In this document: positions 1 through 64,000 of the stretch, in pieces
Layout: each line of letters starts with the position of its first letter
Position numbering within the stretch: the stretch's first letter is position 1
Translations under genes and position numbers: made by a program
NCBI GenBank assembly: GCA_001783715.1
Contig: MFNF01000042.1
Location: 1-64,000 of the forward strand
Direction of reading: 5' to 3'
Length of the DNA stretch: 64,000 nt
Source of the DNA: Candidatus Lambdaproteobacteria bacterium RIFOXYD2_FULL_56_26
GTDB taxonomy: Bacteria; SAR324; XYD2-FULL-50-16
The notes under the pieces: model-generated
Seen by the model: the letters and a program-made list of their open reading frames with translations, nothing else
Told to the model about the DNA's origin: nothing
Databases searched by the model: none

Positions 1-1013
1 TGGCCGCTGAAATTTTTGAACGCTTTGCATACCTGTTGAGTCTTTCCATGACTATGTCTAGCAGGTTTTATCTCTGCTATGCTAGTCAAGACCCTTTTCT
101 TAATATAACCTAGTCCAACACCTTGACCCTGTGAATTTGCTTCTTTGGGCCAGTGCCCTGAGATTCCATCCTCAAAAATACTCTTTTTTTCATAAGGTTC
201 TATTTTAATGCTTACCATTTGAAATGTGACCTTTATTTCCTCCGGTAGCTCTACAACCCTTATTGTCAAGTCTTCATTTTGCAAAATATACTTAACGGCG
301 TTGTCAAGCAAATGATACAAAGCAACTTGTACTGACGTATAATCAAAATACGCTTTCGCCTGTGTTTTTTCAAAATCAACACGGACCCCTTTATCTGTAA
401 AATCAGCAAAAAACATATAGAGTGCATTCATTAGAACTCGATGAATCTCGTGTATGTCTGCTTTTATTTTTGGTTCTTGTGTGAAAAATAAATTCGCCAC
501 GGTAATTTCAGACCCGATTGCCATGTTATTTTTTGCTATTCTGAAAAGCGCATCTGCAATTCGATCAGACTCCTCCTTGACATGGGCAGATATCAACTTA
601 ATAGCTTCTGCGCGACTTGTCGATCCAGCTTCTGGAGGAATGATTGAATAAATTTCCTGCTTGTTTTTTCCATTAAGGGTGACAAGATTATGGAGAATCT
701 TGCGGTTTCTGTCCTGAAGTGAACTTGCAGTGTCGATTTTCGCCTGTTTAAGTACGCCTACATACGATGATAGGGTCAACGCTATTGCCCGAAATTGTTT
801 GGGATTTCTACTCAGGTATTCTTTATCTGTTGTTGCCGCAAATAAAATGCCACTTTCAGTGGAAATTTTCTCAATACGGACACCGTAACCACTTTTTAAT
901 TCAAGAAGGGGTTTCTCAGAATTTTCAAAATGGGATAAAAGAGCTATTTCTCTGTCTGTAAAGTTACAGAATAATAGGCTGTCATTAGAAAGAATGCGAA
1001 TTCGGATGGCCAT
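1..1013 (-). CDS. Sensor histidine kinase-like protein, 3' end beyond window
   Basis: The minus strand is open from ATG at 1013 to the window edge (337 codons, no stop), so the gene is truncated by the window. The C-terminal half reads as a HATPase_c (GHKL) domain: an N-box LLDNAVKY at residues 235-242 and a glycine-rich GQGVGLGYIKKRV at about 296-308. A candidate phospho-acceptor is His108 in KILHNLVTLNGKNKQEI, followed by helical stretches. The N-terminal 100 residues are an unrecognised soluble sensor region with no membrane segment. The gene starts 11 bases after the corrected stop of the receiver protein, so the two form an apparent kinase/receiver pair. Base composition is clearly more A+T-rich than everything from 1.7 kb onward, which suggests acquisition. 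The substrate and signal are unknown. Confidence 0.8.
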   Translation of the reverse strand, partial: MAIRIRILSNDSLLFCNFTDREIALLSHFENSEKPLLELKSGYGVRIEKISTESGILFAATTDKEYLSRNPKQFRAIALTLSSYVGVLKQAKIDTASSLQDRNRKILHNLVTLNGKNKQEIYSIIPPEAGSTSRAEAIKLISAHVKEESDRIADALFRIAKNNMAIGSEITVANLFFTQEPKIKADIHEIHRVLMNALYMFFADFTDKGVRVDFEKTQAKAYFDYTSVQVALYHLLDNAVKYILQNEDLTIRVVELPEEIKVTFQMVSIKIEPYEKKSIFEDGISGHWPKEANSQGQGVGLGYIKKRVLTSIAEIKPARHSHGKTQQVCKAFKNFSG

Positions 1014-1024
1014 TTATCTTTACC

Positions 1025-1617
1025 TTATTCAATGGTTAATTCTTCCAAAACTTTAAAGAACTCATAAGGCTCTGCGTTTTTTGGTAAAAGCCGATCTGCT
1101 TTCTGTAGAGTTTCATTGAACCTATCACCGTAGGATTCAGCTGAGTAAATTACTAGATGCTTGTTTGGATACCTTTCCTTTAGTGCTTTAGCTAGACCGA
1201 GCCCCTCGTCTTGAAAAGCTAACTTTTTCCCAACCCCCTGAATATCAACAAAAAAACATCTGCATTTCTAACAACGCTTTGATCTAATGCTGCAAGGTCA
1301 GAAACAATTTTTGTGCTTGACCACCCAGCCTTCTTTAGCATGCCAACGACTTTAAACGAGGTATCATCGTCAATAAATAGAATTTGAAGCAATTCCTTTC
1401 GTTTTTTTTCAAACACATTTTTTGCGTTTGAAAGTGCAGGAGGATGAGCCTCGTTTTGTTGGGTTGTATTGGTATTATTGTTGACAATGGTCGTGTTGAT
1501 AGGCGGCGATGGAGGGACCTCCTTTTTGTTTTCAGAACTAGGGAAAAGGAGCCAAGTGAGAAAAGTGACTCCAATACCGCTAAATATCCAAGGCATGTTG
1601 TCCAACAACCAATCCAT
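1025..1617 (-). CDS. Membrane-anchored receiver (REC) domain protein with a homopolymer frameshift
   Basis: The N-terminus has one membrane helix (about residues 9-25, WIFSGIGVTFLTWLLF), then a Pro/Asn-rich linker with an NNNTNTT stretch. A receiver domain follows, starting near residue 77. As read, the frame runs wrong after a run of seven T on the minus strand (A-run 1250-1256) and stops at 1219. Adding one base restores FFVDIQGVGKK and a full REC end, stopping at 1025 (197 aa). The restored protein has the acidic DDD at 83-85, the likely phospho-Asp125, Ser159 and Lys180. There is no DNA-binding output domain, so the output is probably the membrane helix. The frameshift could be a sequencing error, a real mutation or programmed slippage. 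It lies directly upstream of the kinase and shares its A+T-rich composition. Confidence 0.75.
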
Positions 1618-1665
1618 ATGTTCTCCAAGATAACGTTTTGAAAAAAAGACCTACAAACAAAAATT

Positions 1666-2445
1666 CTACCTCCAATAAACCCACACCTTTCCGTCTTTGT
1701 CGCTGGTGAAGATGTAGAGGATCTCGCCGTTGATGGCTTTTTCGTATTGTTTTTGCACTTCCGGGGCGGGGATGTGGTTTTCCGATTGGGAATCTGCCGC
1801 CTGTTGTTCGTCGGCGTAGGTTTTGATGGAGAACTTGGTCACCGCTTCCCCTTCTTTTTCCACTCCGGTCACTTCCAGTTTGGAGGTCTTGCCGTCTTGC
1901 CGCTTGGTTTGAACGATCAGGCCTTCCTTGACCAGGGCCTTTTGGCTGTCCTTTTTTTCCGGGCCAAAGGCTGCTTCGGCCTCAAAGGTGCCGCTGGTGC
2001 TGAAGGTCACGTTTTCGGTGTCCCCTTTGGGCCAAGCCAGGGAGTAGCCCTCGCCGCCCCAGGTGAACTCGGTGGTTTCGCCCCGTTGGCGCAGGTTGAA
2101 CTGGATTCCCTGGATGCGGATGATCGGGAATTTTTCCTTGGGGTGCATTTTTTCGTATTCCACGGTCAGGGTGTCCTTACCGCTGACCACCTGCTTGTAG
2201 GACTGGGGGACCAACAGGACCTTTTTAGGGCCTTCGGCAATCGGTTGGTTTTTGGAGTTTGCCGGAACGGCGGCATGGTCGGAGGTGATTTCCCCTTCTG
2301 CCGCTCCTGGGTCACTGCCGTTCTTGGCGGCGGCGGCTTTGGGGGCCGGTTCGGCCTTGGTTGCCTTCTTGGGGGTTTCGGCGGCGTAAACTGCCGGGGC
2401 AAAGGCCAACAGCAAGGCCAAAATCCAGGTTGTCCGTGACTTCAT
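1666..2445 (-). CDS. Exported hypothetical protein
   Basis: A 259-residue protein with a clear Sec signal peptide (ILALLLAFAPAVYA, cleavage near residue 21). A Lys/Ala/Pro-rich low-complexity stretch runs to about residue 70, followed by a beta-rich domain with alternating polar and hydrophobic strands ending in GKVWVYWR. I do not recognise the family. It starts 10 bases after the stop of the phosphohexomutase and is probably co-transcribed with it. Its G+C matches the chromosome, unlike the receiver gene 48 bases further on, so the composition boundary falls between them. It is likely periplasmic or outer-membrane associated. Confidence 0.72.
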   Translation of the reverse strand: MKSRTTWILALLLAFAPAVYAAETPKKATKAEPAPKAAAAKNGSDPGAAEGEITSDHAAVPANSKNQPIAEGPKKVLLVPQSYKQVVSGKDTLTVEYEKMHPKEKFPIIRIQGIQFNLRQRGETTEFTWGGEGYSLAWPKGDTENVTFSTSGTFEAEAAFGPEKKDSQKALVKEGLIVQTKRQDGKTSKLEVTGVEKEGEAVTKFSIKTYADEQQAADSQSENHIPAPEVQKQYEKAINGEILYIFTSDKDGKVWVYWR

Positions 2446-2455
2446 CTTGTCTCCA

Positions 2456-4453
2456 TCAAAGTTTGGGATCGCTTCCTTTTAACAAGGCCTTGCCCTTTTG
2501 AGCAATCACGAATCCATCTTGGCTCCGTTCAATCAGCCCCTGCTTGGCCTCCATTTCCTTTAGGACCCGTTCCACCGGAAGCCCCGACGCAGGGAGCGAT
2601 TTGGGGTCTTGCCCTTGGGCAATGGCGGCCAGAAGCCTGGCTTCCAGCTGGGCCAAAGGGTTGGCGGAGTTTTTGAGGCCCCGGAGCAAAAGGAGGTGTA
2701 AGGCCTGGGCCAATTGGCCCAGCTTTTGGGTCCCCGAGAGTGGCCCCCGCAGGTACAAGGCGGACTTGTCCTCGGTCCCCGAGTTGCGGACAAAAACCGC
2801 TCCGTAGGGGGTACCGTTTTCCGAAAGGTGGCAAAAGAGCAGGCTCGGCTCTTCTCCGAAGGCCTGGAATTGGCCGGTAAAGCCTTCGCCCAGGCAGCTG
2901 GGCAAGAGGGAGAGGATTTGGGCCGAAAGAGTCTCTCGGAAGGCCTGCCCAGGTTCCAGCCGGGACTTGTCCACATAATAGACGTAAAAGGTTTCTTTCA
3001 TCCCCCCGGCAAAGGGGTGGGCCAGGGTTTGGCCGTCCTTGACCTTGGCCATGGCGGCCAGGCTGTTGAGCCCCGCCTTGAGGCCGTTGCCCGCAAAACC
3101 GGGGAAGGGGCGGTGGAGCCAAAAGGGGCTCAAGGCATGGCCCGATTCTTCCAGGCCCAAGGCAAAGTCCAAGGGGCCACTGGGGGTTTGCGGCCCCTGG
3201 GCCAAGGCGGCTTCAAACCGAACGGTCAGGTCCAAGGCCGAAGCGGCAGGGTTCTGCTGCCAAGCTTCCAGGTAATCCCAAAGCTCTTGGTTTTTGGTCC
3301 CCAAGGCCAAACGGGAACGGAGCACCGAGGCCACCGCCCGGACCAGCAACCACTTGTCCCCCACCCCGGTCAGGGTTTCCTGGAACCCCAGGGCCTTAAC
3401 CGCTTGGCCCAAGAGCAGGTCGCTTTCCACGGTAAAGGCGAAGCTGCGGCCCCCTGCCCCTTGGGTCTGGGCAAGATATTGGCCCAGGTGGAAGCCCAGT
3501 AGGTCCCCGGAGCTGACCCAGGCCTTTTGGCTTTTGGGGTCGTAGTCGAGCCGGTAACAACGGTCGCCGTCCCCATCAAAGGCCAGACCTACCAACCGGA
3601 CCGATCCGTCCCAGATTTCTGACCGCCCGGTTTGGGCAAAAAATTCGGCCAAAAAACGGTTGGCCGGATACCGCCGGGCCAAGTCGTTTTGGGTAATCGA
3701 TTCTTGGCCTTCCAGGTCGGTGACCCCGCAGTTTTGGTTGATCGGTCCTTCCAGGTTGGTGAGAATCAATTCCCTGAGCCCTAACCCTCCAAGCAAAGGT
3801 TCCACCACCGAGGCCGCCGCCCCCTTGGAGGCATCGATCACCAAAAGATGGTCCTTCAGGTCCATCCCCGCCGTGATCCAGCTGTTTTTTGGGTCCAAGC
3901 TGGATTCCACAAAAAAGGCCCAGGCCTCTTCATGGACCCCGATCATCTCCCCTTGGGGCTCAATCCGGCTGAAGTCCAGGTCCTTGTAGGCATAAAGCTT
4001 GGTGGTCAGCCTTTGGTCGTCTTGGGGCAGGAACTTGAGCCCAAAGCCGGGCAAAAACAATTTGATCCCGTTCTGGTCGGCCGGGTTGTGGCTGGCGGTC
4101 AACATGGCTCCCGCCCGGCAGCCTTTTTCCATCATGTACAACGGCACCGCCGGGGTGGGCAAAATCCCCAGGCCCAAAACGGTCAGCCCCGCTTTGCGCA
4201 GGCCCTGGACAAAGGCGGAATCAAACCGCCCCGCCTCGTCCCGGCCATCCCAGCCGACCGCCACCTTGTCCCCCTGCCGGGCCAAGCGGGTCTCCAACAG
4301 CAGTTGGCCAAAGGCGTAGCCATAAAGCTCAAAAAAGGCGGGGGTCAAAAACCCCTCTTCCACAAAGGTGGCCACCGGGTCCTTGGAGCCCAATTCGGCT
4401 TTGACCCGGCCCCGAACGCCATCGGTGCCCTGCAAGCGGAGTAGATTGGTCAT
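2456..4453 (-). CDS. Phosphoglucomutase/phosphomannomutase family (alpha-D-phosphohexomutase)
   Basis: Interconverts hexose 1- and 6-phosphates in the cytoplasm. The four-domain family signatures are present in order: LQGTDGVRGR near the N-terminus, the phosphoserine loop LTASHNPADQNGIK, the metal loop FDGDGDRC, the sugar-binding EESGHA, and the phosphate-binding RNSGTEDKSALYLRG. I chose ATG 4453 (MTNLLRLQG) because AGGA lies just upstream and the family normally begins at this motif; ATGs at 4471 and 4531 are alternatives. At about 665 residues it is longer than the usual 450-550. It carries an insertion after the metal domain (around GTKNQELWDYLEAW) and a roughly 60-residue helical C-terminal extension. 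Sugar specificity cannot be decided. Divergent from trpS. Confidence 0.9.
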   Translation of the reverse strand: MTNLLRLQGTDGVRGRVKAELGSKDPVATFVEEGFLTPAFFELYGYAFGQLLLETRLARQGDKVAVGWDGRDEAGRFDSAFVQGLRKAGLTVLGLGILPTPAVPLYMMEKGCRAGAMLTASHNPADQNGIKLFLPGFGLKFLPQDDQRLTTKLYAYKDLDFSRIEPQGEMIGVHEEAWAFFVESSLDPKNSWITAGMDLKDHLLVIDASKGAAASVVEPLLGGLGLRELILTNLEGPINQNCGVTDLEGQESITQNDLARRYPANRFLAEFFAQTGRSEIWDGSVRLVGLAFDGDGDRCYRLDYDPKSQKAWVSSGDLLGFHLGQYLAQTQGAGGRSFAFTVESDLLLGQAVKALGFQETLTGVGDKWLLVRAVASVLRSRLALGTKNQELWDYLEAWQQNPAASALDLTVRFEAALAQGPQTPSGPLDFALGLEESGHALSPFWLHRPFPGFAGNGLKAGLNSLAAMAKVKDGQTLAHPFAGGMKETFYVYYVDKSRLEPGQAFRETLSAQILSLLPSCLGEGFTGQFQAFGEEPSLLFCHLSENGTPYGAVFVRNSGTEDKSALYLRGPLSGTQKLGQLAQALHLLLLRGLKNSANPLAQLEARLLAAIAQGQDPKSLPASGLPVERVLKEMEAKQGLIERSQDGFVIAQKGKALLKGSDPKL

Positions 4454-4589
4454 ATTCGTCCTGTAACGCATAAGGGGGAGGGGCTTGGTAGGTAAAAGGT
4501 AGAAGGCTTTTTGGGATTTGTCTATTTTCAATCCTGGTTGAATCGGCTACAAAGGAAGACTTAAAAACCCGTCCGTCCGTGAAACGACC

Positions 4590-5591
4590 ATGAACCAAAC
4601 CAAAATATCCCTGACCGGGATCAAACCTTCGGGCACCCCGCACATCGGCAACCTGATGGGGGCGATCCAACCGGCGCTGGAGCTGGCCCGCCAGTACAAG
4701 GCCCTGTATTTTATAGCCGACTACCACGCCTTGACCACGGTGCGGGAGAGCAAGGCCCTGAACGCCCAGGTTTATGAGGTGGCCGCCACTTGGCTGGCTG
4801 CGGGGCTCGACCCCGAAGAGGTGGTTTTCTACCGGCAGTCCGACATCCCCGAGGTTTTTGAGTTCACCTGGATCTTGGCCTGTTTCGCGGCCAAGGGCCT
4901 GCTCAACCGGGCGCACGCTTACAAGGATGCGGTGGCCAAAAACGAAGCGGCCCAACGGGACCCGGACTTTGGGATCAACATGGGGCTTTTTAACTACCCG
5001 GTCCTGATGGCTGCCGACATCCTCCTTTACGGTGCCCATCTGGTCCCGGTCGGTCAGGACCAAAAACAACAATTGGAAATCGCCCGGGACATCGCCGAAG
5101 CGTTCAACCACCAGTATGGGGAGACCTTGGTGCTGCCCGAACCGATGATCAGCGAATCGGTCAAAACCATCCCCGGGATTGACGGGCGCAAGATGAGCAA
5201 AAGTTACGACAACGTGCTGCCTCTGTTTGTCCCGGCCAAAGAACTGCGCAAGCGGGTGATGCAGATTGTGACCGATTCCAAAGGGGTCGAGGAGCCCAAA
5301 GATCCGGCCACCTGCAACCTGTTCCAGCTGTTCAAGATTTTTGCCTCCAAGGCGAGGCAGGAGGAAATGGCCCAGGCCTACCAAAAGGGCGGGCTGGGTT
5401 ACGGTGCGGTCAAACAGGAGTTGTTTGAACTGGTGGACGCTTTTGTGGCTCCCGGACGAGAGGTTTATCAGTCTTACCTGCAAGACACGCAGAAGCTGGA
5501 CCGGATTTTGGCCCAAGGGGCCCAGAAGGCCAGAGACATCGCCCGACCCAATTTGGCCGCCGCCCGAAAGGCGGTGGGGATCACCCGCTAA
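4590..5591 (+). CDS. trpS: Tryptophan--tRNA ligase
   Basis: Class Ic aminoacyl-tRNA synthetase charging tRNA-Trp. The first signature GIKPSGTPHIGNLMG contains the HIGN form of the HIGH motif. The second signature is KMSKS in GRKMSKSYDN. Motifs typical of TrpRS follow the Rossmann fold, such as VGQDQKQQLEIARD. The length of 333 aa is normal for the family. It begins a plus-strand run continuing into a membrane protein and guaA, and it is divergent from the phosphohexomutase with a 136-base shared promoter region. Confidence 0.97.
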   Translation: MNQTKISLTGIKPSGTPHIGNLMGAIQPALELARQYKALYFIADYHALTTVRESKALNAQVYEVAATWLAAGLDPEEVVFYRQSDIPEVFEFTWILACFAAKGLLNRAHAYKDAVAKNEAAQRDPDFGINMGLFNYPVLMAADILLYGAHLVPVGQDQKQQLEIARDIAEAFNHQYGETLVLPEPMISESVKTIPGIDGRKMSKSYDNVLPLFVPAKELRKRVMQIVTDSKGVEEPKDPATCNLFQLFKIFASKARQEEMAQAYQKGGLGYGAVKQELFELVDAFVAPGREVYQSYLQDTQKLDRILAQGAQKARDIARPNLAAARKAVGITR

Positions 5592-5606
5592 AAAAAGGTT
5601 CAAAAG

Positions 5607-5972
5607 ATGAAACTGAAACTGGGGCGCTCCCAAGGGCTGGGATGGATCGGCATGGGACTGGTGACCCTGCTGGGCAGTTGGATCCTGCCCTGGGCGGTGA
5701 CCTTGGCCCTGTTGGGGTATGGCCTGCTCCGTTGGATCACTTTTAAGGACAAATTCCAGGGGGCCGGGTTTGCAGGACTGGCTCTGATGACTGGATTTTT
5801 GCTGTTTGGGCCACTTTCGGGGGTCTTTTGGCTGTTGAAACTGACGGGTCTGATCCTGGTTGCCTTGGGGGCCTTGATGATGGTCTTGCCCCAAACCGAG
5901 GTGGACCAACTGGACGAGAACCCGCAACCTTCCCTTCCCCAATCACTTAAAGACCTTGAGGACAACGAATGA
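5607..5972 (+). CDS. Small multi-pass membrane protein
   Basis: A 121-residue protein with three to four hydrophobic helices (about residues 10-40, 52-72 and 74-96) and an acidic tail [10 protein letters not shown] onward. I do not recognise the family. It lies 15 bases after trpS and its ATGA overlaps the guaA start by four bases, indicating translational coupling within a trpS-orf-guaA operon. Inner-membrane location is inferred from hydrophobicity only. Confidence 0.7.
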
Positions 5973-7498
5973 TCTTGATCTTGGATTTTGGCTCCCAATA
6001 CACCCAGTTGATTGCCCGGCGGATTCGGGAGATGAAGGTTTATTGTGAGATCCACCCCTGCACCTTGGAAACCGAAAAAATCAAGGCCCTCAACCCGGAA
6101 GCCCTGATCCTCTCGGGTGGCCCCAGCTCGGTTTTGGGGGAGCATAGCCCCAAGGTGGACCCGGCCCTCTTTGCCTGGGGCCTGCCGATCTTAGGGATCT
6201 GTTATGGCCAACAGTTGATGGTCAGCCTGATGGGGGGAAAGGTAGAAAAGGCGCAACATTCCGAATATGGCCGTACCGAGCTTAAAATTTGTGGGGGCCA
6301 GGAAGATTTCTTTTACGGTGTGGAAAACCCCGGTGTGGTTTGGATGAGCCATGGGGACCGGGTGATTTCGATTCCCCCTGGGTTTGAGGTCTTGGCGACC
6401 AGCCAAGGTGCCCCTTTTGCGGCGATTTGCCACAAGGCCAAGAAACTATACGCCATCCAGTATCACCCGGAAGTGACCCACAGCCAAGGGGGCACCCAGA
6501 TGTTGCACAACTTCTTGTTTGAAGTGGCCGGGGTCAAATCCGGATGGGGAATGGAAAGTTTCCTGGAAACCAAGACCCAAGAGATCAAAGCCCAGGTAGG
6601 CACCAACAAGGTCCTCTGTGCCCTTTCGGGCGGGGTGGACAGTTCGGTGGTGGCGATCCTGCTGCACAAGGCGATTGGGGACCAGTTGGTCTGCGTTTTT
6701 GTGGACAACGGGCTGTTGCGCAAAGAAGAGGCCCACCAAGTGGTGGACCTGTTCCGGTCTCACTACCACATCAATCTGGTCCATGTGGATGCAAGGGACC
6801 ACTTCTTGGGCCAGTTGGCCGGAGTGAGCGACCCCGAGCAAAAGCGCAAGATCATTGGCCGGGAGTTCATTGAGGTCTTTGAACAAGAAGCCGCCAAGAT
6901 CAAGGATGTCCACTTTTTGGCCCAAGGCACCCTGTACCCGGACGTGATCGAATCGGTCTCCTTCAAGGGGCCCAGTGCGGTGATCAAAAGCCACCACAAC
7001 GTCGGCGGCCTACCCGAGAAGATGCGGATGAAGCTGGTCGAGCCTTTGCGGGAGTTGTTTAAGGACGAGGTCAGGGAGCTGGGGCGTAACCTGGGCCTGC
7101 CTGAAGCTTACCTGACCCGCCACCCCTTCCCCGGCCCCGGTTTGGCGGTCCGCATCCTGGGCGAAGTAACCCCCGAAAAGGTGGCGGTGCTGCAAGAGGC
7201 GGATGCCATCGTCCGAGAAGAGATCAAAAAGGCCGGGCTTTACGAAAAGATTTGGCAGGCCTTTGGGGTACTGCTGCCGGTTAAGTCGGTCGGGGTAATG
7301 GGGGATTCGAGGACCTACGAATGGACCTTGGCGATCCGTTCGGTGGACTCGGTGGACGCTATGACCGCCGACTGGACCCACCTGCCCTACGAACTGTTGG
7401 GCAAGATGAGCAACCGGATCATCAACGAGGTCCCCAAGATCAACCGGGTCGTTTACGACATCACCAGCAAACCTCCGGGGACCATCGAATGGGAATAA
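5969..7498 (+). CDS. guaA: GMP synthase (glutamine-hydrolysing)
   Basis: Converts XMP to GMP using glutamine and ATP. The N-terminal class I glutamine amidotransferase has the nucleophile Cys in GICYGQQLM and the His/Glu of YHPEVTHS. The ATP-pyrophosphatase domain starts with the P-loop [11 protein letters not shown]. The C-terminal dimerisation domain has [13 protein letters not shown] and ends TIEWE, as in the family. At 509 aa it is slightly short of E. coli GuaA. The end overlaps the downstream LolA-like gene by 10 bases, a coupling of purine synthesis with an envelope gene that probably reflects dense packing. Confidence 0.98.
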
Positions 7499-8148
7499 CC
7501 CTGCGACTGTTGGCCCTGGGCTTGGTTTGGACCTCCTGCGGAGGGGCCACAACCGGTCTGGCCGGGGAGCTGGAAAAGCTGGAGGCGGCGCTGGCCAAAA
7601 CCTCCTCGTTCAGCGCTCATTTTATCCAAAAGACCTACAACCCCTTGCGGGACAAAACGGTGGTCTTGTCCGGCCGATTGTCTTGGATGCGTCCGGGGCT
7701 GGTGCGGTTTGAGTACCAGGAGCCGGACCCTTTGCTGGTCGTGGTGGGCAAACGTCAGGTTTGGATCTACGACCCGATCCTTGAAAACGTCACCCTTGAG
7801 CCCAAGGCCGAGGTGGACCGGCTGGAAGCCTTGTCCTTTTTTTTTGGCACCACAAGGCTGACCGACCTGTACGAACCGCTGAGCAAGCCCCAGCACACAA
7901 GCCCCTTGGCCCAAGGTGCGGGCTGGATCTACCTGAAACCCAAAAAACCGACCCCCGGTCTGGTGGAACTCCACCTCCAGCCCGGTTTGGGTTTGTTGCG
8001 GGGATTTTTGGTGTTTGACGACCAAGGGAACTGGCGGCTCTTTGAGCTGGAACAGCCCAACCAAGGCCCGGCACCAAAGGCCGAGGACTTTGAATTCAAG
8101 ATTCCCGAGGGGATGGAAGTGATTGACAAGCTCACGGTGGCCCACTAG
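7489..8148 (+). CDS. lolA: LolA family outer-membrane lipoprotein carrier
   Basis: A 219-aa exported protein. ATG 7489 gives a signal peptide [17 protein letters not shown] and so is preferred over upstream in-frame starts inside guaA. The mature part has the LolA pattern: an N-terminal helix, then [33 protein letters not shown] and [12 protein letters not shown], with C-terminal strands. LolA carries lipoproteins across the periplasm from LolCDE to LolB. The Cys near the end of the signal region (WTSCGG) might act as a lipobox, which would make it LolB-like instead. A second LolA-like gene (17387-18193) is the specialised partner of the RND cluster. Confidence 0.78.
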
Positions 8149-8202
8149 TTTAAACGAAGTGCCCAGTTTGCCCGCTGGGCCGAACCAAAGCCGGATTGGT
8201 CA

Positions 8203-8919
8203 ATGAAAAGAATCGTTTTTTTGCTCTGCCTTTTTTGCTGGACTCTGCCCCTTGCCTGGGCCCAAGACGAGAATTTGCCTGCCGCCCAGGAGCCCCAGAC
8301 CCTGGAACTCCCTGTAGCCGAGGCCAAATCCCCCATTTTGGAACTCAAGGAAGGGTACCAGATCTACCCCGTGGACCGGCTGGGAAACAGTCTCTACCAC
8401 AACAAGGAGCGAATTTTTTCAAGACAGGGTTTTTCGATTCGTGGTATATTGCCGATCAAGCAGGGCCTGATGGTTTGGGGCCAAGATGCCGAAGAAGCCA
8501 AGAAGATGGACTTCGTGGAAGCCGAAGGCCAAGACGGCACCTTGACCGCCCTCGAAGGCGGTTGCTACAAACTCCAGCTCAAGGGCGGGATCACTAGGCT
8601 GTACCAGCTGTTGCCAAACGGCGTGATCTCCGACCTGCTGCCGACCTCCAACACGGCGGGCAATCTGGTGTACAATGGCAAGGACCTGGTCGCCTTCAGC
8701 CACATCACCGGCGGCCAGCAGATCCAAAGCCCGGAGGGGAAAACGCTTTATCAGTACAGCTTCAAGTTGCATTGGGTGAAATTGGGCAAGGAGGACGTGG
8801 TCCAACTGCCCAAGACCTACACCGGCTACAGCACGGAGCTGAATCTGCATTGGATCAAGGAGAACCAATTGCAGGTGACCAATGGAGATGGACAGGTTGA
8901 CCGCCTGACGCTCCGTTAA
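8203..8919 (+). CDS. Exported hypothetical protein
   Basis: A 238-residue protein with a clean signal peptide (IVFLLCLFCWTLPLAWAQ) and a beta-rich periplasmic domain with repeated short strand/turn units (for example YKLQLKGGITRLYQLLPNG). The family is not recognised. It is preceded by a short GCCCAG/CTGGGC hairpin at 8161-8180, 22 bases before the start, and followed 14 bases later by the DksA-type gene, so it may be the first cistron of that unit. Confidence 0.72.
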   Translation: MKRIVFLLCLFCWTLPLAWAQDENLPAAQEPQTLELPVAEAKSPILELKEGYQIYPVDRLGNSLYHNKERIFSRQGFSIRGILPIKQGLMVWGQDAEEAKKMDFVEAEGQDGTLTALEGGCYKLQLKGGITRLYQLLPNGVISDLLPTSNTAGNLVYNGKDLVAFSHITGGQQIQSPEGKTLYQYSFKLHWVKLGKEDVVQLPKTYTGYSTELNLHWIKENQLQVTNGDGQVDRLTLR

Positions 8920-8933
8920 CTTTTGGAGGTAAA

Positions 8934-9323
8934 ATGGAGTTCGATGAAACCTCTGCTGAGCTAAGCCCCCAAGAATACGAACACTTTAAGGCCAAGCTGC
9001 AAGAACAGCTGGGCGCATTGATGGTCGATTCGGACGGAACTGTGCAGGAAATGCAGGGAGCAGATCTGGAATTTCCCGATCCCGGAGACCGGGCTACTTA
9101 CGAGTTTGAGCGGAACACCACCTTGCGCATCCGGGACCGGGAACGCAAACTGGCCAAGAAGGTCAGTCAGGCGATTGAGCGGTTGGAGGCAGGGACCTAC
9201 AACGAATGCGAAGAGTGCGGTGAGCCAATCGGCAAAAAGCGGCTGGACGCAAGACCGGTGACCACCCTTTGCATCCTTTGCAAAGAGTCCCAGGAGCAGC
9301 AAGAGCACATCCGTAACTCCTAG
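8934..9323 (+). CDS. DksA/TraR family zinc-finger transcription factor
   Basis: A 129-aa protein with a helical N-terminal coiled coil and a C-terminal C4 zinc finger: CEECGEPI, then CILCKESQ after 14 residues. This matches DksA/TraR, which bind the RNA polymerase secondary channel with ppGpp. The region before the finger (IRDRERKLAKKVSQAIERLEAGTYNECEECG) is canonical. A strong RBS, GGAGG, lies seven bases before ATG. It is shorter than E. coli DksA (151 aa), so it may be a DksA paralogue rather than the global regulator. Confidence 0.86.
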   Translation: MEFDETSAELSPQEYEHFKAKLQEQLGALMVDSDGTVQEMQGADLEFPDPGDRATYEFERNTTLRIRDRERKLAKKVSQAIERLEAGTYNECEECGEPIGKKRLDARPVTTLCILCKESQEQQEHIRNS

Positions 9324-9353
9324 GGCTGACCTTCACTATAGAGCTGTTTGTTT

Positions 9354-11246
9354 ATGCGCCTTTCCACCCGGCTGATTCAATTTGAACATCTGCTCAAGCG
9401 TCACCAGAGCTTGGGGGGCCGGGAGATCGGGGCCTTTGCCTCGATCCGGCGGGAGATCAAGGAGCTGGAACGGCAGATCGACATCCTGATCCTGGCCGGG
9501 TCGGAGCTGAACGACACCATGAAGGACCGGCGCAACGGAATGGAGATCATTCTCAATTCCGCCTGCAAGCTGACCAACGCCGACGGAGGAACCCTCTACA
9601 TGATTGCGGAGGAGTACTTCGACGAACCGCTCAACCCCGGTGAACTCAAGGCCACCTACCTCAACTTTGAAGTGCTGCAAAACACCACCATGGGGGTTTT
9701 GCTGCAACGAAAAAGCGACGAAGAATTTTTTCTCCCCCCGGTGCCCATGCAGGTGGGCGGGGTCAAGAACCTCAACAACGTCTCCGCCTACTGTGCCAAT
9801 ACCGGGCAGGTGATCAACATCGCAGACGTTTACAATGCCCAGGGGTTCGACTTCTCGGGGACCCGCAAATACGATGAACAGACCGGCTACCGCAGCAAAT
9901 CTATGCTGGTGATCCCCTTGCGGGACCATGAAAACGAGATCATCGGGGTTTTGCAGCTGATCAATCGGAAAAAGGACAATGGCGAGGTGATCCCCTTTGC
10001 CCCGGCCGACCAAGCGGTGGTCCAGGCGATCAGTTACCAGGCCGCAGTTTCCTTGACCACCGAAAAACTGGTCGGCGAACAACGGGCGCTCTTTGCCGCT
10101 TTTGTTCAGGTCTTGGCCGAAGGACTGGGCGAAAAAAGCCCCTACAACTTTGGGCACATCAACCGGGTGGCCCATCTGACCGAGATCATCGCCGGAGCGA
10201 TCAACCAATACGACCAAGGCCCTTACGCCAACCTGGGCTTCAACCAGGACCAGATGGACGAGCTTCGTCTGGCCGGGTGGATGCACGACATCGGCAAACT
10301 GACCACCCCCGAAAACGTGGTCAGCAAACAGCTGAAGCTGGAGGTTTTGGCCGACCGGTTTGAGCTGGTGGTCCAGCGATACAATTCCAAGATCAAGGAC
10401 CTGGAGATTGAGCTGCTGCAAGCCAAGGTGAAGGCCTTGGAGACCGGCACCAACCCCGAGGAAATCCGAGCGCTGACCGAGAAGACCAATGGCGAGATCA
10501 AGGGGTTGGAACAGGAATTGGTTGGCCTGATGAGCTTCAACTTTGGCGGCGAATTTATGGCCGATGAAAAAATTGCCGCCATCAAGAGCGCTGCCCAAAA
10601 GACAGCCACCCAACACTTTAAGGTCCAGTTTGAGCAGGGGATCAACACTCCCTACGTGGGCAAGGTGGAACTGTTGGCCAACCCGGTCCAGGAACCGCTG
10701 TTGACCCAATTGGAGCAAGACCTGCTTTCGATCAAAAAGGGAACCTTGTCCGAAGCGGAGCGGCAAATCATCAATGACCATGCGGACCGCAGCTGGCGTT
10801 GGCTGTTCAAGCTGCCTTTCCCGCGTAAGATGCTGAAGCTGCCGCTTTATTCCGCCGCCCACCACGAAACCCTCAACGGCACCGGTTACCCCCACAAGTT
10901 GCGGGCCAACCAACTGCCTGCCCAGGCGAGGATCATCGCCGTGGTGGACATTTTCGAGGCTTTGACCGCCAACGACCGGCCCTACAAAAAACCGATGCCC
11001 TTGGCCAAGGCCCTGGATATCTTGGGCTTTATGGTCAAGGATGGGCACCTGGACCCGGAGATCTGCAAGATCTTCCTGCTTTCGGGGCAATGTGAAGCTT
11101 GGGCCAATGCCAACCTCTTGCCCGAACAGTTGGGTCCCTTGGACCTGAAAGGCTGGGTCGAGCGGTTTTACCCCGCCCACTTCGACCCGGACCTCCCCGC
11201 CTACCAAGCCGCTCAACTCGCCCGTTCCGAACAGGCCCAAGAATGA
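9354..11246 (+). CDS. GAF/HD-GYP domain cyclic-di-GMP phosphodiesterase
   Basis: Likely hydrolyses c-di-GMP. A short coiled coil leads into a GAF sensor domain (about residues 60-240, including STGQVINIADVYNA-type strands and SMLVIPLRDHENEIIGVLQLIN). The HD-GYP domain follows: the first metal His in HINRVAHLTE, HDIGK at about 311, HHETLNGTGYP at about 502 and the DIFEALTANDRPYKK helix. The spacing between HDIGK and HHE is about 190 residues, far above the usual 55-60. It is filled by a coiled-coil insertion rich in Glu/Lys/Leu. ATG 9354 is preferred to the upstream TTG. Its ATGA end overlaps the next gene. Confidence 0.92.
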   Translation: MRLSTRLIQFEHLLKRHQSLGGREIGAFASIRREIKELERQIDILILAGSELNDTMKDRRNGMEIILNSACKLTNADGGTLYMIAEEYFDEPLNPGELKATYLNFEVLQNTTMGVLLQRKSDEEFFLPPVPMQVGGVKNLNNVSAYCANTGQVINIADVYNAQGFDFSGTRKYDEQTGYRSKSMLVIPLRDHENEIIGVLQLINRKKDNGEVIPFAPADQAVVQAISYQAAVSLTTEKLVGEQRALFAAFVQVLAEGLGEKSPYNFGHINRVAHLTEIIAGAINQYDQGPYANLGFNQDQMDELRLAGWMHDIGKLTTPENVVSKQLKLEVLADRFELVVQRYNSKIKDLEIELLQAKVKALETGTNPEEIRALTEKTNGEIKGLEQELVGLMSFNFGGEFMADEKIAAIKSAAQKTATQHFKVQFEQGINTPYVGKVELLANPVQEPLLTQLEQDLLSIKKGTLSEAERQIINDHADRSWRWLFKLPFPRKMLKLPLYSAAHHETLNGTGYPHKLRANQLPAQARIIAVVDIFEALTANDRPYKKPMPLAKALDILGFMVKDGHLDPEICKIFLLSGQCEAWANANLLPEQLGPLDLKGWVERFYPAHFDPDLPAYQAAQLARSEQAQE

Positions 11247-12814
11247 GAGCTTGGGCGCTCACCGGTCTGGCCCTTTGGTTTTTCTTGGCCCCCCTTTGTG
11301 GGCTGGCCCAAGAGCTCAAGGGCTATCAGGCGGAAGTCTCCCAGGAGATCACCGACAAGGACGTGGTTTATGCCCGGAATCTGGCCTTCGGCAAGTTGCG
11401 GGAGCTGGTGGTCCAAGCGGCGGTTTTGGAACTCTTGGGCGAAGGGATGTACAACGAGTTTCGGGCCGATGACTCCTTTGGCCGCCGGTTGGATTCCAGC
11501 CGTTATCTGGCCAGCGTCAAGGTCCTCAAGGAGGAACGGCAGGCCAACCTCTTTTTGATGCGCATCGAAGGGTTGGTGGATGTCACCAGCCTGACAGACC
11601 GGCTCCAGGAGATGAACCTGATCCTCAAGGGAGACCCTTGGGTCAAGGTTTCCTTGTGGGTGGAAGGGGGTCTACAGTTGCCCAAAGAGGCACTGTTGGA
11701 ACGGCTGAAGCTCTTCCACTTGACCGTGGTTTCCACCGAATCCTTGAAGCTGGACAAAAGCCTGGACAAAAGCCAGCCCAGCTTTGCGCAGTCCCTGTTC
11801 CCGGAACGGGGCACCGCCGAAGTGGCTTTGTTGGTCGAACCCAAAAAGGCGACCCAAGGGGAGCTGTACGGCGGGGTCGGCCTGAGGGTGTTTCGCAAGG
11901 CCGGTTTAAGCTCCCTGGGCAGCTTTTCCATGTCCCTTGAGCCCTTTTCCGAAGGGCAACTGCCCCAGGCCTTGGCGGGCCGGGACAAAAGCTTTTTGGC
12001 CCTGTTTTCCCTCAGTTCCTTGGCTCTGCCTGCCTTCCGGGAAGGGGAAAGTTCTAGCCTGGAGATGGAGGTGCAGGGTCTGAGGAGCCCGGAGCTGCAA
12101 AGCCAGTTTGAAACCCATGTGCTCAAACCCAACCCTTCGGTGGCCGGATTTTGGCTCAAAGAGTTGAGCCAAAACAAGGCGGTCTATCAGGTCCAAGCGA
12201 AACAGGAATTGCCGGTCCTGTTGGAAAACCTGAAAAAGGCCAACCCGTATTTTTATTTTGAGGTGGTCAAATTTGAGGTCAATCAGTTGGTCCTCAAAGC
12301 GGAATACAAGCTGGGCAGGCAAGTGGTGCCGGTCAAGCCCATGAACTTGGACCCCAAGTTGATGACCGAGATTGCCCAGATGCTGGACCTGGACCCCAAG
12401 GCCACCCCTCCTTCGGACTGGCTGCCCACGGTGGGCGAGGTGGAGCCGAACAACAATTCCCTGGCCCTCAACCAGCTTCCGACCAAGGTTCTGGTTTACG
12501 GACAGATCAGCAGCCGGGCCGATGAGGATCTTTTTGAGATCGAGCCGGTTGCGGGCATGAAAACCTTGACCTTGGAGTGGGCCAAGGTCGGCAAAACCGA
12601 CCTGAGCCCCCAGATCAAACTGTACGATGAAAACCTTGGTTACCTGAACCAATACAACCTGTTGGGCACTAAACACACCAAGATCCCCATCTCCCTGCCC
12701 GAAGTGCCCCACGGCCCGCTTTATTTGAGGATTGGCGACCGGGTTGGGTTCATCCAAGGGGAAACCGGGGGGTTCAAGTCCTACAAGTACCTGATTCGTA
12801 TCACCTGGAAGTAG
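11243..12814 (+). CDS. Exported protein with C-terminal PPC-type domain
   Basis: A 523-aa protein with a signal peptide (LTGLALWFFLAPLCGLAQ). The N-terminal half resembles envelope or flagellar accessory proteins of the FlgT/LPP20 kind (VVYARNLAFGKLRELVVQAAV), but I cannot assign it. The last 120 residues begin with VEPNNNSLALNQL and continue with a strand-rich LYVRIGDRVG-type fold typical of bacterial pre-peptidase C-terminal domains, used for secretion or surface retention. Start ATG 11243 overlaps the HD-GYP stop by four bases, so it is translationally coupled to the c-di-GMP phosphodiesterase. That suggests a surface or motility role, as inference. Confidence 0.7.
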   Translation: MRAWALTGLALWFFLAPLCGLAQELKGYQAEVSQEITDKDVVYARNLAFGKLRELVVQAAVLELLGEGMYNEFRADDSFGRRLDSSRYLASVKVLKEERQANLFLMRIEGLVDVTSLTDRLQEMNLILKGDPWVKVSLWVEGGLQLPKEALLERLKLFHLTVVSTESLKLDKSLDKSQPSFAQSLFPERGTAEVALLVEPKKATQGELYGGVGLRVFRKAGLSSLGSFSMSLEPFSEGQLPQALAGRDKSFLALFSLSSLALPAFREGESSSLEMEVQGLRSPELQSQFETHVLKPNPSVAGFWLKELSQNKAVYQVQAKQELPVLLENLKKANPYFYFEVVKFEVNQLVLKAEYKLGRQVVPVKPMNLDPKLMTEIAQMLDLDPKATPPSDWLPTVGEVEPNNNSLALNQLPTKVLVYGQISSRADEDLFEIEPVAGMKTLTLEWAKVGKTDLSPQIKLYDENLGYLNQYNLLGTKHTKIPISLPEVPHGPLYLRIGDRVGFIQGETGGFKSYKYLIRITWK

Positions 12815-12852
12815 CGCTTCGCCCCCGTCCCGTCTCTTTTTGGGGAGTTCCC

Positions 12853-14373
12853 ATGGCTCAACCCATTCCCTTTGTCATCAGCCCCGCCCTGCGGCTTTCC
12901 GCCAACGGAGCCAACCTGATCGGTGCGGCTTTTACCACCTTTTATTTTTTGGTCCTGGACCCGGTCTCCTTGGTGGGCCTGTCCCCGGAGGCCAAGGGGA
13001 ACCTGTTGGTCTTCATTTTGGCCAACACCGCCATGGTCTTTGCACTGGCAATCTTTTTTGAGCACCGGAACTTCAAAAAAAACACTCCCACCGGACCGGT
13101 GGAGCAGCTGGAGTTTTTGTTTTACCTCCCCCGGTTGACCCTGCACTTCGGAATGGCCGCTTGGACCTGGATGGGGCTGGCAATGGCCTTTTACGGGGTG
13201 CTGGTGCTGGACCAACCTTGGGTGATCGGGTTCCACCAGTTTGTGGGCATCACCTTGGCCGGAGGAGCGCTGGGCAATTTTGGAGCCTACCTTTTGACCG
13301 ACCTGCTGGCCAAACGGGAGGCGGCCCGTTTGCTGCCGGACCTGGAGGTGTCGGAGGCCCCCAAGGGGGCAAGGCTAGGCCGGATGTTTTTGATTGTCTT
13401 TGGCCTGTTGAGCCTGATCCCTTTGTTGATGGTCGGCTGGTATGGGGCGTTTTTTAAGGCCAACCAGGAGCGGGGGGTGGAGGACCCCCAGTTTTATATC
13501 ATCTCGGCGGCGTTGTTTTTCCTGACCCTTTCGGTGCTGGTTGCCGGGGTGGGGCTGGCTTGGACCGGCAGTCGGCTGCTCAAACCCTTGCGGGAGATCA
13601 CCAAGTTTTTGGGTTTCATCGCCCTGGGCCGTTTTGACTACCGGTTGGACGTTTTGACCGACGATGAAATCGGTTATTTGGCCGGACAAATCAACAAGAT
13701 GGCCAAAGGGCTGAGCGAACGGGAACGGATCCGGGACCTCTTTGGCCGGTATGTCAACGAACAGGTGCTGGACGAAATCTCCTCGGGCCGACTGCAACTG
13801 GAAACCGGCGGCAGGGAGGCCAAGCTGACCATCCTTTTTACCGACCTCCGAGGCTTCAGCGCCCTGGCGGAACAGCAGGGAGCCCAAGAAATCATGGCCC
13901 TGTTGAACCGGTATTTTGAGGTGATGACCAACGTGATCATGGACCATGGGGGCTCGGTTTTGGAGTTTTTGGGGGACGGAATCCTGGCCATTTTTGGCGC
14001 TCCGGTGCCCCTGGAAAACTGCTCCGAACGGGCAGCCATGGCTTGCCTGGAGATGAGCCATAGGCTGCGGAGCCTCAACGAAGAATGGGCCAAAGCCGGG
14101 CAGCCGACCTTGGAGATGGGCATGGGGCTTCACTACGGGGAGGCCAACGTCGGCAACCTGGGCTCTACCCGTTGTATGCGCTACAGTGTGGTGGGAGACA
14201 CGGTCAACTTGGCTTCCCGGATTGAGCAATTCAACAAGGTGCTGGGCAGCCACATCCTGGTCAGCAGCGACGTGGCCCACCGCCTGGGCCTCGGTTTTCG
14301 CCTGACCCCCAAAGGCCACCACCCGGTCAAGGGCCGGGAGCAGGCGGTGGAGCTGTTTGAGCTTTCGGCCTGA
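12853..14373 (+). CDS. Membrane class III adenylate/guanylate cyclase with HAMP domain
   Basis: A 506-aa integral membrane protein. About five to six N-terminal hydrophobic segments (residues 15-240) are followed by a HAMP linker (RLLKPLREITKFLGFIALG) and a catalytic domain (about 320-500). Metal aspartates lie in LFTDLRGFSAL and FLGDGILAIFGAP. The base and transition-state residues lie in VVGDTVNLASRIEQFN, with Asn and Arg conserved. It is predicted to make cAMP (or cGMP) as a homodimer. The N-terminal membrane domain resembles the sensor of adenylate cyclases with a HAMP but no recognised ligand domain. GGAG lies 6-9 bases before ATG. Confidence 0.92.
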   Translation: MAQPIPFVISPALRLSANGANLIGAAFTTFYFLVLDPVSLVGLSPEAKGNLLVFILANTAMVFALAIFFEHRNFKKNTPTGPVEQLEFLFYLPRLTLHFGMAAWTWMGLAMAFYGVLVLDQPWVIGFHQFVGITLAGGALGNFGAYLLTDLLAKREAARLLPDLEVSEAPKGARLGRMFLIVFGLLSLIPLLMVGWYGAFFKANQERGVEDPQFYIISAALFFLTLSVLVAGVGLAWTGSRLLKPLREITKFLGFIALGRFDYRLDVLTDDEIGYLAGQINKMAKGLSERERIRDLFGRYVNEQVLDEISSGRLQLETGGREAKLTILFTDLRGFSALAEQQGAQEIMALLNRYFEVMTNVIMDHGGSVLEFLGDGILAIFGAPVPLENCSERAAMACLEMSHRLRSLNEEWAKAGQPTLEMGMGLHYGEANVGNLGSTRCMRYSVVGDTVNLASRIEQFNKVLGSHILVSSDVAHRLGLGFRLTPKGHHPVKGREQAVELFELSA

Positions 14374-14524
14374 CAAACGCCCGCCCCCCGGCCTCCCAAA
14401 CCTTGACCAACGGGACCCGGTTGGAGCACAACTCCAGCAGAGAAACCCTTTCCTTCCCTGCACCGTCACCTTTGGCTGGATTGGGCAAGGCACATCCACC
14501 GTTTTTTTCCGTTTTTGAGGGCTT

Positions 14525-14860
14525 ATGTGGCTACCCATTGGGCTTTTGGCGCTTTCAAACCTGTTTATGACCTATGCTTGGTACGGTCACCTCAAGTCCC
14601 TCAAGGACCAGCCCCTGTGGGTCGCCATTCTGGTCAGTTGGGGGATTGCCTTTTTTGAGTACTGCCTCCAGGTCCCGGCCAACCGGTACGGCTACCAAAG
14701 CTTGAGCTTGGGCCAACTGAAGGTCCTGCAAGAGGTGATCAGCCTCCTGGTCTTCGCCGGTTTCGCCTTCTGGTACATGGAATTCCCTTTGACCAAAAAC
14801 TACCTCTACGCCGGCCTGTGCCTCATCGGCGCAGTGTACTTCATCTTCAGCGAACCCTGA
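14525..14860 (+). CDS. DUF486 (DMT-like) small membrane protein
   Basis: A 111-aa protein with four predicted helices. The sequence around YAWYGHLK, VSWGIAFFEYCLQVPANRYGY and FPLTKNYLYAGLCLIGAVYFIF matches the DUF486 family, relatives of half-size drug/metabolite transporter proteins. Such proteins probably act as dimers in the inner membrane, with unknown substrate. The 150 bases between it and the cyclase hold only a modest CCAAC/GGTTGG hairpin near 14407 and no clear T-run. Confidence 0.82.
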   Translation: MWLPIGLLALSNLFMTYAWYGHLKSLKDQPLWVAILVSWGIAFFEYCLQVPANRYGYQSLSLGQLKVLQEVISLLVFAGFAFWYMEFPLTKNYLYAGLCLIGAVYFIFSEP

Positions 14861-14904
14861 CCTTCCCCTTGGGTGGCCTTTCCCCCCAAGAACCGGAAAC
14901 CGCT

Positions 14905-14933
14905 TTGATTCCTCCCAGGGGATCTGTTATACT
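14905..14933 (+). promoter_or_regulatory. Sigma-70-type promoter for the pterin dehydratase gene
   Basis: TTGATT (14905-14910) and TATACT (14928-14933) are separated by exactly 17 bases, a near-consensus promoter. Transcription from about 14940 would give a leader of roughly 90 bases before ATG 15029. Confidence 0.55.
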
Positions 14934-15028
14934 GACTCCCAAGGCTCCAGGCGAGTCCTTAGGCCTGGTCGGAGACGGCGGGCAAAGGAGGGCGGGGGCG
15001 GTTTGCGGACTTGTTCGGGGAGGACCTT

Positions 15029-15337
15029 ATGCACACACAGGCGGTCAACAGACTTTCCACCCAAGAAGCCACGACTTTGGCCCAAAGCCTCCAGCCCGGT
15101 TGGGAGCTGGTGGGTGGGCATCACCTCAAGCGGGTGTACGATACCGGCAGCTTCAGCCGGGGCCTTGCGCTGGTAAACCAAGTGGGGGCGCTGGCAGACC
15201 GGATCAACCACCATCCCGATGTTTACCTGACCTTCAAGCAAGTGGTGTTCGAGATTTTCAGCCACAAGCTGGGCGGATTGACCGAAGGGGATTTTGACTT
15301 GGCTCGGCAGATTGATCTTTTGGTCTTGGGGACGTAA
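15029..15337 (+). CDS. phhB: 4a-hydroxytetrahydrobiopterin dehydratase (pterin carbinolamine dehydratase)
   Basis: A 102-aa cytosolic enzyme that dehydrates 4a-hydroxy-tetrahydropterin, recycling the cofactor of aromatic amino acid hydroxylases. The signature NHHPDVYLTFKQVVFEI carries the catalytic His pair and is followed by SHKLGGLTEGDFDLARQID, as in the family. Start ATG 15029 has GGGAGG at a good distance; the longer frame from TTG 15011 is less likely. No aromatic hydroxylase is nearby. In bacteria the family also serves other pterin pathways such as the molybdopterin and folate routes. Confidence 0.86.
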   Translation: MHTQAVNRLSTQEATTLAQSLQPGWELVGGHHLKRVYDTGSFSRGLALVNQVGALADRINHHPDVYLTFKQVVFEIFSHKLGGLTEGDFDLARQIDLLVLGT

Positions 15338-15347
15338 AGAACGGGGC

Positions 15348-15941
15348 TTAAGAAGCCTTTGGCGGGAGTAGGAAGGGCTGCACCACCAAGCGGACCATTT
15401 TCATCCCTTCGGCCATTTTCTCCCGGGTCACCTGTTCTCCGCTCAAGGAGAGGTAGGAGTTCCAAAAGGCGCTCAACAGCCAGATCACCTGGGTCAAACG
15501 GCCAATGGTCTCTTCGTCCAGCGGCTGGGCGAGGCCCAGGCTGATCAACCCTCGGATGCTGGCTTCAATCATCACCAGCCGTTCCTTCTGTTTTTGTAAA
15601 AACAACTCTTTGAGCGGTCCTTCCTGGGCGACCAACGTCACCATTTCTCGACTGAAAAACCGATACTCCCACTCGGCCTCGGAGACCTGGGCAAACATCC
15701 GGTCCATCGCCTCTAGGCTTGGGATTGGAAGTTGGGCATCGGTTCCGGTCAACTGGTCAAAACAACATTCCATCTCTTGGAACAAGGTAAGCAGGATCGC
15801 CTCCTTGTTCTTGAAATGGTAATACAGGTTGCCGGGACTAACCCCGGCAGCCTTGGCGATGTGGTTGGTGGTGACCCCTTGGCTGCCCTTTTCGTTAAAC
15901 AGTTCCAGGGCAGTCTTGAGGATTTTTTCTTTGTTGTTCAT
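15348..15941 (-). CDS. TetR/AcrR family transcriptional regulator
   Basis: A 197-aa repressor. The N-terminal helix-turn-helix is textbook: ILKTALELFNEKGSQGVTTNHIAKAAGVSPGNLYYHFKNKEAI. The C-terminal helical ligand domain is of the TetR_C type. Its start lies three bases after the stop of the DUF1302 barrel gene, so it is the last cistron of the minus-strand RND export cluster. It is a candidate for binding the paired palindromes at 20758-20805 upstream of the first pump gene. This is inference from position. Confidence 0.92.
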   Translation of the reverse strand: MNNKEKILKTALELFNEKGSQGVTTNHIAKAAGVSPGNLYYHFKNKEAILLTLFQEMECCFDQLTGTDAQLPIPSLEAMDRMFAQVSEAEWEYRFFSREMVTLVAQEGPLKELFLQKQKERLVMIEASIRGLISLGLAQPLDEETIGRLTQVIWLLSAFWNSYLSLSGEQVTREKMAEGMKMVRLVVQPFLLPPKAS

Positions 15942-15944
15942 GCC

Positions 15945-17390
15945 TTAAAAGCTATATTTGGCGGCCAACAAAAGCCGATCGTTTTTCTTGAAAGGCTCGA
16001 TCAAGGCATCAGTCTTGGGGCTGTTGTAGCTGACCAGCCCGGCCGAGAGATTGAGGGCATCAATCACATCGTAATCAAGGTTAAGCCGGTAAACCTCTCC
16101 ATCGGAATCAAAAAAATGCACCCAAATCAACCGGGTGTGGAAAGTGTCGTTGAGGGCGGCGTAGCTGGCGCTCGAATAGGCCATGCCACTGGTTTTGCCA
16201 CTGGAAAGATTGGCGGTCCAGTCCTTGACCTGCTCTACCGTTGCTTCAGCGGTCAAAGTCAGGTCCGAAATGCCCATGTATTCTACCCCCAGCATCCCTT
16301 GGGTGAGGTCCTTTTCCGCCCAGGTTTGCACCTGGGAAATGCCCGCTTGGGGATTGATCCCTTGGGCCAGCAATACCCCCAGTTGGGCGGAGGTGTCGGT
16401 CCGGGCATAAGCGACCCCTTGCTTTTGGGCCACTTCGCCTTTGACCAACAGGGAGCCAAACACTTGGTTGCCCGAAATACCCATGGATTTTATCTTTTTG
16501 TACTTGGGCCGCAAGGTCAACTGTCCCCCGGTCCGGCTGGCGGCAAAAGACTCGAAGTCCAGGTAAAAGCTTTGGCTGTAGGTGTCCGAATAATAAAGCG
16601 CAGCATCTCCACCGTTGTAGCTGACATGGGCACGGGCCAAATAACCCTTGTCCCCGGTGGGCTGCTGCTCATTGGCAACCTCTACCCCGGTGGCCCGAAG
16701 GCTGACCAGAGGGTCAAATTCCGCTCCCTTGGGGGCCACTTTGTTGGCCCGGAACTCATGGAGCCCGACCAAATCAACCTCCAGACCGCCGCTACTCCAG
16801 GCGAACTTGGTGGCGGCCACCGGAATCCTTGCATCTTCAAGGTCAACCATGCCCAATTCCCGGTTGTCCCGAGGGTTGGCCATGTCGTTGAGCTGCCCTG
16901 CATCCGACTGGCCCCAAGCGAGGATCTGCCGCCCCGCCCGGACCGAAAACCCGGCTCCCAGGTTGGCATCCAGGTAGGTGTCTCGCAGTTCCAGTTCCTT
17001 TTGTAGGCCGTCCAGGGTTTCCTGGCTGTAATGGCTGCGCCCGTTGATGCCGTAGGCGAGGTCGTAAAACCCGTTGCCGTTGGCTTTAAACTGGAGGTCC
17101 GGGCTGTACTTGTAGTCAAAGGTCAGGTTCAAGGTCTGCCGGAATTTGGTCAGCTTGTCCCGGTCCTTTTCGTAACCATACCCGGCTTCCGATTTGACAA
17201 AACCATAAAAGGCCGCCGGAGATTCGCCGGAATCCGAGTTTTCCGAGGCTGCCGGGTCCAGGGTGACCGAAGGTTGGGAAACCTCCAGATCAAAGCCGCC
17301 CCCAAAGCCGGAGTCGTCAAACTCCCCGGCCCAAAGCGTTCCCCCGGTCAAAAAGCAGGCGGCCAGAGCCAACAAAAACGGTTTGTTCAT
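15945..17390 (-). CDS. DUF1302-like outer-membrane beta-barrel protein
   Basis: A 481-aa protein with a signal peptide (LLALAACFLTGGTLWAG) and many amphipathic strands ending in LLLAAKYSF, a terminal Phe as needed for Bam insertion. The repeated YGINGRSHYSQ, GRQILAWGQSD and MANPRDNRELG motifs are typical of DUF1302 porin-like proteins. These commonly sit beside an RND transporter and a LolA-like sorting protein. It overlaps the LolA-like gene by an ATGA. It is likely the outer-membrane end of the export route. Confidence 0.8.
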   Translation of the reverse strand: MNKPFLLALAACFLTGGTLWAGEFDDSGFGGGFDLEVSQPSVTLDPAASENSDSGESPAAFYGFVKSEAGYGYEKDRDKLTKFRQTLNLTFDYKYSPDLQFKANGNGFYDLAYGINGRSHYSQETLDGLQKELELRDTYLDANLGAGFSVRAGRQILAWGQSDAGQLNDMANPRDNRELGMVDLEDARIPVAATKFAWSSGGLEVDLVGLHEFRANKVAPKGAEFDPLVSLRATGVEVANEQQPTGDKGYLARAHVSYNGGDAALYYSDTYSQSFYLDFESFAASRTGGQLTLRPKYKKIKSMGISGNQVFGSLLVKGEVAQKQGVAYARTDTSAQLGVLLAQGINPQAGISQVQTWAEKDLTQGMLGVEYMGISDLTLTAEATVEQVKDWTANLSSGKTSGMAYSSASYAALNDTFHTRLIWVHFFDSDGEVYRLNLDYDVIDALNLSAGLVSYNSPKTDALIEPFKKNDRLLLAAKYSF

Positions 17391-18193
17391 AGTCCCTTTT
17401 CCATCCGGGTGGTGGTGAACAGGCTGTCGTCCACCCCTTCGTTGTACTTGAGGTTGTCAAAGAGCAAGACGGTGGAATGTTCCCGTTTGTTTTGTACATA
17501 GGTACTCATCTCCAACTTCTTGGCGGTCCAAATCCCTTGGATTTGCTCGATCTCGGTGGCCCGGAGGATCTTGATCTTTTCGCCTTTTTTCACCCAAATC
17601 TTCCCTTGGATGACCATGAAGTTGTCTTTGCGGATCCAAGCCAGCCGTTTGAGGTAGCCGGTGTCTTGGATCACCGCTTCGGCCTTTTCCTTTTTGGGGA
17701 CCGAACCGATCACCCAGCAATCCTGACCGTCCAGGGTGTCGGATTCCTTGACCATTTGGTAGTCCCAATCTTCTACTTCCAGACCGTTCATGTCGTGGTA
17801 GCTGAAGTCGGTGCCCATGAAGCTGTCCTTCTTGTTGCCCGCAGCGATCCGTTTGACCTTGCGTAAGGCGGGCAGGTAAAGCCAGCTGTCGTCTTCTTTG
17901 GAGGGGTCGTCCCAGTCAAAGGACAAAAAGGCGGTGTTTTTAACGTCCGCCGGTTCCAAAAAGAAGTTCAGGGACTTTTTGTCTTCCCCGTAGTCCTTGC
18001 GGAACCCTTTTAGCTTGCGGGTCCTCTGCTGGTCCTTTTCATCGATCAGGATCATGGTCATTTCGCTGATCGAGGTTTCCCCCTCATCCCGTTTGTCCAC
18101 TTTTTGGATGATTTCCTTAGGGGTCAACGCCAAGGCGGTCTGGCCGTAGGCCAACAGGGCCAAGCCGGTAGTCAACCAAAGGGTTTTTTTCAT
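17387..18193 (-). CDS. Outer-membrane lipoprotein-sorting protein (LolA-like, RND-associated)
   Basis: A 268-aa protein with a signal peptide (LWLTTGLALLAYGQTALA). It shares the LolA-like fold of the family annotated as outer membrane lipoprotein-sorting protein: MTMILIDEKDQQRTRKLKGF, FLEPADVKNTAFLSF, WLYLPALRKVKRIA and MGTDFSYHDMNG. These proteins accompany HAE3-type RND pumps and probably carry a hydrophobic cargo across the periplasm. It lies 33 bases after the first RND gene and is coupled to the DUF1302 barrel by an ATGA overlap, so pump, carrier and barrel form one module. Confidence 0.82.
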   Translation of the reverse strand: MKKTLWLTTGLALLAYGQTALALTPKEIIQKVDKRDEGETSISEMTMILIDEKDQQRTRKLKGFRKDYGEDKKSLNFFLEPADVKNTAFLSFDWDDPSKEDDSWLYLPALRKVKRIAAGNKKDSFMGTDFSYHDMNGLEVEDWDYQMVKESDTLDGQDCWVIGSVPKKEKAEAVIQDTGYLKRLAWIRKDNFMVIQGKIWVKKGEKIKILRATEIEQIQGIWTAKKLEMSTYVQNKREHSTVLLFDNLKYNEGVDDSLFTTTRMEKGL

Positions 18194-18226
18194 AGAATGC
18201 TCCTTTTTTGAAAAGGTGGTCTCGGT

Positions 18227-20725
18227 TTAATGGTGGATTTTGTGTTTTTGCAAAAAGATCATGGCCGGCAACAAGGTCAGGGAGGAGAGCAAGGCGACCG
18301 CCAGGATCAAGGCACCAAACAAGCCCAGGTGGATGTTCGGCACAAAGGTCGAGAGCATCAAGATGGAGAAGCCAAAAAACAGGATCATGGTGGTAAAGGT
18401 CAGGGCCTTGCCGGTTTCGGTCACCGCTGCGTCTATGGATTCCTTCCTAGTCCCGCCACCTTTTCTGACGTGGATGTAGCGGCTCATGATGTGGATGGTG
18501 TTGTCCACGGCAATCCCAAAGGTCACCGCCGCAATGATCATCGCCGCCATGTTGAGGTGGATCCCCAAGGCCCCCATCAACCCACCGGCCAAAAGGATGG
18601 GGAACAAGGCCGGGACCATGGCCAAGAGCCCGTATTTGACCGACCGCAGGAGCACCAGGAAACAAAGGGAAATGGAGACAAAGGACAGGACAAAACTCCT
18701 GACGATCCCCTCGAGAATGTAGCTGTCCATGTTGTTGTAAAGCACCGGCATCCCGGTGATGGTGATCCCCAGGTCCTTGTAGTCCCGGTCCACCTTGTCT
18801 TGGATCTCCTGGACAAAAACCTTCATCTGGTTGGTGGGCCGGTTGACCAACCGCAGGGACATCCGCATCTTGCGCTCGTCAAAGGTCTTGAGGTCGGTCA
18901 AGTCTTCGGTGGGCGAAGAGTTGGAGTACAACAGCAGGTACTGGGCGGCCAAGTCCGAAGAGTCGGGCAGGATCTTCCAGGCCGGGTCGTCTCCGTGCAT
19001 CGCTTGGTTGAACTGCATCAACATGTTGAGCAGACTGTTGGCCTTACCGGCTCCGTCCAAACTTTCGGCCCAACTCTGGAATTCCAGCGCCTTTTTGAGG
19101 TAGGCCGGGTCCAGAATGCCCTTGTCTTTGCCCGAATCCAAGATGAACTCCAGGTAAAAGCCCCCTTTGTAGGTGTCGTTAAAGTAGTCCAGGTCTTGGC
19201 GCATCGGCGCATCTTTTTTGAAGTAGTCCACAAAGTTGGCGTTGACCTCCACCTTGGAGGCAAAAAACAGCGCCACCAAACTGGAGAGGATTGCGCCTGC
19301 AACAATGACTTTGGCGTACTTGAGGTTCAGTTCGGTCAGCTTGTGGGTCATCCTGGCGACTTTGCCTTCTTCGGCGATTTCCTTGGAGTTTTCGGCCTTG
19401 GAGAAGCTGATCAAGGCGGGCAGCAAGGTCATGGTGATCACAAAAGCGGCCATCACCCCAAACCCGGCAACGAGTCCAAACTCCTGGAGCGGAGCAAGCT
19501 TGGAAGTGGCGATGGAAAGAAAACCCAAGGCCGTAGTGATCGAGGTGTTCAAACAAGGGACAAAAACCAGTTTGACCGTGCTTTTGGCCGATTCTTTGGG
19601 GCTCAACCCTTTGGCCCTGAAATGGTAAAACTCCACCAATACGTGGACCGAATCCCCGATCCCGGCGGTCATCAGGATGATCGGCAAGGTGACGTTGAGC
19701 ATGTTCAGCGCCCAACCCAGCCAAGCCAAGAAACTCATGGCGGTCAATACCGAACCGACGACCACCAACAGGGGCAGGGTCAAACCGGCCAGGGTGCGGA
19801 AGCTGGTGATCAGGACCAAAATGATCAGCAGAAACATCAAGGGCAGGGTCAGGCCTTGGTCGGCCATACTGGCGTTAAAAAAGCTGGCGCTGATGTCCGG
19901 GTTGCCGGTGTAGTGGAATTTAAAGCCCTTGGCCTCGTACCCCTTTTCCTGGATAAAGGCCTTGGTTTGGGCGACCAGCGCTACATGGTGATCCACCGTG
20001 CCTTTGAGGTAGGTGGTACGGACGCTGATCATGGCGTTTTTGAAGTCCTTGGTGAGCAGGAAATCCTGGGCCAAGGTCTCCGATTCCATCAACTTGGCGG
20101 CCTTGGCAAGCTCCTCATCACTGCCGGTAAACTCGGCCGAGTTGTCCGGGAACAGGTCGATCACGTCGAGGCTGTCGCCCTTGGCCTTGGTGGCTTGGTA
20201 GGTGGTCAGGGACTGGACCTTGGTGACCGCCCGTATGGGGTGGTCCCGTTTGGGTTCATCCGCTTTGGGGGCCGCTTCCCCTGGGGTTTGGAACCCTTCG
20301 TCCCCAAAACCACTGTTGCTGAAGTCCCCCAAGGCGGTGGGCTGGTTGGGTTCAACCTTAAACTTTTCGACGTTCCTGCTCCGGGTCAATTCACTGAAAT
20401 GGACCGCCTGGAGGAAATCATGGTTTTCCAAAAAGTCAGTCAATTCGTAGGTCATCTGGATGTAGTCCTTGGAAAACACCGTTTCCCCCGGCCTAGCCTC
20501 AATGCCGATCATAAAGTATTCGTTGTCCCCAAAGTAGGTGGAGAGCTTGTCGTAGTCGCCCAAAGCGGGGTCGTTTTCCAGAAACCACATTTCGTTGGAA
20601 TTGTCGAAATACAGGTTCTTCATCGGGGCAAACACCAAGACGGCACAGACCAGGGAGCCCAACAAAAGCAGGACCCTTTTTTCTACGACAAACTCGGCCC
20701 AAGCATCAATGAATCTACGGAACAT
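18227..20725 (-). CDS. RND superfamily (MMPL/HAE3) transporter A
   Basis: An 832-aa inner-membrane protein with one N-terminal helix, a large periplasmic loop, a five-helix bundle (about 290-440), a second TM and loop, and a final five-helix bundle (about 690-830). The sterol-sensing-like repeat motifs ILMTAGIGDSVHVLVEFYHF and AAVTFGIAVDNTIHIMSRY are the two pseudo-symmetric TM4 proton-relay segments. The long loops fit an exporter of lipids or hopanoids of the HpnN/MmpL kind. It is probably transcribed from its own promoter, which contains operator-like palindromes, as well as from the upstream pump gene. Confidence 0.93.
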   Translation of the reverse strand: MFRRFIDAWAEFVVEKRVLLLLGSLVCAVLVFAPMKNLYFDNSNEMWFLENDPALGDYDKLSTYFGDNEYFMIGIEARPGETVFSKDYIQMTYELTDFLENHDFLQAVHFSELTRSRNVEKFKVEPNQPTALGDFSNSGFGDEGFQTPGEAAPKADEPKRDHPIRAVTKVQSLTTYQATKAKGDSLDVIDLFPDNSAEFTGSDEELAKAAKLMESETLAQDFLLTKDFKNAMISVRTTYLKGTVDHHVALVAQTKAFIQEKGYEAKGFKFHYTGNPDISASFFNASMADQGLTLPLMFLLIILVLITSFRTLAGLTLPLLVVVGSVLTAMSFLAWLGWALNMLNVTLPIILMTAGIGDSVHVLVEFYHFRAKGLSPKESAKSTVKLVFVPCLNTSITTALGFLSIATSKLAPLQEFGLVAGFGVMAAFVITMTLLPALISFSKAENSKEIAEEGKVARMTHKLTELNLKYAKVIVAGAILSSLVALFFASKVEVNANFVDYFKKDAPMRQDLDYFNDTYKGGFYLEFILDSGKDKGILDPAYLKKALEFQSWAESLDGAGKANSLLNMLMQFNQAMHGDDPAWKILPDSSDLAAQYLLLYSNSSPTEDLTDLKTFDERKMRMSLRLVNRPTNQMKVFVQEIQDKVDRDYKDLGITITGMPVLYNNMDSYILEGIVRSFVLSFVSISLCFLVLLRSVKYGLLAMVPALFPILLAGGLMGALGIHLNMAAMIIAAVTFGIAVDNTIHIMSRYIHVRKGGGTRKESIDAAVTETGKALTFTTMILFFGFSILMLSTFVPNIHLGLFGALILAVALLSSLTLLPAMIFLQKHKIHH

Positions 20726-20757
20726 GGTTACCTTTTAGGTTAAAAAAAATTTGAGGT

Positions 20758-20773
20758 TAGAGCAATTACTCTA
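20758..20773. promoter_or_regulatory. Operator-like palindrome 1 upstream of RND transporter A
   Basis: TAGAGCAATTACTCTA: arms TAGAG/CTCTA flank an A+T core. It is the exact reverse complement of the second site (20790-20805), starting 32 bases away, about three helical turns. Located 33 bases upstream of the pump ATG, probably just after the transcription start. It looks like a TetR-type operator. Confidence 0.55.
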
Positions 20774-20789
20774 GGGTTCTGGGTAGGTT

Positions 20790-20814
20790 TAGAGTAATTG
20801 CTCTACCTCGTCAA
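20790..20814 (-). promoter_or_regulatory. Operator-like palindrome 2 inside the RND transporter A promoter
   Basis: TAGAGTAATTGCTCTA occupies 20790-20805. On the minus strand a TTGACG -35 (20809-20814) and a weak TAAACC -10 (20786-20791) lie 17 bases apart with this palindrome filling the spacer. That is the classic arrangement for repressor occlusion. The binding regulator is inferred to be one of the two flanking TetR proteins. Confidence 0.55.
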
Positions 20815-20824
20815 TCCCCCTCGG

Positions 20825-23245
20825 TCAGCCTTTTTTGGCGGTCGCCTTGTCCACCCAGGTCAACAGGGCAGGAGAAAGGTTGACATCCGCCAAAAAGGCG
20901 ATCAGCAAGGTCAACCCGGTCAGGAACCCGAAGTTAAACAGGTTATTCATGGTCGCCAACATGTACAACCAAAAGCCCAGGGTCAAAACAGTGCTGGTGA
21001 CCAACATCGCCCGGCCCGCAGTGCCCAAGGTCTCTTCAATGGCCTTCCTGGAGTCCCCATACTGCTTGAGGTACCGCATGTAGTTGTGGAAAAAGTGGAT
21101 GGTGTCGTCCACCGCCAGACCAATGGCAATGGAGCCGATCAACAGAGTGAACATGTCCAGCGGGATGCCGACCATGCCCATCATCCCCAAGGTGATGATG
21201 ATCGGGGTCAGGTTGGGGATCATCGATAGCAGACCCAAACCAAACCGGCCAATCAGGACGATCATCATGATCGTGATCACAATCCCGGCGGCCAAGTAAC
21301 TGGTGATCATGCTTTGCATCATGATCCCCACGGTTTTGGCGAACAGCTCAATCATCCCGGTGGTTTTAACCTCCACCTCCGGGCCCAGCAGTTCTTTGGC
21401 CTTTGCTTCCAAAGCGGCCAAGACCGGCATGTAGGACCGAGACTCCACCCAGGGGGTCTTGATGGTCATACGGGTTTTGGAGAACCGGCTGTCCACGGTG
21501 TCCTTGAGGTCGTCGGAGCCAGAGTTTTCAAAGAGCAGAAATTCTTGGGCGATCAGGTCCCCGTTTTGGGGGATCACGTAGTTTTCCGGCTTGTTTTCCC
21601 CCAAGGCTTGGTTGATTTCCTTGAGCATGCTGGCCAAAGAAAAGGCCTTGCCGACAAAGGGGGGCGTTTGGTTGGCCGGAGCCAAGGTCAGGGCGTACTC
21701 TTCCAACTCGGCCAAAGCGTTGAGCACCTTTGGGTCATACAGGCCGTTTTCCTTTTTGGTATCAACGATCATCTCGATGGAAACCGAACCCTTCATGATC
21801 TGGTCCATGTCTTGGGTCTGGATCCGAATCTCGGAGGTCTTGGGGAACCAGATCAAAGTGTTGTGTTCCAATTTCAGCTTGGGCAACCCAACCGCCGCCA
21901 CCACTACCACCACGGTCCAAACCCCGATGCTCAGTTTGTAGTGGTCATGGGCAAAGTCGCCCACCTTTTCCAAGAACCGGTCAGTCCAGGGCAATTCCTC
22001 TGCGTCCTTGTGGGCATGGTGCCGGATCGGAAGAATGGCTAAAAAGCAGGGCAGGAAGGTCAAGGTCAGAAACAGGGCGACCATTACCCCAAAGGCCGCA
22101 AAGATCCCCAAATCCGCAATCGGGGCGATGCTCGCCGTGGCGAAGGAAAGCAGACTGGCCGCCGTGGTCAGGCTGGTCATGGCCACCGGCAGGCCCGAAT
22201 GTTCCATGGCATCCAAAATGGCCTGTTCCTTGTTGCCCTTGTCCTTGTGGTAGTCCTTGTAAAACATGCTCATCATGTGCACCGAAGCGCCGATGGAGGT
22301 CGCCAGGAGGAAGCTGGGCAGGATCTGGGTAGGCAGCTTCAAGGCCGTATGGGTCAAGGCCATCAATCCCAAGGTGTATAAGAAGCTCAACACCACCGTC
22401 AAAAGGGGCAGCATCACTCCGGTAAACCTACGGAACATCAGGAACAAAAAGAGGGAAATACCGCCGATCGACAGCAGGGTGAAGAACCTCATGTCCTTCA
22501 TCATCGCCCGTTTGAGGAAGTCGTTGACCACCGGGGTGCCGGTAAAAGAAATCTTGAAATCCGGTCCATCGTACTTTATTTTAATGTCATGAATCTTGGC
22601 AATAATCTCGCTGTTTTCCTTGTCGGTCAGCGGTTTGCGGTCCGCCTTGGGTGCCGCCATTTCCGTGCCGGTGTCAAAGCCGCCGGAAAAATCCTTTTGG
22701 CCTTCGGTGGACCAAGCAGAGGTCTGGACCGCAATGACGGTGTACCGACCGGTCTCGTCGATCAGAAAGTTTTTGTACAGCCGGTTGTGGGTTACAAAGT
22801 CCTTGAGTTCAGCCACTTCCGCTTCGGTGGTGGGCAGATCTTCGAGCAGGTCTCCGACGACCAAGGAACCTTCCTTGCCGATGGTTTTGCGGGCGCTGAC
22901 TAGATCGTTGATGTCCTTGAGGTTGGGCACCGACTGTTCGATTTCTTGGTGCAGAGCCTTGAGCTTGGTCAAGAATTCAACGCTGAACAGCTGGTCCGAC
23001 TCGATCATCAGGATGATCATTTCGTCCCGGCCAAATTGGTCCCTAAAATCGTTGTAGGCGATGATCGAAGGGTCCTCGGGGTGGAAAAACCCCTCGGTGG
23101 AGGTGTCCATCTTGAGGTTACGAATCTGGGAGATCAAAAGCACGCTGACCACCAGGATCAACAGGGCAAAGGCCCATTTGTAGCGCAGGACCAACTTGGC
23201 CCAACCCAAGAAGGCTTGGTCGATGGCATGACGAATCTTGCTCAT
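20825..23245 (-). CDS. RND superfamily (MMPL/HAE3) transporter B
   Basis: An 806-aa paralogue-like pump with the same two-bundle topology. Key TM4 segments are FLLATSIGASVHMMSMFYKDYH and IGSIAIGLAVDDTIHFFHNY, the second with the Asp pair expected for proton coupling. In the first the acidic residues of transporter A (GIGDSVH) are replaced by GASVH, so the two halves are not equivalent. The N-terminus DQAFLGWAKLVLRYKWAFALLI is typical. It follows the TetR gene by 21 bases. Two adjacent HAE3 pumps may act together or on different cargos. Confidence 0.92.
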   Translation of the reverse strand: MSKIRHAIDQAFLGWAKLVLRYKWAFALLILVVSVLLISQIRNLKMDTSTEGFFHPEDPSIIAYNDFRDQFGRDEMIILMIESDQLFSVEFLTKLKALHQEIEQSVPNLKDINDLVSARKTIGKEGSLVVGDLLEDLPTTEAEVAELKDFVTHNRLYKNFLIDETGRYTVIAVQTSAWSTEGQKDFSGGFDTGTEMAAPKADRKPLTDKENSEIIAKIHDIKIKYDGPDFKISFTGTPVVNDFLKRAMMKDMRFFTLLSIGGISLFLFLMFRRFTGVMLPLLTVVLSFLYTLGLMALTHTALKLPTQILPSFLLATSIGASVHMMSMFYKDYHKDKGNKEQAILDAMEHSGLPVAMTSLTTAASLLSFATASIAPIADLGIFAAFGVMVALFLTLTFLPCFLAILPIRHHAHKDAEELPWTDRFLEKVGDFAHDHYKLSIGVWTVVVVVAAVGLPKLKLEHNTLIWFPKTSEIRIQTQDMDQIMKGSVSIEMIVDTKKENGLYDPKVLNALAELEEYALTLAPANQTPPFVGKAFSLASMLKEINQALGENKPENYVIPQNGDLIAQEFLLFENSGSDDLKDTVDSRFSKTRMTIKTPWVESRSYMPVLAALEAKAKELLGPEVEVKTTGMIELFAKTVGIMMQSMITSYLAAGIVITIMMIVLIGRFGLGLLSMIPNLTPIIITLGMMGMVGIPLDMFTLLIGSIAIGLAVDDTIHFFHNYMRYLKQYGDSRKAIEETLGTAGRAMLVTSTVLTLGFWLYMLATMNNLFNFGFLTGLTLLIAFLADVNLSPALLTWVDKATAKKG

Positions 23246-23266
23246 GAAAACTCTCGTTTGGAGGGG

Positions 23267-23917
23267 TTAAGGGTGGGGTTTTGTAAAGTCGGCCGCTTCC
23301 TTCCCTGGGGAAGAACCTGCGGCCAAGGTTTCAACCATCAGGAGCGCCTTTTCCAGCCGCTCCTTGGAAAACTCCGCCACTTCCACAAAGCGGCGCATCA
23401 TCTCCCTGGCACCCGGTTCAATGAACGAGGGACCGGCGAGGGATTTCAAAAATTGGAGTCCGGCGATGGTGGCCTGGAAATAGATGGCCTGATCCCGGGT
23501 CAAGCCGAAGGCGACTTGCAGGAGAGCAGCCCTGCTGGTCGCCACTTCCTTGAGGGACTCGGCCATGCCGGGGGATTGGCGGCTCAGGCTGGCCATTTCC
23601 AGCAAAAACTTTGGGAAGTCCGGGTCTTCGACCAACAGGCGGCACATCCCTTCCCCCAGTTGGCCTTCGGGCATCAGCACTACCGCTTGCAGGATGCCTC
23701 TGATCTTTTGGTCCGCCATGTACCTCATCCCGGCGACCAACATCCCTTCCTTGGAGCCAAAATAATGGTGGACCAGACCGTGGTTGACCAATGCCCGCTT
23801 GGCCACCTTGCGGATGCTGATTTCCTGGGCCCCCTCTTCAATCAGCAGAGCGGCAAAGGCGGCCAAGATTTTGGTTCTGCTGTCCAGGTTGCCTGATTCC
23901 AGGGGGCTACTTTTCAT
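23267..23917 (-). CDS. TetR family transcriptional regulator, first gene of the RND cluster
   Basis: A 216-aa repressor if started at ATG 23917; an in-frame TTG at 23950 would place the start inside the operator-like palindrome and is less likely. The helix-turn-helix is SIRKVAKRALVNHGLVHHYFGSKEGMLVAG, and the C-terminal half is helical. It heads the minus-strand run TetR, pump B, pump A, LolA-like, DUF1302 barrel, TetR. Its own promoter carries a palindrome over the predicted transcription start, so autorepression and control of the whole cluster are likely. Confidence 0.9.
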   Translation of the reverse strand: MKSSPLESGNLDSRTKILAAFAALLIEEGAQEISIRKVAKRALVNHGLVHHYFGSKEGMLVAGMRYMADQKIRGILQAVVLMPEGQLGEGMCRLLVEDPDFPKFLLEMASLSRQSPGMAESLKEVATSRAALLQVAFGLTRDQAIYFQATIAGLQFLKSLAGPSFIEPGAREMMRRFVEVAEFSKERLEKALLMVETLAAGSSPGKEAADFTKPHP

Positions 23918-23942
23918 CTTTTTTGTGGAAAGTTTGGCAAGG

Positions 23943-23988
23943 TTAGTCAAGTGACTAATAAATTATACAACTGTCTAACTTCCGTCAA
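23943..23988 (-). promoter_or_regulatory. Promoter and operator-like palindrome of the RND cluster
   Basis: On the minus strand TTGACG (23983-23988) and a perfect TATAAT (23962-23967) are 15 bases apart. Immediately downstream TTAGTCA-AG-TGACTAA (23943-23958) is a 16-bp palindrome with 7-base arms covering the expected start site. It differs in sequence from the 20758-20805 sites, which suggests two different repressors. Confidence 0.6.
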
Positions 23989-24189
23989 GTCCCTTTCGGA
24001 GAGACCCAAAAATAGACGGTAAACCACTGACATTCCTGGGGAAAATGCTTGTCCCCGGGCCTTGAGGGGTGGATTTGGGGCCACCGCCCCCAAAGTCCAA
24101 AGGTATGGCGGGTTTTTCTTTCCAATCCTGCCGGTTTTCGTTAGGCTAGCAACAAAATTGCCCTCCACCCCCTTAAAAAAGGCTAGGTT

Positions 24190-24681
24190 ATGCTGTCGGT
24201 CAAAGCCATTTACGAAGACGGAAAAATCCTCCTCACCGAGCCGATTGAGCTGGCCGACAACACCGAAGTGATCCTGACGTTCTTGGATGGAGACTACCCG
24301 GCCCACAAGGCCGAGGCTGCCCCCGCTGCTGCCGGCTCCGGCTCCCAGTCGGAGGTCAAGGACGATGCCTATTACGAACGGATGCGGGCTCACAAACGCT
24401 TCCAGGCCAAAGGAAATATCTCGATCGTCCAAGGCCGGGGAGAGGTAGAATTCCCGCTCAACGACTACTCCGCCGGGGGCTTGAGCTTTTTTTCCGACCG
24501 GCTGTTTAATGCCATGGAGATCATCACTGCCAAAATCAAGTACCATGCGGCTGGAGAGATACTGGAGCTGGACTTCGAGATTCGGGTGATGCGGGTGATC
24601 GACAAGGGGGATAAGTTTTTGGTGGGCTGCCAGTTCCTTGACAACGCCGACGAAGACCTCTGGCACACCATCATGGCCTAG
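24190..24681 (+). CDS. PilZ domain protein with N-terminal DUF104-like segment
   Basis: A 163-aa cytosolic protein. Residues 1-35 (VKAIYEDGKILLTEPIELADNTEVILTF) look like the small DUF104/AF2212-type beta fold. After an Ala/Ser linker, a PilZ domain starts at about residue 68. The c-di-GMP ligands appear as RMRAHKRF (the RxxxR-like element) and NDYSAGGL (the D/NxSxxG motif). It is probably a c-di-GMP effector adapting a partner protein, in keeping with the HD-GYP phosphodiesterase earlier in the window. It is a single gene followed by a strong terminator. Confidence 0.85.
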   Translation: MLSVKAIYEDGKILLTEPIELADNTEVILTFLDGDYPAHKAEAAPAAAGSGSQSEVKDDAYYERMRAHKRFQAKGNISIVQGRGEVEFPLNDYSAGGLSFFSDRLFNAMEIITAKIKYHAAGEILELDFEIRVMRVIDKGDKFLVGCQFLDNADEDLWHTIMA

Positions 24682-24706
24682 AGTTCGGCCTGAGCGCCAC
24701 TCCATT

Positions 24707-24745
24707 GGCCTAGCCTCCCGGTGGGGAAGTTAGGCCTTTTTTTTT
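24707..24745 (+). terminator. Rho-independent terminator after the PilZ gene
   Basis: GGCCTA...TAGGCC outer arms (24707-24712 and 24731-24736) with inner CTCCC/GGGGA pairs and a GGT loop are followed by nine T (24737-24745). Confidence 0.8.
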
Positions 24746-24772
24746 GGCCCCGGCCAAATCCGGCAACGAGGC

Positions 24773-24816
24773 AAAAAAAAAGCCCGGCTCCTTGGATGAG
24801 GAACCGGGCTTTTTTG
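24773..24816. terminator. Bidirectional terminator between PilZ and ferredoxin genes
   Basis: AGCCCGGCTCC...GGAACCGGGCT (24781-24810) is flanked by an A-run on the left and a T-run on the right, so it can end transcripts from either side. It lies 27 bases past the ferredoxin stop on the minus strand. Confidence 0.8.
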
Positions 24817-24836
24817 TTTCCAAAGAAACCTAAGGC

Positions 24837-25163
24837 TTAACCCAACATCGCTGGGTCGAAGGCCAGCCGTTCGACCGGCTTTCCGCCCTTGACGTGGGAT
24901 TCGATGATCTCTTCCACATCCGAGGGCTTGACCCCTTGGTACCAAGCACCTTCAGGGTAACAAACCATCATGGTGCCGGCCATACAAGGGCCCATACAGC
25001 CGGTTTGGGTCACTTTCAAGGTGCCCCACAGGTTTTTTTGGTCCAGTTGTTCAAACATCTTCATGAATACCTCACCGCCGCCCAGTTGGCCGCAGCTGCC
25101 TTTGGGGTGACCGGGAGGCCGTTGGTTGGTACAGACGAAGAAGTGATACTTTGGCTGAGGCAT
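24837..25163 (-). CDS. Thioredoxin-like [2Fe-2S] ferredoxin
   Basis: A 108-aa cytosolic electron carrier. The cluster ligands are visible: Cys in FFVCTNQRPPGHPKGSCG, 12 residues between the pair, and Cys in TQTGCMGPCMAG. This is the standard arrangement for the shethna-type thioredoxin-fold ferredoxins related to NuoE. Start ATG 25163 has AGGAG six bases upstream; the longer frame has no support. The partner is unknown and it is a stand-alone gene with its own terminator. Confidence 0.88.
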   Translation of the reverse strand: MPQPKYHFFVCTNQRPPGHPKGSCGQLGGGEVFMKMFEQLDQKNLWGTLKVTQTGCMGPCMAGTMMVCYPEGAWYQGVKPSDVEEIIESHVKGGKPVERLAFDPAMLG

Positions 25164-25332
25164 GTCAGTCTCCTTTTGATCCTTTAAGATATATAAAGTT
25201 GTTAAACTACATTGGGACCATAAACGTCCCCCCCGACCTTGGCAAGGGGAAAAAGCAGGTCCGCCATTTGTGGGGGGAGCGGAGAAAGGGCCGGACCGGA
25301 GTGTTTGGCTGCTGGGGCGGGCAGAGCGGGGC

Positions 25333-25370
25333 AAAAAAAAAGCCCGGCAGGTTTCCCGACCGGGCTTTTT
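25333..25370 (-). terminator. Terminator downstream of tRNA-Asn
   Basis: AGCCCGG...CCGGGCT (25341-25366) is followed on the minus strand by about eight T (plus-strand A-run 25333-25340), 33 bases beyond the tRNA 3' end. It also has a short T-run on the plus side. Confidence 0.75.
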
Positions 25371-25398
25371 AGGGTGGTTCACCTGGGAGGTGAAAAAT

Positions 25399-25474
25399 TG
25401 GCTCCCCGAGCAAGACTCGAACTTGCGACAAGGCGATTAACAGTCGCCTGCTCTACCAACTGAGCTATCGGGGA
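25399..25474 (-). tRNA. tRNA-Asn (anticodon GTT)
   Basis: On the minus strand the 76-nt gene folds as a cloverleaf. The acceptor is TCCCCGA/TCGGGGA, the D arm contains AGCTCAGTTGGTAGAGC, the anticodon stem GGCGA/TCGCC encloses CTGTTAA (anticodon GTT), and the T arm is CAAGTTCGAGTCTTG. The discriminator is G and CCA is encoded. Confidence 0.97.
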
Positions 25475-25594
25475 ACGAACCTACCGGACCCGAGGCCGCT
25501 CAAAGCGCTGGGGTCCACCAAAGAGTTTCGCCAACAAAGTTGACGTTATCAGCCCTTGTACAAGGGGAGGGCTTCACTGTCAATCTTCTTTTTC

Positions 25595-26809
25595 TCAGAA
25601 GTCCAGGTGGTACCCTACCCCCAATTTGCCGCTAGGCAGGTTGGGGTTGAAGGTGACATCCAGGTACCCTTTGAACTTGCCCTCTTGGACCAGTCCCTTG
25701 AGCAGCGATTTGGTCTTGAAGAATTGGATGGAAGAATAGGCAAAGCCCCCGATCACCGCCATCACCTTGAGGTCGTCTCCGTTTTTGAACTGGGAGAGGA
25801 AAAACCCGGTGCCCAGTCCGGTGCCGATCATCCACATCTGCCAATAGTCCCGGTCTTCCTCCACCAGTCTAACCGAAGTGATCCACCGGTTTTTGTCGAT
25901 GTCCTCCAAGCTGATCGGCCGAATCTCCACTTTCCTTTCGATCTCAAAAACATGGCGCATGGAGGTGTCCAATTCCTTGCGGACATAGTCGATCAGCTGG
26001 ATCTGTTTGCGTTTTTCCAGGTAGGTGGTCACATATTGGCCGACATCCGGGTTTTCGGTTTTTTGGAAAAACACCCCTTCGGAAGAAAAGTCCCCAACCT
26101 TGGTGATGGTCAAGATGCCGATGTTGGCCCGCCTGGAGTTGGAGCTGTTGCTCAGGTAGCTGGTTTCGGGGCCGGAAATGGATTGGTTTTTGTAGATCAC
26201 AAACCGGTCCCCAACCGAAACCCCATGGTTGGCACCCAGGTCAACCACCACCAACTTGTTGTTGGCCCGCAAAATCTTGCCCTTGAGCGGGGTGTTTTTG
26301 GCGATGCCTTGGGCCATGGTATAAAGCCTGCGGTCCATGGTCTCGTCGGTAAAACGGATCTCGTCTTCAAACTCGATGCTGTTGTCGAGTACGTTGACCA
26401 GCTTGACCTTGAGCAGCACATAGTTGTTGGCCCCCAAACTCAAGTTGCCCGACAAAATCCGGTCGGCCCCCAGGATTTTGGCCATTTGGATCCCGCAGCC
26501 GATTTCAAAACAAGGCAGAAGTTTGGGGTTTTCCCGCATCATCACCTGTTCGGCCTGTTCGTGGTCGGTGACCAAAAAGCGGTTGGTGTTGCCCACGTTT
26601 TGGGCGATCATGCTTGAATAGGCTCGGGCGGCGCTGTCGGTCATCCCGGTGGCAGCGAACTGGAGCACCAAAAGCCCGGTTTGGGCGGTTTCCGGGTCGG
26701 CCAGGTTGGCCTTGAGGACCTCGGTGCCTTTGGGCATCTCTTGGGCCTCGGCGGTGATCACCCCAAAAACGAAACAAAGAATGCCAAACCAAAACACCAA
26801 AGCCTTCAT
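25595..26809 (-). CDS. Exported CsgG/FlgT-like envelope protein
   Basis: A 404-aa protein with a signal peptide (LVFWFGILCFVFGVITAEA). Residues 45-170 have the curli-assembly CsgG/FlgT-middle-domain pattern: LLVLQFAATGMTDSAARAYSSMIAQNV, CFEIGCGIQMAKILGADRILSGNL. The next segment (KLVVVDLGANHGVSVGDRFVIY) resembles the FlgT C-terminal beta-barrel. A weak hydrophobic segment near the C-terminus (WMIGTGLGTGFFLSQF) may contact the outer membrane. It probably binds or forms an envelope assembly; the partner is unknown. Alone on the minus strand between PhzF and the tRNA. Confidence 0.72.
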   Translation of the reverse strand: MKALVFWFGILCFVFGVITAEAQEMPKGTEVLKANLADPETAQTGLLVLQFAATGMTDSAARAYSSMIAQNVGNTNRFLVTDHEQAEQVMMRENPKLLPCFEIGCGIQMAKILGADRILSGNLSLGANNYVLLKVKLVNVLDNSIEFEDEIRFTDETMDRRLYTMAQGIAKNTPLKGKILRANNKLVVVDLGANHGVSVGDRFVIYKNQSISGPETSYLSNSSNSRRANIGILTITKVGDFSSEGVFFQKTENPDVGQYVTTYLEKRKQIQLIDYVRKELDTSMRHVFEIERKVEIRPISLEDIDKNRWITSVRLVEEDRDYWQMWMIGTGLGTGFFLSQFKNGDDLKVMAVIGGFAYSSIQFFKTKSLLKGLVQEGKFKGYLDVTFNPNLPSGKLGVGYHLDF

Positions 26810-26991
26810 GGGCCACCCCTCACGGGTTGATCAAAAAGTCGAAAAAACTTTAGCCCCAATGGGTTACCTTAAAAGGCAGGGAGGTTCCGAGGGGCTGTAG
26901 TTTTAGGAAATGCAGGAATCGGGCACAAGGGGCTAGGAAAGAGAAAATCTTGGTTGGCCCGGCGGTTTTTGGGGGCTGGACCCAAGGAGGG

Positions 26992-27831
26992 TCAAAGTCC
27001 CCAGAGACTGCCTTCCACCACCGGTTGGACCTGTCCGGTTACCCAAATGCCTTCTGGGCCAGCTTCCACCTCGATTTCCCCGGACCGACCCAGCGCCTGG
27101 CCTTGGAACGCCAGATAACTGCCGGACCGCAAAAAGCCCCGCTCCAGGAGGTAGGCGGCCACCGCTCCGTTCCCGGAGCCGCAAACCGGGTCTTCCACGA
27201 TCCCGGCCAGCGGGGCGTAGCTCCGCAGGTGCAGCTTGCGCCCTTCCTCCTCCCAAGCGAACACCGTGACCCCATCGGCCCCGGACTCCAGGCTCAAGGC
27301 CTTGATTTCCGAAGGGTCCGGGGTTTTTTGGTACAACAGTTCCACCGACTGGACCTGGGCGACCAGCCATTTGGGTCCCAGGTTCACCAACAACGGCGGA
27401 GCATCCAAAGGGGGCAGCAAGAGGGCCGAAAGCCGCTGCCGGGGCTCGGACAAGGGGGTGACCTGGGTCTTGGGCATTTGGACCCCAAACCGGGAGAGCC
27501 CAGGGTTGCGTAATTCCACCAGCCCTTGTCCACATTCCTGGAGGTACCGCCCTTGGTTCGGCGGAGCCAGACCCCAGGCCAGGGCGGCATAAAGTCCGCC
27601 CAGTGAAGGGTGCCCGGCAAAGGGAATCTCCCCCTTGGGGGTAAAGATGCGGAGTTGGTAGTCCCCTTTGAGGCTCGGGGAGACAAAGGCGGTTTCCGAG
27701 AGATTGGTCCAGGAAGCCAAGGCCAACATCCGCTGGTACGGCATAGGCTGGTCCAGTTTGACCAAGGCCACCGGGTTGCCCGCCAAGGGGTCGGTGGAAA
27801 AGACGTTCAACTGCAAAAAGGGATAGGACAT
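26992..27831 (-). CDS. PhzF family isomerase/epimerase
   Basis: A 279-aa protein of the diaminopimelate-epimerase fold. The family's FTPKGEIPFAGHPSLG, holding the catalytic acid (Glu), and the C-terminal half-site VCGSGNGAVAAYLLERG are both present. ATG 27831 (MSYPFLQLNVFSTDPLAGNP) is preferred over TTG 27843. The PhzF family includes trans-2,3-dihydro-3-hydroxyanthranilate isomerase, but most members have unknown substrates. No phenazine genes lie nearby, so phenazine synthesis should not be inferred. Confidence 0.88.
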   Translation of the reverse strand: MSYPFLQLNVFSTDPLAGNPVALVKLDQPMPYQRMLALASWTNLSETAFVSPSLKGDYQLRIFTPKGEIPFAGHPSLGGLYAALAWGLAPPNQGRYLQECGQGLVELRNPGLSRFGVQMPKTQVTPLSEPRQRLSALLLPPLDAPPLLVNLGPKWLVAQVQSVELLYQKTPDPSEIKALSLESGADGVTVFAWEEEGRKLHLRSYAPLAGIVEDPVCGSGNGAVAAYLLERGFLRSGSYLAFQGQALGRSGEIEVEAGPEGIWVTGQVQPVVEGSLWGL

Positions 27832-27950
27832 TTGGGGCCTCAAAAGTCGGTTGCCTGGAGTCTAGCGGAACCGCCCCCATTTGGCCAAGGAAGGTTTTCC
27901 TTTTTGCCGGACGGTGCCGGTGGAAGAGGCCAAACCGGAGGTTTGGGACA

Positions 27951-27989
27951 AAAAAAAACCGCCCGGTTCCTGGGGGGAAACGGGCGGTT
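27951..27989 (-). terminator. Terminator of the rpsF-rpsR-rplI operon
   Basis: AACCGCCCG...CGGGCGGTT hairpin (27957-27989) is followed on the minus strand by eight T (plus-strand A-run 27951-27958), 26 bases past the rplI stop. Confidence 0.82.
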
Positions 27990-28014
27990 CTGGTGGCGCA
28001 AGCAAAAAGAGAGT

Positions 28015-28563
28015 TTAGCCCTTTTTGCCTTTTTTCCTGGGTGCTGGGGTCTCTTCGATCGGTTCTTCTTCAACCTGCTCGACCGGAACCAACACTTCTT
28101 CCTTCACTTCCTTGATGATCTCGTCTGCCGCTACCTTGAAGGTAACCTCGGCGACCACCGAAGAGTGCAGCTTGACGGCCATTTTGTAGGTCCCCAGGCT
28201 TTTGACCGGTTGGCTCAGGTTCACCATCCGCCGGTCGATTTCCATGCCTTGGGCCACCAGCTCGTCGGCAATCATCTTTTGGGTCACCGACCCAAACAGC
28301 TTGCCCGATTCCCCGGCCTTGACCATAAAGACCAGCTCCAACGCTTCCAATTTGGCTTTAAAGGCCTTGGCGTTGTCGATGGCTTCTTGCCGCTTTTTGT
28401 TGAGCAGCGCCCGCTGGTGCTCAATCAGCTTGATGTTCTGGCGGTTGACGGGAACCGCTTTCCCTTGAGGGATCAGGAAGTTGCGAGCGTAGCCCGGTTT
28501 AACGGCGACCTCGTCTCCCAAAGACCCCAAGTTATACACGTCTTGGGTCAAAATCACGTTCAT
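28015..28563 (-). CDS. rplI: Ribosomal protein bL9
   Basis: A 182-aa 50S subunit protein. The N-terminal domain MNVILTQDVYNLGSLGDEVAVKPGYARNFLIP is diagnostic and is followed by the long linking helix and the C-terminal RNA-binding domain (KLFGSVTQKMIADEL). It is longer than E. coli L9 (149 aa) because of an acidic then basic tail (VEQVEEEPIEETPAPRKKGKKG). It is the last gene of the rpsF-rpsR-rplI operon. Confidence 0.97.
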   Translation of the reverse strand: MNVILTQDVYNLGSLGDEVAVKPGYARNFLIPQGKAVPVNRQNIKLIEHQRALLNKKRQEAIDNAKAFKAKLEALELVFMVKAGESGKLFGSVTQKMIADELVAQGMEIDRRMVNLSQPVKSLGTYKMAVKLHSSVVAEVTFKVAADEIIKEVKEEVLVPVEQVEEEPIEETPAPRKKGKKG

Positions 28564-28590
28564 TCTGGTTCTCCTTGTAGGTCCCGGTTC

Positions 28591-28866
28591 TTAATCGTTA
28601 CGATGGTCGTCTTGGAAGACGTAGCCATCGGCAAAAGACAAAAGCGCTGCGTTTCGAGCTTGTTTGATCGCTTGAGTGAGCAGTTTTTGGCTTTTGGACG
28701 AGAGCCCGGTGATCCTCCTGGGGATGATCTTGCCTTTCTCGGTGATAAACTGGCGCAAAAGTTCGATGTCCTTGTAGCTGATCTCAACGATCCCGGCCGC
28801 TTCAAGCGGGCAGGGCCTGCGAGTCACACGTTCCCGGACTCCGTTGTTTCTTCGTTTCTTACCCAT
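28591..28866 (-). CDS. rpsR: Ribosomal protein bS18
   Basis: A 91-aa 30S protein. Core motifs [54 protein letters not shown] agree with bS18. It binds with bS6 on the platform of the small subunit. It starts one base after the rpsF stop. A short acidic/basic tail (FQDDHRND) extends the C-terminus. Confidence 0.97.
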
Positions 28867-28867
28867 G

Positions 28868-29245
28868 TTATGCTCCTAAAACGTCGGTGACCAGTTTGGC
28901 ATTTTTGGCGGGGTCGGCCAAAAGGGCTTCAAATTCTTTTTTGGTCTTTGTGAAGTCTTCCACTACGGTGAGGAAGTACTTGAGGACCTGCTCATCGTAG
29001 CCCATCTGCCGTTTGGTTTCTTCCACCATCGAGCCGGGGCCTTCCAAATAAAGCAACTGGAAGATTCCATGGCGCTTTTTTTGGATTTCGTAAGCCAACT
29101 TTCTGCGACCCCAAGGAGCCTCGGCGAGGATTTTCCCGCCTGCCTTTTTGATCACTTCTTTGTGCTTTTCCAGGAGCTTTTGGTTCTCTTCGGCGGTGAG
29201 GCCACCATCGGAGATGAGCAACAGCTCGTATTGGGTCTTGGACAT
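28868..29245 (-). CDS. rpsF: Ribosomal protein bS6
   Basis: A 125-aa 30S protein with the ferredoxin-like fold: [42 protein letters not shown] and the fourth strand [14 protein letters not shown] 29245 is chosen because the family starts MxxYELLLI; a frame beginning at 29290 lacks support. First gene of the operon, 65 bases below ychF. Confidence 0.97.
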
Positions 29246-29310
29246 ATTCACTCTTCCTTCTGAGTTAAGCCCCCCGAAATCGAGGGGCAAGGAACGGGGA
29301 AAAATCCCGC

Positions 29311-30405
29311 TTATACGTTGAAACGAAAATGCATGATGTCGCCGTCTTTGACAAGGTAATCCTTGCCCTCGGTCCTGATCCTTCCGGCCTCTTTGGCCTT
29401 GGCTTCGGAACCCAGTTCGTCCATGTCGGAATAGTGGAACACCTCGGCACGGATGAAACCACGTTCAAAATCCGAATGGATCTTCCCTGCCGCTTGGGGA
29501 GCCTTGTCGCCCTGGGTAACGTTCCAGGCTCGGACTTCCTTTTTTCCGGCAGTAAAAAAAGTGATCTGGTTGAGCAACCGAAAGCCCTCCCGGATCACCA
29601 AATCGAGGCCCGAGGTTTCGATGCCCAGGTCTTTCAGAAAGGGGCTGCGCTCTTCGATGTCCATCTCGGAGAGCTCGGCTTCGAGCTTACAGCAAATCTT
29701 GATGGCCTTGACCCCTTCCTTTTTGGCCAACTCCTGGACTACCTTCACCTGGGGCGGGTCTTCGTTGAGGCCCAGCTCCATGACGTTCATCACGTAGAAG
29801 TAAGGCTTGGCAGTGATCAGGTTGAGTTCAACGATTTCCTCTTGCTCCCCTTCCCCTTGGCACTCGAAGTTCCGGGCCATTTTGCCCTCCCCCAAGTGCT
29901 TGACCAGACTTTCGTAAAAAGGGATCGCCTGGGCCAGGGCCTTGTCGCCCTTGGACTGCTTGCGAACCCGCTCCAACTTGCGTTCCGCCTGCTCCAGGTC
30001 GGCCAGGATCAATTCGGTGTTGATCACCTCGATGTCCGCCAAGGGGTCAATCCGGCCTTCCACGTGGACGATGTTCGGGTCTTCAAAGCACCGGACGATG
30101 TGGGCAATGGCATCCACTTGGCGGATGTGGGACAAAAACTGGTTGCCCAACCCTTCGCCTTTGGAGGCCCCCTTGACCAGCCCGGCAATGTCCACCAATT
30201 TCAGAATGTTGGGCACCACCTTGACGGGCAGGACGATCTCGGTCAGCCGGTCCAGCCTGGGGTCTGGCACCGCCACGACACCAACGTTGGGCTCGATGGT
30301 ACAAAAGGGGTAGTTTGCCGCTTCGGCGGGGGCCGCAGTGATCGCTCGGTACAAGGTTGACTTGCCGACGTTGGGCAGCCCTACAATCCCCACTTCCAAA
30401 GACAT
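29311..30405 (-). CDS. ychF: Redox-responsive ATPase YchF (OLA1 family)
   Basis: A 364-aa cytosolic Obg-related P-loop ATPase. The P-loop GLPNVGKSTLYRAIT, the DIAGLVKGAS switch region and the C-terminal TGS domain (RAWNVTQGDKAPQAAGKIHSDFERGFIRAEV) are all present. YchF binds ribosomes and affects oxidative-stress responses. It follows pth by 12 bases, the frequent pth-ychF neighbourhood of bacteria. Confidence 0.97.
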   Translation of the reverse strand: MSLEVGIVGLPNVGKSTLYRAITAAPAEAANYPFCTIEPNVGVVAVPDPRLDRLTEIVLPVKVVPNILKLVDIAGLVKGASKGEGLGNQFLSHIRQVDAIAHIVRCFEDPNIVHVEGRIDPLADIEVINTELILADLEQAERKLERVRKQSKGDKALAQAIPFYESLVKHLGEGKMARNFECQGEGEQEEIVELNLITAKPYFYVMNVMELGLNEDPPQVKVVQELAKKEGVKAIKICCKLEAELSEMDIEERSPFLKDLGIETSGLDLVIREGFRLLNQITFFTAGKKEVRAWNVTQGDKAPQAAGKIHSDFERGFIRAEVFHYSDMDELGSEAKAKEAGRIRTEGKDYLVKDGDIMHFRFNV

Positions 30406-30417
30406 GGCGCTTAACTC

Positions 30418-30978
30418 TTAAAGTTGGACCTTGGTTTCGACCTGCACCGGTCGGCCAAGAATAAAATCTTTGATCAAAGGCCCGGCCGCCGTGGCGGCTT
30501 GGCTCAGTTTCGTGACCTGATCTTCCGAAAGGTTGCCCAGGACGTGGCCGGTGACTTGGCCTTTGTGTGTTGGGCGACCGATCCCGATCTTCAGTCTGGC
30601 AAAGTCCGGGGTGCCCAAAAGCTCTATGATGCTGCGCAGGCCGTTGTGCCCGCCATGCCCGCCTTTGAGGCGGAACCGGAGCTGGCCTAGCTCCAGGTCC
30701 AGGTCATCGGAAACCACCAGCAGGTCCTTGGGCTCGACCTTGTAAAACTGAGCACAGGCGACCAGGGAGCGCCCGCTGAGGTTCATGAAGGTCTGGGGTT
30801 TGAGCAACAAAAAAGGGCTCCCCTGGAGAGAACCCTTGATTACCAGCCCTTGGTGTGCGGTTTTCCAGCTTTCCAGGCCCCAGGCATTGGCCAACTGGTC
30901 CAAGGCCCAGAACCCTGCATTGTGCAGGGTCCGGGCATAGGGTTCGCCCGGATTTCCTAGGCCGCAAATCAACCGCAT
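30418..30978 (-). CDS. pth: Peptidyl-tRNA hydrolase
   Basis: A 186-aa esterase releasing peptides from drop-off peptidyl-tRNA. LICGLGNPGEPYARTLHNAGFWALD contains the catalytic His region, and LKPQTFMNLSGRSL, VVSDDLDLELGQLRFRLKGGHGGHNGLRSI and RLKIGIGRP are diagnostic. It sits 14 bases after the bL25 gene. Confidence 0.97.
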   Translation of the reverse strand: MRLICGLGNPGEPYARTLHNAGFWALDQLANAWGLESWKTAHQGLVIKGSLQGSPFLLLKPQTFMNLSGRSLVACAQFYKVEPKDLLVVSDDLDLELGQLRFRLKGGHGGHNGLRSIIELLGTPDFARLKIGIGRPTHKGQVTGHVLGNLSEDQVTKLSQAATAAGPLIKDFILGRPVQVETKVQL

Positions 30979-30992
30979 CGGACTTTAACCGA

Positions 30993-31697
30993 TTACTTCT
31001 TGGCCGGAGCTTTTGCAGGAGCGGCGGCCTTGGCCGGAGCTGCTTTGGCCGGAGCGGCCTTGCCGCCTTTGGTGTTGGCTGCTGCCTTGGCTGCTGCTTG
31101 TTCGGCTTCTGCGGCGGCGGCGGCTTCATCATTGGCGTTGCGCTTTTTACCGGCCACGGTGGCGATGGTAGGGTTGCGGCCTTTGATGATCGGCTTCACG
31201 CCTTCAGGGTAAGGGACATGGTTGAAGTGGATGGATTCGCCGAAGTTCAGGTTGCTCACGTCCACCAGGATGTGCTCGGGAAGGTCCTTGAGCTTGCAGG
31301 TCACCGGAACCCTCCGGCGGATTACCTGCAACACGCCCCCGAACTTCACGGCGGGGCTGACCCCGGCGATTTCGACCGGTACGTCTTCCCGAACGATGGT
31401 GTTGTCGTCCACTTCCCGAAAGTCAACGTGCAAGATCCGGTCACCCCAGTTGGAAAACTGAGCGTCCTGGACGATGGCGGTGATGGTTTGGGTTTTGGCA
31501 CCGTCTTCGATCACCAGTTCAAAGGGCTTGATGACCCCTTTGAAGCCGTGGACAAAGCGGGTTGCATAGTCGGCACGCATCTGCACCATTCTGGGCTCGC
31601 CTTTCCCGTAAATAATGCCTGGGGTTAGCCCTTTCATACGGAGCTGGCGATTGGCTCCTTTGCCGTTGGCTGCACGGGTCTGCACGTTGAAGTTCAT
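30993..31697 (-). CDS. rplY: Ribosomal protein bL25, general stress (CTC) form
   Basis: A 234-aa 5S rRNA-binding protein of the longer CTC type: N-terminal L25 domain (RTRAANGKGANRQLRMKGLTPGIIYGKGE), then the TL5-like C-terminal beta domain (VREDVPVEIAGVSPAVKFGGVL...LPEHILVDVSNLNFGESIHF). The last 50 residues are an Ala/Lys/Pro repeat tail (AAPAKAAPAKAAAPAKAPAKK), probably disordered and RNA-binding. First gene of rplY-pth-ychF. The 212 bases before it, shared with coaBC, hold no clear feature beyond A+T-rich promoter-like sequence. Confidence 0.96.
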   Translation of the reverse strand: MNFNVQTRAANGKGANRQLRMKGLTPGIIYGKGEPRMVQMRADYATRFVHGFKGVIKPFELVIEDGAKTQTITAIVQDAQFSNWGDRILHVDFREVDDNTIVREDVPVEIAGVSPAVKFGGVLQVIRRRVPVTCKLKDLPEHILVDVSNLNFGESIHFNHVPYPEGVKPIIKGRNPTIATVAGKKRNANDEAAAAAEAEQAAAKAAANTKGGKAAPAKAAPAKAAAPAKAPAKK

Positions 31698-31909
31698 TTT
31701 AGGTCAATCCTCAAGCTGGTTGTGTACAACCGGTCCTGGTTCTGGTACAAGGGAGAGGTTTCGGGCTCTTCCTTGAGGCTTCTTTTTTCCTGCGACTCAC
31801 GAGGGTCTTAGTTTCCGCATTCCTTTTGGGAAAAGGGATCTAAGCTCAAAAGCTTTTTCGGAATCTGGGAACCTATCATTGGCTTAAAAACTCGTCAATT
31901 GCCTTTTTT

Positions 31910-33142
31910 ATGGAACTGAATTTAAGGAACCAAAAGATACTGCTGGCCGTCAGTGGTTCGGTGGCGGCGTACAAAGCGCTGGAGCTGGCTCGGGAGCTGG
32001 TCCGGGCCGGAGCGGAGGTGCAGCCGGTGTTGACCCATGCGGCCCTTTCTTTTGTGACCCCTTTGAGTTTTCAGGCCCTCTGCTCGAAGATCCCCAAGAC
32101 CGATCTTTTTGACCTGGAGTCGGAAAAGTCCTTTGGCCATATTGACATGGCCCGTTGGGCCGATTTGGTCCTGCTGGCACCGGTGACCGCCAACCGGATC
32201 GCCGCCACCGCCTTGGGGCTGGGTGGGGACTACCTTTCGACCTTGCTGCTGGCCAACCAAAAGCCCTTGCTGCTGGCCCCGGCGATGAACCACGCCATGT
32301 GGAGCCACCCGGCCACCCAAGGCCATGTGGCGACCCTCCAGTCCCGAGGGGCGCATTTTGTTGGCCCCCAGTCCGGGGAGCTGGCCTGTGGAGAGGTGGG
32401 CCTGGGCCGGTTTGCCGAATTGTCCCAAATCCTGGGAAAGGTCCGGTCTATCCTCTGTCCCGCCCTGCCCTTGGCGGGCAAAAAAGTTCTGGTCACCGCC
32501 GGGCCGACCCGGGAAAAAATCGATGCCGTCCGGTTTTTGTCCAACCGCAGCTCCGGCAAGATGGGCTTTGCCCTGGCTCAGGCCGCCTTGGACCTGGGCG
32601 CTGCCGTGACCCTGGTCAGCGGACCGGTGGCTTTGACCCCGCCCTTGGGGGTGGAGTTTGTGCCGGTGGAAACCGCCTTGGAGATGAGGGAGGCGGTGAT
32701 GCAGCGCTTTGGAACCACCGACTTGGTGATCAAAAATGCCGCCGTCGCCGACTACCGGGCAAAACATTCTGCCCAAGAGAAGGTCAAAAAAACCGGGGAT
32801 TTGTCCTTGGAGCTGGTGCAAAACCCGGACATCCTGGCTGAATTGGGCCGGTTGAAGGCCCCGGGCCAAGTGGTGGTCGGGTTTGCCGCAGAGACAAAAA
32901 ACTTGGAAGGTTACGCCAGAGAAAAGCTCCTGGCCAAGCAGGTGGACTGGATCATCGGCAATGATCTGACCTTGCCCCAAGCGGGGTTTGACAAGGACCA
33001 GAACCAAGTGTTGGTGGTCAGTAGGCAGGGGACCTTGTCCCTGGGCCCGGCTCCCAAAGGGGAACTGGCCCAAGAGATTCTTTTGGCCCTCTTGGCCGAC
33101 CCGGTTTTGGGGCCGAAGCTGGGGGCCAAGGCGGCAGGCTAG
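31910..33142 (+). CDS. coaBC: Bifunctional phosphopantothenoylcysteine decarboxylase/phosphopantothenate-cysteine ligase
   Basis: A 410-aa enzyme for two successive steps of coenzyme A synthesis. The CoaC half is a flavoprotein: SGSVAAYKALELARELVRAGA, the LAPAMNHAMW motif and SGELACGEVGLGRFAE with the essential Cys. The CoaB half starts with TAGPTREKIDAVRFLSNRSSGKMG and has the Lys-containing KNAAVADYR region and the NDL element. Usual length. Divergent from rplY. Confidence 0.97.
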   Translation: MELNLRNQKILLAVSGSVAAYKALELARELVRAGAEVQPVLTHAALSFVTPLSFQALCSKIPKTDLFDLESEKSFGHIDMARWADLVLLAPVTANRIAATALGLGGDYLSTLLLANQKPLLLAPAMNHAMWSHPATQGHVATLQSRGAHFVGPQSGELACGEVGLGRFAELSQILGKVRSILCPALPLAGKKVLVTAGPTREKIDAVRFLSNRSSGKMGFALAQAALDLGAAVTLVSGPVALTPPLGVEFVPVETALEMREAVMQRFGTTDLVIKNAAVADYRAKHSAQEKVKKTGDLSLELVQNPDILAELGRLKAPGQVVVGFAAETKNLEGYAREKLLAKQVDWIIGNDLTLPQAGFDKDQNQVLVVSRQGTLSLGPAPKGELAQEILLALLADPVLGPKLGAKAAG

Positions 33143-33312
33143 GCTTCTGCCCGGTTGCCTTTGGTCCTAGTGGTGGGCCAGTTTTTGTAAACGCAGGTCA
33201 TAGGATCGATCCGCACCTTTTCGGCAAACCGGTTGGTCTCAAACAGACTTTTGTACTGGTTTTGGTACACTACCGGATGGGAGGGATTCACGAAAATCGA
33301 GTAGGCGCTCAT
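33139..33312 (-). CDS. Possible small protein convergent with coaBC
   Basis: The minus strand has a 57-codon ORF (MSAYSIFVNPSHPVV start, ending in a basic TRTKGNRAEA) that overlaps the coaBC end by four bases. Its ATG overlaps the stop of an 11-codon hydrophobic mini-ORF (MLILTLAVSLA, at about 33345-33310) that has AGGGGG upstream. That looks like translational coupling, or alternatively a frameshifted signal peptide. There is no known family, so this is weak evidence. The 33143-33557 stretch otherwise shows nothing I can name. Confidence 0.27.
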   Translation of the reverse strand: MSAYSIFVNPSHPVVYQNQYKSLFETNRFAEKVRIDPMTCVYKNWPTTRTKGNRAEA

Positions 33313-33557
33313 GCAAGGCTCACGGCAAGGGTTAGGATAAGCATGGATGCCCCCTGTATAAGCGAAGACCGTGCCAGTACCGCAAGAGAAGCGCAAGTTT
33401 CATCTCTAGGTCGGCCTGGGCGAGGCCAAAAGTTGTCGTCTTTGGAAGGCCAAACCGAGGGTTCCAAAATTATCTTGCAAAGTCCGCTCTTTTTGGATAG
33501 TAAATCAGCCAACGAAAACAAACGGCTTTTGCCTCCACCCTTCGCCCTGAGCTTACC

Positions 33558-33716
33558 ATGATGGACTTTATCTTTTTGATCCTGCCGGTGTTGGCCATTC
33601 TTGCTTGTGTCCTGCTCTTTACCGTGCCTGGGATCTGGGGTGCATTTTTTACCATGTCCCTGCTGGGCCACAAGATGCAGTGGTTCGGGTTGGACAAGGA
33701 CAAGGAAGAGAAGTAG
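33558..33716 (+). CDS. Small membrane protein, 52 residues
   Basis: ATG ATG at 33558 opens a 52-aa frame: one long or two short membrane helices (IFLILPVLAILACVLLFTV, then GIWGAFFTMSLLG) and a charged tail HKMQWFGLDKDKEEK. Codon use matches the chromosome and a strong terminator follows 69 bases later, which supports a real transcript. The ribosome site is weak. No family recognised; too short for standard gene finders. Confidence 0.5.
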   Translation: MMDFIFLILPVLAILACVLLFTVPGIWGAFFTMSLLGHKMQWFGLDKDKEEK

Positions 33717-33784
33717 GACCCAAACACCCGAACGGGCCGGAGGGTTCCGGCAGACTTGGGCGGGGGTGTTCTCAAGAGTTCCAA

Positions 33785-33815
33785 AAAGGCCGGTACCAGA
33801 ACCGGCCTTTTTTTT
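33785..33815 (+). terminator. Rho-independent terminator
   Basis: AAAGGCCGGT/ACCGGCCTTT arms (33785-33794 and 33801-33810) with a six-base loop and T-run to 33815. It follows the small membrane ORF. Confidence 0.8.
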
Positions 33816-34089
33816 GCCCACAGCTAGGCCAAAATGGCCTATCGCACTCGGCCAGAAGGCCGCACCTCTCTGGGACAATCTGGCCGGGTGACTGGATCGA
33901 CGACAATCCAACAGACAGATAACATAAGCTTACTCATCTTGGCACCGGCGGTGCAACAGTGAAGGGAACGGGTGACAAGCGGCGAGCTTGGCCCCAGGTG
34001 GCTCGCTCCGGTTTCCCCAGGTTTCTCCAGGGGCTTGGGAAGGGGCGATCTGCCGAAAAAACTACAACCTCTAACACGGAGTTCCCCAA
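33816..34089 (+). promoter_or_regulatory. Leader region of the small heat-shock protein genes
   Basis: This 270-base gap holds no gene. It contains a palindrome TTGGCACCG/CGGTGCAA at 33939-33956, and further downstream G+C-rich inverted segments (around 33985-34040) that could fold into a leader. A heat-regulated operator or RNA thermometer is possible but unproven. I find no CIRCE element or convincing sigma-32 promoter. Confidence 0.3.
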
Positions 34090-34506
34090 ATGTTTGCCAA
34101 CCTGAACCAATTGATCGACCAGATTCTTGCCGGCCAGCCGAAGTCCCAGCCCCAAAGCCAGCAACAGTGGCGGACTGCTCCGGCCTCACCCCAGCCTCGG
34201 GTCAACCTCTTTGAAGAGGAACACCAAGTGACCCTGACCACCGAACTGCCGGGCTTTAAAAAGGCGGATCTGAAGCTTGAGGTCAAAGGCAACCGGTTCC
34301 GGTTTTCCGCTGCCCCGGTCACCGAGCCCAAGGAGGCGAACCAATATTACCACCGGGAACGGGCCTTGGCTCCTTTTGACCGAGAACTGGTGTTTGCCTT
34401 TCGGATCGACCCGGAGAAGGTCAACGCTTCCTTTGAAAACGGGGTTTTGACCGTGGTGCTTCCCGCCTTGGCTGAAGACCTGCCCCGGACCGTGGCTTTG
34501 TCCTAA
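34090..34506 (+). CDS. Small heat-shock protein (Hsp20 family) 1
   Basis: A 138-aa ATP-independent holdase. A Gln/Ser/Pro-rich N-terminal arm precedes the alpha-crystallin domain (PRVNLFEEEHQVTLTTELPGFKKADLKLEVKGNRFRF), which ends with the conserved FENGVLTVVLPAL. The usual C-terminal I-x-I motif is replaced by TVALS, so oligomerisation may depend on its partner. It is followed 54 bases later by a second Hsp20 gene. Confidence 0.93.
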   Translation: MFANLNQLIDQILAGQPKSQPQSQQQWRTAPASPQPRVNLFEEEHQVTLTTELPGFKKADLKLEVKGNRFRFSAAPVTEPKEANQYYHRERALAPFDRELVFAFRIDPEKVNASFENGVLTVVLPALAEDLPRTVALS

Positions 34507-34560
34507 CGAAACCTTAGGGTCACCCAAACCTATTTCCCTACAACACACACAAGGAACGAT

Positions 34561-34884
34561 ATGAACGGAACCACTTACCTGCCCAAAACCGACATCCTGC
34601 AAACCGCCGAAGGCTTTGAGCTTTGGATGGACCTGCCGGGGGTGGGCAAAAAAGACTTGGCGGTCAGCGTCAAAAAAGACCAATTGGAGATCTACGGCAA
34701 AGTCCGGCCCCAGGAGCGGAAGGGCTTGCGCTTTGAGTACCCGGTGGGCGATTTTGCCCGGACCTTTGTGATCTCTTCGGAAATCGACCAGGAGGCCATT
34801 TCGGCCCACTTGGAAGACGGGGTGCTGCGGCTGCGGTTACCCAAAGCCAAGTCTGCCCTGCCCTTGGAAATTACGGTGCATTGA
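34561..34884 (+). CDS. Small heat-shock protein (Hsp20 family) 2
   Basis: A 107-aa protein, almost only the alpha-crystallin domain: PKTDILQTAEGFELWMDLPGVGKKDLAVSVKKDQLEI, FARTFVISSEIDQEAISAHLEDGVLRLRLPKA, ending LEITVH where an I-x-V element is retained. The short N-terminus suggests it forms hetero-oligomers with Hsp20-1. The two are a tandem pair probably made from one transcript. Confidence 0.93.
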   Translation: MNGTTYLPKTDILQTAEGFELWMDLPGVGKKDLAVSVKKDQLEIYGKVRPQERKGLRFEYPVGDFARTFVISSEIDQEAISAHLEDGVLRLRLPKAKSALPLEITVH

Positions 34885-34947
34885 CCCTTCCAAAGGGGGC
34901 CCGGTTCGGCTATCCTAGAGACCAAAACCGAACCCAAGGCCCCCTGG

Positions 34948-35742
34948 ATGAAATATTTGGTCCAATCCCTCCTGACCCGCCTGTTTATGATCCCTTGGGT
35001 CCAACGTCGTTGGAGCCGTAGTTTTATTGCCCTCCAGCCGGACCGGAGGCCTTTCGTTTTACCCGCCCACCCTCTTGCCCAAACCAAAATCGCTTTGCTC
35101 ACCACCGGCGGGGTGCACCTAGCCCATGAGCCGGGCTTTGACATGGAAAACCCCCAGGGAGACGGAAGCTTCCGCTCCTTCCCTTGGGAGACTGACCGGG
35201 AAGCCTTGACCCTCACCCATAAATATTATGACAGCCGAGCCGCCCAAAAGGACCTGGGGGTGATTCTGCCGATCCGGCCCCTCCAGGCAGCCTTGGAACA
35301 AGGGAAAATCGGCAGGGCCGGGAGTAAGGTTTACAGCTTTATGGGCCATTTGTCGGGAGAACAGTTGGAGCGGGCCTTAAAATCGTCGGTGCCCCAGGTG
35401 ATCCGGGAGCTGAAGGCCGAGGGGGTGGAAGTCTGCTTTCTCACCCCGGCCTGAGGGACCTGCAATCAGACGGTCGGTCTGATCCAAACGGAACTGGAAG
35501 CGGCGGGCCTGAGCAGGGTGAGCCTCTCGCTGTCCTTGGAGATCACTACCCCGGTGGCCCCGCCTCGAGCTTTGGTGCTCCATTATCCCTTTGGCCACCC
35601 TTTGGGGGAGGTCGGGAATCTGGCCCAGCAGGAGCAGATTTTTTGGGATGCCTTGGGCCTGTTGGAAGAACCGGAAGGACCGGTTTTGGTGGAAAGCCCT
35701 TATCTTTGGCGAAGGACCCTGTTCCCCTTAAAACAAACATGA
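34948..35742 (+). CDS. GrdB-family selenoprotein (glycine/betaine/sarcosine/proline reductase B-like) with in-frame Sec TGA
   Basis: The frame runs 264 residues through one in-frame TGA (35452-35454, codon 169) read as selenocysteine. Around it the protein reads CFLTPA-U-GTC-NQTVGLIQ, a redox U-x-x-C site aligned with the selenoprotein B family. Upstream hallmarks are LLTTGGVHLAHEPGFDME, THKYYDSRAAQKDLGVILPI and YSFMGHLSG. After the TGA the frame continues without interruption (RALVLHYPFGHPLGE) to a stop at 35740. A SECIS-like hairpin starts 10 bases after the TGA. Elsewhere in the window TGA is an ordinary stop, so recoding must be local. The last bases overlap msrP by ATGA. It is probably a thiol/selenol oxidoreductase; the substrate is unknown. 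A SelA/SelB/SelC system elsewhere in the genome is predicted. Confidence 0.9.
35452..35483 (+). promoter_or_regulatory. Selenocysteine TGA codon and SECIS-like hairpin
   Basis: Downstream of TGA 35452-35454, the mRNA can form ATCAGAC-GGTCG-GTCTGAT (35465-35483): a perfect 7-bp stem with a 5-base loop containing GGU. The loop GGU begins 17 bases after the TGA. Bacterial SECIS elements are short stems just after the UGA with a GU in the apical loop (as in E. coli fdhF), recognised by SelB. The coding sequence is maintained through it. Confidence 0.8.
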
Positions 35743-36656
35743 AACTTCTTTCCAAACCCAGTTGGCAGTTGCCCGAATCCGCAGTCACCGAGGAGCAGGT
35801 TTTTGTGAGCCGCCGGGCGCTGGTCAAGGGGCTGGGCTTAGCTTTGGCTTGGCCTGGCTTGAGCCCCATGCAGGCCTGGGCAGCCAAGTTCGGCTCGGAA
35901 CTGACCCCTTCTAAGGAAGAGCTGGTCACCAGTTACAACAATTTTTACGAATTCAGCACCGACAAGGGGGAGGTCAGGCCCCTGGCCCAAGGGGTGCAGC
36001 TCGGGCCTTGGGAGCTGGAGATCGGCGGTTTGGTGGAAAAGCCGCTGCGCCTGGACACCCAAAAACTGGCCCAGTTGTTTGGAGAAGAGGAGCGGATCTA
36101 CCGGTTTCGGTGTGTGGAAGCCTGGGCGGCAGTGGTGCCCTGGCGGGGCGTTGGGCTCAAAAAGCTGGTGGAAATGGCTCGGCCCCTTTCGGGGGCCAAG
36201 TACGTCAGGTTTGTGGCCCACATGGACCCGAAAGTGATGCCCGGTCTGGCTTCGGGCCACTTTCCTTGGCCATACTCCGAAGGGTTGCGGATCGATGAGG
36301 CGACCCACGAACTGGCCTTTTTGGCCACCGGGATTTACGGCAAGCCCCTGCCCACCCAAAATGGAGCCCCGGTTCGGCTGGTGGTGCCTTGGAAGTATGG
36401 GTTCAAGTCGATCAAGTCGATCCGGTCCATCGAGTTCACTGCCACCCAGCCCCGGACCCTCTGGAACGATGTTGGCCCGGCGGAATACGGCTTTTATGCC
36501 AACGTCAACCCCGAGGTGGACCATCCCCGTTGGTCCCAGGCGACCGAAAAGCTCTTGGGCTCTTGGGTCCAGCGGCAACCGACCCGGTTGTTCAACGGCT
36601 ATGGCGAGCAGGTGGCTTCTTTGTACCAAGGCCTGGACTTGAAGCGGAACTATTGA
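35739..36656 (+). CDS. msrP: Protein-methionine-sulfoxide reductase catalytic subunit MsrP
   Basis: A 305-aa periplasmic molybdoenzyme reducing Met-sulfoxide in proteins. A twin-arginine-like signal (VSRRALVKGLGLALAWPGL, residues 24-42) precedes a sulfite-oxidase fold. The molybdenum Cys is in YRFRCVEAWAAVVPWRGV. Other family motifs are VRFVAHMDPKVMPG and RLVVPWKYGFKSIKSIRSIEF. ATG 35739 overlaps the selenoprotein stop; 2 bases separate it from msrQ. Confidence 0.95.
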   Translation: MKLLSKPSWQLPESAVTEEQVFVSRRALVKGLGLALAWPGLSPMQAWAAKFGSELTPSKEELVTSYNNFYEFSTDKGEVRPLAQGVQLGPWELEIGGLVEKPLRLDTQKLAQLFGEEERIYRFRCVEAWAAVVPWRGVGLKKLVEMARPLSGAKYVRFVAHMDPKVMPGLASGHFPWPYSEGLRIDEATHELAFLATGIYGKPLPTQNGAPVRLVVPWKYGFKSIKSIRSIEFTATQPRTLWNDVGPAEYGFYANVNPEVDHPRWSQATEKLLGSWVQRQPTRLFNGYGEQVASLYQGLDLKRNY

Positions 36657-36658
36657 CC

Positions 36659-37255
36659 ATGAACCTGGGTCTGTTGGTATTGCTGCTCCTAGCCCCTTTG
36701 GTGCGTACGGTTTGGATCGCTACCCAGGTGGGTTTGGGGGCCAATCCTTTGGAGCGGCTGATCCATCTGTTTGGTTCTGCGGCGTTGTTTGTGCTGGTCT
36801 TTTTGCTTTGCCTGCCCATTGTCACTCGGCTGGCTAAAGGGAACAAGTTTTTGCAGGATTGGACCCGGAGGCGGAGGCTGATCGGGCTGAGCGCCTTGGC
36901 CTACGGCACGGTCCATCTGGGTTTGTATGGCCTCGACCAATGGTGGAGTCCGAAGTTTTGGGCCAACCTGGGCCGCCCCTTTGTTTGGACCGGGTTTGTG
37001 TCTTGGGTGATTTTTCTGGCCTTGGGGTTGACCAGCAATCAGATTTCTCGGGTTAGGCTCAAAAAAAATTGGCAGCGGTTGCACCGTTTGGTTTGGTTGT
37101 GTGTCCCCTTGCTGGTGGTTCATCTGACTTTAAAAGAGGAAGGGGCGCTGGCCCTGGCCTTGTGGTGGTTTGGCCCCCTGGCGGCGTTGTGGCTCACCGA
37201 AAGGACGCTAAAACTCCGGCGCACCCGAAGGGAGGCCGAATCTCTGGGCCATTGA
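36659..37255 (+). CDS. msrQ: Heme-binding membrane subunit MsrQ
   Basis: A 198-aa integral membrane protein with about six helices, of the ferric reductase-like family. It passes electrons from the quinol pool or flavin reductase to MsrP. Conserved heme-region elements are LIGLSALAYGTVHLGLYGLDQW and LKKNWQRLHRLVWLCVPLLVVH, with His residues in both. ATG 36659 follows msrP by two bases. The basic tail RTLKLRRTRREAES is cytoplasmic. Confidence 0.94.
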   Translation: MNLGLLVLLLLAPLVRTVWIATQVGLGANPLERLIHLFGSAALFVLVFLLCLPIVTRLAKGNKFLQDWTRRRRLIGLSALAYGTVHLGLYGLDQWWSPKFWANLGRPFVWTGFVSWVIFLALGLTSNQISRVRLKKNWQRLHRLVWLCVPLLVVHLTLKEEGALALALWWFGPLAALWLTERTLKLRRTRREAESLGH

Positions 37256-37292
37256 CAGTCTGGTGAGGCTCAGATAGCGTGAAGATTAAAAC

Positions 37293-37340
37293 CAATTCAC
37301 ACCGTTGCGGATTGTGATCTTTTTCGGGCAAACTGCCCAA
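37293..37340 (+). promoter_or_regulatory. metK leader with two hairpins
   Basis: The 100 bases before metK hold TCACA/TGTGA (37297-37301 and 37313-37317, 11-base loop) and GGGCA-AAC-TGCCC (37326-37338), then the RBS GAGGAG. A SAM-sensing element would fit the gene, but none of the SAM or SAH riboswitch consensus sequences I know matches. Confidence 0.3.
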
Positions 37341-37355
37341 ATTTGAGGAGATAAC

Positions 37356-38522
37356 ATGGCTCGTGATTACATCTTTACCTCTGAATCGGTAACCGAAGGA
37401 CACCCGGATAAAATGGCCGACCAAATTTCCGATGTGGTCCTCGATGCCATGTTGGCCCAAGACAAGGACAGCCGGGTGGCTTGCGAAACCCTGATTACCA
37501 CCGGTTTGGTGGTGATTGCCGGGGAAGTGACCTCCAAAGCGGTGGTGGATTTTCAATCCTTGGTGCGCAACAAGATTCGGGAGATCGGCTATGACGACTC
37601 CAAAAAGGGGTTTGACTGCGACACCTGCGGGGTGATGGTTGCCCTGGACAAACAGTCTCCCGACATCGCCCAAGGGGTGGATGAAGGCAAAGGGACCTTC
37701 AAGGAGCAAGGGGCCGGTGACCAGGGTTTGATGTTTGGTTATGCCAGCAATGAAACCCCCGAACTGATGCCCATGCCCATCGCCTTGGCTCACAAAATGT
37801 CCCAACGGCTTTCCGAAGTCCGCAAGTCCGGTGAACTGGGCTACCTGCGGGCCGACGGCAAGACCCAGGTTTCGGTTTTGTACAAGGATAACAAACCTTA
37901 CAAAATCAAAAACGTAGTGATCTCCAGCCAACATGCTGAAGAGGTGACCTTGGCCCAGGTGCAAAAGGACCTGCTGGAAAAAGTGGCCAAACATGTGTTG
38001 CCTGCCGAGATGATCGACAAGGACATCGAATACCTGCTCAACCCCACCGGTCGTTTTGTGATCGGCGGCCCTATGGGCGATTGTGGCTTGACTGGCCGCA
38101 AAATCATTGTGGACACCTATGGCGGCATGGGTCGGCATGGTGGTGGCGCTTTTAGCGGCAAGGACCCCTCCAAGGTGGACCGCTCCGCCGCTTACGCCGC
38201 CAGGTATGTGGCTAAAAACATTGTGGCCTCGGGTGCTGCGGACAAATGTGAAGTCCAGGTAGCCTACGCCATTGGCTACCCGAAACCGGTCAGCGTTCAC
38301 GTCAACTGCTTTGGCACCGCCAAGGTGGACGAAGGAAAGATTGAAGCGGCCATCAAGGAATTGTTCCCCTTGACTCCCCGCTGGATCATCGAAACTTTGG
38401 ACCTGAAACGGCCCATTTACGGTGCCACCTCTGCCTATGGCCACTTTGGCCGGAACTTGCCCAACTTTACCTGGGAAAAGACCGACCGGGTGAAAGACAT
38501 CGCCAAGGCCCTGGGGCTTTAA
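37356..38522 (+). CDS. metK: S-adenosylmethionine synthase
   Basis: A 388-aa enzyme making S-adenosylmethionine from methionine and [27 protein letters not shown] holds the ATP-binding His/Asp, [16 protein letters not shown] is the signature, and [26 protein letters not shown] is the second signature with the phosphate-binding GK. Strong RBS GAGGAG. Neighbours msrPQ upstream share methionine chemistry, which may be chance. Confidence 0.98.
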
Positions 38523-38534
38523 GAGGTTTTTCCC

Positions 38535-38810
38535 ATGCAGAGGGAGACGACCATCTGCAACAAGCTGGGGCTGCACATGCGTGCAGCTTCCAAGCTGGTT
38601 CATCTGGCCTCCGGTTTTGACTTGGAAATTTCGGCCAGCTGCAACGGCCAAGAGGCGGACGCAAAGTCCCTCTTGGACGTACTGCAACTGGCCGGAACCC
38701 AAGGCACGCTCCTTACCCTAAAGGCCGAAGGCGACTCCCCTGAAGAGGAAAAGGAGGCGCTCCAAAAAATCTGCCAACTGATCGAAAACCGCTTTGATGA
38801 ACCGGAATGA
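38535..38810 (+). CDS. ptsH: HPr family phosphocarrier protein
   Basis: A 91-aa protein with the HPr fold. The phospho-His loop is GLHMRAASKLV (His14, Arg16), with Met-Arg-Ala replacing the usual Ala-Arg-Pro. The regulatory Ser45 lies in ADAKSLLDVLQLA. It probably takes part in a phosphorelay, but no EI or EII gene is present in the window. Its last four bases overlap aroE (ATGA). The stand-alone location may mean a nitrogen-type PTS or a regulatory role. Confidence 0.85.
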   Translation: MQRETTICNKLGLHMRAASKLVHLASGFDLEISASCNGQEADAKSLLDVLQLAGTQGTLLTLKAEGDSPEEEKEALQKICQLIENRFDEPE

Positions 38811-39652
38811 CAGGCTCACTTTCGGTGATCAACGGGAAAACTCGGGCCTACGGCATCATCGGTAACCCGGTTTCCCACAGTTTCTCCCCCAAAATGCACA
38901 GTTCCGCTTTTGCGGCGGTCGGGTTCAACGGGGTTTATCTCCCCTTCCCGGTTGAAGAACAAGACTTGCCCCGGCTGCTGGAAGCTTTTGTGCTGCTCCA
39001 AGTCCAGGGGTTCAACGTCACCGTTCCTTACAAAGAAAAAATCATCCCCTACCTGGACGTACTGACCGAAGAAGCCCGAACCCTGGGCTCGGTCAACACC
39101 GTTTGGCGAGAACGGGGGCTTTGGAAGGGACACAGCACCGACGGCCCCGGTTTGGTCCGGGGGCTGTTGGCCCGCAGGTGGAAACTCAAGGGCAAAAGGG
39201 TCCAGCTCCTGGGGGCCGGGGGCTCGGCGAAGGCTGCAGCCTTTTCGTTGCTCAAGGCCGGGGTTTCCTACCTCCAGATCTCCAACCGTACCCTCGACAA
39301 GGCAGAGGCCTTGGCCGACCAACTGGCCCGGACCTTTGGTCCCGGTTTGGTGGGGGTGGGCCTGCAAGGGCAGTTTGACCTTTTGGTTAACGCCACCAGC
39401 CTGGGGCTGAGTAGCGACGAAACCCCCCTGGAAGCCGGGGAATTGCCGAGGTTTGGGCGGATCTACGACTTGATCTACAACCCCCCGAAGACTAGGCTGC
39501 TCAGAGAGGCAGAGGCCTGTGGACTGGAGATCGAAAACGGGCTGGCCATGCTGTTGTACCAGGGAGTCGAAGCCTTTGAACTTTGGACCGGCAAGGCTGC
39601 ACCGGTAGAGGTCATGGAGGAAGCCCTGTTGTCCCAACTCCGAGGAGGATAG
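38807..39652 (+). CDS. aroE: Shikimate dehydrogenase
   Basis: A 281-aa enzyme reducing 3-dehydroshikimate with NADPH. GNPVSHSFSPKMHSSAF is the substrate site, VQGFNVTVPYKEKI holds the catalytic Lys, and the Rossmann motif LLGAGGSAKAAAFSLLKAG plus NRTLDKAEAL bind NADPH. Coupled to HPr by overlap and touches the CHASE2 cyclase gene (stop TAG then ATG). Confidence 0.96.
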   Translation: MTGSLSVINGKTRAYGIIGNPVSHSFSPKMHSSAFAAVGFNGVYLPFPVEEQDLPRLLEAFVLLQVQGFNVTVPYKEKIIPYLDVLTEEARTLGSVNTVWRERGLWKGHSTDGPGLVRGLLARRWKLKGKRVQLLGAGGSAKAAAFSLLKAGVSYLQISNRTLDKAEALADQLARTFGPGLVGVGLQGQFDLLVNATSLGLSSDETPLEAGELPRFGRIYDLIYNPPKTRLLREAEACGLEIENGLAMLLYQGVEAFELWTGKAAPVEVMEEALLSQLRGG

Positions 39653-41941
39653 ATGTTCAAGCGGTTACTGAAGTTTTCCGGCTTTAAGCTCTCCTTGTTG
39701 ATCACCTTGGGGCTTTGTTTCCATTACCTCTTTACCCTGCTTGGCTTCAACCCCCAGTCGATGGTCACCCTTTTGGACAAAAAGGTGGTGGACCTGATCC
39801 AGGCCAGCCGGGGGGCCAAGGTGGTCAACCCCGAGATCGTCATCGCCACCATCGACACCAAGTCGGTGGACAAGTTTGGCCGTTGGCCCTGGCCCCGGGA
39901 GATCATGGCCCAGCTGCTGGACCAATTGACCGATTATTATGAGATCGAGGTTTTAGGGTACGATGCCGTCTTCTCCGAGCCGGACCCCAACGACCAAACC
40001 ACCCTCAAGGTGATCAAGCGGTTCGGCGATGCGGCCAAGTCGCTGGACAGCACCTCCAAATCCCACATCCAGGCGGTGGAAGAGCTTTCCCGCAAGTTGA
40101 GCACCGAGATGCAAAACGACCGGATCTTTGGGGAGGCCTTGGCCAGACATGGCAAAAAGGTGGTCAACGGCTATTTCTTTTTTGCCGATCCCGAGCGGGT
40201 CAAACACCTCTCTGCGGCGGAAAAGGAGCAAGCCAGCGCCAGGGTAGCCCCTTCGGCGATCAAGATCATCAAGGGTATCAATCATCTGTCCTATACCCCT
40301 TTGTACGAAGGGGTGGCGGTGGAATCCAACATTGACCTGCTCTCCCCGGCGGCGGCGATTTCCGGGTACTTCAACGTCTTTCCCGATTCGGAAGACGGCA
40401 CAGTCCGTAGGGTCCATCTGGTCATGCGGTACCAGGACCAATATTTCCCCAGCCTGGACCTCCAACTTTTGAGCCGTCACTTGGGTGATGCGCCGATCTC
40501 CATGTCCGTTGGGGAAGCGGGCATCGAAGGGTTTGTGGTGGGAGAAAAAAAGATCGAAACCGATTCGGACGGTTCGGTGATGATCAACTACCGCGGCCCA
40601 GCGGCCAGCTTTCCCCATTACAGCGTTTGGGACCTGATCAAACGCAAGGTCCCCAAGGCCGATCTGGCCGGAAAGGTGGTCCTGCTCGGGGCCACCGAGG
40701 TGGGGGTCTTTGACCTGCGGACCACGCCGGTCGGGGTGGATTTCCCTGGGGTCGAGGTCCACGCCAACCTGTTGGACAACCTGATCCACGGGGATTATTT
40801 TTATGTCTCCGACCAGACCAACCTTTTGACATTGCTAGTGATTCTTGTTTTGGGTCTCTTTGTCGGCCTTTTGGTCCCCAAACTCAAGGCGATTTCCGGG
40901 GCGGCGTTTGCCCTGGTCTTGGGGGCGGTCATTTTTGGGGTCGATGCGTGGTTTTTGACCCGCCACCAAACCTGGCTCAGCTTCTCTTACCTCTTGGGCA
41001 CCGTCGCCTTGAACTGGCTGGCGATCATGTTGTACAACTACTTTGGGGAAGAGAAGGACAAACGTTTTATCAAGGATGCCTTTGGGCAGTACATGGCCCC
41101 CCAGGTGATCGATGAACTGGTGAAAAATCCGGGACTGTTGAAGTTGGGCGGCGAGCGCCGGGAAATCACCGCCTTTTTTTCCGATGTCCAAGGGTTTTCA
41201 ACCATCAGCGAGTCCTTGAGCCCTGAAGAATTGGTGGAGCTGCTCAACGAATACCTGACCGCCATGACCGACATCATCATGCGCCACGGCGGCACGGTCG
41301 ATAAGTTTGAAGGGGACGCAATCATCGCCTTTTTTGGTGCCCCGATCCCCTTTGCGGACCATGCCAAAAGGGCCTGCGCCGCCAGCCTGGAGATGCAGGA
41401 GCGGTTGGGCCAGATGCGGGCGCTCTGGAAGGAAAAGGGCAAACCGGAGCTGAAGGTGCGCATGGGCCTCAACACCACCGTGGCGGTGGTGGGCAACATG
41501 GGTTCCGCCCAACGGATGGACTACACCATGATGGGCGACGGGGTGAATCTGGCCGCCCGGCTCGAAGGGGTCAACAAGGAATACAAAACCTTCCTGATGG
41601 TCTCCGAAACCACCCAACAGGCAACGGCCGAAGAATTTGAGTTCCGGGAATTGGACTGGATTCGGGTGGTGGGCAAGCAGGAGCGGATCCGCATTTACGA
41701 AGTCCTGGGCCCCAAGGGCTGTATGGACGAAGAAGCGCTCAAGTTGGAGAAGTATTTCCAAAAAGGCTTGGGCCTCTACCGGCGCAAGGAGTTTGGGGAG
41801 GCAGCCAAGTACTTTGCCCACTTTGCCAAACAATACCCGAACCCAGGGACGGCCACCGTCTTTTTGGAACGATGTAAACAATTCACCAAGTCCCCTCCTC
41901 CCGGAAACTGGGACGGGGTTTTCCAGATGACCAGCAAATGA
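39653..41941 (+). CDS. CHASE2 domain class III adenylate/guanylate cyclase
   Basis: A 762-aa transmembrane sensor enzyme. N-terminal helix, then a periplasmic CHASE2 domain (about 40-375, including IDTKSVDKFGRWPWPREIMAQLL and VLLGATEVGVFDLRTTPVG), three membrane helices (about 388-462), and a cyclase domain (about 500-680). The metal Asp are in AFFSDVQGFSTI and FEGDAIIAFFGAP. MMGDGVNLAARLEG carries the Asn/Arg of catalysis. A TPR-like C-terminal tail (EKYFQKGLGLYRRKEFGEAAKYF) may recruit partners. Ends with an ATGA overlap to the divergent cyclase-like gene. Confidence 0.93.
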   Translation: MFKRLLKFSGFKLSLLITLGLCFHYLFTLLGFNPQSMVTLLDKKVVDLIQASRGAKVVNPEIVIATIDTKSVDKFGRWPWPREIMAQLLDQLTDYYEIEVLGYDAVFSEPDPNDQTTLKVIKRFGDAAKSLDSTSKSHIQAVEELSRKLSTEMQNDRIFGEALARHGKKVVNGYFFFADPERVKHLSAAEKEQASARVAPSAIKIIKGINHLSYTPLYEGVAVESNIDLLSPAAAISGYFNVFPDSEDGTVRRVHLVMRYQDQYFPSLDLQLLSRHLGDAPISMSVGEAGIEGFVVGEKKIETDSDGSVMINYRGPAASFPHYSVWDLIKRKVPKADLAGKVVLLGATEVGVFDLRTTPVGVDFPGVEVHANLLDNLIHGDYFYVSDQTNLLTLLVILVLGLFVGLLVPKLKAISGAAFALVLGAVIFGVDAWFLTRHQTWLSFSYLLGTVALNWLAIMLYNYFGEEKDKRFIKDAFGQYMAPQVIDELVKNPGLLKLGGERREITAFFSDVQGFSTISESLSPEELVELLNEYLTAMTDIIMRHGGTVDKFEGDAIIAFFGAPIPFADHAKRACAASLEMQERLGQMRALWKEKGKPELKVRMGLNTTVAVVGNMGSAQRMDYTMMGDGVNLAARLEGVNKEYKTFLMVSETTQQATAEEFEFRELDWIRVVGKQERIRIYEVLGPKGCMDEEALKLEKYFQKGLGLYRRKEFGEAAKYFAHFAKQYPNPGTATVFLERCKQFTKSPPPGNWDGVFQMTSK

Positions 41942-42693
41942 CCCAGCCCCAAGACCGAAAACTGCTTTTTTTGTATTTGGACATTGACCACGCCACGGAG
42001 TACAAATACCAGCAACACCCCGATGAGTGGAAGACCGCCTTTGAGTTCTTTTTTGAGGATTTCCCCGACTACCTCAAGGAAGCGCAGCAGACCTTGTTCG
42101 GCAAGTTCAAGGTTCCCCCTTTGGCACCGATGAACTTTTGGAAGGCCTTGGGGGACGGGCAGGTGTACAATGCCCCGTTCCAAACCGCCGACCAAGCCTA
42201 CCTTTACACCAAGGCCTTTTATAACGCCACGGTGCTGTTCAACGGCTTTTTCTCCAAACGGTTTGGGCTCTTTGTCAAGGCGGTGGGCTGGTATGCCAGT
42301 CTGCCCACCATCAATCTGTGCATCCAAACCCCGGCCGGGGAAGACTACCTGGGGCCGGACCTGGACATCGGGTTTCGGTTGGCCGCAGAGGCCTTGAGCC
42401 AGCGGATGATCCTGGCCATGGACTTGGCCTATGAGCTGAGCTACTCCGCCTATGCCCAGGAAATGGACTTCTACCACCTGGGCTGGCGCAAGCTCAAGGG
42501 GGTGGCCAAGGACAAGCCTTACCCGATCTTGATGATCACCGGGCGCAACAAGCCGGAACTGCCGATTTGGGAAACCTACCTCAACGACCTGACCCAGGCC
42601 TACATCAACGGCGAGCCAATCAGTGCCGAAGGGCTCCGGTCCTTGATCGACCGGTACAAGAAAGACCTGCACTTCAACGCCTCCCAGATTTAA
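41938..42693 (+). CDS. Cytosolic protein with a degenerate class III cyclase-like fold
   Basis: A 251-aa protein I cannot assign to a named family. The sequence follows the cyclase core spacing. LFLYLDIDHATEYKYQQ resembles the first metal-Asp strand, MNFWKALGDGQVYNAP the second GDG loop, and TPAGEDYLGPDLDIGFRLAAEALSQRMILA the GDTVNLAARL segment and following helix. The key Asn is replaced (DLDIGFRL) but an Arg remains. It may be inactive or bind a different nucleotide. A four-base overlap couples it to the CHASE2 cyclase, so a regulatory partner is plausible. Confidence 0.6.
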   Translation: MTQPQDRKLLFLYLDIDHATEYKYQQHPDEWKTAFEFFFEDFPDYLKEAQQTLFGKFKVPPLAPMNFWKALGDGQVYNAPFQTADQAYLYTKAFYNATVLFNGFFSKRFGLFVKAVGWYASLPTINLCIQTPAGEDYLGPDLDIGFRLAAEALSQRMILAMDLAYELSYSAYAQEMDFYHLGWRKLKGVAKDKPYPILMITGRNKPELPIWETYLNDLTQAYINGEPISAEGLRSLIDRYKKDLHFNASQI

Positions 42694-42722
42694 CCTGTTG
42701 GCACCTTTCCCCCAAGGACCCC

Positions 42723-45431
42723 ATGCCCAACCGCCACAAGGAAACCCACTACCTCTTGGGTTGTTTTTCGGAGATCCTCCAAGAGATCGGAGAAACCGAG
42801 TTGGCGGCCTTGGTACCCCCCTCCTCTTCCCCCAGCCCCTCGGCGAACATCGGGGCGGGGAAATTGGCCCAGTTTTATTCGGTGGTCTTCCAGCTGCAAA
42901 ATATCGCCGAAGAAAACCGGTTTGCCCACCAACGGCGGGAGAAGGAAAAAAACGGTGAACTGATCCCCGGACTTTGGTCCCACGCCCTCTCCGAACTCAA
43001 GGGCAAGGGGATCGACTTGACCCAGGTGGAGCAGGCTTGGTCGAGCGTCCATGTGGAGCCGGTCTTGACCGCCCACCCGACTGAAGCCAAGCGGATCACC
43101 TTGCTTGAATACCACCGGGAGATTTTTTTCCTGCTCAAACAGTTGGAAAACCCCCATTGGTCTCCCCAGGAGCTGTTTGACTTTAAGGTTAAAATCAAGG
43201 CGATCATCGAGCGGATCTGGCGCACCGGGGAGCTGTACATCCAAAAGCCGAATCTGGACAAGGAGTTCAAGAACATCCTGTTTTACCTGACTCGGATATT
43301 CCCCAATGCCCTGGAGGTGATCGACGAGCGGCTGGTTTGGAGCTGGCTCAATGCGGGAGGCTCGGAGGACTGGGTGGACCAGATTGCCCAGTACCCTCGG
43401 CTGAGCTTTGGCAACTGGGTCGGCGGCGACCGGGACGGGCACCCGATGGTCAGCGCCGAATTGACCGGCCAAACCCTGCTCAAGCTCCGCATGGAAGCCC
43501 TGAAACTGGCTTCGGACAGCCTTTATGCCCTAGGCCGAAAACTGGGGCTTTCCGACCAATTGCAACAGGTTCCCCGTTCGCTGCGCCAAAGGACCCAGGA
43601 ACTACTGGCTGAAACCCAAGGGGCCGGGCACAAGGTCATGGCCCTCAATGACCGGGAACCTTGGCGGCAGTTCATCAACCTTTTGCTGCTCAAGCTGCCG
43701 ATCACCAATACCCACGGGGCTTGGGAACCGAAGCTGGAGCCTTACAGCTACGCCAGTTCGGTCCGACTGCTCGAAGACCTGGAGCTTTTGTACCGCTCCC
43801 TGCTGGAGATCGGCGCCAAAGGTGTCGCTCGGGCCGAGGTCCGCAAGACCTACCGGCTGGTCAAAACCTTTGGCTTCCATCTGGCCGCTCTGGACATCCG
43901 CCAAAATTCCGCCTTCCACGATCTGGCCATGTCTCAAATCCTGGTCCACCTGGGGATTGAGGGCGGGGCCGAATTTGGCAGCTGGAGCGAGCAGCGGCGG
44001 TTGGACTTTATCAACCGGGAACTGCAAAGCACCAGACCCTTTTTGCTCCCCGAAGTCCGGGTCGGCAAGGAAGCGGACGAGGTCCGGGATTGTTACCAAG
44101 TCCTGGCCAAGCACATCGGGCTTTATGGGATCAACGGCCTGGGCAGCTTGATTGTCTCGATGACCAGAAGCCTCTCGGATCTGCTGTTGGTGTATCTCTT
44201 TGCCCGTGAGGCCGGGTTGGTGCTACAAAAGGAGAATCAACTCTACTGCCTGTTGCAGGTGGTGCCTTTGCTCGAAACCATCAACGACCTGGAAAAGGGT
44301 CCCGAAATTTTGGGCCCCTTTTTGGACCACCCGGTCAACAAGGCAAGCCTAGTGGAGATCAAGAAGGAGAAACACCGAGGTTCCCAGATCCAACAGGTGA
44401 TGGTCGGTTATTCGGACTCCAACAAGGACGGAGGGATCCTGGCCAGCCAATGGAGCCTGTACAAGGCCCAGCGGCAAATGGCCCAACTGGGTGAACAGGC
44501 CGGGGTTTACATCCGCTTTTTCCACGGTCGGGGAGGTTCGATCGGTAGGGGAGCGGGGCCGACCAACCGCTTCCTGGCCGCTCTGCCCGCCAGCTCAATG
44601 AATGGCAGCTTTCGGATGACCGAGCAGGGAGAGTCGATCAGCCAAAAGTATGCCTACCGGACCACGGCGGTTTACAACCTGGAGCTGCTGATGGCCGGGG
44701 TCAGTTTGCAGGGGATCGCCAACCAACAAGGGCAAAGTGGTCCCAATCCGTTGGAACCGGCGATGGAAAAACTCTCCTCTTACAGCCGGGAAGCCTATTC
44801 CAGACTGGTCCAAGACCCGGAGTTCATCCAGTTTTTCAGTGAAGCCACCCCCATTGACCTGTTGGAGTTCTCCAGGATCGGTTCCCGTCCCGCCCGGCGC
44901 TCGGGCAAACGGTCCCTGGAAGACTTGCGGGCCATTCCCTGGGTGTTTTCCTGGAACCAATCCCGCTTTTTCCTGCCCTCCTGGTACGGTGCCGGTTCGG
45001 CGCTGGCCCAGCTCAAGGCGGAGGACCCCAAGGAATGGGCCAGTTTTGAAAGCCAGATCGGGGACAATAACCTCAACTACCTGATGCAAAACATCCGCCG
45101 GTCCTTGAAGCTGGCCAATTTGGAGGTGATGAATCTTTATGCCTCCATGGTCGGTGATGGGGGGATGCGCCAGCGGATGTTGGGGCTGATCGTGGAAGAA
45201 TACCAAAAGACCCGTACCTTGATGGACCAGCTGTTTGCCCCTTGGCCTTCGGTTTCTTACGAACGGTTTTCCCGGTCGATCGACCAGCGGGAAGAAGGCT
45301 TGGTCAGGCTCCATGAGCAGCAGGTGCGGCTTTTGGGACTTTGGCGACCGGAGAGGCAAGACCCGGTGCTGCTCGAAGAACTTCTCTTAACGGTCAACGG
45401 GATTGCCACGGGGTTAAAAAACACCGGCTGA
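42723..45431 (+). CDS. ppc: Phosphoenolpyruvate carboxylase
   Basis: A 902-aa enzyme forming oxaloacetate from PEP and bicarbonate. The catalytic His lies in VLTAHPTEAKR. Other family signatures are GNWVGGDRDGHP, YSDSNKDGGILASQW, FHGRGGSIGRGAGPTNRF and the terminal GIATGLKNTG. ATG 42723 is chosen as the start of the conserved region; the frame extends upstream into the previous gene but without support. Usual length. Confidence 0.97.
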   Translation: MPNRHKETHYLLGCFSEILQEIGETELAALVPPSSSPSPSANIGAGKLAQFYSVVFQLQNIAEENRFAHQRREKEKNGELIPGLWSHALSELKGKGIDLTQVEQAWSSVHVEPVLTAHPTEAKRITLLEYHREIFFLLKQLENPHWSPQELFDFKVKIKAIIERIWRTGELYIQKPNLDKEFKNILFYLTRIFPNALEVIDERLVWSWLNAGGSEDWVDQIAQYPRLSFGNWVGGDRDGHPMVSAELTGQTLLKLRMEALKLASDSLYALGRKLGLSDQLQQVPRSLRQRTQELLAETQGAGHKVMALNDREPWRQFINLLLLKLPITNTHGAWEPKLEPYSYASSVRLLEDLELLYRSLLEIGAKGVARAEVRKTYRLVKTFGFHLAALDIRQNSAFHDLAMSQILVHLGIEGGAEFGSWSEQRRLDFINRELQSTRPFLLPEVRVGKEADEVRDCYQVLAKHIGLYGINGLGSLIVSMTRSLSDLLLVYLFAREAGLVLQKENQLYCLLQVVPLLETINDLEKGPEILGPFLDHPVNKASLVEIKKEKHRGSQIQQVMVGYSDSNKDGGILASQWSLYKAQRQMAQLGEQAGVYIRFFHGRGGSIGRGAGPTNRFLAALPASSMNGSFRMTEQGESISQKYAYRTTAVYNLELLMAGVSLQGIANQQGQSGPNPLEPAMEKLSSYSREAYSRLVQDPEFIQFFSEATPIDLLEFSRIGSRPARRSGKRSLEDLRAIPWVFSWNQSRFFLPSWYGAGSALAQLKAEDPKEWASFESQIGDNNLNYLMQNIRRSLKLANLEVMNLYASMVGDGGMRQRMLGLIVEEYQKTRTLMDQLFAPWPSVSYERFSRSIDQREEGLVRLHEQQVRLLGLWRPERQDPVLLEELLLTVNGIATGLKNTG

Positions 45432-45494
45432 GGCAGGAAACCAGGGAAGGGGCGGCAGGGCACCCATCCTTGGGCACCCGCCAAACCCCGAAGG

Positions 45495-46793
45495 CTAGCC
45501 CTCGGGGTTGTCCTCGTACGAAGCGATGCGGGCCAACATCTCGGCCTTCTCTCTGGCCTCGGCCAGCTCCAGGGCCGCCCGTTGGTCCAATGCGGGGTTG
45601 GAAAGGATGCCCATTTGGATCGCCCGTAGCGGCTTGACCATCAAGGTGAAGACCATGGCTCCGATGGCCAGGACCCCCAGGGAGATTTTCACCTCCATGA
45701 GGGTCGGCTTGTATTCAAAGACTTCCCCCAACGGTGTGGGGATAAAGCCGGGGATGACAAAGCCCATGCCCTTCTCGATCCAGATGCCTACCACCGCCAT
45801 GGCGCAGGCGACGAACAGAAGATAATAGTTTTTTCGGAACTTTTCCACCATCAAGATCAACACCGCCCCAACGTTGAGGGCTTGAGCGCTCCAGATCCAA
45901 GGGACGAGGCTGTGCTTGCCCCCCATACCCAAAAAGAGGTACCGGGCGTTGGCCGAATGTTGTCCTTCGGCGTAAAATTCCACAAACAATTCGGCGGCCA
46001 ACATGATCAGGTTGATCTGCATCGCAATCGCTACGATCACCGCCAGCATGTCGATCACCTTGTGACCGATTTTGTAGGCATTGATCCTGTGCATGATCAA
46101 AAAGGTCATGATAATAAAGGCCGGTCCAGCACAAAAAGCAGTGGCCAAAAACCGGGGTGCCACCAAGGCGCTGGACCAAAAGGGCCGAGCCGAGTTGGAG
46201 GCAAACAAAAAGGCGGTCACGGTGTGGATCGAAATGGCCCAAAACATGGAGAGCACCGCCGCCGCAAAAACCAGGTTTTTGTTGTACTCCCGGCCGTGGT
46301 AGGTGTGGTAGAGGATGTAGCCAGGGATCAGGAGGTTCAAGGCCAAATAGCCGTTGAGCACCAAAACGTCCCAAGTCAACAGGGAGCTGGGCCAGTTGAA
46401 CATGCCCGGATAAGGGGAAAGGTGCCAGATCCGGTCGGGTCGGCCCAGGTCCACCGCCACAAAGAGCATGCACATCAAACTGGCAGCGACGGCCAACCCT
46501 TCCCCTAAAAGCACCACCCGCTTTGCTTCTGCGTTATGGAAGATATAGGCCGGGATCACCAGCATCACCGCCGCAGCGGCCACACCGACCAAAAAGGTGA
46601 AGTTGGAGACATAAAAGCCCCAGGAGACTTGGTCGCTCATCCCGGTGACCATCAGACCGTTGGCGGTCTGGTTGGCATAGGTGAAGACCCCCATGGAAAT
46701 GAAGAACAGCAAGGTGCCGATCCAAATCCAATAGGCCCTGCCGCCGGACAAGGCGGTCTTGAGGCAGTCCACGACAAAACGAATCAAATCCAT
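45495..46793 (-). CDS. NrfD-like quinol-oxidising membrane subunit
   Basis: A 432-aa protein with about ten helices of the NrfD/DsrP/PsrC family: FISMGVFTYANQTANGLMVTGM, ISIHTVTAFLFASNSARPFWSSALVAPRF and GMGFVIPGFIPTPLGEVFEYKPT. Without cofactors of its own, it exchanges electrons between menaquinol or ubiquinol and the FeS partner encoded just upstream. It is the last gene of a tetraheme cytochrome/FeS/NrfD module. The C-terminal tail is charged and extended. Resembles DsrP and Qrc/ActC but without a molybdoenzyme or DsrMK, so the physiological partner is unknown. Confidence 0.9.
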   Translation of the reverse strand: MDLIRFVVDCLKTALSGGRAYWIWIGTLLFFISMGVFTYANQTANGLMVTGMSDQVSWGFYVSNFTFLVGVAAAAVMLVIPAYIFHNAEAKRVVLLGEGLAVAASLMCMLFVAVDLGRPDRIWHLSPYPGMFNWPSSLLTWDVLVLNGYLALNLLIPGYILYHTYHGREYNKNLVFAAAVLSMFWAISIHTVTAFLFASNSARPFWSSALVAPRFLATAFCAGPAFIIMTFLIMHRINAYKIGHKVIDMLAVIVAIAMQINLIMLAAELFVEFYAEGQHSANARYLFLGMGGKHSLVPWIWSAQALNVGAVLILMVEKFRKNYYLLFVACAMAVVGIWIEKGMGFVIPGFIPTPLGEVFEYKPTLMEVKISLGVLAIGAMVFTLMVKPLRAIQMGILSNPALDQRAALELAEAREKAEMLARIASYEDNPEG

Positions 46794-46805
46794 TCCAGCC
46801 TCCGG

Positions 46806-47750
46806 TTAGTCGCTGTAGTACCAGAACTTAGGTTCGGTGTTGAGTTCTTCCTTCAGACGGAAGACGTTTTTGTTTTCCAGGACAAAACGGATTTCCGAAT
46901 GGGGGTCCAAGAGATTCCCAAACACCCGTGCCCCGGTGGGGCAGGCTTCCTGGCAGGCAGGCATTTTGCCTTCCCGGGTCCGTTGGATGCAGAAGGTGCA
47001 TTTTTCCATCACCCCCCGGAACCGGGGCCGGTTGCCCAGGTAGTGGGTTTGGGGGTTGATCGCCTCCACCGGCAGTTTGGGTTCGTGCCAATTGAACTTT
47101 CGAGCCCAGTAGGGGCAGGCGTTGGCGCACATACGGCAACCGATGCACCAGTTGTAATCGACCACCACGATTCCGTCCGGCTCCTTCCAGGTCGCCTTGA
47201 CCGGGCAGGCCTTGACGCAAGGGGGGTTCTCACAATGGTGGCACTGGATCGGCAAATAAAACTTTCCCGGTTTGGGGACCGGTTCCTCTTCGCCGTAATA
47301 AGGGTCGCCATGTTCAAGGTTCATCGAACCCTTTTCCATCTCCAAAACCCGGATGTATTCCAGGTCCGGGTCCTTGGTCTGGTTGTTTTCGGTGGTGCAA
47401 CCTTTGACACACTCCCGGTAGCCTTGGCACTTGCTGACGTTTAAGGCGTAACCGAAGACCACCCCCTCCAAGGGAGGTGCGTTGCCCACATGGACATCCA
47501 CATCATACTTAGCCTTGTACTTTCGCTCCAACCGGGCCAGCGCCTCGGTGATTTCCTCTGGGCTCATCCTTTGGTAATGTTGCTGGAAAAACTCATGCCA
47601 GTTGTCTTCAAAGCTGGCCGAAGGGACCTCAATCGAAGGCAAGGGATTGGCGCTCGAAGCCAGCGCTCCGGCCCCTACTGCGGCACCCAACCCAAGGGTT
47701 TTGAGGGCCGCCCGGCGTTTTTGGTCGGGAGATTGTCTAAAAAATTTCAT
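46806..47750 (-). CDS. Periplasmic 4Fe-4S ferredoxin-type subunit (DsrO/HybA-like) with Tat signal
   Basis: A 314-aa protein. Residues 10-30 (QKRRAALKTLGLGAAVGAGALA) form a Tat signal. Cys-rich clusters follow: SKCQGYRECVKGCTTENN, QCHHCENPPCVKACPVK, NWCIGCRMCANACPYWA and EKCTFCIQRTREGKMPACQEACP. In the first the position of the usual second Cys is Tyr111, leaving C108, C114 and C118. It overlaps the cytochrome stop (ATGA) and precedes the NrfD-like gene. It should shuttle electrons between NrfD and the tetraheme cytochrome. Confidence 0.92.
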   Translation of the reverse strand: MKFFRQSPDQKRRAALKTLGLGAAVGAGALASSANPLPSIEVPSASFEDNWHEFFQQHYQRMSPEEITEALARLERKYKAKYDVDVHVGNAPPLEGVVFGYALNVSKCQGYRECVKGCTTENNQTKDPDLEYIRVLEMEKGSMNLEHGDPYYGEEEPVPKPGKFYLPIQCHHCENPPCVKACPVKATWKEPDGIVVVDYNWCIGCRMCANACPYWARKFNWHEPKLPVEAINPQTHYLGNRPRFRGVMEKCTFCIQRTREGKMPACQEACPTGARVFGNLLDPHSEIRFVLENKNVFRLKEELNTEPKFWYYSD

Positions 47751-48406
47751 GGTTTTTTACTCTCCGAATGTGAGGTCTTGGCCTCTTCATACTTTTCCCA
47801 AACCTTTTCCCCACCCAGTTCTTCGGTTGGGACTATGGACAGCCCCATCCGAGCCACTGGCTTGGTCCTGGGGATTCTTGGCGGAGTCTTGGGGGCATGG
47901 GGGTTGTGGCATTCGGTGCAGTTGGTCAACCGCTTCTCTCCCTTCCAGTTGGCCTTGCGCCTGCCGTGGGCACCCATAAAGTAATCCTTCTGCCGGGCCG
48001 AATGGCACTGGCCGCACAAAAGGTAGGGGTCGTTGAGGCTGATCCTTTGTTTTTTGAGGGAAACCAAGTAGTTGCGGTCGGTCAGGTCGTGGCAGGTGGT
48101 GCACCAAAATCGCCCGCCGCCGTGTTGGAGCTGGATCTCCGCATGCATGTCGGTCAGTTCCCGGACCTTTTCGTTGGGGGCGATCAGGCCTTTGGTGTGG
48201 CAATTTTCGCAGGGGTAATAGACCAGCTTGTCGGTCCTCAGGTCGGTGACAAAGGCCGGGACCCTGGCCACCGCTTCTTTGGGGTCGTCATACTGCTTGG
48301 CCGCCACCACCCCATCCCCATCGTTGCGGATCTCGGAACTTTCCAAGGCCCACAAGAGGGAAGGGAACAACATCAACAGCATCAAGAGGAACAGTCTTCC
48401 TTTCAT
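47747..48406 (-). CDS. Periplasmic tetraheme cytochrome c
   Basis: A 219-aa protein with a signal peptide (LFLLMLLMLFPSLLWA) and four CXXCH sites: CENCH, CTTCH, CGQCH and CTECH. Extra His residues (DMHAEIQLQHGG, MGAHGR, NPHAP) can serve as distal ligands. It is likely the soluble or complex-bound electron carrier of the following FeS and NrfD subunits. argF-like lies 18 bases upstream. Confidence 0.93.
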   Translation of the reverse strand: MKGRLFLLMLLMLFPSLLWALESSEIRNDGDGVVAAKQYDDPKEAVARVPAFVTDLRTDKLVYYPCENCHTKGLIAPNEKVRELTDMHAEIQLQHGGGRFWCTTCHDLTDRNYLVSLKKQRISLNDPYLLCGQCHSARQKDYFMGAHGRRKANWKGEKRLTNCTECHNPHAPKTPPRIPRTKPVARMGLSIVPTEELGGEKVWEKYEEAKTSHSESKKP

Positions 48407-48424
48407 GGTTGTACCTTAAAGTTC

Positions 48425-49354
48425 CTAAGCCACACCCAACAACCGCAGCAGGATGGCTTTCTGGGCAGGCAAACGATTTTTGGCCTGGGTGAAGATGATC
48501 GACCTGGGGTCCACCACCAGTTCTTCGGTAATCTCGTAACCTGGGTGAATGGGCATGTCGTGCATCACCTTGGCCTTGCTGTGGGCCAAAAGCTCGTGGT
48601 TGAGCTGGAAGGGCAACATGGTCCTGATCCGTTCGTCCTTGAGGTCTTTGGCTGAAGGCTCGTAAAAATACTCCATGTTGACCCAGGTGTCGGTGTAAAC
48701 ATAATCCGCATCCTTGACCGCCTCTTGGGGGTTCAGGGTCTCGGTCAACAGCCCTGCATCCCGCATCCGTTCCAAGATTTCCATGTCCATGTCGGAAATG
48801 GGGCGGATCGGGCAGACCAGGGTCACATGCACCTTAAAGGCGTAGGCCAACGACAAAAGGCTGTTGGCCACGTTGTTCAACACCCCCAGGTAGGTCAGCC
48901 GAAGGCCGGCAAAGGTTCCGGCATCCTGCTTGAGGGTCAAAAAATCGGCCAACGCTTGGCAGGGATGGTACTTGTTGCAGCACCCGTTGATCACCGGAAC
49001 GGAAGAACCTTTTTGCAGTTCCGCCAGTTCCCGGTTTTCTTTGACCCTGGCCATCAAAACATGGCAGTTGCTCGAAAGGTAGGCCGCTTCGTACCAAGTT
49101 TTGGTCAGCCCCAGGTTGGAGGCCCGCCAATCAAGGAAGATAGCATGCCCACCCAACTCGGTCATGGCTACCTCAAAGGAAACTCGGGTCCTGGTGCTGG
49201 TCTTTTGGAACAACATCAGCAGGGTCTTGGCCTTGAGGCTGTCGGAGAACTCCAAGGGACTGGCCTCGGTCCGCTCCGCCAAATGGAGCAGGTCCAAGAT
49301 CTCTTCGGTTTCCCAGTCCTTCCAATGAATCAAATCCTTTCTTGCGATATTCAT
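48425..49354 (-). CDS. Aspartate/ornithine carbamoyltransferase family enzyme
   Basis: A 309-aa enzyme. The carbamoyl-phosphate site is FQKTSTRTRVSFE (residues 49-61) and HPCQALADF begins at His130. The N-terminal and carbamoyl phosphate regions suit an ornithine-type family. The amino-acid side differs from classic OTCase: DTWVNM (222-227) replaces D-W-x-SMG, and HDMPIHPGYEI (265-275) replaces HCLP. So the second substrate may be ornithine or a derivative. It lies between OMPLA and the cytochrome module with short gaps; the co-localisation is unexplained. Confidence 0.85.
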   Translation of the reverse strand: MNIARKDLIHWKDWETEEILDLLHLAERTEASPLEFSDSLKAKTLLMLFQKTSTRTRVSFEVAMTELGGHAIFLDWRASNLGLTKTWYEAAYLSSNCHVLMARVKENRELAELQKGSSVPVINGCCNKYHPCQALADFLTLKQDAGTFAGLRLTYLGVLNNVANSLLSLAYAFKVHVTLVCPIRPISDMDMEILERMRDAGLLTETLNPQEAVKDADYVYTDTWVNMEYFYEPSAKDLKDERIRTMLPFQLNHELLAHSKAKVMHDMPIHPGYEITEELVVDPRSIIFTQAKNRLPAQKAILLRLLGVA

Positions 49355-49374
49355 AGATTAGCTTATCTGAATAT

Positions 49375-50190
49375 TCAAGGCCTATTTAAAGAAAATCCGA
49401 GTCCCACCTTGGAAACCTGGTGGTTGTAATCACTCAAACTCTCCCCATAACCTTGAAAGTATTGAAGGGTTAAAAAAGTACCGTTCATCCCCACGGGGTA
49501 AGTCAGATTCAATTCCGAAGCCCCCCTGGTTTTGGACAGGTTGTAACGAAAGCGGCCATGGAGTTGCCAAACCTTTTGTTCATCGGTCCAGACCAACTCC
49601 ATTTCGTTGAGGCCATAATAATCAACGATTTCTGGGTTTTCATCCCCCTTGGGGTCCAAGGGGTACTGCTTGGCCGGTTCGCTCAACCGCCAAAAAAACT
49701 TGTGCCTCAGTTTCCAGTGGTCCCCGGCCAGCCCCAGCCGAGCGTAAATTCGGTTCCAGCTCCGGGAATAGGGCTCCCTGCCGCCGTTGGATTCATGTTC
49801 AAACCCCAGGTGCAACCAGGGGTGCCAAAGCACCTCAAGCGGGTTTGTCGCCCAAAAGAGCTCCGGGTTGTAGTTGGTCTCCCGGAAGGGCCTGGAATGC
49901 TCCAGGTCGTAGGCCTGCCAGAAGGAGGTCTGGGTAAAGGCGACATAAAACCTTTGCTGGGCCAACTCAACCTTCTGGTAAAGGCTGAAGCGGAACTGGA
50001 TCTCTTCGGTCCTGCCGTCTTGCGGGGCTTTGGCCCGTTCGGTCAAAGGCAGGATGTAGTTTTCCTCGAACAAACCCTGGTCCAGGTAGGGGCCTTGGGC
50101 CTCAAAGGGGCCACCTTGGGTCAGGTCGCTCGCCCAAAGGGGAGCGGCAAAAACACAGAACCACAGGCAAAAGAAGAGAGAGATTTTCAT
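49375..50190 (-). CDS. pldA: Outer-membrane phospholipase A (OMPLA)
   Basis: A 271-aa outer-membrane beta-barrel esterase with a signal peptide (SLFFCLWFCVFAAPLWA). The catalytic core is LGFEHESNGGREPYSRSWNR, with the His-x-Ser and the Asn; the aromatic TQTSFWQ and FRETNYNPELF strands are also typical. It hydrolyses mislocalised phospholipids in the outer leaflet. The last strand VSKVGLGFSLNRP is conserved. It starts three bases after the aldo-keto reductase. Confidence 0.93.
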   Translation of the reverse strand: MKISLFFCLWFCVFAAPLWASDLTQGGPFEAQGPYLDQGLFEENYILPLTERAKAPQDGRTEEIQFRFSLYQKVELAQQRFYVAFTQTSFWQAYDLEHSRPFRETNYNPELFWATNPLEVLWHPWLHLGFEHESNGGREPYSRSWNRIYARLGLAGDHWKLRHKFFWRLSEPAKQYPLDPKGDENPEIVDYYGLNEMELVWTDEQKVWQLHGRFRYNLSKTRGASELNLTYPVGMNGTFLTLQYFQGYGESLSDYNHQVSKVGLGFSLNRP

Positions 50191-50193
50191 CGT

Positions 50194-51387
50194 TCAGTTG
50201 CTGTTTTTGGGGCCCGAAACCTTGGAGATTTCCGAGTCGTCAAAGGCTTGGTGGGCCTGGACGAGGGCTTCGATGATTTCTTCGGTCAAAGGGTGCCCGG
50301 CCAGGGCTTTTTTGATCTCTTGGCGGTCCAGTTCACCGGACTTTTGACCGGGGAACCAGTGGCCGGACTTCCCCAGCATGTTGTACCTCGCCTTGGCAAA
50401 ATCCCGCAGCCCCAAGGCTTGGTCGTAAAACCAAAAGCGCAGGATCTCTTGGACGTTGATTTGCCCCGGTTGGTCGTAATAAGGGGCAATCCCTTGCCAC
50501 CATTCTCCCTGCCACTTTTCCCCCAAGGCTTCCAGCTCGGCTTCCTGGAGCCGCTGGAGGACCGGCTCCAGCCAGACTTGCGCCTGTTCCAACTTCTCGA
50601 CCGCCTGGAGGTGGACCTCAAAGTCCTGGGGCTTGGCCGCACCGATGCTCAAGGTGTGCACCCCCGGATGGCTCAGGCAGTAGAGATCGTTAAACTCCAT
50701 CGGGCTCAAGGGGGCGGTCAGGGCTTCCAACTTGGGGTTGGGTTGGTACAGTTTCCCGCCTTTGTCGTTGGGGCTGATGACCAAGACCCCCATATCCCGC
50801 TTTTGCGCCGCCTCCACCAAAACCCGGTTGCTGGGGTAGATGTAGTACCAATGGAGATTAACATACTCAAAGACCCCTAGCTCGATCAGGGGCAGACTCT
50901 CGCCGGGAGGGGCGTGGGTGCTGAACCCGACGTGCCCGACCCGGCCCTGCTCCTTGAGGGACAAGGCCTTTTCCAGGGCACCGCCTTTTTGCAGCGTCCA
51001 GCGGATCTGTTCTTGGTCGTTGAGCCCGTGGATCGAAAGCAGGTCCACAAAATCAACCCCCAGGTAGGTAAGGCTTTGGTCAAACCGGCGGAGAAATTCG
51101 TCCGGTTTTTGGGTCGGCGGAACCTTGGTTTGCAGGATCAGCTTTTCCCGAGGGAACCGGGGCAAAGCCCAGCCCAACTGCATCTCCGATGAGCCGTAGC
51201 CCCGTGCGGTTTCAAAGTGGTTGATTCCGGCGGCAAAGGCCCGCTCCAAAGTCGCTTCCAGGTTGGCCTGGGCTTCTTTGGGGACCGTTTCGGGCGGGAT
51301 GTCTTGCCAACGGTGCTGGAACCTCATGCCGCCACAGGTGAGGACCGGCATTTGCAGTTCCGTTTGGCCAAATCGCTTGGTAAGCAT
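50194..51387 (-). CDS. Aldo/keto reductase family protein
   Basis: A 397-aa NADPH-type oxidoreductase. TARGYGSSEMQLG contains the catalytic Tyr, FILQTKVPPTQKP the Lys, and LLSIHGLND the His region. The barrel end LTCGGMRFQHRW opens the N-terminus. It has a C-terminal extension of about 120 residues (AQVWLEPVLQ onward) beyond the normal 280-300. In related proteins this part can carry a ferredoxin-like domain, but here no cysteine motif is visible. Substrate unknown. Confidence 0.88.
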   Translation of the reverse strand: MLTKRFGQTELQMPVLTCGGMRFQHRWQDIPPETVPKEAQANLEATLERAFAAGINHFETARGYGSSEMQLGWALPRFPREKLILQTKVPPTQKPDEFLRRFDQSLTYLGVDFVDLLSIHGLNDQEQIRWTLQKGGALEKALSLKEQGRVGHVGFSTHAPPGESLPLIELGVFEYVNLHWYYIYPSNRVLVEAAQKRDMGVLVISPNDKGGKLYQPNPKLEALTAPLSPMEFNDLYCLSHPGVHTLSIGAAKPQDFEVHLQAVEKLEQAQVWLEPVLQRLQEAELEALGEKWQGEWWQGIAPYYDQPGQINVQEILRFWFYDQALGLRDFAKARYNMLGKSGHWFPGQKSGELDRQEIKKALAGHPLTEEIIEALVQAHQAFDDSEISKVSGPKNSN

Positions 51388-51447
51388 GGGAGGGGTGAGT
51401 GGTTTTTTCTCGACCCTAGCACCCCTCCAGGCAGAATGGAACCCCCC

Positions 51448-52218
51448 TTAGGGTTTTTGCGCCAAATCAAAACGTTTTTGTTCCAACCAGCTTTTCCATT
51501 CTTGGGAGAGGGGGCTTTGCGGAACCGCTTCGCTATTGATTTGGATGACTTCCACCAGTCCCCTCAAGGCGTTGGTGACAAAGGCCCCTTCGATTCCTGG
51601 CAGTTCCTCTACCGAAAGATTGCCCCACTTGAGGCCCCCCGGCGCTTCCTGGGACAAAAAATCCCGGATGATCCCCGGCAGTACCGCCCGCTTTTTGCTG
51701 TAAACCTTGCCGTTTTGCACCCAATAAAAGTTGGTCCGGCTGCCTTCGTAGATTGCCCCATGGTGGTTGACCAACAGCGCCTCGTCGCCGCCCTTGGCCT
51801 GGGCGGCCTCCAGGGCCAAGAGGGGCTCCAGGTAGCTGGTGGTTTTGTAGGCCGCCAGCCCCCGGTTGCCCTGGTGGATGAACAGCCGCCAGCCCTCCGG
51901 GGCAGGCTCCCTCCAGGGGAAGGCAAAGAGGTACACCCCTTCGGGCAGGCCCAGAAGCTTGACCCGAAAGTCTCCAGGACCTGCATCCCCCAAGAGGGCG
52001 GACAACCAAGTCCGTAAGTCACGTTCAGGAGGCACCTTGAGCCCCACTGCCTGCAATGTCCCCAAAAAGCGAATCAGGTGGCGGTCCAGCAAAAAAACCT
52101 TTTGCTCTACCGCCAAAAAGGTTTCAAACACCCCCCGGCCAAAAGTCACGGCTTCGGAAGTCACGGAGATGGTCGCTTGGGAAGGTTCGACCCGTTTGCC
52201 TTCAAAAGAAAGAATCAT
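51448..52218 (-). CDS. pabC: Class IV aminotransferase, 4-amino-4-deoxychorismate lyase-like
   Basis: A 256-aa PLP enzyme converting ADC to para-aminobenzoate and pyruvate. FGRGVFETFLAVEQKV is the N-terminal family motif, the PLP Lys lies in LAAYKTTSYLEPL, and EGSRTNFYWVQNG and NALRGLVEV follow. Fold type IV also includes branched-chain and D-amino acid aminotransferases, but the neighbour pabB (four-base overlap, 52215-52218) decides for PabC. It completes a pabA-pabB-pabC operon. Confidence 0.88.
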   Translation of the reverse strand: MILSFEGKRVEPSQATISVTSEAVTFGRGVFETFLAVEQKVFLLDRHLIRFLGTLQAVGLKVPPERDLRTWLSALLGDAGPGDFRVKLLGLPEGVYLFAFPWREPAPEGWRLFIHQGNRGLAAYKTTSYLEPLLALEAAQAKGGDEALLVNHHGAIYEGSRTNFYWVQNGKVYSKKRAVLPGIIRDFLSQEAPGGLKWGNLSVEELPGIEGAFVTNALRGLVEVIQINSEAVPQSPLSQEWKSWLEQKRFDLAQKP

Positions 52219-53417
52219 GGGGCCTCAAATCGTTTTAGGACCGAGTCGGCCTTTTTGCGGGCTTCGGCCAGTTCCATGGCTGGGTCGGAGTCCAAGGTGA
52301 TCCCGCCCCCGACTCCCAAACCAACCTGGGAACCGGAAAAAACCAAGGTGCGGATCAACAGGGTAAAACAAAGGTCCCCCCCTGGCAACCGGTAGCCCAA
52401 GGTACCGGTGTAAAAGCCTCGGGGCTCTTTTTCCACCTTGCCGATCAACTCCACCGCTCGGGCCTTGGGGCAGCCCGAGACCGAGCCACCGGGCAAAAGT
52501 TGCAATAGGGCATTGAGCCCAAAGTAGGGGGGCTTGAGTTGACTTTCAATCCGGGCGTGGGTGTGGATCACCTCAGGGTGGAAACTCAAGGCCCTGGGTT
52601 CGGTCACCTGTACCGAACCGATCCGGGAGATTTTGCCCAGGTCGTTGCGTAAAAGGTCGGTGATCATCGCCAATTCCGCCCCTTCCTTGGGGCTCTCCAG
52701 CAGGGCTTGGGCTTGGAACCGGTCTTGTGCTTCGGTTTGGCCCCGGGGGCGGGTCCCCTTGATTGGCCGGGTGAGCGCCCGGTCCCCTTGGGTTTGCAAA
52801 AACAACTCCGGGGAAAGGCTGAGCAATTGGTACCCCGAACCTTCAAACAAGGCGGCATAGGCCGGAACCTCGGCTTCCAGGGACCGTAAAAAACAGTCTC
52901 TGGCCTTCGTTTGGGTTTGGGCCTTGAGGGTTTGGGTGTAGTTGAGTTGGTACACCTGTCCTTCCTTGATCCAACCAAAGATTTGGGCCAGCCCCGTTTC
53001 CTGGTGGGCCAAGTCCAGTTCTATCTCCCGGAGCCCCAAGGGCAGGGGGTTGGGGTCCTGCTCGGGCGCTTCGAGGGCCACCAAGAGTTTGGCCCTGGCC
53101 TCCGGGTCCGGCCCTTCAATCACCGCTCCCTGACCGGTAAACCGGACCCAGGCCCCCAAGACCACCGCTTCGGCCAGGGGGAGTTCCCCCGGCAGGTTGG
53201 AGGTTGCAAACTCAAAGCCCAAGGCCACCAGGATCAGATGGTTGGGGTAGTACCATTCCAGGTTCAACAGTTCCCCTGGCTGGTGCAAACACAGTTGTTG
53301 GACCGGGAAACAGCCCAACAGTTTCCCGAAACCCTGCCCGGCGGTGGCAAACAGTGGCCCCGGCTGGGAGAGCAGCCTCCGGTAGGCCTGTTTAAAATCC
53401 AGGTTGTTAAGCTCCAT
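52215..53417 (-). CDS. pabB: Aminodeoxychorismate synthase component I
   Basis: A 400-aa chorismate-binding enzyme forming ADC with PabA glutaminase. The PIKGTRPRG motif with Lys is characteristic of PabB rather than TrpE. Further catalytic-site motifs are LAMITDLLRNDLGKI, HTHARIESQL and LPGGSVSGCPKARAVELI. The N-terminal domain is shorter than E. coli PabB. It overlaps pabA by 11 bases. Confidence 0.94.
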   Translation of the reverse strand: MELNNLDFKQAYRRLLSQPGPLFATAGQGFGKLLGCFPVQQLCLHQPGELLNLEWYYPNHLILVALGFEFATSNLPGELPLAEAVVLGAWVRFTGQGAVIEGPDPEARAKLLVALEAPEQDPNPLPLGLREIELDLAHQETGLAQIFGWIKEGQVYQLNYTQTLKAQTQTKARDCFLRSLEAEVPAYAALFEGSGYQLLSLSPELFLQTQGDRALTRPIKGTRPRGQTEAQDRFQAQALLESPKEGAELAMITDLLRNDLGKISRIGSVQVTEPRALSFHPEVIHTHARIESQLKPPYFGLNALLQLLPGGSVSGCPKARAVELIGKVEKEPRGFYTGTLGYRLPGGDLCFTLLIRTLVFSGSQVGLGVGGGITLDSDPAMELAEARKKADSVLKRFEAP

Positions 53418-53979
53418 GGAGGCACAGGGAGAGGAAGTTTTTTAGGATTTGGTTCCCCGCTGGGGTCAAAAAGGATTCGGGATGGAACTGGAGGCCAAAG
53501 ACCGGCCAGCTCCGGTGGGCCATGGCCATCAGTTCCCCGTCCTGGGTTTGGGCCAAGGCTACGAACCCCGGCGGGGGGGCTTCCAGGGCCAAGGAATGGT
53601 ACCTTGCGGCCACAAAGGGTTGGGGCAGTCCGGCCAAGATCCCTTGGCCTGGGTGCCAAATCTCTTCCCCCTTGCCGTACACCAGTCGCTTGGCCGCCCG
53701 CCATTTGGCCCCAAAAGCGACTCCTAAGACTTGGTGGCCCAGGCAGACCCCCAGGATCGGCAGTTGGCCCCCAAAGGTTTGGGCCAGTACCAAGGATTCT
53801 TTGGCCTGGTCGGGGTTGCCGGGGCCGGGGGAGAGGATCAGCCCCAAAGGGCCAAGCTGCCTAACCACCTCGGGCCGAGCTTCTGCCGCCGAGACCACCA
53901 AACAGCGGGTGCCCAAGGTTTCCACCGCCTGGAAGAGGTTGAAAGTAAAAGAATCTTGGTTGTCCACCAGCAGGATCAT
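53407..53979 (-). CDS. pabA: Aminodeoxychorismate/anthranilate synthase glutamine amidotransferase
   Basis: A 190-aa class I glutaminase. VDNQDSFTFNLF is the N-terminal signature, SPGPGNP precedes the active site, GVCLGHQVLG holds the nucleophilic Cys, and GLQFHPESF supplies the His and Glu. It is probably shared with or dedicated to PabB. It is the first gene of the minus-strand run pabA-pabB-pabC; a trpG role cannot be excluded. Confidence 0.94.
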   Translation of the reverse strand: MILLVDNQDSFTFNLFQAVETLGTRCLVVSAAEARPEVVRQLGPLGLILSPGPGNPDQAKESLVLAQTFGGQLPILGVCLGHQVLGVAFGAKWRAAKRLVYGKGEEIWHPGQGILAGLPQPFVAARYHSLALEAPPPGFVALAQTQDGELMAMAHRSWPVFGLQFHPESFLTPAGNQILKNFLSLCLHGA

Positions 53980-54123
53980 GGGGCCGGGCTCCTAGGGTTT
54001 GGCTGGACCAAGGTAAGGGATTTGGCCTCGAAAGGAAAGGGCCAACCCCGGAGGTCCCGCCGGGCGGACTGAAGTTGGGGGTGGCGGGTTTGGGGGCCAA
54101 AGGTCCCGGTCAATCTGCCCTCA

Positions 54124-54142
54124 ACCCAGGAAATTCCTGGGT
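54124..54142. promoter_or_regulatory. Palindrome between pabA and pirin genes
   Basis: ACCCAGGAAATTCCTGGGT is a perfect 19-base palindrome with a single central base, in the 259-base divergent intergenic region (53980-54238). It is a possible operator or hairpin; no other element is clear in that region. Confidence 0.35.
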
Positions 54143-54238
54143 GAAGCGGAAAGATGCAAAAACTTGCTTCTTTTCCTTTGGCCCTACCGGGAAAATAGTT
54201 TACCATTCCCAGAGACCCCTTTTCTGCCCAGGAGTGGT

Positions 54239-55102
54239 ATGGCCCGGACCCGTCCCGTTTTAAGTCACGTTGTTTCGACCCATACCCTCGAAGGAGGCGG
54301 GTTTCCCGTCACCAGGCCCTTTCCGACCCAGGTGCTGATGCAGGCGGACCCCTTTTTGCTGTTGGACCACCTGGGGCCGGTTCGCTGGGCCCCCGGTGAA
54401 GCCATTGGCGCTCCCGAACACCCCCACCGGGGGTTTGAAGCGGTGACCTACCTGCTCCAGGGCCGGATGTGCCACGAAGATTCCTTTGGCCACAAAGGGG
54501 AACTGAACCCCGGAGACGTGCAGTGGATGACCGCCGGTTCGGGGCTGGTCCATTCCGAACTGCCGCACCCGGAGTTTTTGGCCCAAGGGGGGGTGATGGA
54601 GGGCTTCCAGATTTGGGTCAACCTGCCTGCTTCCCACAAGATGGCCCCGCCCAAGTACCAGGAAGTCCCCAACCAGAAGTTGGCCAAATTCGAGAAGCCT
54701 TCGTGCAAGGTGACCTTGATCGCCGGGGAACTGGACGGCCACAAGGGGCCGGTGGAAACGGTCCGCCCTGTGCTCTGTGCCCACCTGGAATTGGAGGCCG
54801 GGGCAGACCTGGAGTTGCCCTTGCCCCCGGTATTGACCCTCTACCTCTATGTGATCCACGGCCAAGGCCGGTTTGGGGAACAAACGGCCCCAGCCCAAGC
54901 CGGGGACTTTCTGTTTTTTGGGGCCGGAGAGACGGTGCACTTGGAGGCCCAAGACGGCCCGGTCTCGGTCCTGCTGTTGGGCGGGGAGCCGTTGCAGGAA
55001 CCGGTGGCCCGGTACGGCCCCTTTGTGATGAACACCAAGGCCGAGGTGCTGCAAGCCTTTGCGGATTTTGAGGCTGGGAAAATGGGGAGGATCGGGACAT
55101 GA
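54239..55102 (+). CDS. Pirin family cupin protein
   Basis: A 287-aa bicupin. The first cupin has the iron ligands in EHPHRGFEAVTYLLQG and HKGELNPGDVQWMTAGSGLVHSE, a pattern close to YhhW. ATG 54239 follows GGAGTGGT. Some pirins act as quercetin dioxygenases or as redox-sensitive regulators; which applies here is unknown. It overlaps the next GNAT gene by four bases (ATGA). Confidence 0.9.
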   Translation: MARTRPVLSHVVSTHTLEGGGFPVTRPFPTQVLMQADPFLLLDHLGPVRWAPGEAIGAPEHPHRGFEAVTYLLQGRMCHEDSFGHKGELNPGDVQWMTAGSGLVHSELPHPEFLAQGGVMEGFQIWVNLPASHKMAPPKYQEVPNQKLAKFEKPSCKVTLIAGELDGHKGPVETVRPVLCAHLELEAGADLELPLPPVLTLYLYVIHGQGRFGEQTAPAQAGDFLFFGAGETVHLEAQDGPVSVLLLGGEPLQEPVARYGPFVMNTKAEVLQAFADFEAGKMGRIGT

Positions 55103-55557
55103 GGGCAGAGTTGATCCCCTTTGAACCGGGCTGGGCGCAAGACTGTTGGACGGTCTTGTTTCTGGCGGTTCGGCGGTTGGAAAATTACACCCAAGAGGAA
55201 AAAAAGGCCTGGGCCCCCGGCCCCTTTGCTCCCCCGGAATGGGAAGCCCGATTGACCGAAGGTTGGACCCGGGTGTTGGTGGAACGAGGGCAGGTCCTGG
55301 GGTTTATGACCTTCATCGAAGACCAGATTGAACTGCTGTACGTTCGCCCCGAGCGGCAGCGGCAAGGCTGGGGCCGCCGGTTGATCCAGGTGGCGGAACA
55401 AGAGGCCCAGGCCCGTGGTTTCCATGCCATCCACACCCAAGCCTCCCTGGCCTCTCGGCCTTTGTTTTTGGCCCAAGGATACCATGATGTCCAACCGCTC
55501 CCTTGCGAACGGGACGGTCTGACCTTAACAGCCTTTTGGATGGAAAAAGCCATTTAA
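55099..55557 (+). CDS. GNAT family N-acetyltransferase
   Basis: A 152-aa acyltransferase of the GCN5 fold. The acetyl-CoA loop is LYVRPERQRQGWGRRLIQVAEQEA (V-x-x-x-x-Q/R-x-x-G/A), preceded by the beta-4 strand VLGFMTFIEDQIELL. The C-terminal strands are GYHDVQPLPCERDGLTLTAFWMEK. Acceptor unknown. Coupled to the pirin gene. Confidence 0.9.
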   Translation: MRAELIPFEPGWAQDCWTVLFLAVRRLENYTQEEKKAWAPGPFAPPEWEARLTEGWTRVLVERGQVLGFMTFIEDQIELLYVRPERQRQGWGRRLIQVAEQEAQARGFHAIHTQASLASRPLFLAQGYHDVQPLPCERDGLTLTAFWMEKAI

Positions 55558-55589
55558 ACCGCCTGATCACCTTCTTTTTTCACAGTTTT

Positions 55590-56450
55590 TCATTTCTCTT
55601 GTGCAGGGTCAGAGTGGCAGGCAAAACAAGATCCGGCCGGTCTGGTTGGCACCTCAGGGGAGGAACCCCCTCTGAGGTCGGAGCCATGGCAAGGGCTACA
55701 ATACTCCGCCGCCGATCCTAGGGCGTGGTTGCCTCCAGGCTGTATTTTGCTGTGGTTGCTCTTGATCCAAAGATCTTCGTGGCAAACCCTACAGCCAGGA
55801 ACGGGAGTCTTGCCCTTGAGGTCTTTCCCATGGCAATTGGTGCAATGTGCTGAGGGGTTGTACAGGTTTGAGGCATGTCCTTTTCCTCCTCTTTGTGTGT
55901 TGTGACTCCCTGGGTAAACAGACCATTTGTTCTGGTGACAGGCGAAGCAGCTGGGGACGGGGGGCTGGCCCTTGAGGTCCGGGCCATGACAGCTTGAACA
56001 GTAGGTGTCAGGTTCAAAAAGTTTGGCTCCGTGCCAAGCATCTGACCGAAGTGCGTTGTGTGACAGGGAGTATTCCCTCCAGACCTCTCCGTGGCATTGT
56101 TTGCAGCCTAGTCGATGACCTGAACCTTCCAAATTTACACCGTGGCATTGTGTACATTGTGCAACTGCGGGTTTCCTTGCCAAATGCATCACTCCTCCAA
56201 AATCAGCCTGATGGCTCTCCTTGTTCCACAGGACCTCGTGGCAGTGGTAGCAGCTTGGGATCCAGCCGTTGCCTTGGAGGGCAACCCCGTGGCAGGCAGT
56301 ACAGTTTTTTGCTCCTTGGTATAATTTTTCCCCGTGTTTTACCCCGCCCAATGAAAGATTGTGAGCAGTCAGCCCGTCCTTGCAGGAAGATAGAAGTCCG
56401 AAAAAACCGAATCCAATAGCGACCCAGAAAAAGAGACGAACGGAGGGCAT
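55590..56450 (-). CDS. Decaheme cytochrome c lipoprotein with tandem repeats
   Basis: A 286-aa protein. LLSSCKDG (about residues 19-26) is a lipobox, so it is probably outer-membrane anchored. Ten CXXCH heme sites are present in order CTACH, CYHCH, CTQCH, CKQCH, CSSCH, CFACH, CTNCH, CRVCH, CSPCH and CFACH. They fall into five tandem diheme units of roughly 50 residues, each with C-x-x-CHG, a short loop, a second CXXCH and a following His-x-x-x-G. The pattern suggests duplication. It may conduct electrons across or beyond the outer membrane. It is the last gene of the cluster starting at the DUF2946 protein. Confidence 0.93.
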   Translation of the reverse strand: MPSVRLFFWVAIGFGFFGLLSSCKDGLTAHNLSLGGVKHGEKLYQGAKNCTACHGVALQGNGWIPSCYHCHEVLWNKESHQADFGGVMHLARKPAVAQCTQCHGVNLEGSGHRLGCKQCHGEVWREYSLSHNALRSDAWHGAKLFEPDTYCSSCHGPDLKGQPPVPSCFACHQNKWSVYPGSHNTQRGGKGHASNLYNPSAHCTNCHGKDLKGKTPVPGCRVCHEDLWIKSNHSKIQPGGNHALGSAAEYCSPCHGSDLRGGSSPEVPTRPAGSCFACHSDPAQEK

Positions 56451-56466
56451 TCTTTTCCCTTGGGCT

Positions 56467-57015
56467 TCAAAGCCCCTTGAGTGTCTCTGCCAATCTGGTC
56501 CCGTCCTTAAAGTCCTCGTTGAATACCACCTCGTTTTGTGGATTGATCACCACCGTGGTGCCCATGGTGGCGTTCAGCAGGTTGACCATCTGTTTGTTCC
56601 CGTCCGCCAACACCCCAAAGCTGGCGTTGCCGTACCCTGCGTCCTGCTGCGCCCTGGCGGCGGCAGTAAAGTCCCCGGAGACGTAATCCACCAGATAATA
56701 ACCAAAGTTGGGGTAAAGGGGCATCACTTGGTGGACCAAGTGTTCGGTGTGGGTCGCACAGACCGGGCACCACATGGTGAAGTACAAGACCACCCCCCGC
56801 TTGCCGCCCAAGGCCTGGGACAAGCTGACCGGTTGGCCTTGGGTGTCGTAAACGGTGAAGTCAACGGTGCTGGTCGTCGTAGTGGTATCAGTGACGTTGC
56901 TGGTGGCGGTTCTTTTGTCTTGGCCGCTGGGGCTCAGGTCCTCTTGCATGCCCTTGCAGCCGCTCAAAAGAACCAAGCCCAAAACCAGGACTAAGGGGAG
57001 TTTAAAAAAAGACAT
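56467..57015 (-). CDS. Thioredoxin-fold (AhpC/TlpA-type) lipoprotein
   Basis: A 182-aa exported lipoprotein (LLSGCKGM lipobox). After a Thr/Ser-rich linker the redoxin domain starts at about residue 50 (VDFTVYDTQGQPVSLSQALGGKRGVVLYF). The active site is FTMWCPVCATHTE, a CPVC motif, and the cis-Pro region is GTTVVINPQNEVV. It is related to the SCO/TlpA/ResA group, so a role in heme or copper-site thiol chemistry is plausible. It overlaps the CCGG barrel gene by 14 bases and precedes the decaheme lipoprotein. Confidence 0.88.
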   Translation of the reverse strand: MSFFKLPLVLVLGLVLLSGCKGMQEDLSPSGQDKRTATSNVTDTTTTTSTVDFTVYDTQGQPVSLSQALGGKRGVVLYFTMWCPVCATHTEHLVHQVMPLYPNFGYYLVDYVSGDFTAAARAQQDAGYGNASFGVLADGNKQMVNLLNATMGTTVVINPQNEVVFNEDFKDGTRLAETLKGL

Positions 57016-57946
57016 GGTCTATCCCTAGGCTGAAGGTTCGAGTTTTGGGGAAGGATTGTCCGTCGGTCAGGTCTGCGAGGGTGCCTTTGAGGATCCAACC
57101 TTTGTCGTCGGTCGCCCAAGCGGCGGTAAAGGAGCGGCTGACCTGGACAACCTGGGTGTCTTGGGCAGAAACCCCATTGATCCGGTAGGCCCCTTCGTTG
57201 GTCCAGGCCTGGGCCCCGGTGAAGGTAAAGCTGTTGAAGCTGGGCAAAAGCCAACTGTAGCCAAAGGCCAGGCTCCGACTGAGCCGGTCCCCCAAAACCT
57301 TGTTGTAGGGCAACACCCAGTTGCCATACTCCCGGTTGACCGGCCTGGGGCGGTATTTGCCGTAATCGACCGACAAGGCGAGGTTAAACCCGCCGATGGA
57401 CTTTTCCACCTTGGTGGAAAGATCAAGCCGGTAAAACCCCCGTCCGGTAATGTCAAAACTGTTTTCTACTTGGTCATAAGGGGAAACCCCAGTAGGCAGG
57501 GTCAAGGCGGTGCCGAAATAAATGGCCGGCATCAGGTCTTCGATCCGGGTGACCGTCGGAACGCACATGATCGTTTCAAACATCTCGTACCACAAGGCCC
57601 AGGTCATGTCCCCCAACCCGTTGGTTTTGCTGTTTTGTCCCTGGTAACGATTGCTGTTCCAGACATAGGGGAGACTGGCTCCGGCTTGCCAGTTCCAACC
57701 CAGCCGGTAAGCGGCACCAGCGCTGAGCCTAGTTTGTTGCAGTTTGGAGTTGGCCGGGTCTTTGTGGTAGGCCCCGCTGCCGTCCCAATAACCGTTGTAG
57801 GTTTCCTGGGAAGAGGAGACCCCCACCATCCAAGGTGCCCCTTTGGGCAAAACCAAGGTGGCCGCCGAGCCGCCGCCGCAACATGAGGCCGCCCATAGGG
57901 TGGGGGTAAAGGCCAGCATCAGGGCAATCAACAGGAGCTTCTTCAT
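57002..57946 (-). CDS. Outer-membrane beta-barrel protein with N-terminal CCGG motif
   Basis: A 314-aa protein with signal peptide (LLLIALMLAFTPTLWAA) followed by SCCGGGSAATLVLP. The two Cys just after cleavage could bind a metal or form a lipidation site. The rest is strand-rich (YRLGWNWQAGASLPYVWNSN, ALTLPTGVSPYD) and ends IDHVFF, a terminal Phe. I know the type, a transporter-like barrel co-occurring with redoxin genes, but not its cargo. Confidence 0.8.
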   Translation of the reverse strand: MKKLLLIALMLAFTPTLWAASCCGGGSAATLVLPKGAPWMVGVSSSQETYNGYWDGSGAYHKDPANSKLQQTRLSAGAAYRLGWNWQAGASLPYVWNSNRYQGQNSKTNGLGDMTWALWYEMFETIMCVPTVTRIEDLMPAIYFGTALTLPTGVSPYDQVENSFDITGRGFYRLDLSTKVEKSIGGFNLALSVDYGKYRPRPVNREYGNWVLPYNKVLGDRLSRSLAFGYSWLLPSFNSFTFTGAQAWTNEGAYRINGVSAQDTQVVQVSRSFTAAWATDDKGWILKGTLADLTDGQSFPKTRTFSLGIDHVFF

Positions 57947-57963
57947 CGTTTCCTTTTTGGAAG

Positions 57964-57989
57964 CCCAGGGGGCCTGAAGGCCCCCTGGG
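57964..57989. repeat. 26-bp near-perfect palindrome between lipoprotein and barrel genes
   Basis: CCCAGGGGGCCT-GA-AGGCCCCCTGGG: 12-bp arms with a two-base centre. Either orientation lacks a clear T-run, so it may be an mRNA-stabilising or processing hairpin rather than a strong terminator. Confidence 0.65.
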
Positions 57990-57995
57990 TTGGAG

Positions 57996-59612
57996 TTACA
58001 TTGAAGAAGGGGTCACGGTGAAAGTACCATAGGCGGTACTAGAAGCACCCCCATCGGTCGTGGCATAAACCGTGTCGGAGTCAAACTTCACCCGTACATA
58101 CAAGGTGGTAGAAGTTCCCGAAGTTAAGCCCAGGCCGGAGGCTGTGTAGTGCCCGTTGTTGGAAGCACTGGTCATGGCGCTCCAAGTGGTTTTGTCTTTG
58201 GAATATTCTACAGTGATTGTAGAGGGTGTGTAGGTGGTGCTGGCTCCGCTTGCGTATGCGGTGTAGGCAGTCCCGGTTTTCAGAGTCGGCCAGCTCATCA
58301 TGCTTTCCTTGGTGTTCAAAAACACGCCAAAGCTGCTGGTAGTGGCGCTGTCCTTAAAGATAAAGATGTACCGTTTTTCCGTAGCCGTGGTGTATCGATT
58401 CGGGTCTTGCAAGTAAACCCGCACCGTATCCCCCATCGCCATCCCGACAGCGGGGTAGAAGACCGCCGTTTCATCTGTTGCACCGGACTTGGAAACCTTG
58501 GCGCTCAGTTTCCAGTAACCCATACCGCTGCCCCCGGCCATCAGGTAATAGACCTTACAGGTGAAGGTATTGGTCGAACCACTTTTGAGGGTACATCCGT
58601 CTTGGGGGCTCGCATGGGTCATGCTGGACATGTACATGAAGGGGGTCAGGCTGACCGAAGTCCCTGAAACTGCGTTACCCGACAAATCGGTGACCGCCAG
58701 TTCAAAGGTGGTCAACCCCTGCATCGCCGCCATGGACCCAGCGGTGTAGGTGACCAGGTAATTGCTGGTAGTGGCTTTTTTGGCAAAAGGCAAGGCACCG
58801 ATTTTGTCGTTGGTCAAAGCGGACTTGTTGGTATTTCCGCCGAGATAGGTCATAAATGAATTTTCCCACTTGTTTTGTACCGTAGTAGGCACCGTGGTTC
58901 CGCCCACCGACAAGGCAGAGGATTCCCCCAACCCGTCCAGAGTCCCATCGCCCAGGTCGCTGCCCAAGGCCACCAACAGGTCCATTTTGGAGCTGGAGGT
59001 GCCCAAGAGGTCCTTGGCCAACTGGCCAAAGACCGCTTCTCGCAGCCCTTCCAGTTTTTGGGCATCCGTATCGGTCGAGGCAGGCGTACTGGCTGCCGAG
59101 ACCGCCTTGACCGTAAAGTCCGGGGTGTATCCGAAGGCAGTATTGAAGTACCCGGAGACATCGGTAAAGGTGTCGTCCAGGGTGTGGGCGTGGCCGTTGG
59201 CGGCGTGGTATTCCACCATTTTTTGGGCCCCCAGGTAAACCACCGTGGTCCCGGAATTGAGGTTGACCACTGTGGCCGAAGCGCTCAAGGAGTTGGCCGG
59301 GACATAGGCGGAAAGACCGCTGGCGGCCCCCAGGGTCACCGTCTCACCGGAGGCCTCATCCACATAACTCCCACCAGTGGAGCTGAAGACCATTTCCGAA
59401 CTGAAGGCCGCTTCGGGAATGGAAAGACTGTAGTCCCCGTTGCTGTCCGAAGTGGCGCTGCGGGAACCCACGGTCACGGTAGCGCCGGAGATCCCGGCCC
59501 CGCCCAGGTGGCCGGTGATGGTCACGGCGTTGGAAACCTCAGCCCCACCTTTGCAACCGTGCAAAACCAAGGCACTGGCCAGTAGGCCCCAAAAGAAAAA
59601 AGATCGTTTCAT
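57996..59612 (-). CDS. Exported lipoprotein with carboxypeptidase-regulatory-like and FixH/YtkA-like regions
   Basis: A 538-aa protein. Start ATG 59612 gives a lipobox (LLASALVLHGCKGG). Residues 28-100 resemble a carboxypeptidase regulatory-like beta-sandwich (VTITGHLGGAGISGATVTVGSRSATSDSNGDYSLSIP). A second region (NYLVTYTAGSMAAMQGLTTFELAVTDLSGNAV...SLTPFMYMSSMTHASPQ) has the FixH/YtkA pattern with a Met/His-rich MYMSSMTHASP loop that could bind copper. The C-terminal 150 residues form Ser/Thr-rich repeats. Surface location is likely; function not assigned. Confidence 0.72.
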   Translation of the reverse strand: MKRSFFFWGLLASALVLHGCKGGAEVSNAVTITGHLGGAGISGATVTVGSRSATSDSNGDYSLSIPEAAFSSEMVFSSTGGSYVDEASGETVTLGAASGLSAYVPANSLSASATVVNLNSGTTVVYLGAQKMVEYHAANGHAHTLDDTFTDVSGYFNTAFGYTPDFTVKAVSAASTPASTDTDAQKLEGLREAVFGQLAKDLLGTSSSKMDLLVALGSDLGDGTLDGLGESSALSVGGTTVPTTVQNKWENSFMTYLGGNTNKSALTNDKIGALPFAKKATTSNYLVTYTAGSMAAMQGLTTFELAVTDLSGNAVSGTSVSLTPFMYMSSMTHASPQDGCTLKSGSTNTFTCKVYYLMAGGSGMGYWKLSAKVSKSGATDETAVFYPAVGMAMGDTVRVYLQDPNRYTTATEKRYIFIFKDSATTSSFGVFLNTKESMMSWPTLKTGTAYTAYASGASTTYTPSTITVEYSKDKTTWSAMTSASNNGHYTASGLGLTSGTSTTLYVRVKFDSDTVYATTDGGASSTAYGTFTVTPSSM

Positions 59613-59726
59613 GGTAAAAAGTCCAATCAAGGTTAACCCCAAGGGACTCCGGCAGAAGACCGGGCCCATTGGGACCAAAGGGGTTTAAAAAACGGGTGGA
59701 AACCTGGACTTCAGGCTTCGGGTCTT

Positions 59727-60134
59727 TTAAACCGCCGGGGGACCTCGACTGGAAGGGGAAAACCAGGGACGTTCGGAAGGAGAGGCGGCGTAAGCCGGGG
59801 GTAAAACCTGAGGGCTTTTGGCTAAAAAGGCAAAACTGGGACCGCCGTTGAGGCTCCAAGCCGCCGGACTGGCGCAGAAGTGGCAGTGGCCGCAATGCTC
59901 CGGGGCCGCATCGGAATTCCCCTTTTGGGGCGCTCCCGACAGGTCGCCGGTCGAACAAAAGAAATGGGGGTCCAAAGCCGCCAGCTTGCCGGTCGGCACA
60001 AAGGAGGCGGATTGGGAGGGGACCAGGGTAAAACCGACCGAAAGCCCCAACAAGCTGAACACAAAAGACCCCAGCACCCAAAGCCGCAAAAGCCGGGTTT
60101 GTTGTGTTTTGCGCAGTCGAAGGTTCAACGCCAT
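59727..60134 (-). CDS. DUF2946-like Cys-rich membrane protein
   Basis: A 135-aa protein with one membrane helix near the N-terminus (LWVLGSFVFSLLGLSVGF) and a periplasmic EHCGHCHFCASPAAW cluster: three Cys in C-x-x-C-x-x-C with two His. This spacing is typical of DUF2946 proteins, which accompany copper-handling genes. Start ATG 60134 is chosen; another in-frame ATG at 60182 would add 16 residues. First gene of the minus-strand run, lying head-to-head with fliP. Confidence 0.7.
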   Translation of the reverse strand: MALNLRLRKTQQTRLLRLWVLGSFVFSLLGLSVGFTLVPSQSASFVPTGKLAALDPHFFCSTGDLSGAPQKGNSDAAPEHCGHCHFCASPAAWSLNGGPSFAFLAKSPQVLPPAYAASPSERPWFSPSSRGPPAV

Positions 60135-60336
60135 GAGGCTCGGCCTTTTGGGTTTTTGGCGAAATTTCGGTACCCTAGGCATAAAAAAATGAAAAAGTCA
60201 AAGGCCTCCGTTTTTGTGGCTGCTCCACGGTCTTTTGACTGGCAGCCCAACCAAAGGGGAAGACAGTTGACTTGGTGGGCAAAATTCAGGCAAAATCCGT
60301 CTTGACCCCCTTTCGGACCAAAACCCAGGAGACCGG

Positions 60337-61083
60337 TTGCGTCGAATTTTTGTCCTGCTCTTTTTGGCCTTGTTCCCGGCGCTGGCCTTCGCCCAGCAAC
60401 AGGTCCCGATCCCCAGCTTCAACCTGGAGATTGGCCGTAGTTCCAGCCCCGAACAGGTGGCCAGTACCCTACAGGTAGTTGCCCTGCTGACGGTGCTTTC
60501 CTTGGCACCGGCCTTTTTGATCATGACCACCAGCTTCACCCGGATCATCATCGTCCTGGGTTTTTTGCGCAACGCCTTGGGTACCCAGCAAAGTCCGCCC
60601 AACCAAATTCTTTTGGGCCTCGCCTTGTTTTTGAGCTTTTTTATCATGGCTCCGGTCTGGAAGGAGGTGAACGACCAAGCCCTGGCCCCTTACTTCCAAA
60701 AGAAGATCAGCCAGGAAGAAGCCTTTGACCTGGGGGTGCGGCCGATCAAGAAATTTATGGTCAAGTTCACCCGGGAAAAGGACCTAGCCCTGTTTGTGCG
60801 GATCGCCAAGATCTCTCGGCCCCAAAACATTGCGGACGTTCCGGTTTGGGTGGTGATCCCCGCTTTTGTGATCAGCGAACTGAAGACCGCCTTCCAGATG
60901 GGCTTTATCATCTACATCCCCTTTTTGGTGATCGACATGGTGGTCTCTTCGGTCCTGATGGCCATGGGGATGATGATGTTGCCGCCGGTGATGATCTCCC
61001 TGCCCTTCAAGTTGATGCTTTTTGTGCTGGTGGACGGGTGGTACTTGGTGACCGCTTCGTTGGTCCGCAGCTTTACCGGATAG
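60337..61083 (+). CDS. fliP: Flagellar biosynthesis protein FliP
   Basis: A 248-aa export-gate protein of the flagellar type III apparatus. A signal-like N-terminus (VLLFLALFPALAFAQ) leads into family helices: ALLTVLSLAPAFLIMTTSFTRIIIVLGFLRNALGTQQSPPNQILLGLALFL and IPFLVIDMVVSSVLMAMGMMMLPP. Start is TTG 60337 with AGGAG six bases upstream; the family length (about 245) fits. It forms the FliP5Q4R1 pore with FliQ and FliR. Confidence 0.97.
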   Translation: MRRIFVLLFLALFPALAFAQQQVPIPSFNLEIGRSSSPEQVASTLQVVALLTVLSLAPAFLIMTTSFTRIIIVLGFLRNALGTQQSPPNQILLGLALFLSFFIMAPVWKEVNDQALAPYFQKKISQEEAFDLGVRPIKKFMVKFTREKDLALFVRIAKISRPQNIADVPVWVVIPAFVISELKTAFQMGFIIYIPFLVIDMVVSSVLMAMGMMMLPPVMISLPFKLMLFVLVDGWYLVTASLVRSFTG

Positions 61084-61085
61084 CC

Positions 61086-61361
61086 ATGACCCAAGAATTT
61101 TTGACCAGCTTCGCCGCCGAGGCGATTTTGGTGACGGTCAAACTCTCGGCTCCGCTGCTTTTGGTGGCCTTGGTTTTGGGGCTTTTGGTCTCCATCTTCC
61201 AGGCGGTTACCCAGATCCAAGAGATGACGCTCGCCATCATCCCCAAAATGGTGGGGGTGGCTTTGGTGTTGATCCTCTTCCTGCCTTGGTTTTTAAGCAC
61301 CGCCAGCAATTTTATGTCCAAGGTTCTCTCCAGTCTGCCTTTTTATCTGGGCTTGGGTTAG
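61086..61361 (+). CDS. fliQ: Flagellar biosynthesis protein FliQ
   Basis: A 91-aa protein with two helices. ILVTVKLSAPLLLVALVLGLLVSIFQAVTQIQEMTLAIIPKMVGV is diagnostic of FliQ. Two bases after fliP. FliR normally follows, but no FliR-like frame is seen after 61361; the next genes are unrelated. Confidence 0.95.
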   Translation: MTQEFLTSFAAEAILVTVKLSAPLLLVALVLGLLVSIFQAVTQIQEMTLAIIPKMVGVALVLILFLPWFLSTASNFMSKVLSSLPFYLGLG

Positions 61362-61436
61362 GTTTAGGCACGGCTTTGGCTTTCCCTCTTTGGAGTGGGA
61401 ACCCCTTTGACTGCCAACCTCCAACCCCGAGGCCCA

Positions 61437-61631
61437 ATGAACCTGACCCCCACCTTCGGCTCCAACGAGGCGAAATCTTCCCCCACCCTGGTTTTACGGG
61501 GCAAGGGGCTGTTGCGAACCTTGGCCCACTCTCCGGTGACCTTGCCTTTGCCGGTGATCTTGGGACTGTTTGGCCTGGGGCCTTCGTTGGTCCGGGACTG
61601 GGAGGAAACCTTGGCTGCGGAACGTCTATGA
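61437..61631 (+). CDS. Possible small protein between fliQ and an outer-membrane gene
   Basis: A 64-aa frame with chromosome-like codon use. It has an amphipathic hydrophobic centre (VTLPLPVILGLFGLGPSLV) and a charged end (RDWEETLAAERL), and its stop overlaps the next ATG (ATGA). RBS weak (CGAGG). Not FliR-like. A single-helix membrane protein is possible. Could be spurious. Confidence 0.4.
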   Translation: MNLTPTFGSNEAKSSPTLVLRGKGLLRTLAHSPVTLPLPVILGLFGLGPSLVRDWEETLAAERL

Positions 61632-62179
61632 ACAAAGGTTTGCTGCTGCTGTTGGCCCTGGGGCTTTTGGGCACCGGTCCGGCCCTGGCCCGTGACCTGG
61701 AGGTGGGGGCTTGGGCTCCTTCGGCCTTGGGCTTTGCGGACAGCTCCCTCAACGTCAAAAGCCGCACCGGCGGCGGGCTTTACCTGATCTTCTCCAGTTC
61801 CTTTGGGATTGGGGTCAACTCGGTCGGGGCCAACCTGACCCCCGCCGATGCCAGCTCGGACGCTCCGGTGATCAAGCACAACCTCCTGGACCTCAGCTTC
61901 ACCATCCCCCGCAAAGAAGGGCCGGACTACACCTTGGGCTTTGGACTGGGCAGCGTGGGGATCTCCTGCGCCACCTGTGCGGCCAATTATGAAAACGGGA
62001 CCAGCAGTGAACTTTTTGCCGAAGCGAGAGGCAAATTTTGGGGGATCAACTGGGTTTTGGGCGGCAGAAGAATGACCGGCCAAATCAAAGGCAAGATTTT
62101 AGGGGCCGGGAACAAAGTGGCCAACCTCAACGCCGACACCTATGTGCTCAACCTGGGGGCGGGGCTGAGGTTCAAGTAG
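61628..62179 (+). CDS. Predicted outer-membrane beta-barrel protein
   Basis: A 183-aa protein with a signal peptide (GLLLLLALGLLGTGPALA) and alternating strands (VGAWAPSALGFADSSLNV, GGLYLIFSSSFGIGVNSVG, YTLGFGLGSVGISCATCAANYENG), ending LNLGAGLRFK. An unusual CATC loop sits in the middle. Family not recognised. It is translationally coupled to the small ORF before it. Confidence 0.7.
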   Translation: MNKGLLLLLALGLLGTGPALARDLEVGAWAPSALGFADSSLNVKSRTGGGLYLIFSSSFGIGVNSVGANLTPADASSDAPVIKHNLLDLSFTIPRKEGPDYTLGFGLGSVGISCATCAANYENGTSSELFAEARGKFWGINWVLGGRRMTGQIKGKILGAGNKVANLNADTYVLNLGAGLRFK

Positions 62180-62232
62180 GCCATTCCCGCCGGAGCCCAG
62201 GAGCCCCGGCGAGTGGGTCCCAAAAATGTCTC

Positions 62233-62769
62233 TTACTGCGCCATTTTGGCGAGGCCCAGTTGGGACATGAAGGCGAAGCTGTCCAGCTGCTCCCACCGTT
62301 CGATCAACATCCCGTCTTTGAGTCGGTACAGCCCCCAAGAAGCCCATTTCAGTTCCTTTCCGGTCGGTTTGGCCCCCATCACGGTGCCTTTGTGGACCGC
62401 CGAAGCGTCCACCTGGATCATCACCAAGTCCCCTTCGGCTACCATGTTGAGCAGATTGACATGCATGTTTCCGAACCACTCGGCCTGGGCCAGTTTCATC
62501 AGGTCCAGGTAGCCTGCCTTGGTGGGCGGATAGCCGGGGAAAGCGGCGTGGTCCACAAAGTCGGGGTGGATGACCTTTTCCAGGTAAGCCAAGTCCCCAC
62601 GGTTCATTGCCTCGGCCCAGGCTTCGATCACCTTTTTGTTTTGGGTCTCTGTGGCTTGGGTCGCTTGCAGGGCCAGGACCGCCGGGTCCGGTTCCGCCGG
62701 TTTTTTGTGGCAACCTGTGGCCAGAATCACCAGACCTAATGCCAAAGCTAACTTGATCTTCCCCTTCAT
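62233..62769 (-). CDS. SnoaL-like domain lipoprotein
   Basis: A 178-aa lipoprotein (LAL..LATGCHKKP lipobox). From residue 40 it has the SnoaL/ester-cyclase NTF2 fold: VIEAWAEAMNRGDLAYLEKVIHPDFVDHAAFPGYPPTKAGYLDLMK and KWASWGLYRLKDGMLIERWEQLDS. Catalytic His and Asp of polyketide cyclases may be conserved in FVDHAAF. Substrate unknown; the anchoring at the membrane is uncommon for this family. Confidence 0.82.
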   Translation of the reverse strand: MKGKIKLALALGLVILATGCHKKPAEPDPAVLALQATQATETQNKKVIEAWAEAMNRGDLAYLEKVIHPDFVDHAAFPGYPPTKAGYLDLMKLAQAEWFGNMHVNLLNMVAEGDLVMIQVDASAVHKGTVMGAKPTGKELKWASWGLYRLKDGMLIERWEQLDSFAFMSQLGLAKMAQ

Positions 62770-62942
62770 AGGGCCTCCGTTGGAGTGGGTCGTACATTGT
62801 GGGCGGTTGGGGCCATTGGAGCAGATTTTGGGGATTAAGTCACTTTTTTCTCTCCCGCCCTCAGCCTAGATTGGACAAAGAGAAGCTCCGAGCGGCGGGA
62901 ACCCTGAGGCCGCCCCAAGGCGACAAGAGACTCCCGCCCTCT

Positions 62943-62979
62943 GGGGAAATCCATTCTTCCCATTTAAAAATGGATCCCC
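62943..62979. promoter_or_regulatory. Inverted repeat in the SnoaL/RibD-like intergenic region
   Basis: GGGGAAATCCAT (62943-62954) and ATGGATCCCC (62970-62979) can pair, with two bulged A and a 15-base loop. The 290-base gap 62770-63060 holds no gene that I can support; this hairpin, about 80 bases before the next start, is its only clear structure. Confidence 0.4.
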
Positions 62980-63060
62980 TACAATCAAGCTGCCTGTCCG
63001 ACCCAATTGGGCAGAGGCACACCGCTCCGTTTTTAAACACTAAGACAACAAAAGGTTAGG

Positions 63061-63594
63061 ATGGCCAAGGTTCGGTTGTACATCGCCCAAAGTCTGGACG
63101 GCTTCATCGCCAACCTGGACGGCGGTATCGGTTGGTTGGACCGGTTCAACCAAGAATCAGGCGAAGACTACGGCTATAAGGCCTTTTACGGCCAAATCGG
63201 GACCTTGTTGATGGGGGGAAACACCTATGCCCAGGTCCTGGGGTTTGCCCCTGAATATGTGCATTCGGACCGAAGGACCCTGGTCTTTACTTCCCGGCCC
63301 TTGCCTGTGCACCTGGGCGTGGAATTGGTCACCGGCGACCCGGTCCCGGTGGTCCGGGCGCAAAAAGCCCAGGCGGACCAAGACCTGTGGCTGGTCGGAG
63401 GCGGGCAGTTGGTCCGCACCCTTCACCAAGCCAAGCTGATTGATGAACTGATCCTCTCCCTGATCCCCGTTACCTTGGGCGCTGGAATCCCGCTGTTTGC
63501 TGGACTGGCCCAGGAGACCTTTTGGACCTTGGCACAAACCCAAAGCTTCCAGAGTGGAATCGTCCAGTTGGTTTACCGGCCCTTATACCCATAG
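63061..63594 (+). CDS. Dihydrofolate reductase family (RibD C-terminal-like) protein
   Basis: A 177-aa NADPH-dependent reductase fold: VRLYIAQSLDGFIANLDGGIGWLDRF, LLMGGNTYAQVLGF, TSRPLP and DLWLVGGGQLVRTLHQAKLIDELILSLIPVTLGAGIPLF. It is in the dihydrofolate/pyrimidine-reductase superfamily as stand-alone YwjB/YyaP proteins; substrate unknown. Start ATG 63061 after GGTTAGG. Confidence 0.9.
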   Translation: MAKVRLYIAQSLDGFIANLDGGIGWLDRFNQESGEDYGYKAFYGQIGTLLMGGNTYAQVLGFAPEYVHSDRRTLVFTSRPLPVHLGVELVTGDPVPVVRAQKAQADQDLWLVGGGQLVRTLHQAKLIDELILSLIPVTLGAGIPLFAGLAQETFWTLAQTQSFQSGIVQLVYRPLYP

Positions 63595-63686
63595 GCCTTT
63601 TGCCCCTTCAACCCTGCCCCCCTGCCCCTTGATTGGCCTTTGGATTGCGGCTTTTTTGGTCCTTGTAAACTCGACCGGCCTAAATT

Positions 63687-63761
63687 TTACGGTTCGTTGA
63701 CCGGCCCATGATCCGGTGATTGGCCCGGTTCCTTTAGCCTTTGGGCAGAAACGAACCGTAA
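63687..63761 (+). promoter_or_regulatory. 12-bp perfect inverted repeat, possible leader structure before the last gene
   Basis: TTACGGTTCGTT (63687-63698) and AACGAACCGTAA (63750-63761) are perfect reverse complements separated by 51 bases. The space between contains further CCGG pairings (GACCGGCC, CCGGT, GGCCCGGTT). The right arm ends directly before AGAGGA, a likely ribosome site for ATG 63775. The layout suits a structured leader or cis-regulatory RNA. Confidence 0.5.
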
Positions 63762-63774
63762 GAGGACTGGCCAG

Positions 63775-64000
63775 ATGGAACCCAACAAAAGCCCCCAGTA
63801 CGATTGCCCGGACATTTTGCCTGAAGAACGGGCTTTGTTTGCGGCGATCACCAACCAGCGATTGAGCCCGGAAGAAGCAGCAAGAATCAAGGCCCCGGTT
63901 GTGGTTTACCCCCGGGAGGATTCGGTTTTGGCGGTCCACTGGCACCCGGAGTTCGTGCCCATGGAATTGATCAAGGCTAGGATCGAGGCGACCTTTCCCA
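63775..64000 (+). CDS. Hypothetical protein, 3' end beyond window
   Basis: Open from ATG 63775 to the edge (75 codons so far). Visible sequence includes DILPEERALFAAITNQRLS and the distinctive YPREDSVLAVHWHPEFVPMELIK. I remember similar uncharacterised proteins but no function; the His-rich VHWHPEF could bind metal. RBS AGAGGA nine bases upstream. It follows the 12-bp inverted repeat. Confidence 0.7.
   Translation, partial: MEPNKSPQYDCPDILPEERALFAAITNQRLSPEEAARIKAPVVVYPREDSVLAVHWHPEFVPMELIKARIEATFP

Follow-up and report, generated by a model that had tools for sequence, protein, structure and literature searches.

About the first 1.7 kb of the window, by which we mean the whole 64,000-nucleotide stretch of Candidatus Lambdaproteobacteria bacterium RIFOXYD2_FULL_56_26 analysed here (contig MFNF01000042.1, designated C42 below), probably represents an inactivated copy of a horizontally acquired two-gene phosphorelay module, PDC-M43, which most likely serves as an anti-phage system that acts at the membrane after phosphorylation. 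Both genes are named by PADLOC-DB 2.0.0, the kinase as PDC-M43B and the receiver as PDC-M43A (Table 1), and judged by these profile matches it appears nearly certain that the window pair belongs to this family. The abbreviation PDC stands for "phage defence candidate" in papers using PADLOC (passage in PMC11514479). PDC-M43 is an unvalidated computational prediction of phage defence, and a literature search that had subscription journals mostly outside its range revealed neither a paper naming PDC-M43 nor a phage-protection test of the pair. The window copy is a decayed member of this known but uncharacterised candidate defence family, and it is dead or dying.

The insert, its chromosomal site and its damage

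The genome of the window comprises 3.08 Mb in 68 contigs, and position 1 of the window is the first base of contig C42. Base composition switches sharply near 1.65 kb, as had been noticed from the letters alone: the G+C content is 37-40% over positions 1-1750 and 55-65% beyond. The A+T-rich insert consists of window positions 95-1665 and about 120 bases on a second contig, C16, and its content is exactly two genes on the minus strand, a receiver gene followed by a soluble histidine-kinase-like gene; no integrase and no further cargo were seen in it. Past base 240, contig C16 is ordinary chromosome with housekeeping-looking genes and a G+C content of 53-62%, and a RelA/SpoT-like gene is located at C16:217-1665. 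The insert is therefore only about 1.7 kb in size and limited to two genes. The sequence-only reading had spoken of an A+T-rich island and had proposed to extend it leftwards; the A+T richness stands, but the island shrinks to these two genes, and the extension via C16 leads into ordinary chromosome and not into a defence island, so that half of the reading's own counter-case, a normal chromosomal operon upstream, applies.

The insert sits between convergent chromosomal genes. In the relative G005, which belongs to the same family, the RelA/SpoT-like gene directly adjoins the conserved 259-aa gene in tail-to-tail orientation, and this arrangement represents the empty site. In G003, also of the same family, the equivalent gap contains three other genes (106, 297, and 450 aa; L102:4105-7000) and no kinase pair, which implies repeated gain or loss of genes at this spot. 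In the remaining seven family members, the flank markers are split between contigs, or else the RelA/SpoT-like gene has no more than a distant match. Ordinary chromosomal flanks would fit an ordinary lineage-specific two-component remnant of the chromosome that is A+T-rich by chance, an idea that deserves next to no credence and is already refuted by the sharp composition step, the direct empty site in G005, the occurrence of relatives of the pair in distant phyla, and the absence of the kinase from 97 other sampled genomes, nine of the same family among them. The empty site and this distribution also rule out a housekeeping origin. The cassette is horizontally acquired, is placed between two conserved housekeeping-type genes, and is now inactivated.

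Inactivation of the kinase gene was caused by a multicopy insertion sequence, one end of which forms the beginning of the window. Counting the window copy, the genome contains bases 1-94 at 14 places, all of them at contig ends, and the C-terminal 31 residues of the kinase open reading frame (3-1013, minus strand) are encoded by the insertion sequence and not by the kinase. A search of the genome with the PDC-M43B model located the real C-terminus at C16:93-234, where the opposite end of the element abuts the very eight bases that border it in the window (C16:93-100 versus window 95-102). Joining of the flanks, which rests on the target duplication and the reading frame and not on reads across C16, the insertion, and C42, gives an uninterrupted kinase of 350 residues. 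An alignment was obtained with each of the 25 homologues compared, and the three best matches extend to residues 339, 350, and 343. The interior of the element was not found in the assembly, and searches with Pfam DDE_5 and IS1595 gave no match, probably because only its ends are assembled; the peptide on the C16 side may resemble IS1595 transposases, a likeness that we do not put forward as an assignment. The insertion sequence fragments the assembly, and each of its 14 termini at contig ends abuts a different, mostly A+T-rich target. Candidates for further kinase copies in the same genome turned out to be the insertion-sequence end or generic ATPase domains of other kinases. The kinase profile matches 54 places in this genome (G000), nearly all of which are generic histidine-kinase ATPase domains, and this number reflects a large signalling repertoire for 3.08 Mb.

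The receiver gene is damaged as well. Its in-frame part (1219-1617, minus strand, 132 aa) ends in a short out-of-frame tail, and the remainder of the conserved domain can be read without interruption in a different frame, from roughly position 1258 down to 1025. The break lies within a run of A bases, so that a sequence error is possible. With the kinase gene split and the receiver frame broken, the window copy is not an intact expressible pair. A soluble kinase and a receiver with a single membrane helix and an Asn-rich linker, as first described, are indeed encoded, but the kinase is not whole and the receiver reading frame stops early.

Table 1 Features of the insert and its flanks in the window
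Feature	Position	Strand	Remarks
End of multicopy insertion sequence interrupting the kinase gene; terminus GGGTC... on the kinase strand; also end of contig C42	1..94	-	Terminus at 14 contig ends
8-bp target-site duplication	95..102	.	Identical 8 bases at C16:93-100
Kinase gene, codons 1-306 (PDC-M43B)	95..1013	-	PADLOC E=2.3e-81; the other 44 codons lie on contig C16
Receiver gene (PDC-M43A): membrane helix, linker, CheY-like receiver	1025..1617	-	PADLOC E=7.7e-29 over the 132 aa in frame; frame broken near 1255
Asn/Ser/Thr-rich linker, receiver residues 28-78	1384..1536	-	Between helix and receiver domain
Predicted membrane helix of receiver, residues 11-27	1537..1587	-	Hydropathy; present in 27/27 receivers
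Flank, outside cassette: conserved 259-aa chromosomal gene	1666..2445	-	Adjoins RelA/SpoT-like gene directly in relative G005
Flank, outside cassette: phosphomannomutase/phosphoglucomutase-like gene (named by inspection)	2456..4531	-	Marker for locating the empty site in relatives

Domain composition of the kinase and the receiver

The window kinase, of the GHKL/histidine-kinase type, is composed of an N-terminal sensor-like domain, a dimerization and histidine-phosphotransfer (DHp) helix with His108-Asn109, an N box with Asn238/Lys241, an atypical G1 box (Met266-x-Ser268), and a G2 box at residues 296-300. Pfam recognized only HATPase_c, at E=1.7e-5 and thereby narrowly short of the curated cut-off, and the match to the PDC-M43B model spans residues 4-318 of the open reading frame. 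In the structure model of the homologous kinase from locus L058 (pLDDT 86), the N-terminus is an alpha/beta domain of some 65 residues, after which come a long helix with the His-Asn pair and a CA domain, and the nearest solved folds are histidine kinases including HK853 and CusS. His108/Asn109, the N-box residues Asn238/Lys241, and the G2 glycines are invariant in all 26 kinases inspected. The G1 box reads Met-x-Ser rather than Asp/Asn-x-Gly in 29 of 29 kinases, these residues being aligned against the D-T-G of SrrB and the N-P-G and D-E-G of two other kinases. The aspartate of the G1 box in histidine kinases holds the adenine; since the usual Asp/Asn is missing here, the use of ATP by the kinase cannot be assumed. 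A Cys-rich motif, CxxC...CP.Y...RR.GK...FLCC, is present in the N-terminal domain of Bacteroidota-type and some other kinases (L065-L068, L070-L077), and the proteobacterial kinases of the family are devoid of it. The motif suggests a metal- or redox-binding sensor variant.

The receiver proteins comprise 183-236 aa and consist of a helix, a linker, and the receiver domain, with no effector enzyme domain such as PNP. A hydrophobic segment ahead of a flexible linker was found in all 27 receivers checked, that of the window included, and most of the corresponding linker stretch in the L058 model has a pLDDT under 50. This model displays a CheY-like fold (pLDDT 79.5; nearest solved folds include NtrX) and contains helix, linker, and receiver only, without a DNA-binding output; in the window proteins, too, no DNA-binding domain was detected by Pfam, PADLOC, or NCBIfam, in agreement with the sequence-only reading. 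Asp91, Asp92, Asp133, Ser167, and Lys188 (L058 numbering), that is, the acidic pair, the phosphoacceptor aspartate, the serine, and the lysine, are invariant in 26 of 26 receivers. The receivers of L066 and L073 have two membrane helices instead of one with the receiver domain still conserved; a third such count was an artefact of upstream start choice.

Distribution, co-inheritance and mobile contexts

Searches that favoured intact genes yielded 28 other complete pairs with the same gene order, which are located on three plasmids, at four phage or prophage loci, and on scattered chromosomes, and both genes are open in all of them. The receiver gene directly precedes the kinase gene in all 25 loci examined, and the same holds for a Kosakonia plasmid and two further viral contigs; the window pair (1025-1617, then 95-1013, minus strand) conforms to this order. 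The kinase occurs in 3 of 72,556 plasmid records and at 21 loci among 84,980 species genomes, the latter number coming from a pattern scan that must miss many loci. Two DNA-level searches of E. coli returned the same single genome of 5,426, and a third one with the plasmid variant as query found none. These numbers, together with the 0 of 97 other sampled genomes, do not describe a widespread housekeeping two-component system, the case that the first reading had named as refuting it. Among viral contigs, a single-protein search gave no match and alignment searches yielded first a single locus and later three, with the first contig recurring among these. Phage records contained one weak, unannotated match per kinase query and none for the receiver query.

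The mean identity is 58% for the receiver domain, 40% for the kinase, and 24% for helix plus linker. Kinase and receiver distances are correlated over 25 pairs (r=0.89; reached by 0 of 2000 permutations), as expected of partners inherited together. The G+C content of the pair is below the locus average in 22 of 22 loci. No neighbour family was common to at least three of these 22 loci among 255 open reading frames, which means that the neighbourhood conceals no third component.

The compact two-gene operon, with intergenic distances of -62 to +14 nt in the 25 loci (mechanical start choice), and its presence on small and conjugative plasmids and on phages could also be explained by a module for mobile-element maintenance or superinfection exclusion, in which kinase and receiver restrain each other and loss or imbalance is toxic. 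We consider this very unlikely, as neither protein is of a known toxin class and both have conserved phosphotransfer residues, which points to signalling; moreover, the genome of the window keeps a receiver gene beside a disrupted kinase gene, although this receiver gene is broken, too.

Several copies occupy phage positions. In E. coli DETEC-P881, nothing except the pair is annotated between the genes for the replication endonuclease and the portal protein of a P2-like prophage, and on the viral contigs L079 and L106 it is located between GPA (E=8e-116 and 4.5e-100, respectively) and the portal gene (E=1.3e-12 and 1e-16). Three P2-like phages or prophages thus hold the pair exactly in the P2 gpA-gpQ interval. 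The interval between GPA and the portal gene is described as the P2 defence hotspot in two reports (Rousset et al., PMC9122126; Vassallo et al., PMC9519451). Another phage-like contig, L104, contains a portal gene, and a transposase-like gene follows the pair. The same hotspot of L106 also harbours, at 8546-10094, two neighbouring genes, one DprA-like and one with a phosphoribosyltransferase domain, which may form another candidate pair for defence. The 6.2-kb plasmid of Kosakonia cowanii (L056) carries a Rop-like gene and, as its main cargo, the kinase-receiver pair with little else; its kinase gene spans the start of the plasmid record and is unannotated. On the plasmids of Shewanella and E. 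coli, a diadenylate cyclase gene and a NACHT-domain gene, respectively, occur at a distance of a few kb from the pair (L054:1953-2399; L055:38-1975).

Co-occurrence with defence genes, one of the checks initially suggested, was found in part. The PADLOC scan covered 40 of the 44 genes directly adjacent to the pair in 22 genome or viral loci (the omitted ones being three short open reading frames and the GPA gene of L079), and five of them, in four loci, matched known or candidate defence models, namely a type I specificity subunit, a type I restriction enzyme, Drt2, a UG13a reverse transcriptase, and PDC-S48; the adjacent genes tested in the other 18 loci gave no match. In the control, at least two of 57 window genes matched PADLOC, all of them Pycsar-cyclase models, and this control comes from a different genome than the 22 loci. 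Pooled PADLOC and Pfam scans of 130 neighbours lacked a per-gene assignment and were excluded from the counts. Since the excess among neighbours is small and the control stems from another genome, the neighbour enrichment lends weak support to defence, and more weight is placed on hotspot positions and mobility.

The 18 loci without a match are, together with the ordinary kinase and receiver folds, compatible with a mobile stress- or envelope-sensing two-component system in which membrane proteins of the host receive the signal of the kinase via the membrane-bound receiver; an envelope response would be well served by a kinase in solution and a receiver in the membrane. This explanation seems rather unlikely in view of the sporadic mobile distribution, which includes three P2 hotspots and a plasmid of 6.2 kb that carries little else, and of the lack of a conserved target gene nearby. 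A defence function of the family is, in our judgement, likely. The initial observation was largely right, and the suggestion of a defence module drawn from it is partly supported, on better grounds than sequence alone could offer, by the PDC-M43 matches, the P2 hotspots, the plasmids, and the four loci beside defence genes, but the copy in which it was noticed is broken.

Relation to known systems and proposed mechanism

The window copy has the two-gene make-up of PDC-M43 and matches both of its models, and differs from it by the interruption and the frameshift. With classical two-component systems of the HK853/RR468 type, the pair shares the DHp and CA folds, the receiver fold, and the phosphotransfer residues (phosphoacceptor histidine in 26 of 26 kinases, aspartate and lysine in 26 of 26 receivers); it is set apart by the combination of a soluble kinase with a membrane-bound receiver, the lack of a DNA-binding output, and the Met-x-Ser motif in G1. 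Detocs (DtcA, DtcB, DtcC) is alike in outline, being a defensive histidine kinase that signals to receiver proteins. As described (PMC11249213, PMC11728103), Detocs consists of three genes, which encode a kinase, a buffer protein that absorbs phosphate, and a response regulator, and is best known with an ATP-cleaving PNP effector. The present family, in contrast, has two genes, no conserved third gene in 22 loci, and a membrane helix as the only added domain, and on gene number and the absence of a PNP-type effector it falls outside Detocs as described there. HATPase and REC domains are listed among the predicted, non-validated defence systems in a figure legend of DefensePredictor (PMC13092281), and going by this legend the system may or may not be a PDC-M43-type pair.

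In intact relatives, the soluble kinase would sense an infection cue via its N-terminal domain and phosphorylate its own conserved histidine, from which the phosphoryl group would pass to the conserved aspartate of the receiver. The receiver, held by the flexible linker to a helix in the inner membrane, might then dimerise or cluster, and its membrane segments would perturb the lipid bilayer or a target located in it, thereby stopping the infected cell. As the kinase is soluble, the receiver is membrane-bound, and DNA-binding and enzyme domains as well as a third gene are missing, the membrane segment of the tethered receiver is the best candidate for the output. The early guess that the helix might be the output has gained from its presence in every receiver checked, but the helix may be only an anchor, and membrane output is a tentative proposal that we would put at somewhat below even. 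In a distinctly unlikely variant, the receiver itself kills because phosphorylation clusters its single helices into a pore or a membrane-disrupting array, and the Met-x-Ser kinase responds to a non-ATP nucleotide or to nucleotide depletion, with phage-induced changes of the nucleotide pool as trigger.

The window copy shows such a cassette lodged between conserved genes of the chromosome, its decay having begun; the copies on P2 prophages and small plasmids are compact and suited to direct testing. If intact relatives protect against phage, the pair would represent a minimal two-gene phosphorelay immunity whose output resides in a membrane-tethered receiver, without a separate effector enzyme, and its kinase would exemplify a nucleotide pocket that has been rebuilt.

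Follow-up and report, generated by a model that had tools for sequence, protein, structure and literature searches.

The window, by which we mean the whole 64,000-nt stretch of DNA from Candidatus Lambdaproteobacteria bacterium RIFOXYD2_FULL_56_26 that was analysed, contains a single forward-strand reading frame that runs from an ATG at 34948 to a TGA stop at 35740–35742 and comprises 264 codons, including one internal TGA (translated with TGA as selenocysteine, U). The features of this locus and its neighbourhood are as follows.

34090..34506, + strand: gene for an Hsp20 family small heat-shock protein (PF00011, 54 bits), upstream of the PrdB-like gene and a conserved neighbour in L011/L050, one and the same related assembly
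34561..34884, + strand: second Hsp20 family gene (PF00011, 66.2 bits), directly upstream and likewise a conserved neighbour in L011/L050
34948..35742, + strand: PrdB-like selenoprotein gene (translation with TGA as U; PF07355 and TIGR04483 matches; homologues in 45 of 58 related genomes; 48-row alignment; fold model with pLDDT 93.9)
35452..35454, + strand: UGA read as selenocysteine (Sec169), the first residue of a U-x-x-C motif, UGTC (TGA at 73 of 73 distinct homologous sites; aligned with a TGA in Peptoclostridium PrdB and a Cys in Enterococcus PrdB)
35465..35483, + strand: predicted bacterial SECIS hairpin (stem 35465–35471 with 35477–35483, loop GGUCG at 35472–35476; minimum-free-energy (MFE) fold, covariation and frozen codons)
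35739..36656, + strand: msrP, molybdopterin methionine sulfoxide reductase (NF003767, 413.8 bits against a cut-off of 207), with an ATG start that overlaps the selenoprotein stop codon
36659..37255, + strand: gene for an msrQ-like heme membrane subunit (NF003831, 79.9 bits, below the cut-off of 130; PF01794 above cut-off)

Standard ORF calling reports the PrdB-like gene as a 168-aa ORF (34948–35454) and a separate 74-aa ORF with a GTG start (35518–35742), which reproduces the truncated protein and second ORF that an earlier note on this DNA had expected of ordinary annotation. That note had proposed a continuous 264-codon gene split by an in-frame TGA at a catalytic U-x-x-C site, and translation of the frame confirmed both the split at 35452–35454 and the motif U-G-T-C at this position. 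Its claim that the two halves belong to the same family was also borne out, with TIGR04483 scores of 70.6 bits for the N-terminal half, 20.1 bits (E 3.4e-4) for the C-terminal half and 110.4 bits for the joined protein; the match crosses the TGA, and the joined protein outscores either half. The segment 34948–35742 is almost certainly a selenoprotein gene, and it provides a clean example of a gene split by ordinary ORF calling.

Of the 58 related genomes, 45 carry a homologue. A scan of genome contigs, which gave no relative with a single-sequence query, brought up relatives with an alignment query; of those that have a name, Candidatus Lambdaproteobacteria RIFOXYD2_FULL_50_16 (L050) is the nearest to carry the gene. 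Many SAR324 MAGs are among the same-class carriers, in keeping with a place for the window in the SAR324/Lambdaproteobacteria group. Every related-genome match that spans the site has TGA, the sole match without it being a fragment that ends at residue 137, and in the 30 related-genome matches read base by base the TGA stands at the aligned place in all. To this can be added the distinct 51-nt sites from two genome collections (73 of 73 with TGA), which come from SAR324, Methylomirabilota, Thermodesulfobacteriota, Acidobacteriota, Nitrospirota, Neomarinimicrobiota and others; distinct sites were counted because identical genomes occur in both collections. Since none of the search patterns included the Sec codon, the all-TGA result is no selection effect. 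After the TGA, homologous sites read G/P/T-x-C-[NH]-Q-[TA]-V-G-L, and the U-x-x-C motif is invariant across the 48 homologues of the 48-row alignment. In canonical PrdB the codon at the aligned site is TGA in Peptoclostridium and encodes Cys in Enterococcus, and an alphaproteobacterial homologue has Cys at the Sec site (CPIC). Judged from these alignments, Sec and Cys at the aligned site are the usual pair of a selenoprotein family.

The 168-residue ORF given by the standard caller is exactly the product that would be expected if the TGA were a real stop, or the outcome of a pseudogene or a sequencing error, with the remainder of the gene decaying. Conservation led us to reject this explanation, which we consider vanishingly improbable: the TGA recurs at 73 distinct sites in several phyla, the aligned codon of true PrdB stands for Sec or Cys, and homology continues beyond the TGA with conserved blocks such as YPFGH, so that the C-terminal similarity for which the earlier note had asked homologues to be checked is present.

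The genome also encodes the means of inserting selenocysteine. Within its own assembly (3.08 Mb, 97% complete) we found SelA (421.8 bits), SelB (279 bits, above cut-off), SelD (359.9 bits) and a tRNA-Sec with anticodon UCA (61 bits), that is, the complete set of machinery whose absence the earlier note had named as a ground for abandoning a selenoprotein. The SelD gene itself (G000:C57:65557-66486, - strand, L048) has its own in-frame TGA at the active-site position, where it reads CGUAAK, and UGA recoding is thus used elsewhere in the genome. A single gene in which homology carries on past an in-frame TGA would look the same under an altered genetic code in which TGA is generally a sense codon. 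TGA, however, terminates both the PrdB-like gene and msrP, and its role as a normal stop in neighbouring genes, together with the presence of tRNA-Sec(UCA), SelA, SelB and SelD and the covariation of the hairpin described below, led us to reject an altered code, to which we assign a negligible probability.

The hairpin downstream of the UGA (AUCAGAC-GGUCG-GUCUGAU) has a 7-bp stem that starts 10 nt after the UGA and a loop that starts 17 nt after it, in agreement with the earlier description of a stem-loop with GGU in its loop 10 bases past the TGA. Six of the seven stem pairs are present in the MFE fold. The folding energy is not exceptional against shuffled sequences (z = -0.58, 62-nt window), and the case for the hairpin therefore rests on conservation and covariation. 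In the same-class set (n = 25 sequences), standard pairs make up 98% of the pair cells, and two-sided changes occur at two pairs; in the cross-phylum set (n = 38), 98% of cells are paired and three pairs show two-sided changes (UA/CG/UG, GC/AU/GU and AU/GC). The latter set contains 26 two-sided cells and its covariation score was reached by 0 of 500 shuffles, counts of a kind that kinship among the sequences inflates; sliding the partner strand by one base lowers pairing to 45% or less. Some of the changes can be followed through the code: where CAG...CTG has become CAA...TTG, neither side of the hairpin changes its amino acid, and in Methylomirabilota the A to G change that turns Thr into Ala comes with a synonymous GGT to GGC change, so that the pair is kept. 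Mean codon entropy is 0.48 bits inside the hairpin, compared with 1.40 bits for 66 conserved positions elsewhere (p = 0.0003).

As in SelB-dependent bacterial SECIS elements, the stem-loop directly follows the UGA and has G in its first two loop positions, and its distance of 17 nt falls within the 16–37 nt from UGA to loop in the published bSECIS model (PMC13188914); the comparison brought up no notable difference. The element, located 3' of the UGA, conserved and with a G in its apical loop, has the properties of a bSECIS and is a predicted SelB site. With SelB and its Sec-tRNA bound to this hairpin just 3' of the UGA at 35452, residue 169 would be incorporated as selenocysteine, and the finished protein would have 264 residues and the redox motif U-G-T-C.

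The family of this protein required a closer definition than "GrdB-family selenoprotein", the name under which the gene had been introduced. The selenoprotein part of that name is supported by the machinery, the C-terminal similarity and the covarying hairpin; the GrdB part holds only as far as PF07355 membership, and the nearest curated model is PrdB. The match to Pfam PF07355 (GRDB family) scores 27.7 bits against a gathering cut-off of 22 and covers only profile positions 215–345 of 347, the C-terminal part. Among NCBIfam models the best was PrdB (TIGR04483, 110.4 bits), followed by GrdH, TIGR01918 and GrdB, all below their cut-offs: 110.4 versus 300 bits for the PrdB equivalog, and 37.9 versus 602.2 and 47.5 versus 65.45 bits for the GrdB models TIGR01917 and TIGR01918. 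In a tree made by a quick method and rooted at the midpoint, the window protein and most homologues share a branch that does not include the two canonical PrdB rows (SH-aLRT 92). Scores that are best for PrdB yet below its cut-off, together with this tree, make the protein PrdB-like; they do not demonstrate a PrdB, nor do they make it a GrdB. With the D-proline reductase PrdB of Clostridia and relatives it has the Sec/Cys site in common at 28–29% identity, and it differs by an extra N-terminal region and a score far under the equivalog cut-off. Its setting differs too, as prdC and prdA lie close to prdB in Enterococcus gilvus whereas the window protein has neither PrdA nor PrdC nearby. To GrdB, the selenoprotein B of glycine/sarcosine/betaine reductase (PF07355, TIGR01918), it is linked by the above-cut-off C-terminal PF07355 match, although the match is weaker than that to PrdB, and GrdA and GrdE were undetected in the window genome.

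In their own enzymes, PrdB and GrdB are paired with a pyruvoyl-type partner (PrdA and GrdE, respectively; PF09338), to which glycine reductase adds GrdA (see also PMC13188914). In the genome of the window, PF09338 gave no match, while the same search finds a partner in G047 and G066, which are the single positives among 56 related genomes and among 15 genomes of other homologues, respectively; in G047 the partner directly adjoins the homologue of the window protein. A partner that has diverged further could be missed by this model. GrdA (PF04723) likewise had no match in the own genome in a search run without a positive control, and no prd or grd genes adjoin the window gene. With no detectable PrdA/GrdE or GrdA, the protein is best described as a solitary PrdB-like selenoprotein and should not be taken for a glycine reductase component. 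From the distribution of PF09338 across the searched genomes, this PrdB-like selenoprotein would normally occur alone, without a partner subunit. It might nonetheless be a true subunit (PrdB/GrdB) of a D-proline or glycine reductase that works with a partner, given that it has the Pfam family and the U/C-x-x-C site in common with real PrdB. We consider this very unlikely in view of the shortfall against both the PrdB equivalog and GrdB subfamily models, the placement of the canonical PrdB rows outside the window's branch (92% SH-aLRT, with the midpoint root and quick method stated above), the lack of detectable PF09338 and GrdA in the own genome and the absence of adjacent prd or grd genes.

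With the pyruvoyl PrdA or GrdE/GrdA partner missing, we infer that D-proline and glycine are not reduced. The solitary PrdB-like protein would most likely act instead as a stand-alone selenol-thiol oxidoreductase in which a selenenyl-sulfide links Sec169 to Cys172, as the U-x-x-C motif and its invariance suggest. We hold with high confidence the reading as a whole, namely a UGA-recoded, solitary PrdB-like selenoprotein that is likely a stand-alone selenol-thiol oxidoreductase; the more specific function of a solo redox protein with a role in redox or oxidative-damage repair is a tentative assignment, with a probability a little short of even. Because this selenoprotein generally lacks a catalytic partner, the name "proline reductase PrdB" probably misstates its function. 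The AlphaFold2 model of the protein (pLDDT 93.9, pTM 0.92) had no Foldseek match in the PDB at E <= 0.001, and a sequence-profile search of the PDB gave no significant match (best E 0.045), so that the fold gives no functional lead and no structural analogue for the mechanism. Going by this model, the GrdB/PrdB domain concerned appears to be without a solved structure.

In this lineage the gene sits among small heat-shock genes and those of MsrP/MsrQ, a setting suggestive of a part in redox or oxidative-damage repair. The order hsp20-hsp20-prdB-like-msrP-msrQ occurs in the window and in L050/L011 (one assembly), thus in two genomes only. An ATGA overlap at 35739–35742 joins the stop of the selenoprotein gene to the start of msrP and is present in L050 too. 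The window msrP has no Shine-Dalgarno sequence (best duplex +1.9 kcal/mol versus -9.3 to -1.9 in eight of nine other genes), and L050 msrP has a weak one. Given the overlap and the lack of its own Shine-Dalgarno sequence, ribosomes might reach msrP mainly via read-through of the UGA. Translation of msrP could then be gated by selenium, with the selenoprotein acting in the same methionine-sulfoxide repair pathway, an arrangement that we regard as unlikely; if it were true, the amount of MsrP available to repair methionine sulfoxide would depend on selenium supply. A literature search that paired MsrP with selenocysteine, and PrdB with PrdA, returned nothing on a selenoprotein-msrP link.

The neighbours of homologues vary across lineages, with arsenosugar genes in Methylomirabilota and homologues of yggS, ispG and dgt in marine SAR324 (the latter assigned by eye), and no single pathway is fixed by gene context. 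The Methylomirabilota neighbourhoods (L055, L056 and L057), in which ArsS, an ArsM fusion and a TIGR04283 glycosyltransferase adjoin the homologues, raise the prospect of a role in arsenic or organometal chemistry, and ArsS is encoded in the genome of the window too, on a different contig from the window (G000:C57:56933-57820, the contig of selD and ~8 kb from it). Yet ArsS scores above cut-off in 13 of 56 related genomes versus 45 of 58 for the PrdB-like gene, two genomes (G001 and G005) have ArsS without the PrdB-like gene, and the window gene is not near ArsS. A general arsenosugar linkage is therefore not upheld by co-occurrence across relatives, and we consider an arsenic or organometal role improbable. 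In the NC10 bacterium of L055, one ORF (1942-3846) just upstream of the PrdB-like selenoprotein gene combines a radical SAM and an ArsM-like methyltransferase.

Sec-containing members of this family are already known from marine metagenome surveys of 2005 and 2008, as given in the passages of those papers on PrdB, and the window gene is an added member. In the Sargasso Sea set, Sec-containing PrdB is listed third by abundance among previously known selenoprotein families with 42 sequences (PMC1088965), and the corresponding passage on the GOS data places PrdB among the most abundant families, with 235 Sec and 110 Cys forms (PMC2398784). The marine proteins resemble that of the window in their PF07355 family, U-x-x-C motif, UGA-encoded Sec and abundance; unlike in our reading, they are named D-proline reductase, and PrdA is not mentioned in the passages concerned (PMC1088965, PMC2398784). 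With the groups matched by description, the window protein very probably belongs to the marine Sec-PrdB group of those passages. We found no report in the open-access literature of the near-constant absence of the partner or of the msrP ATGA overlap, and the lack of a PDB fold match is apparently likewise unreported. One of the more abundant marine selenoproteins would thus have a name and a gene context that do not match, and a predicted fold unmatched among solved structures.

Phages yielded one weak match. The Methylomirabilota MAG MohnsGC08_bin020 carries two PrdB-like selenoprotein genes (L054 and L066).
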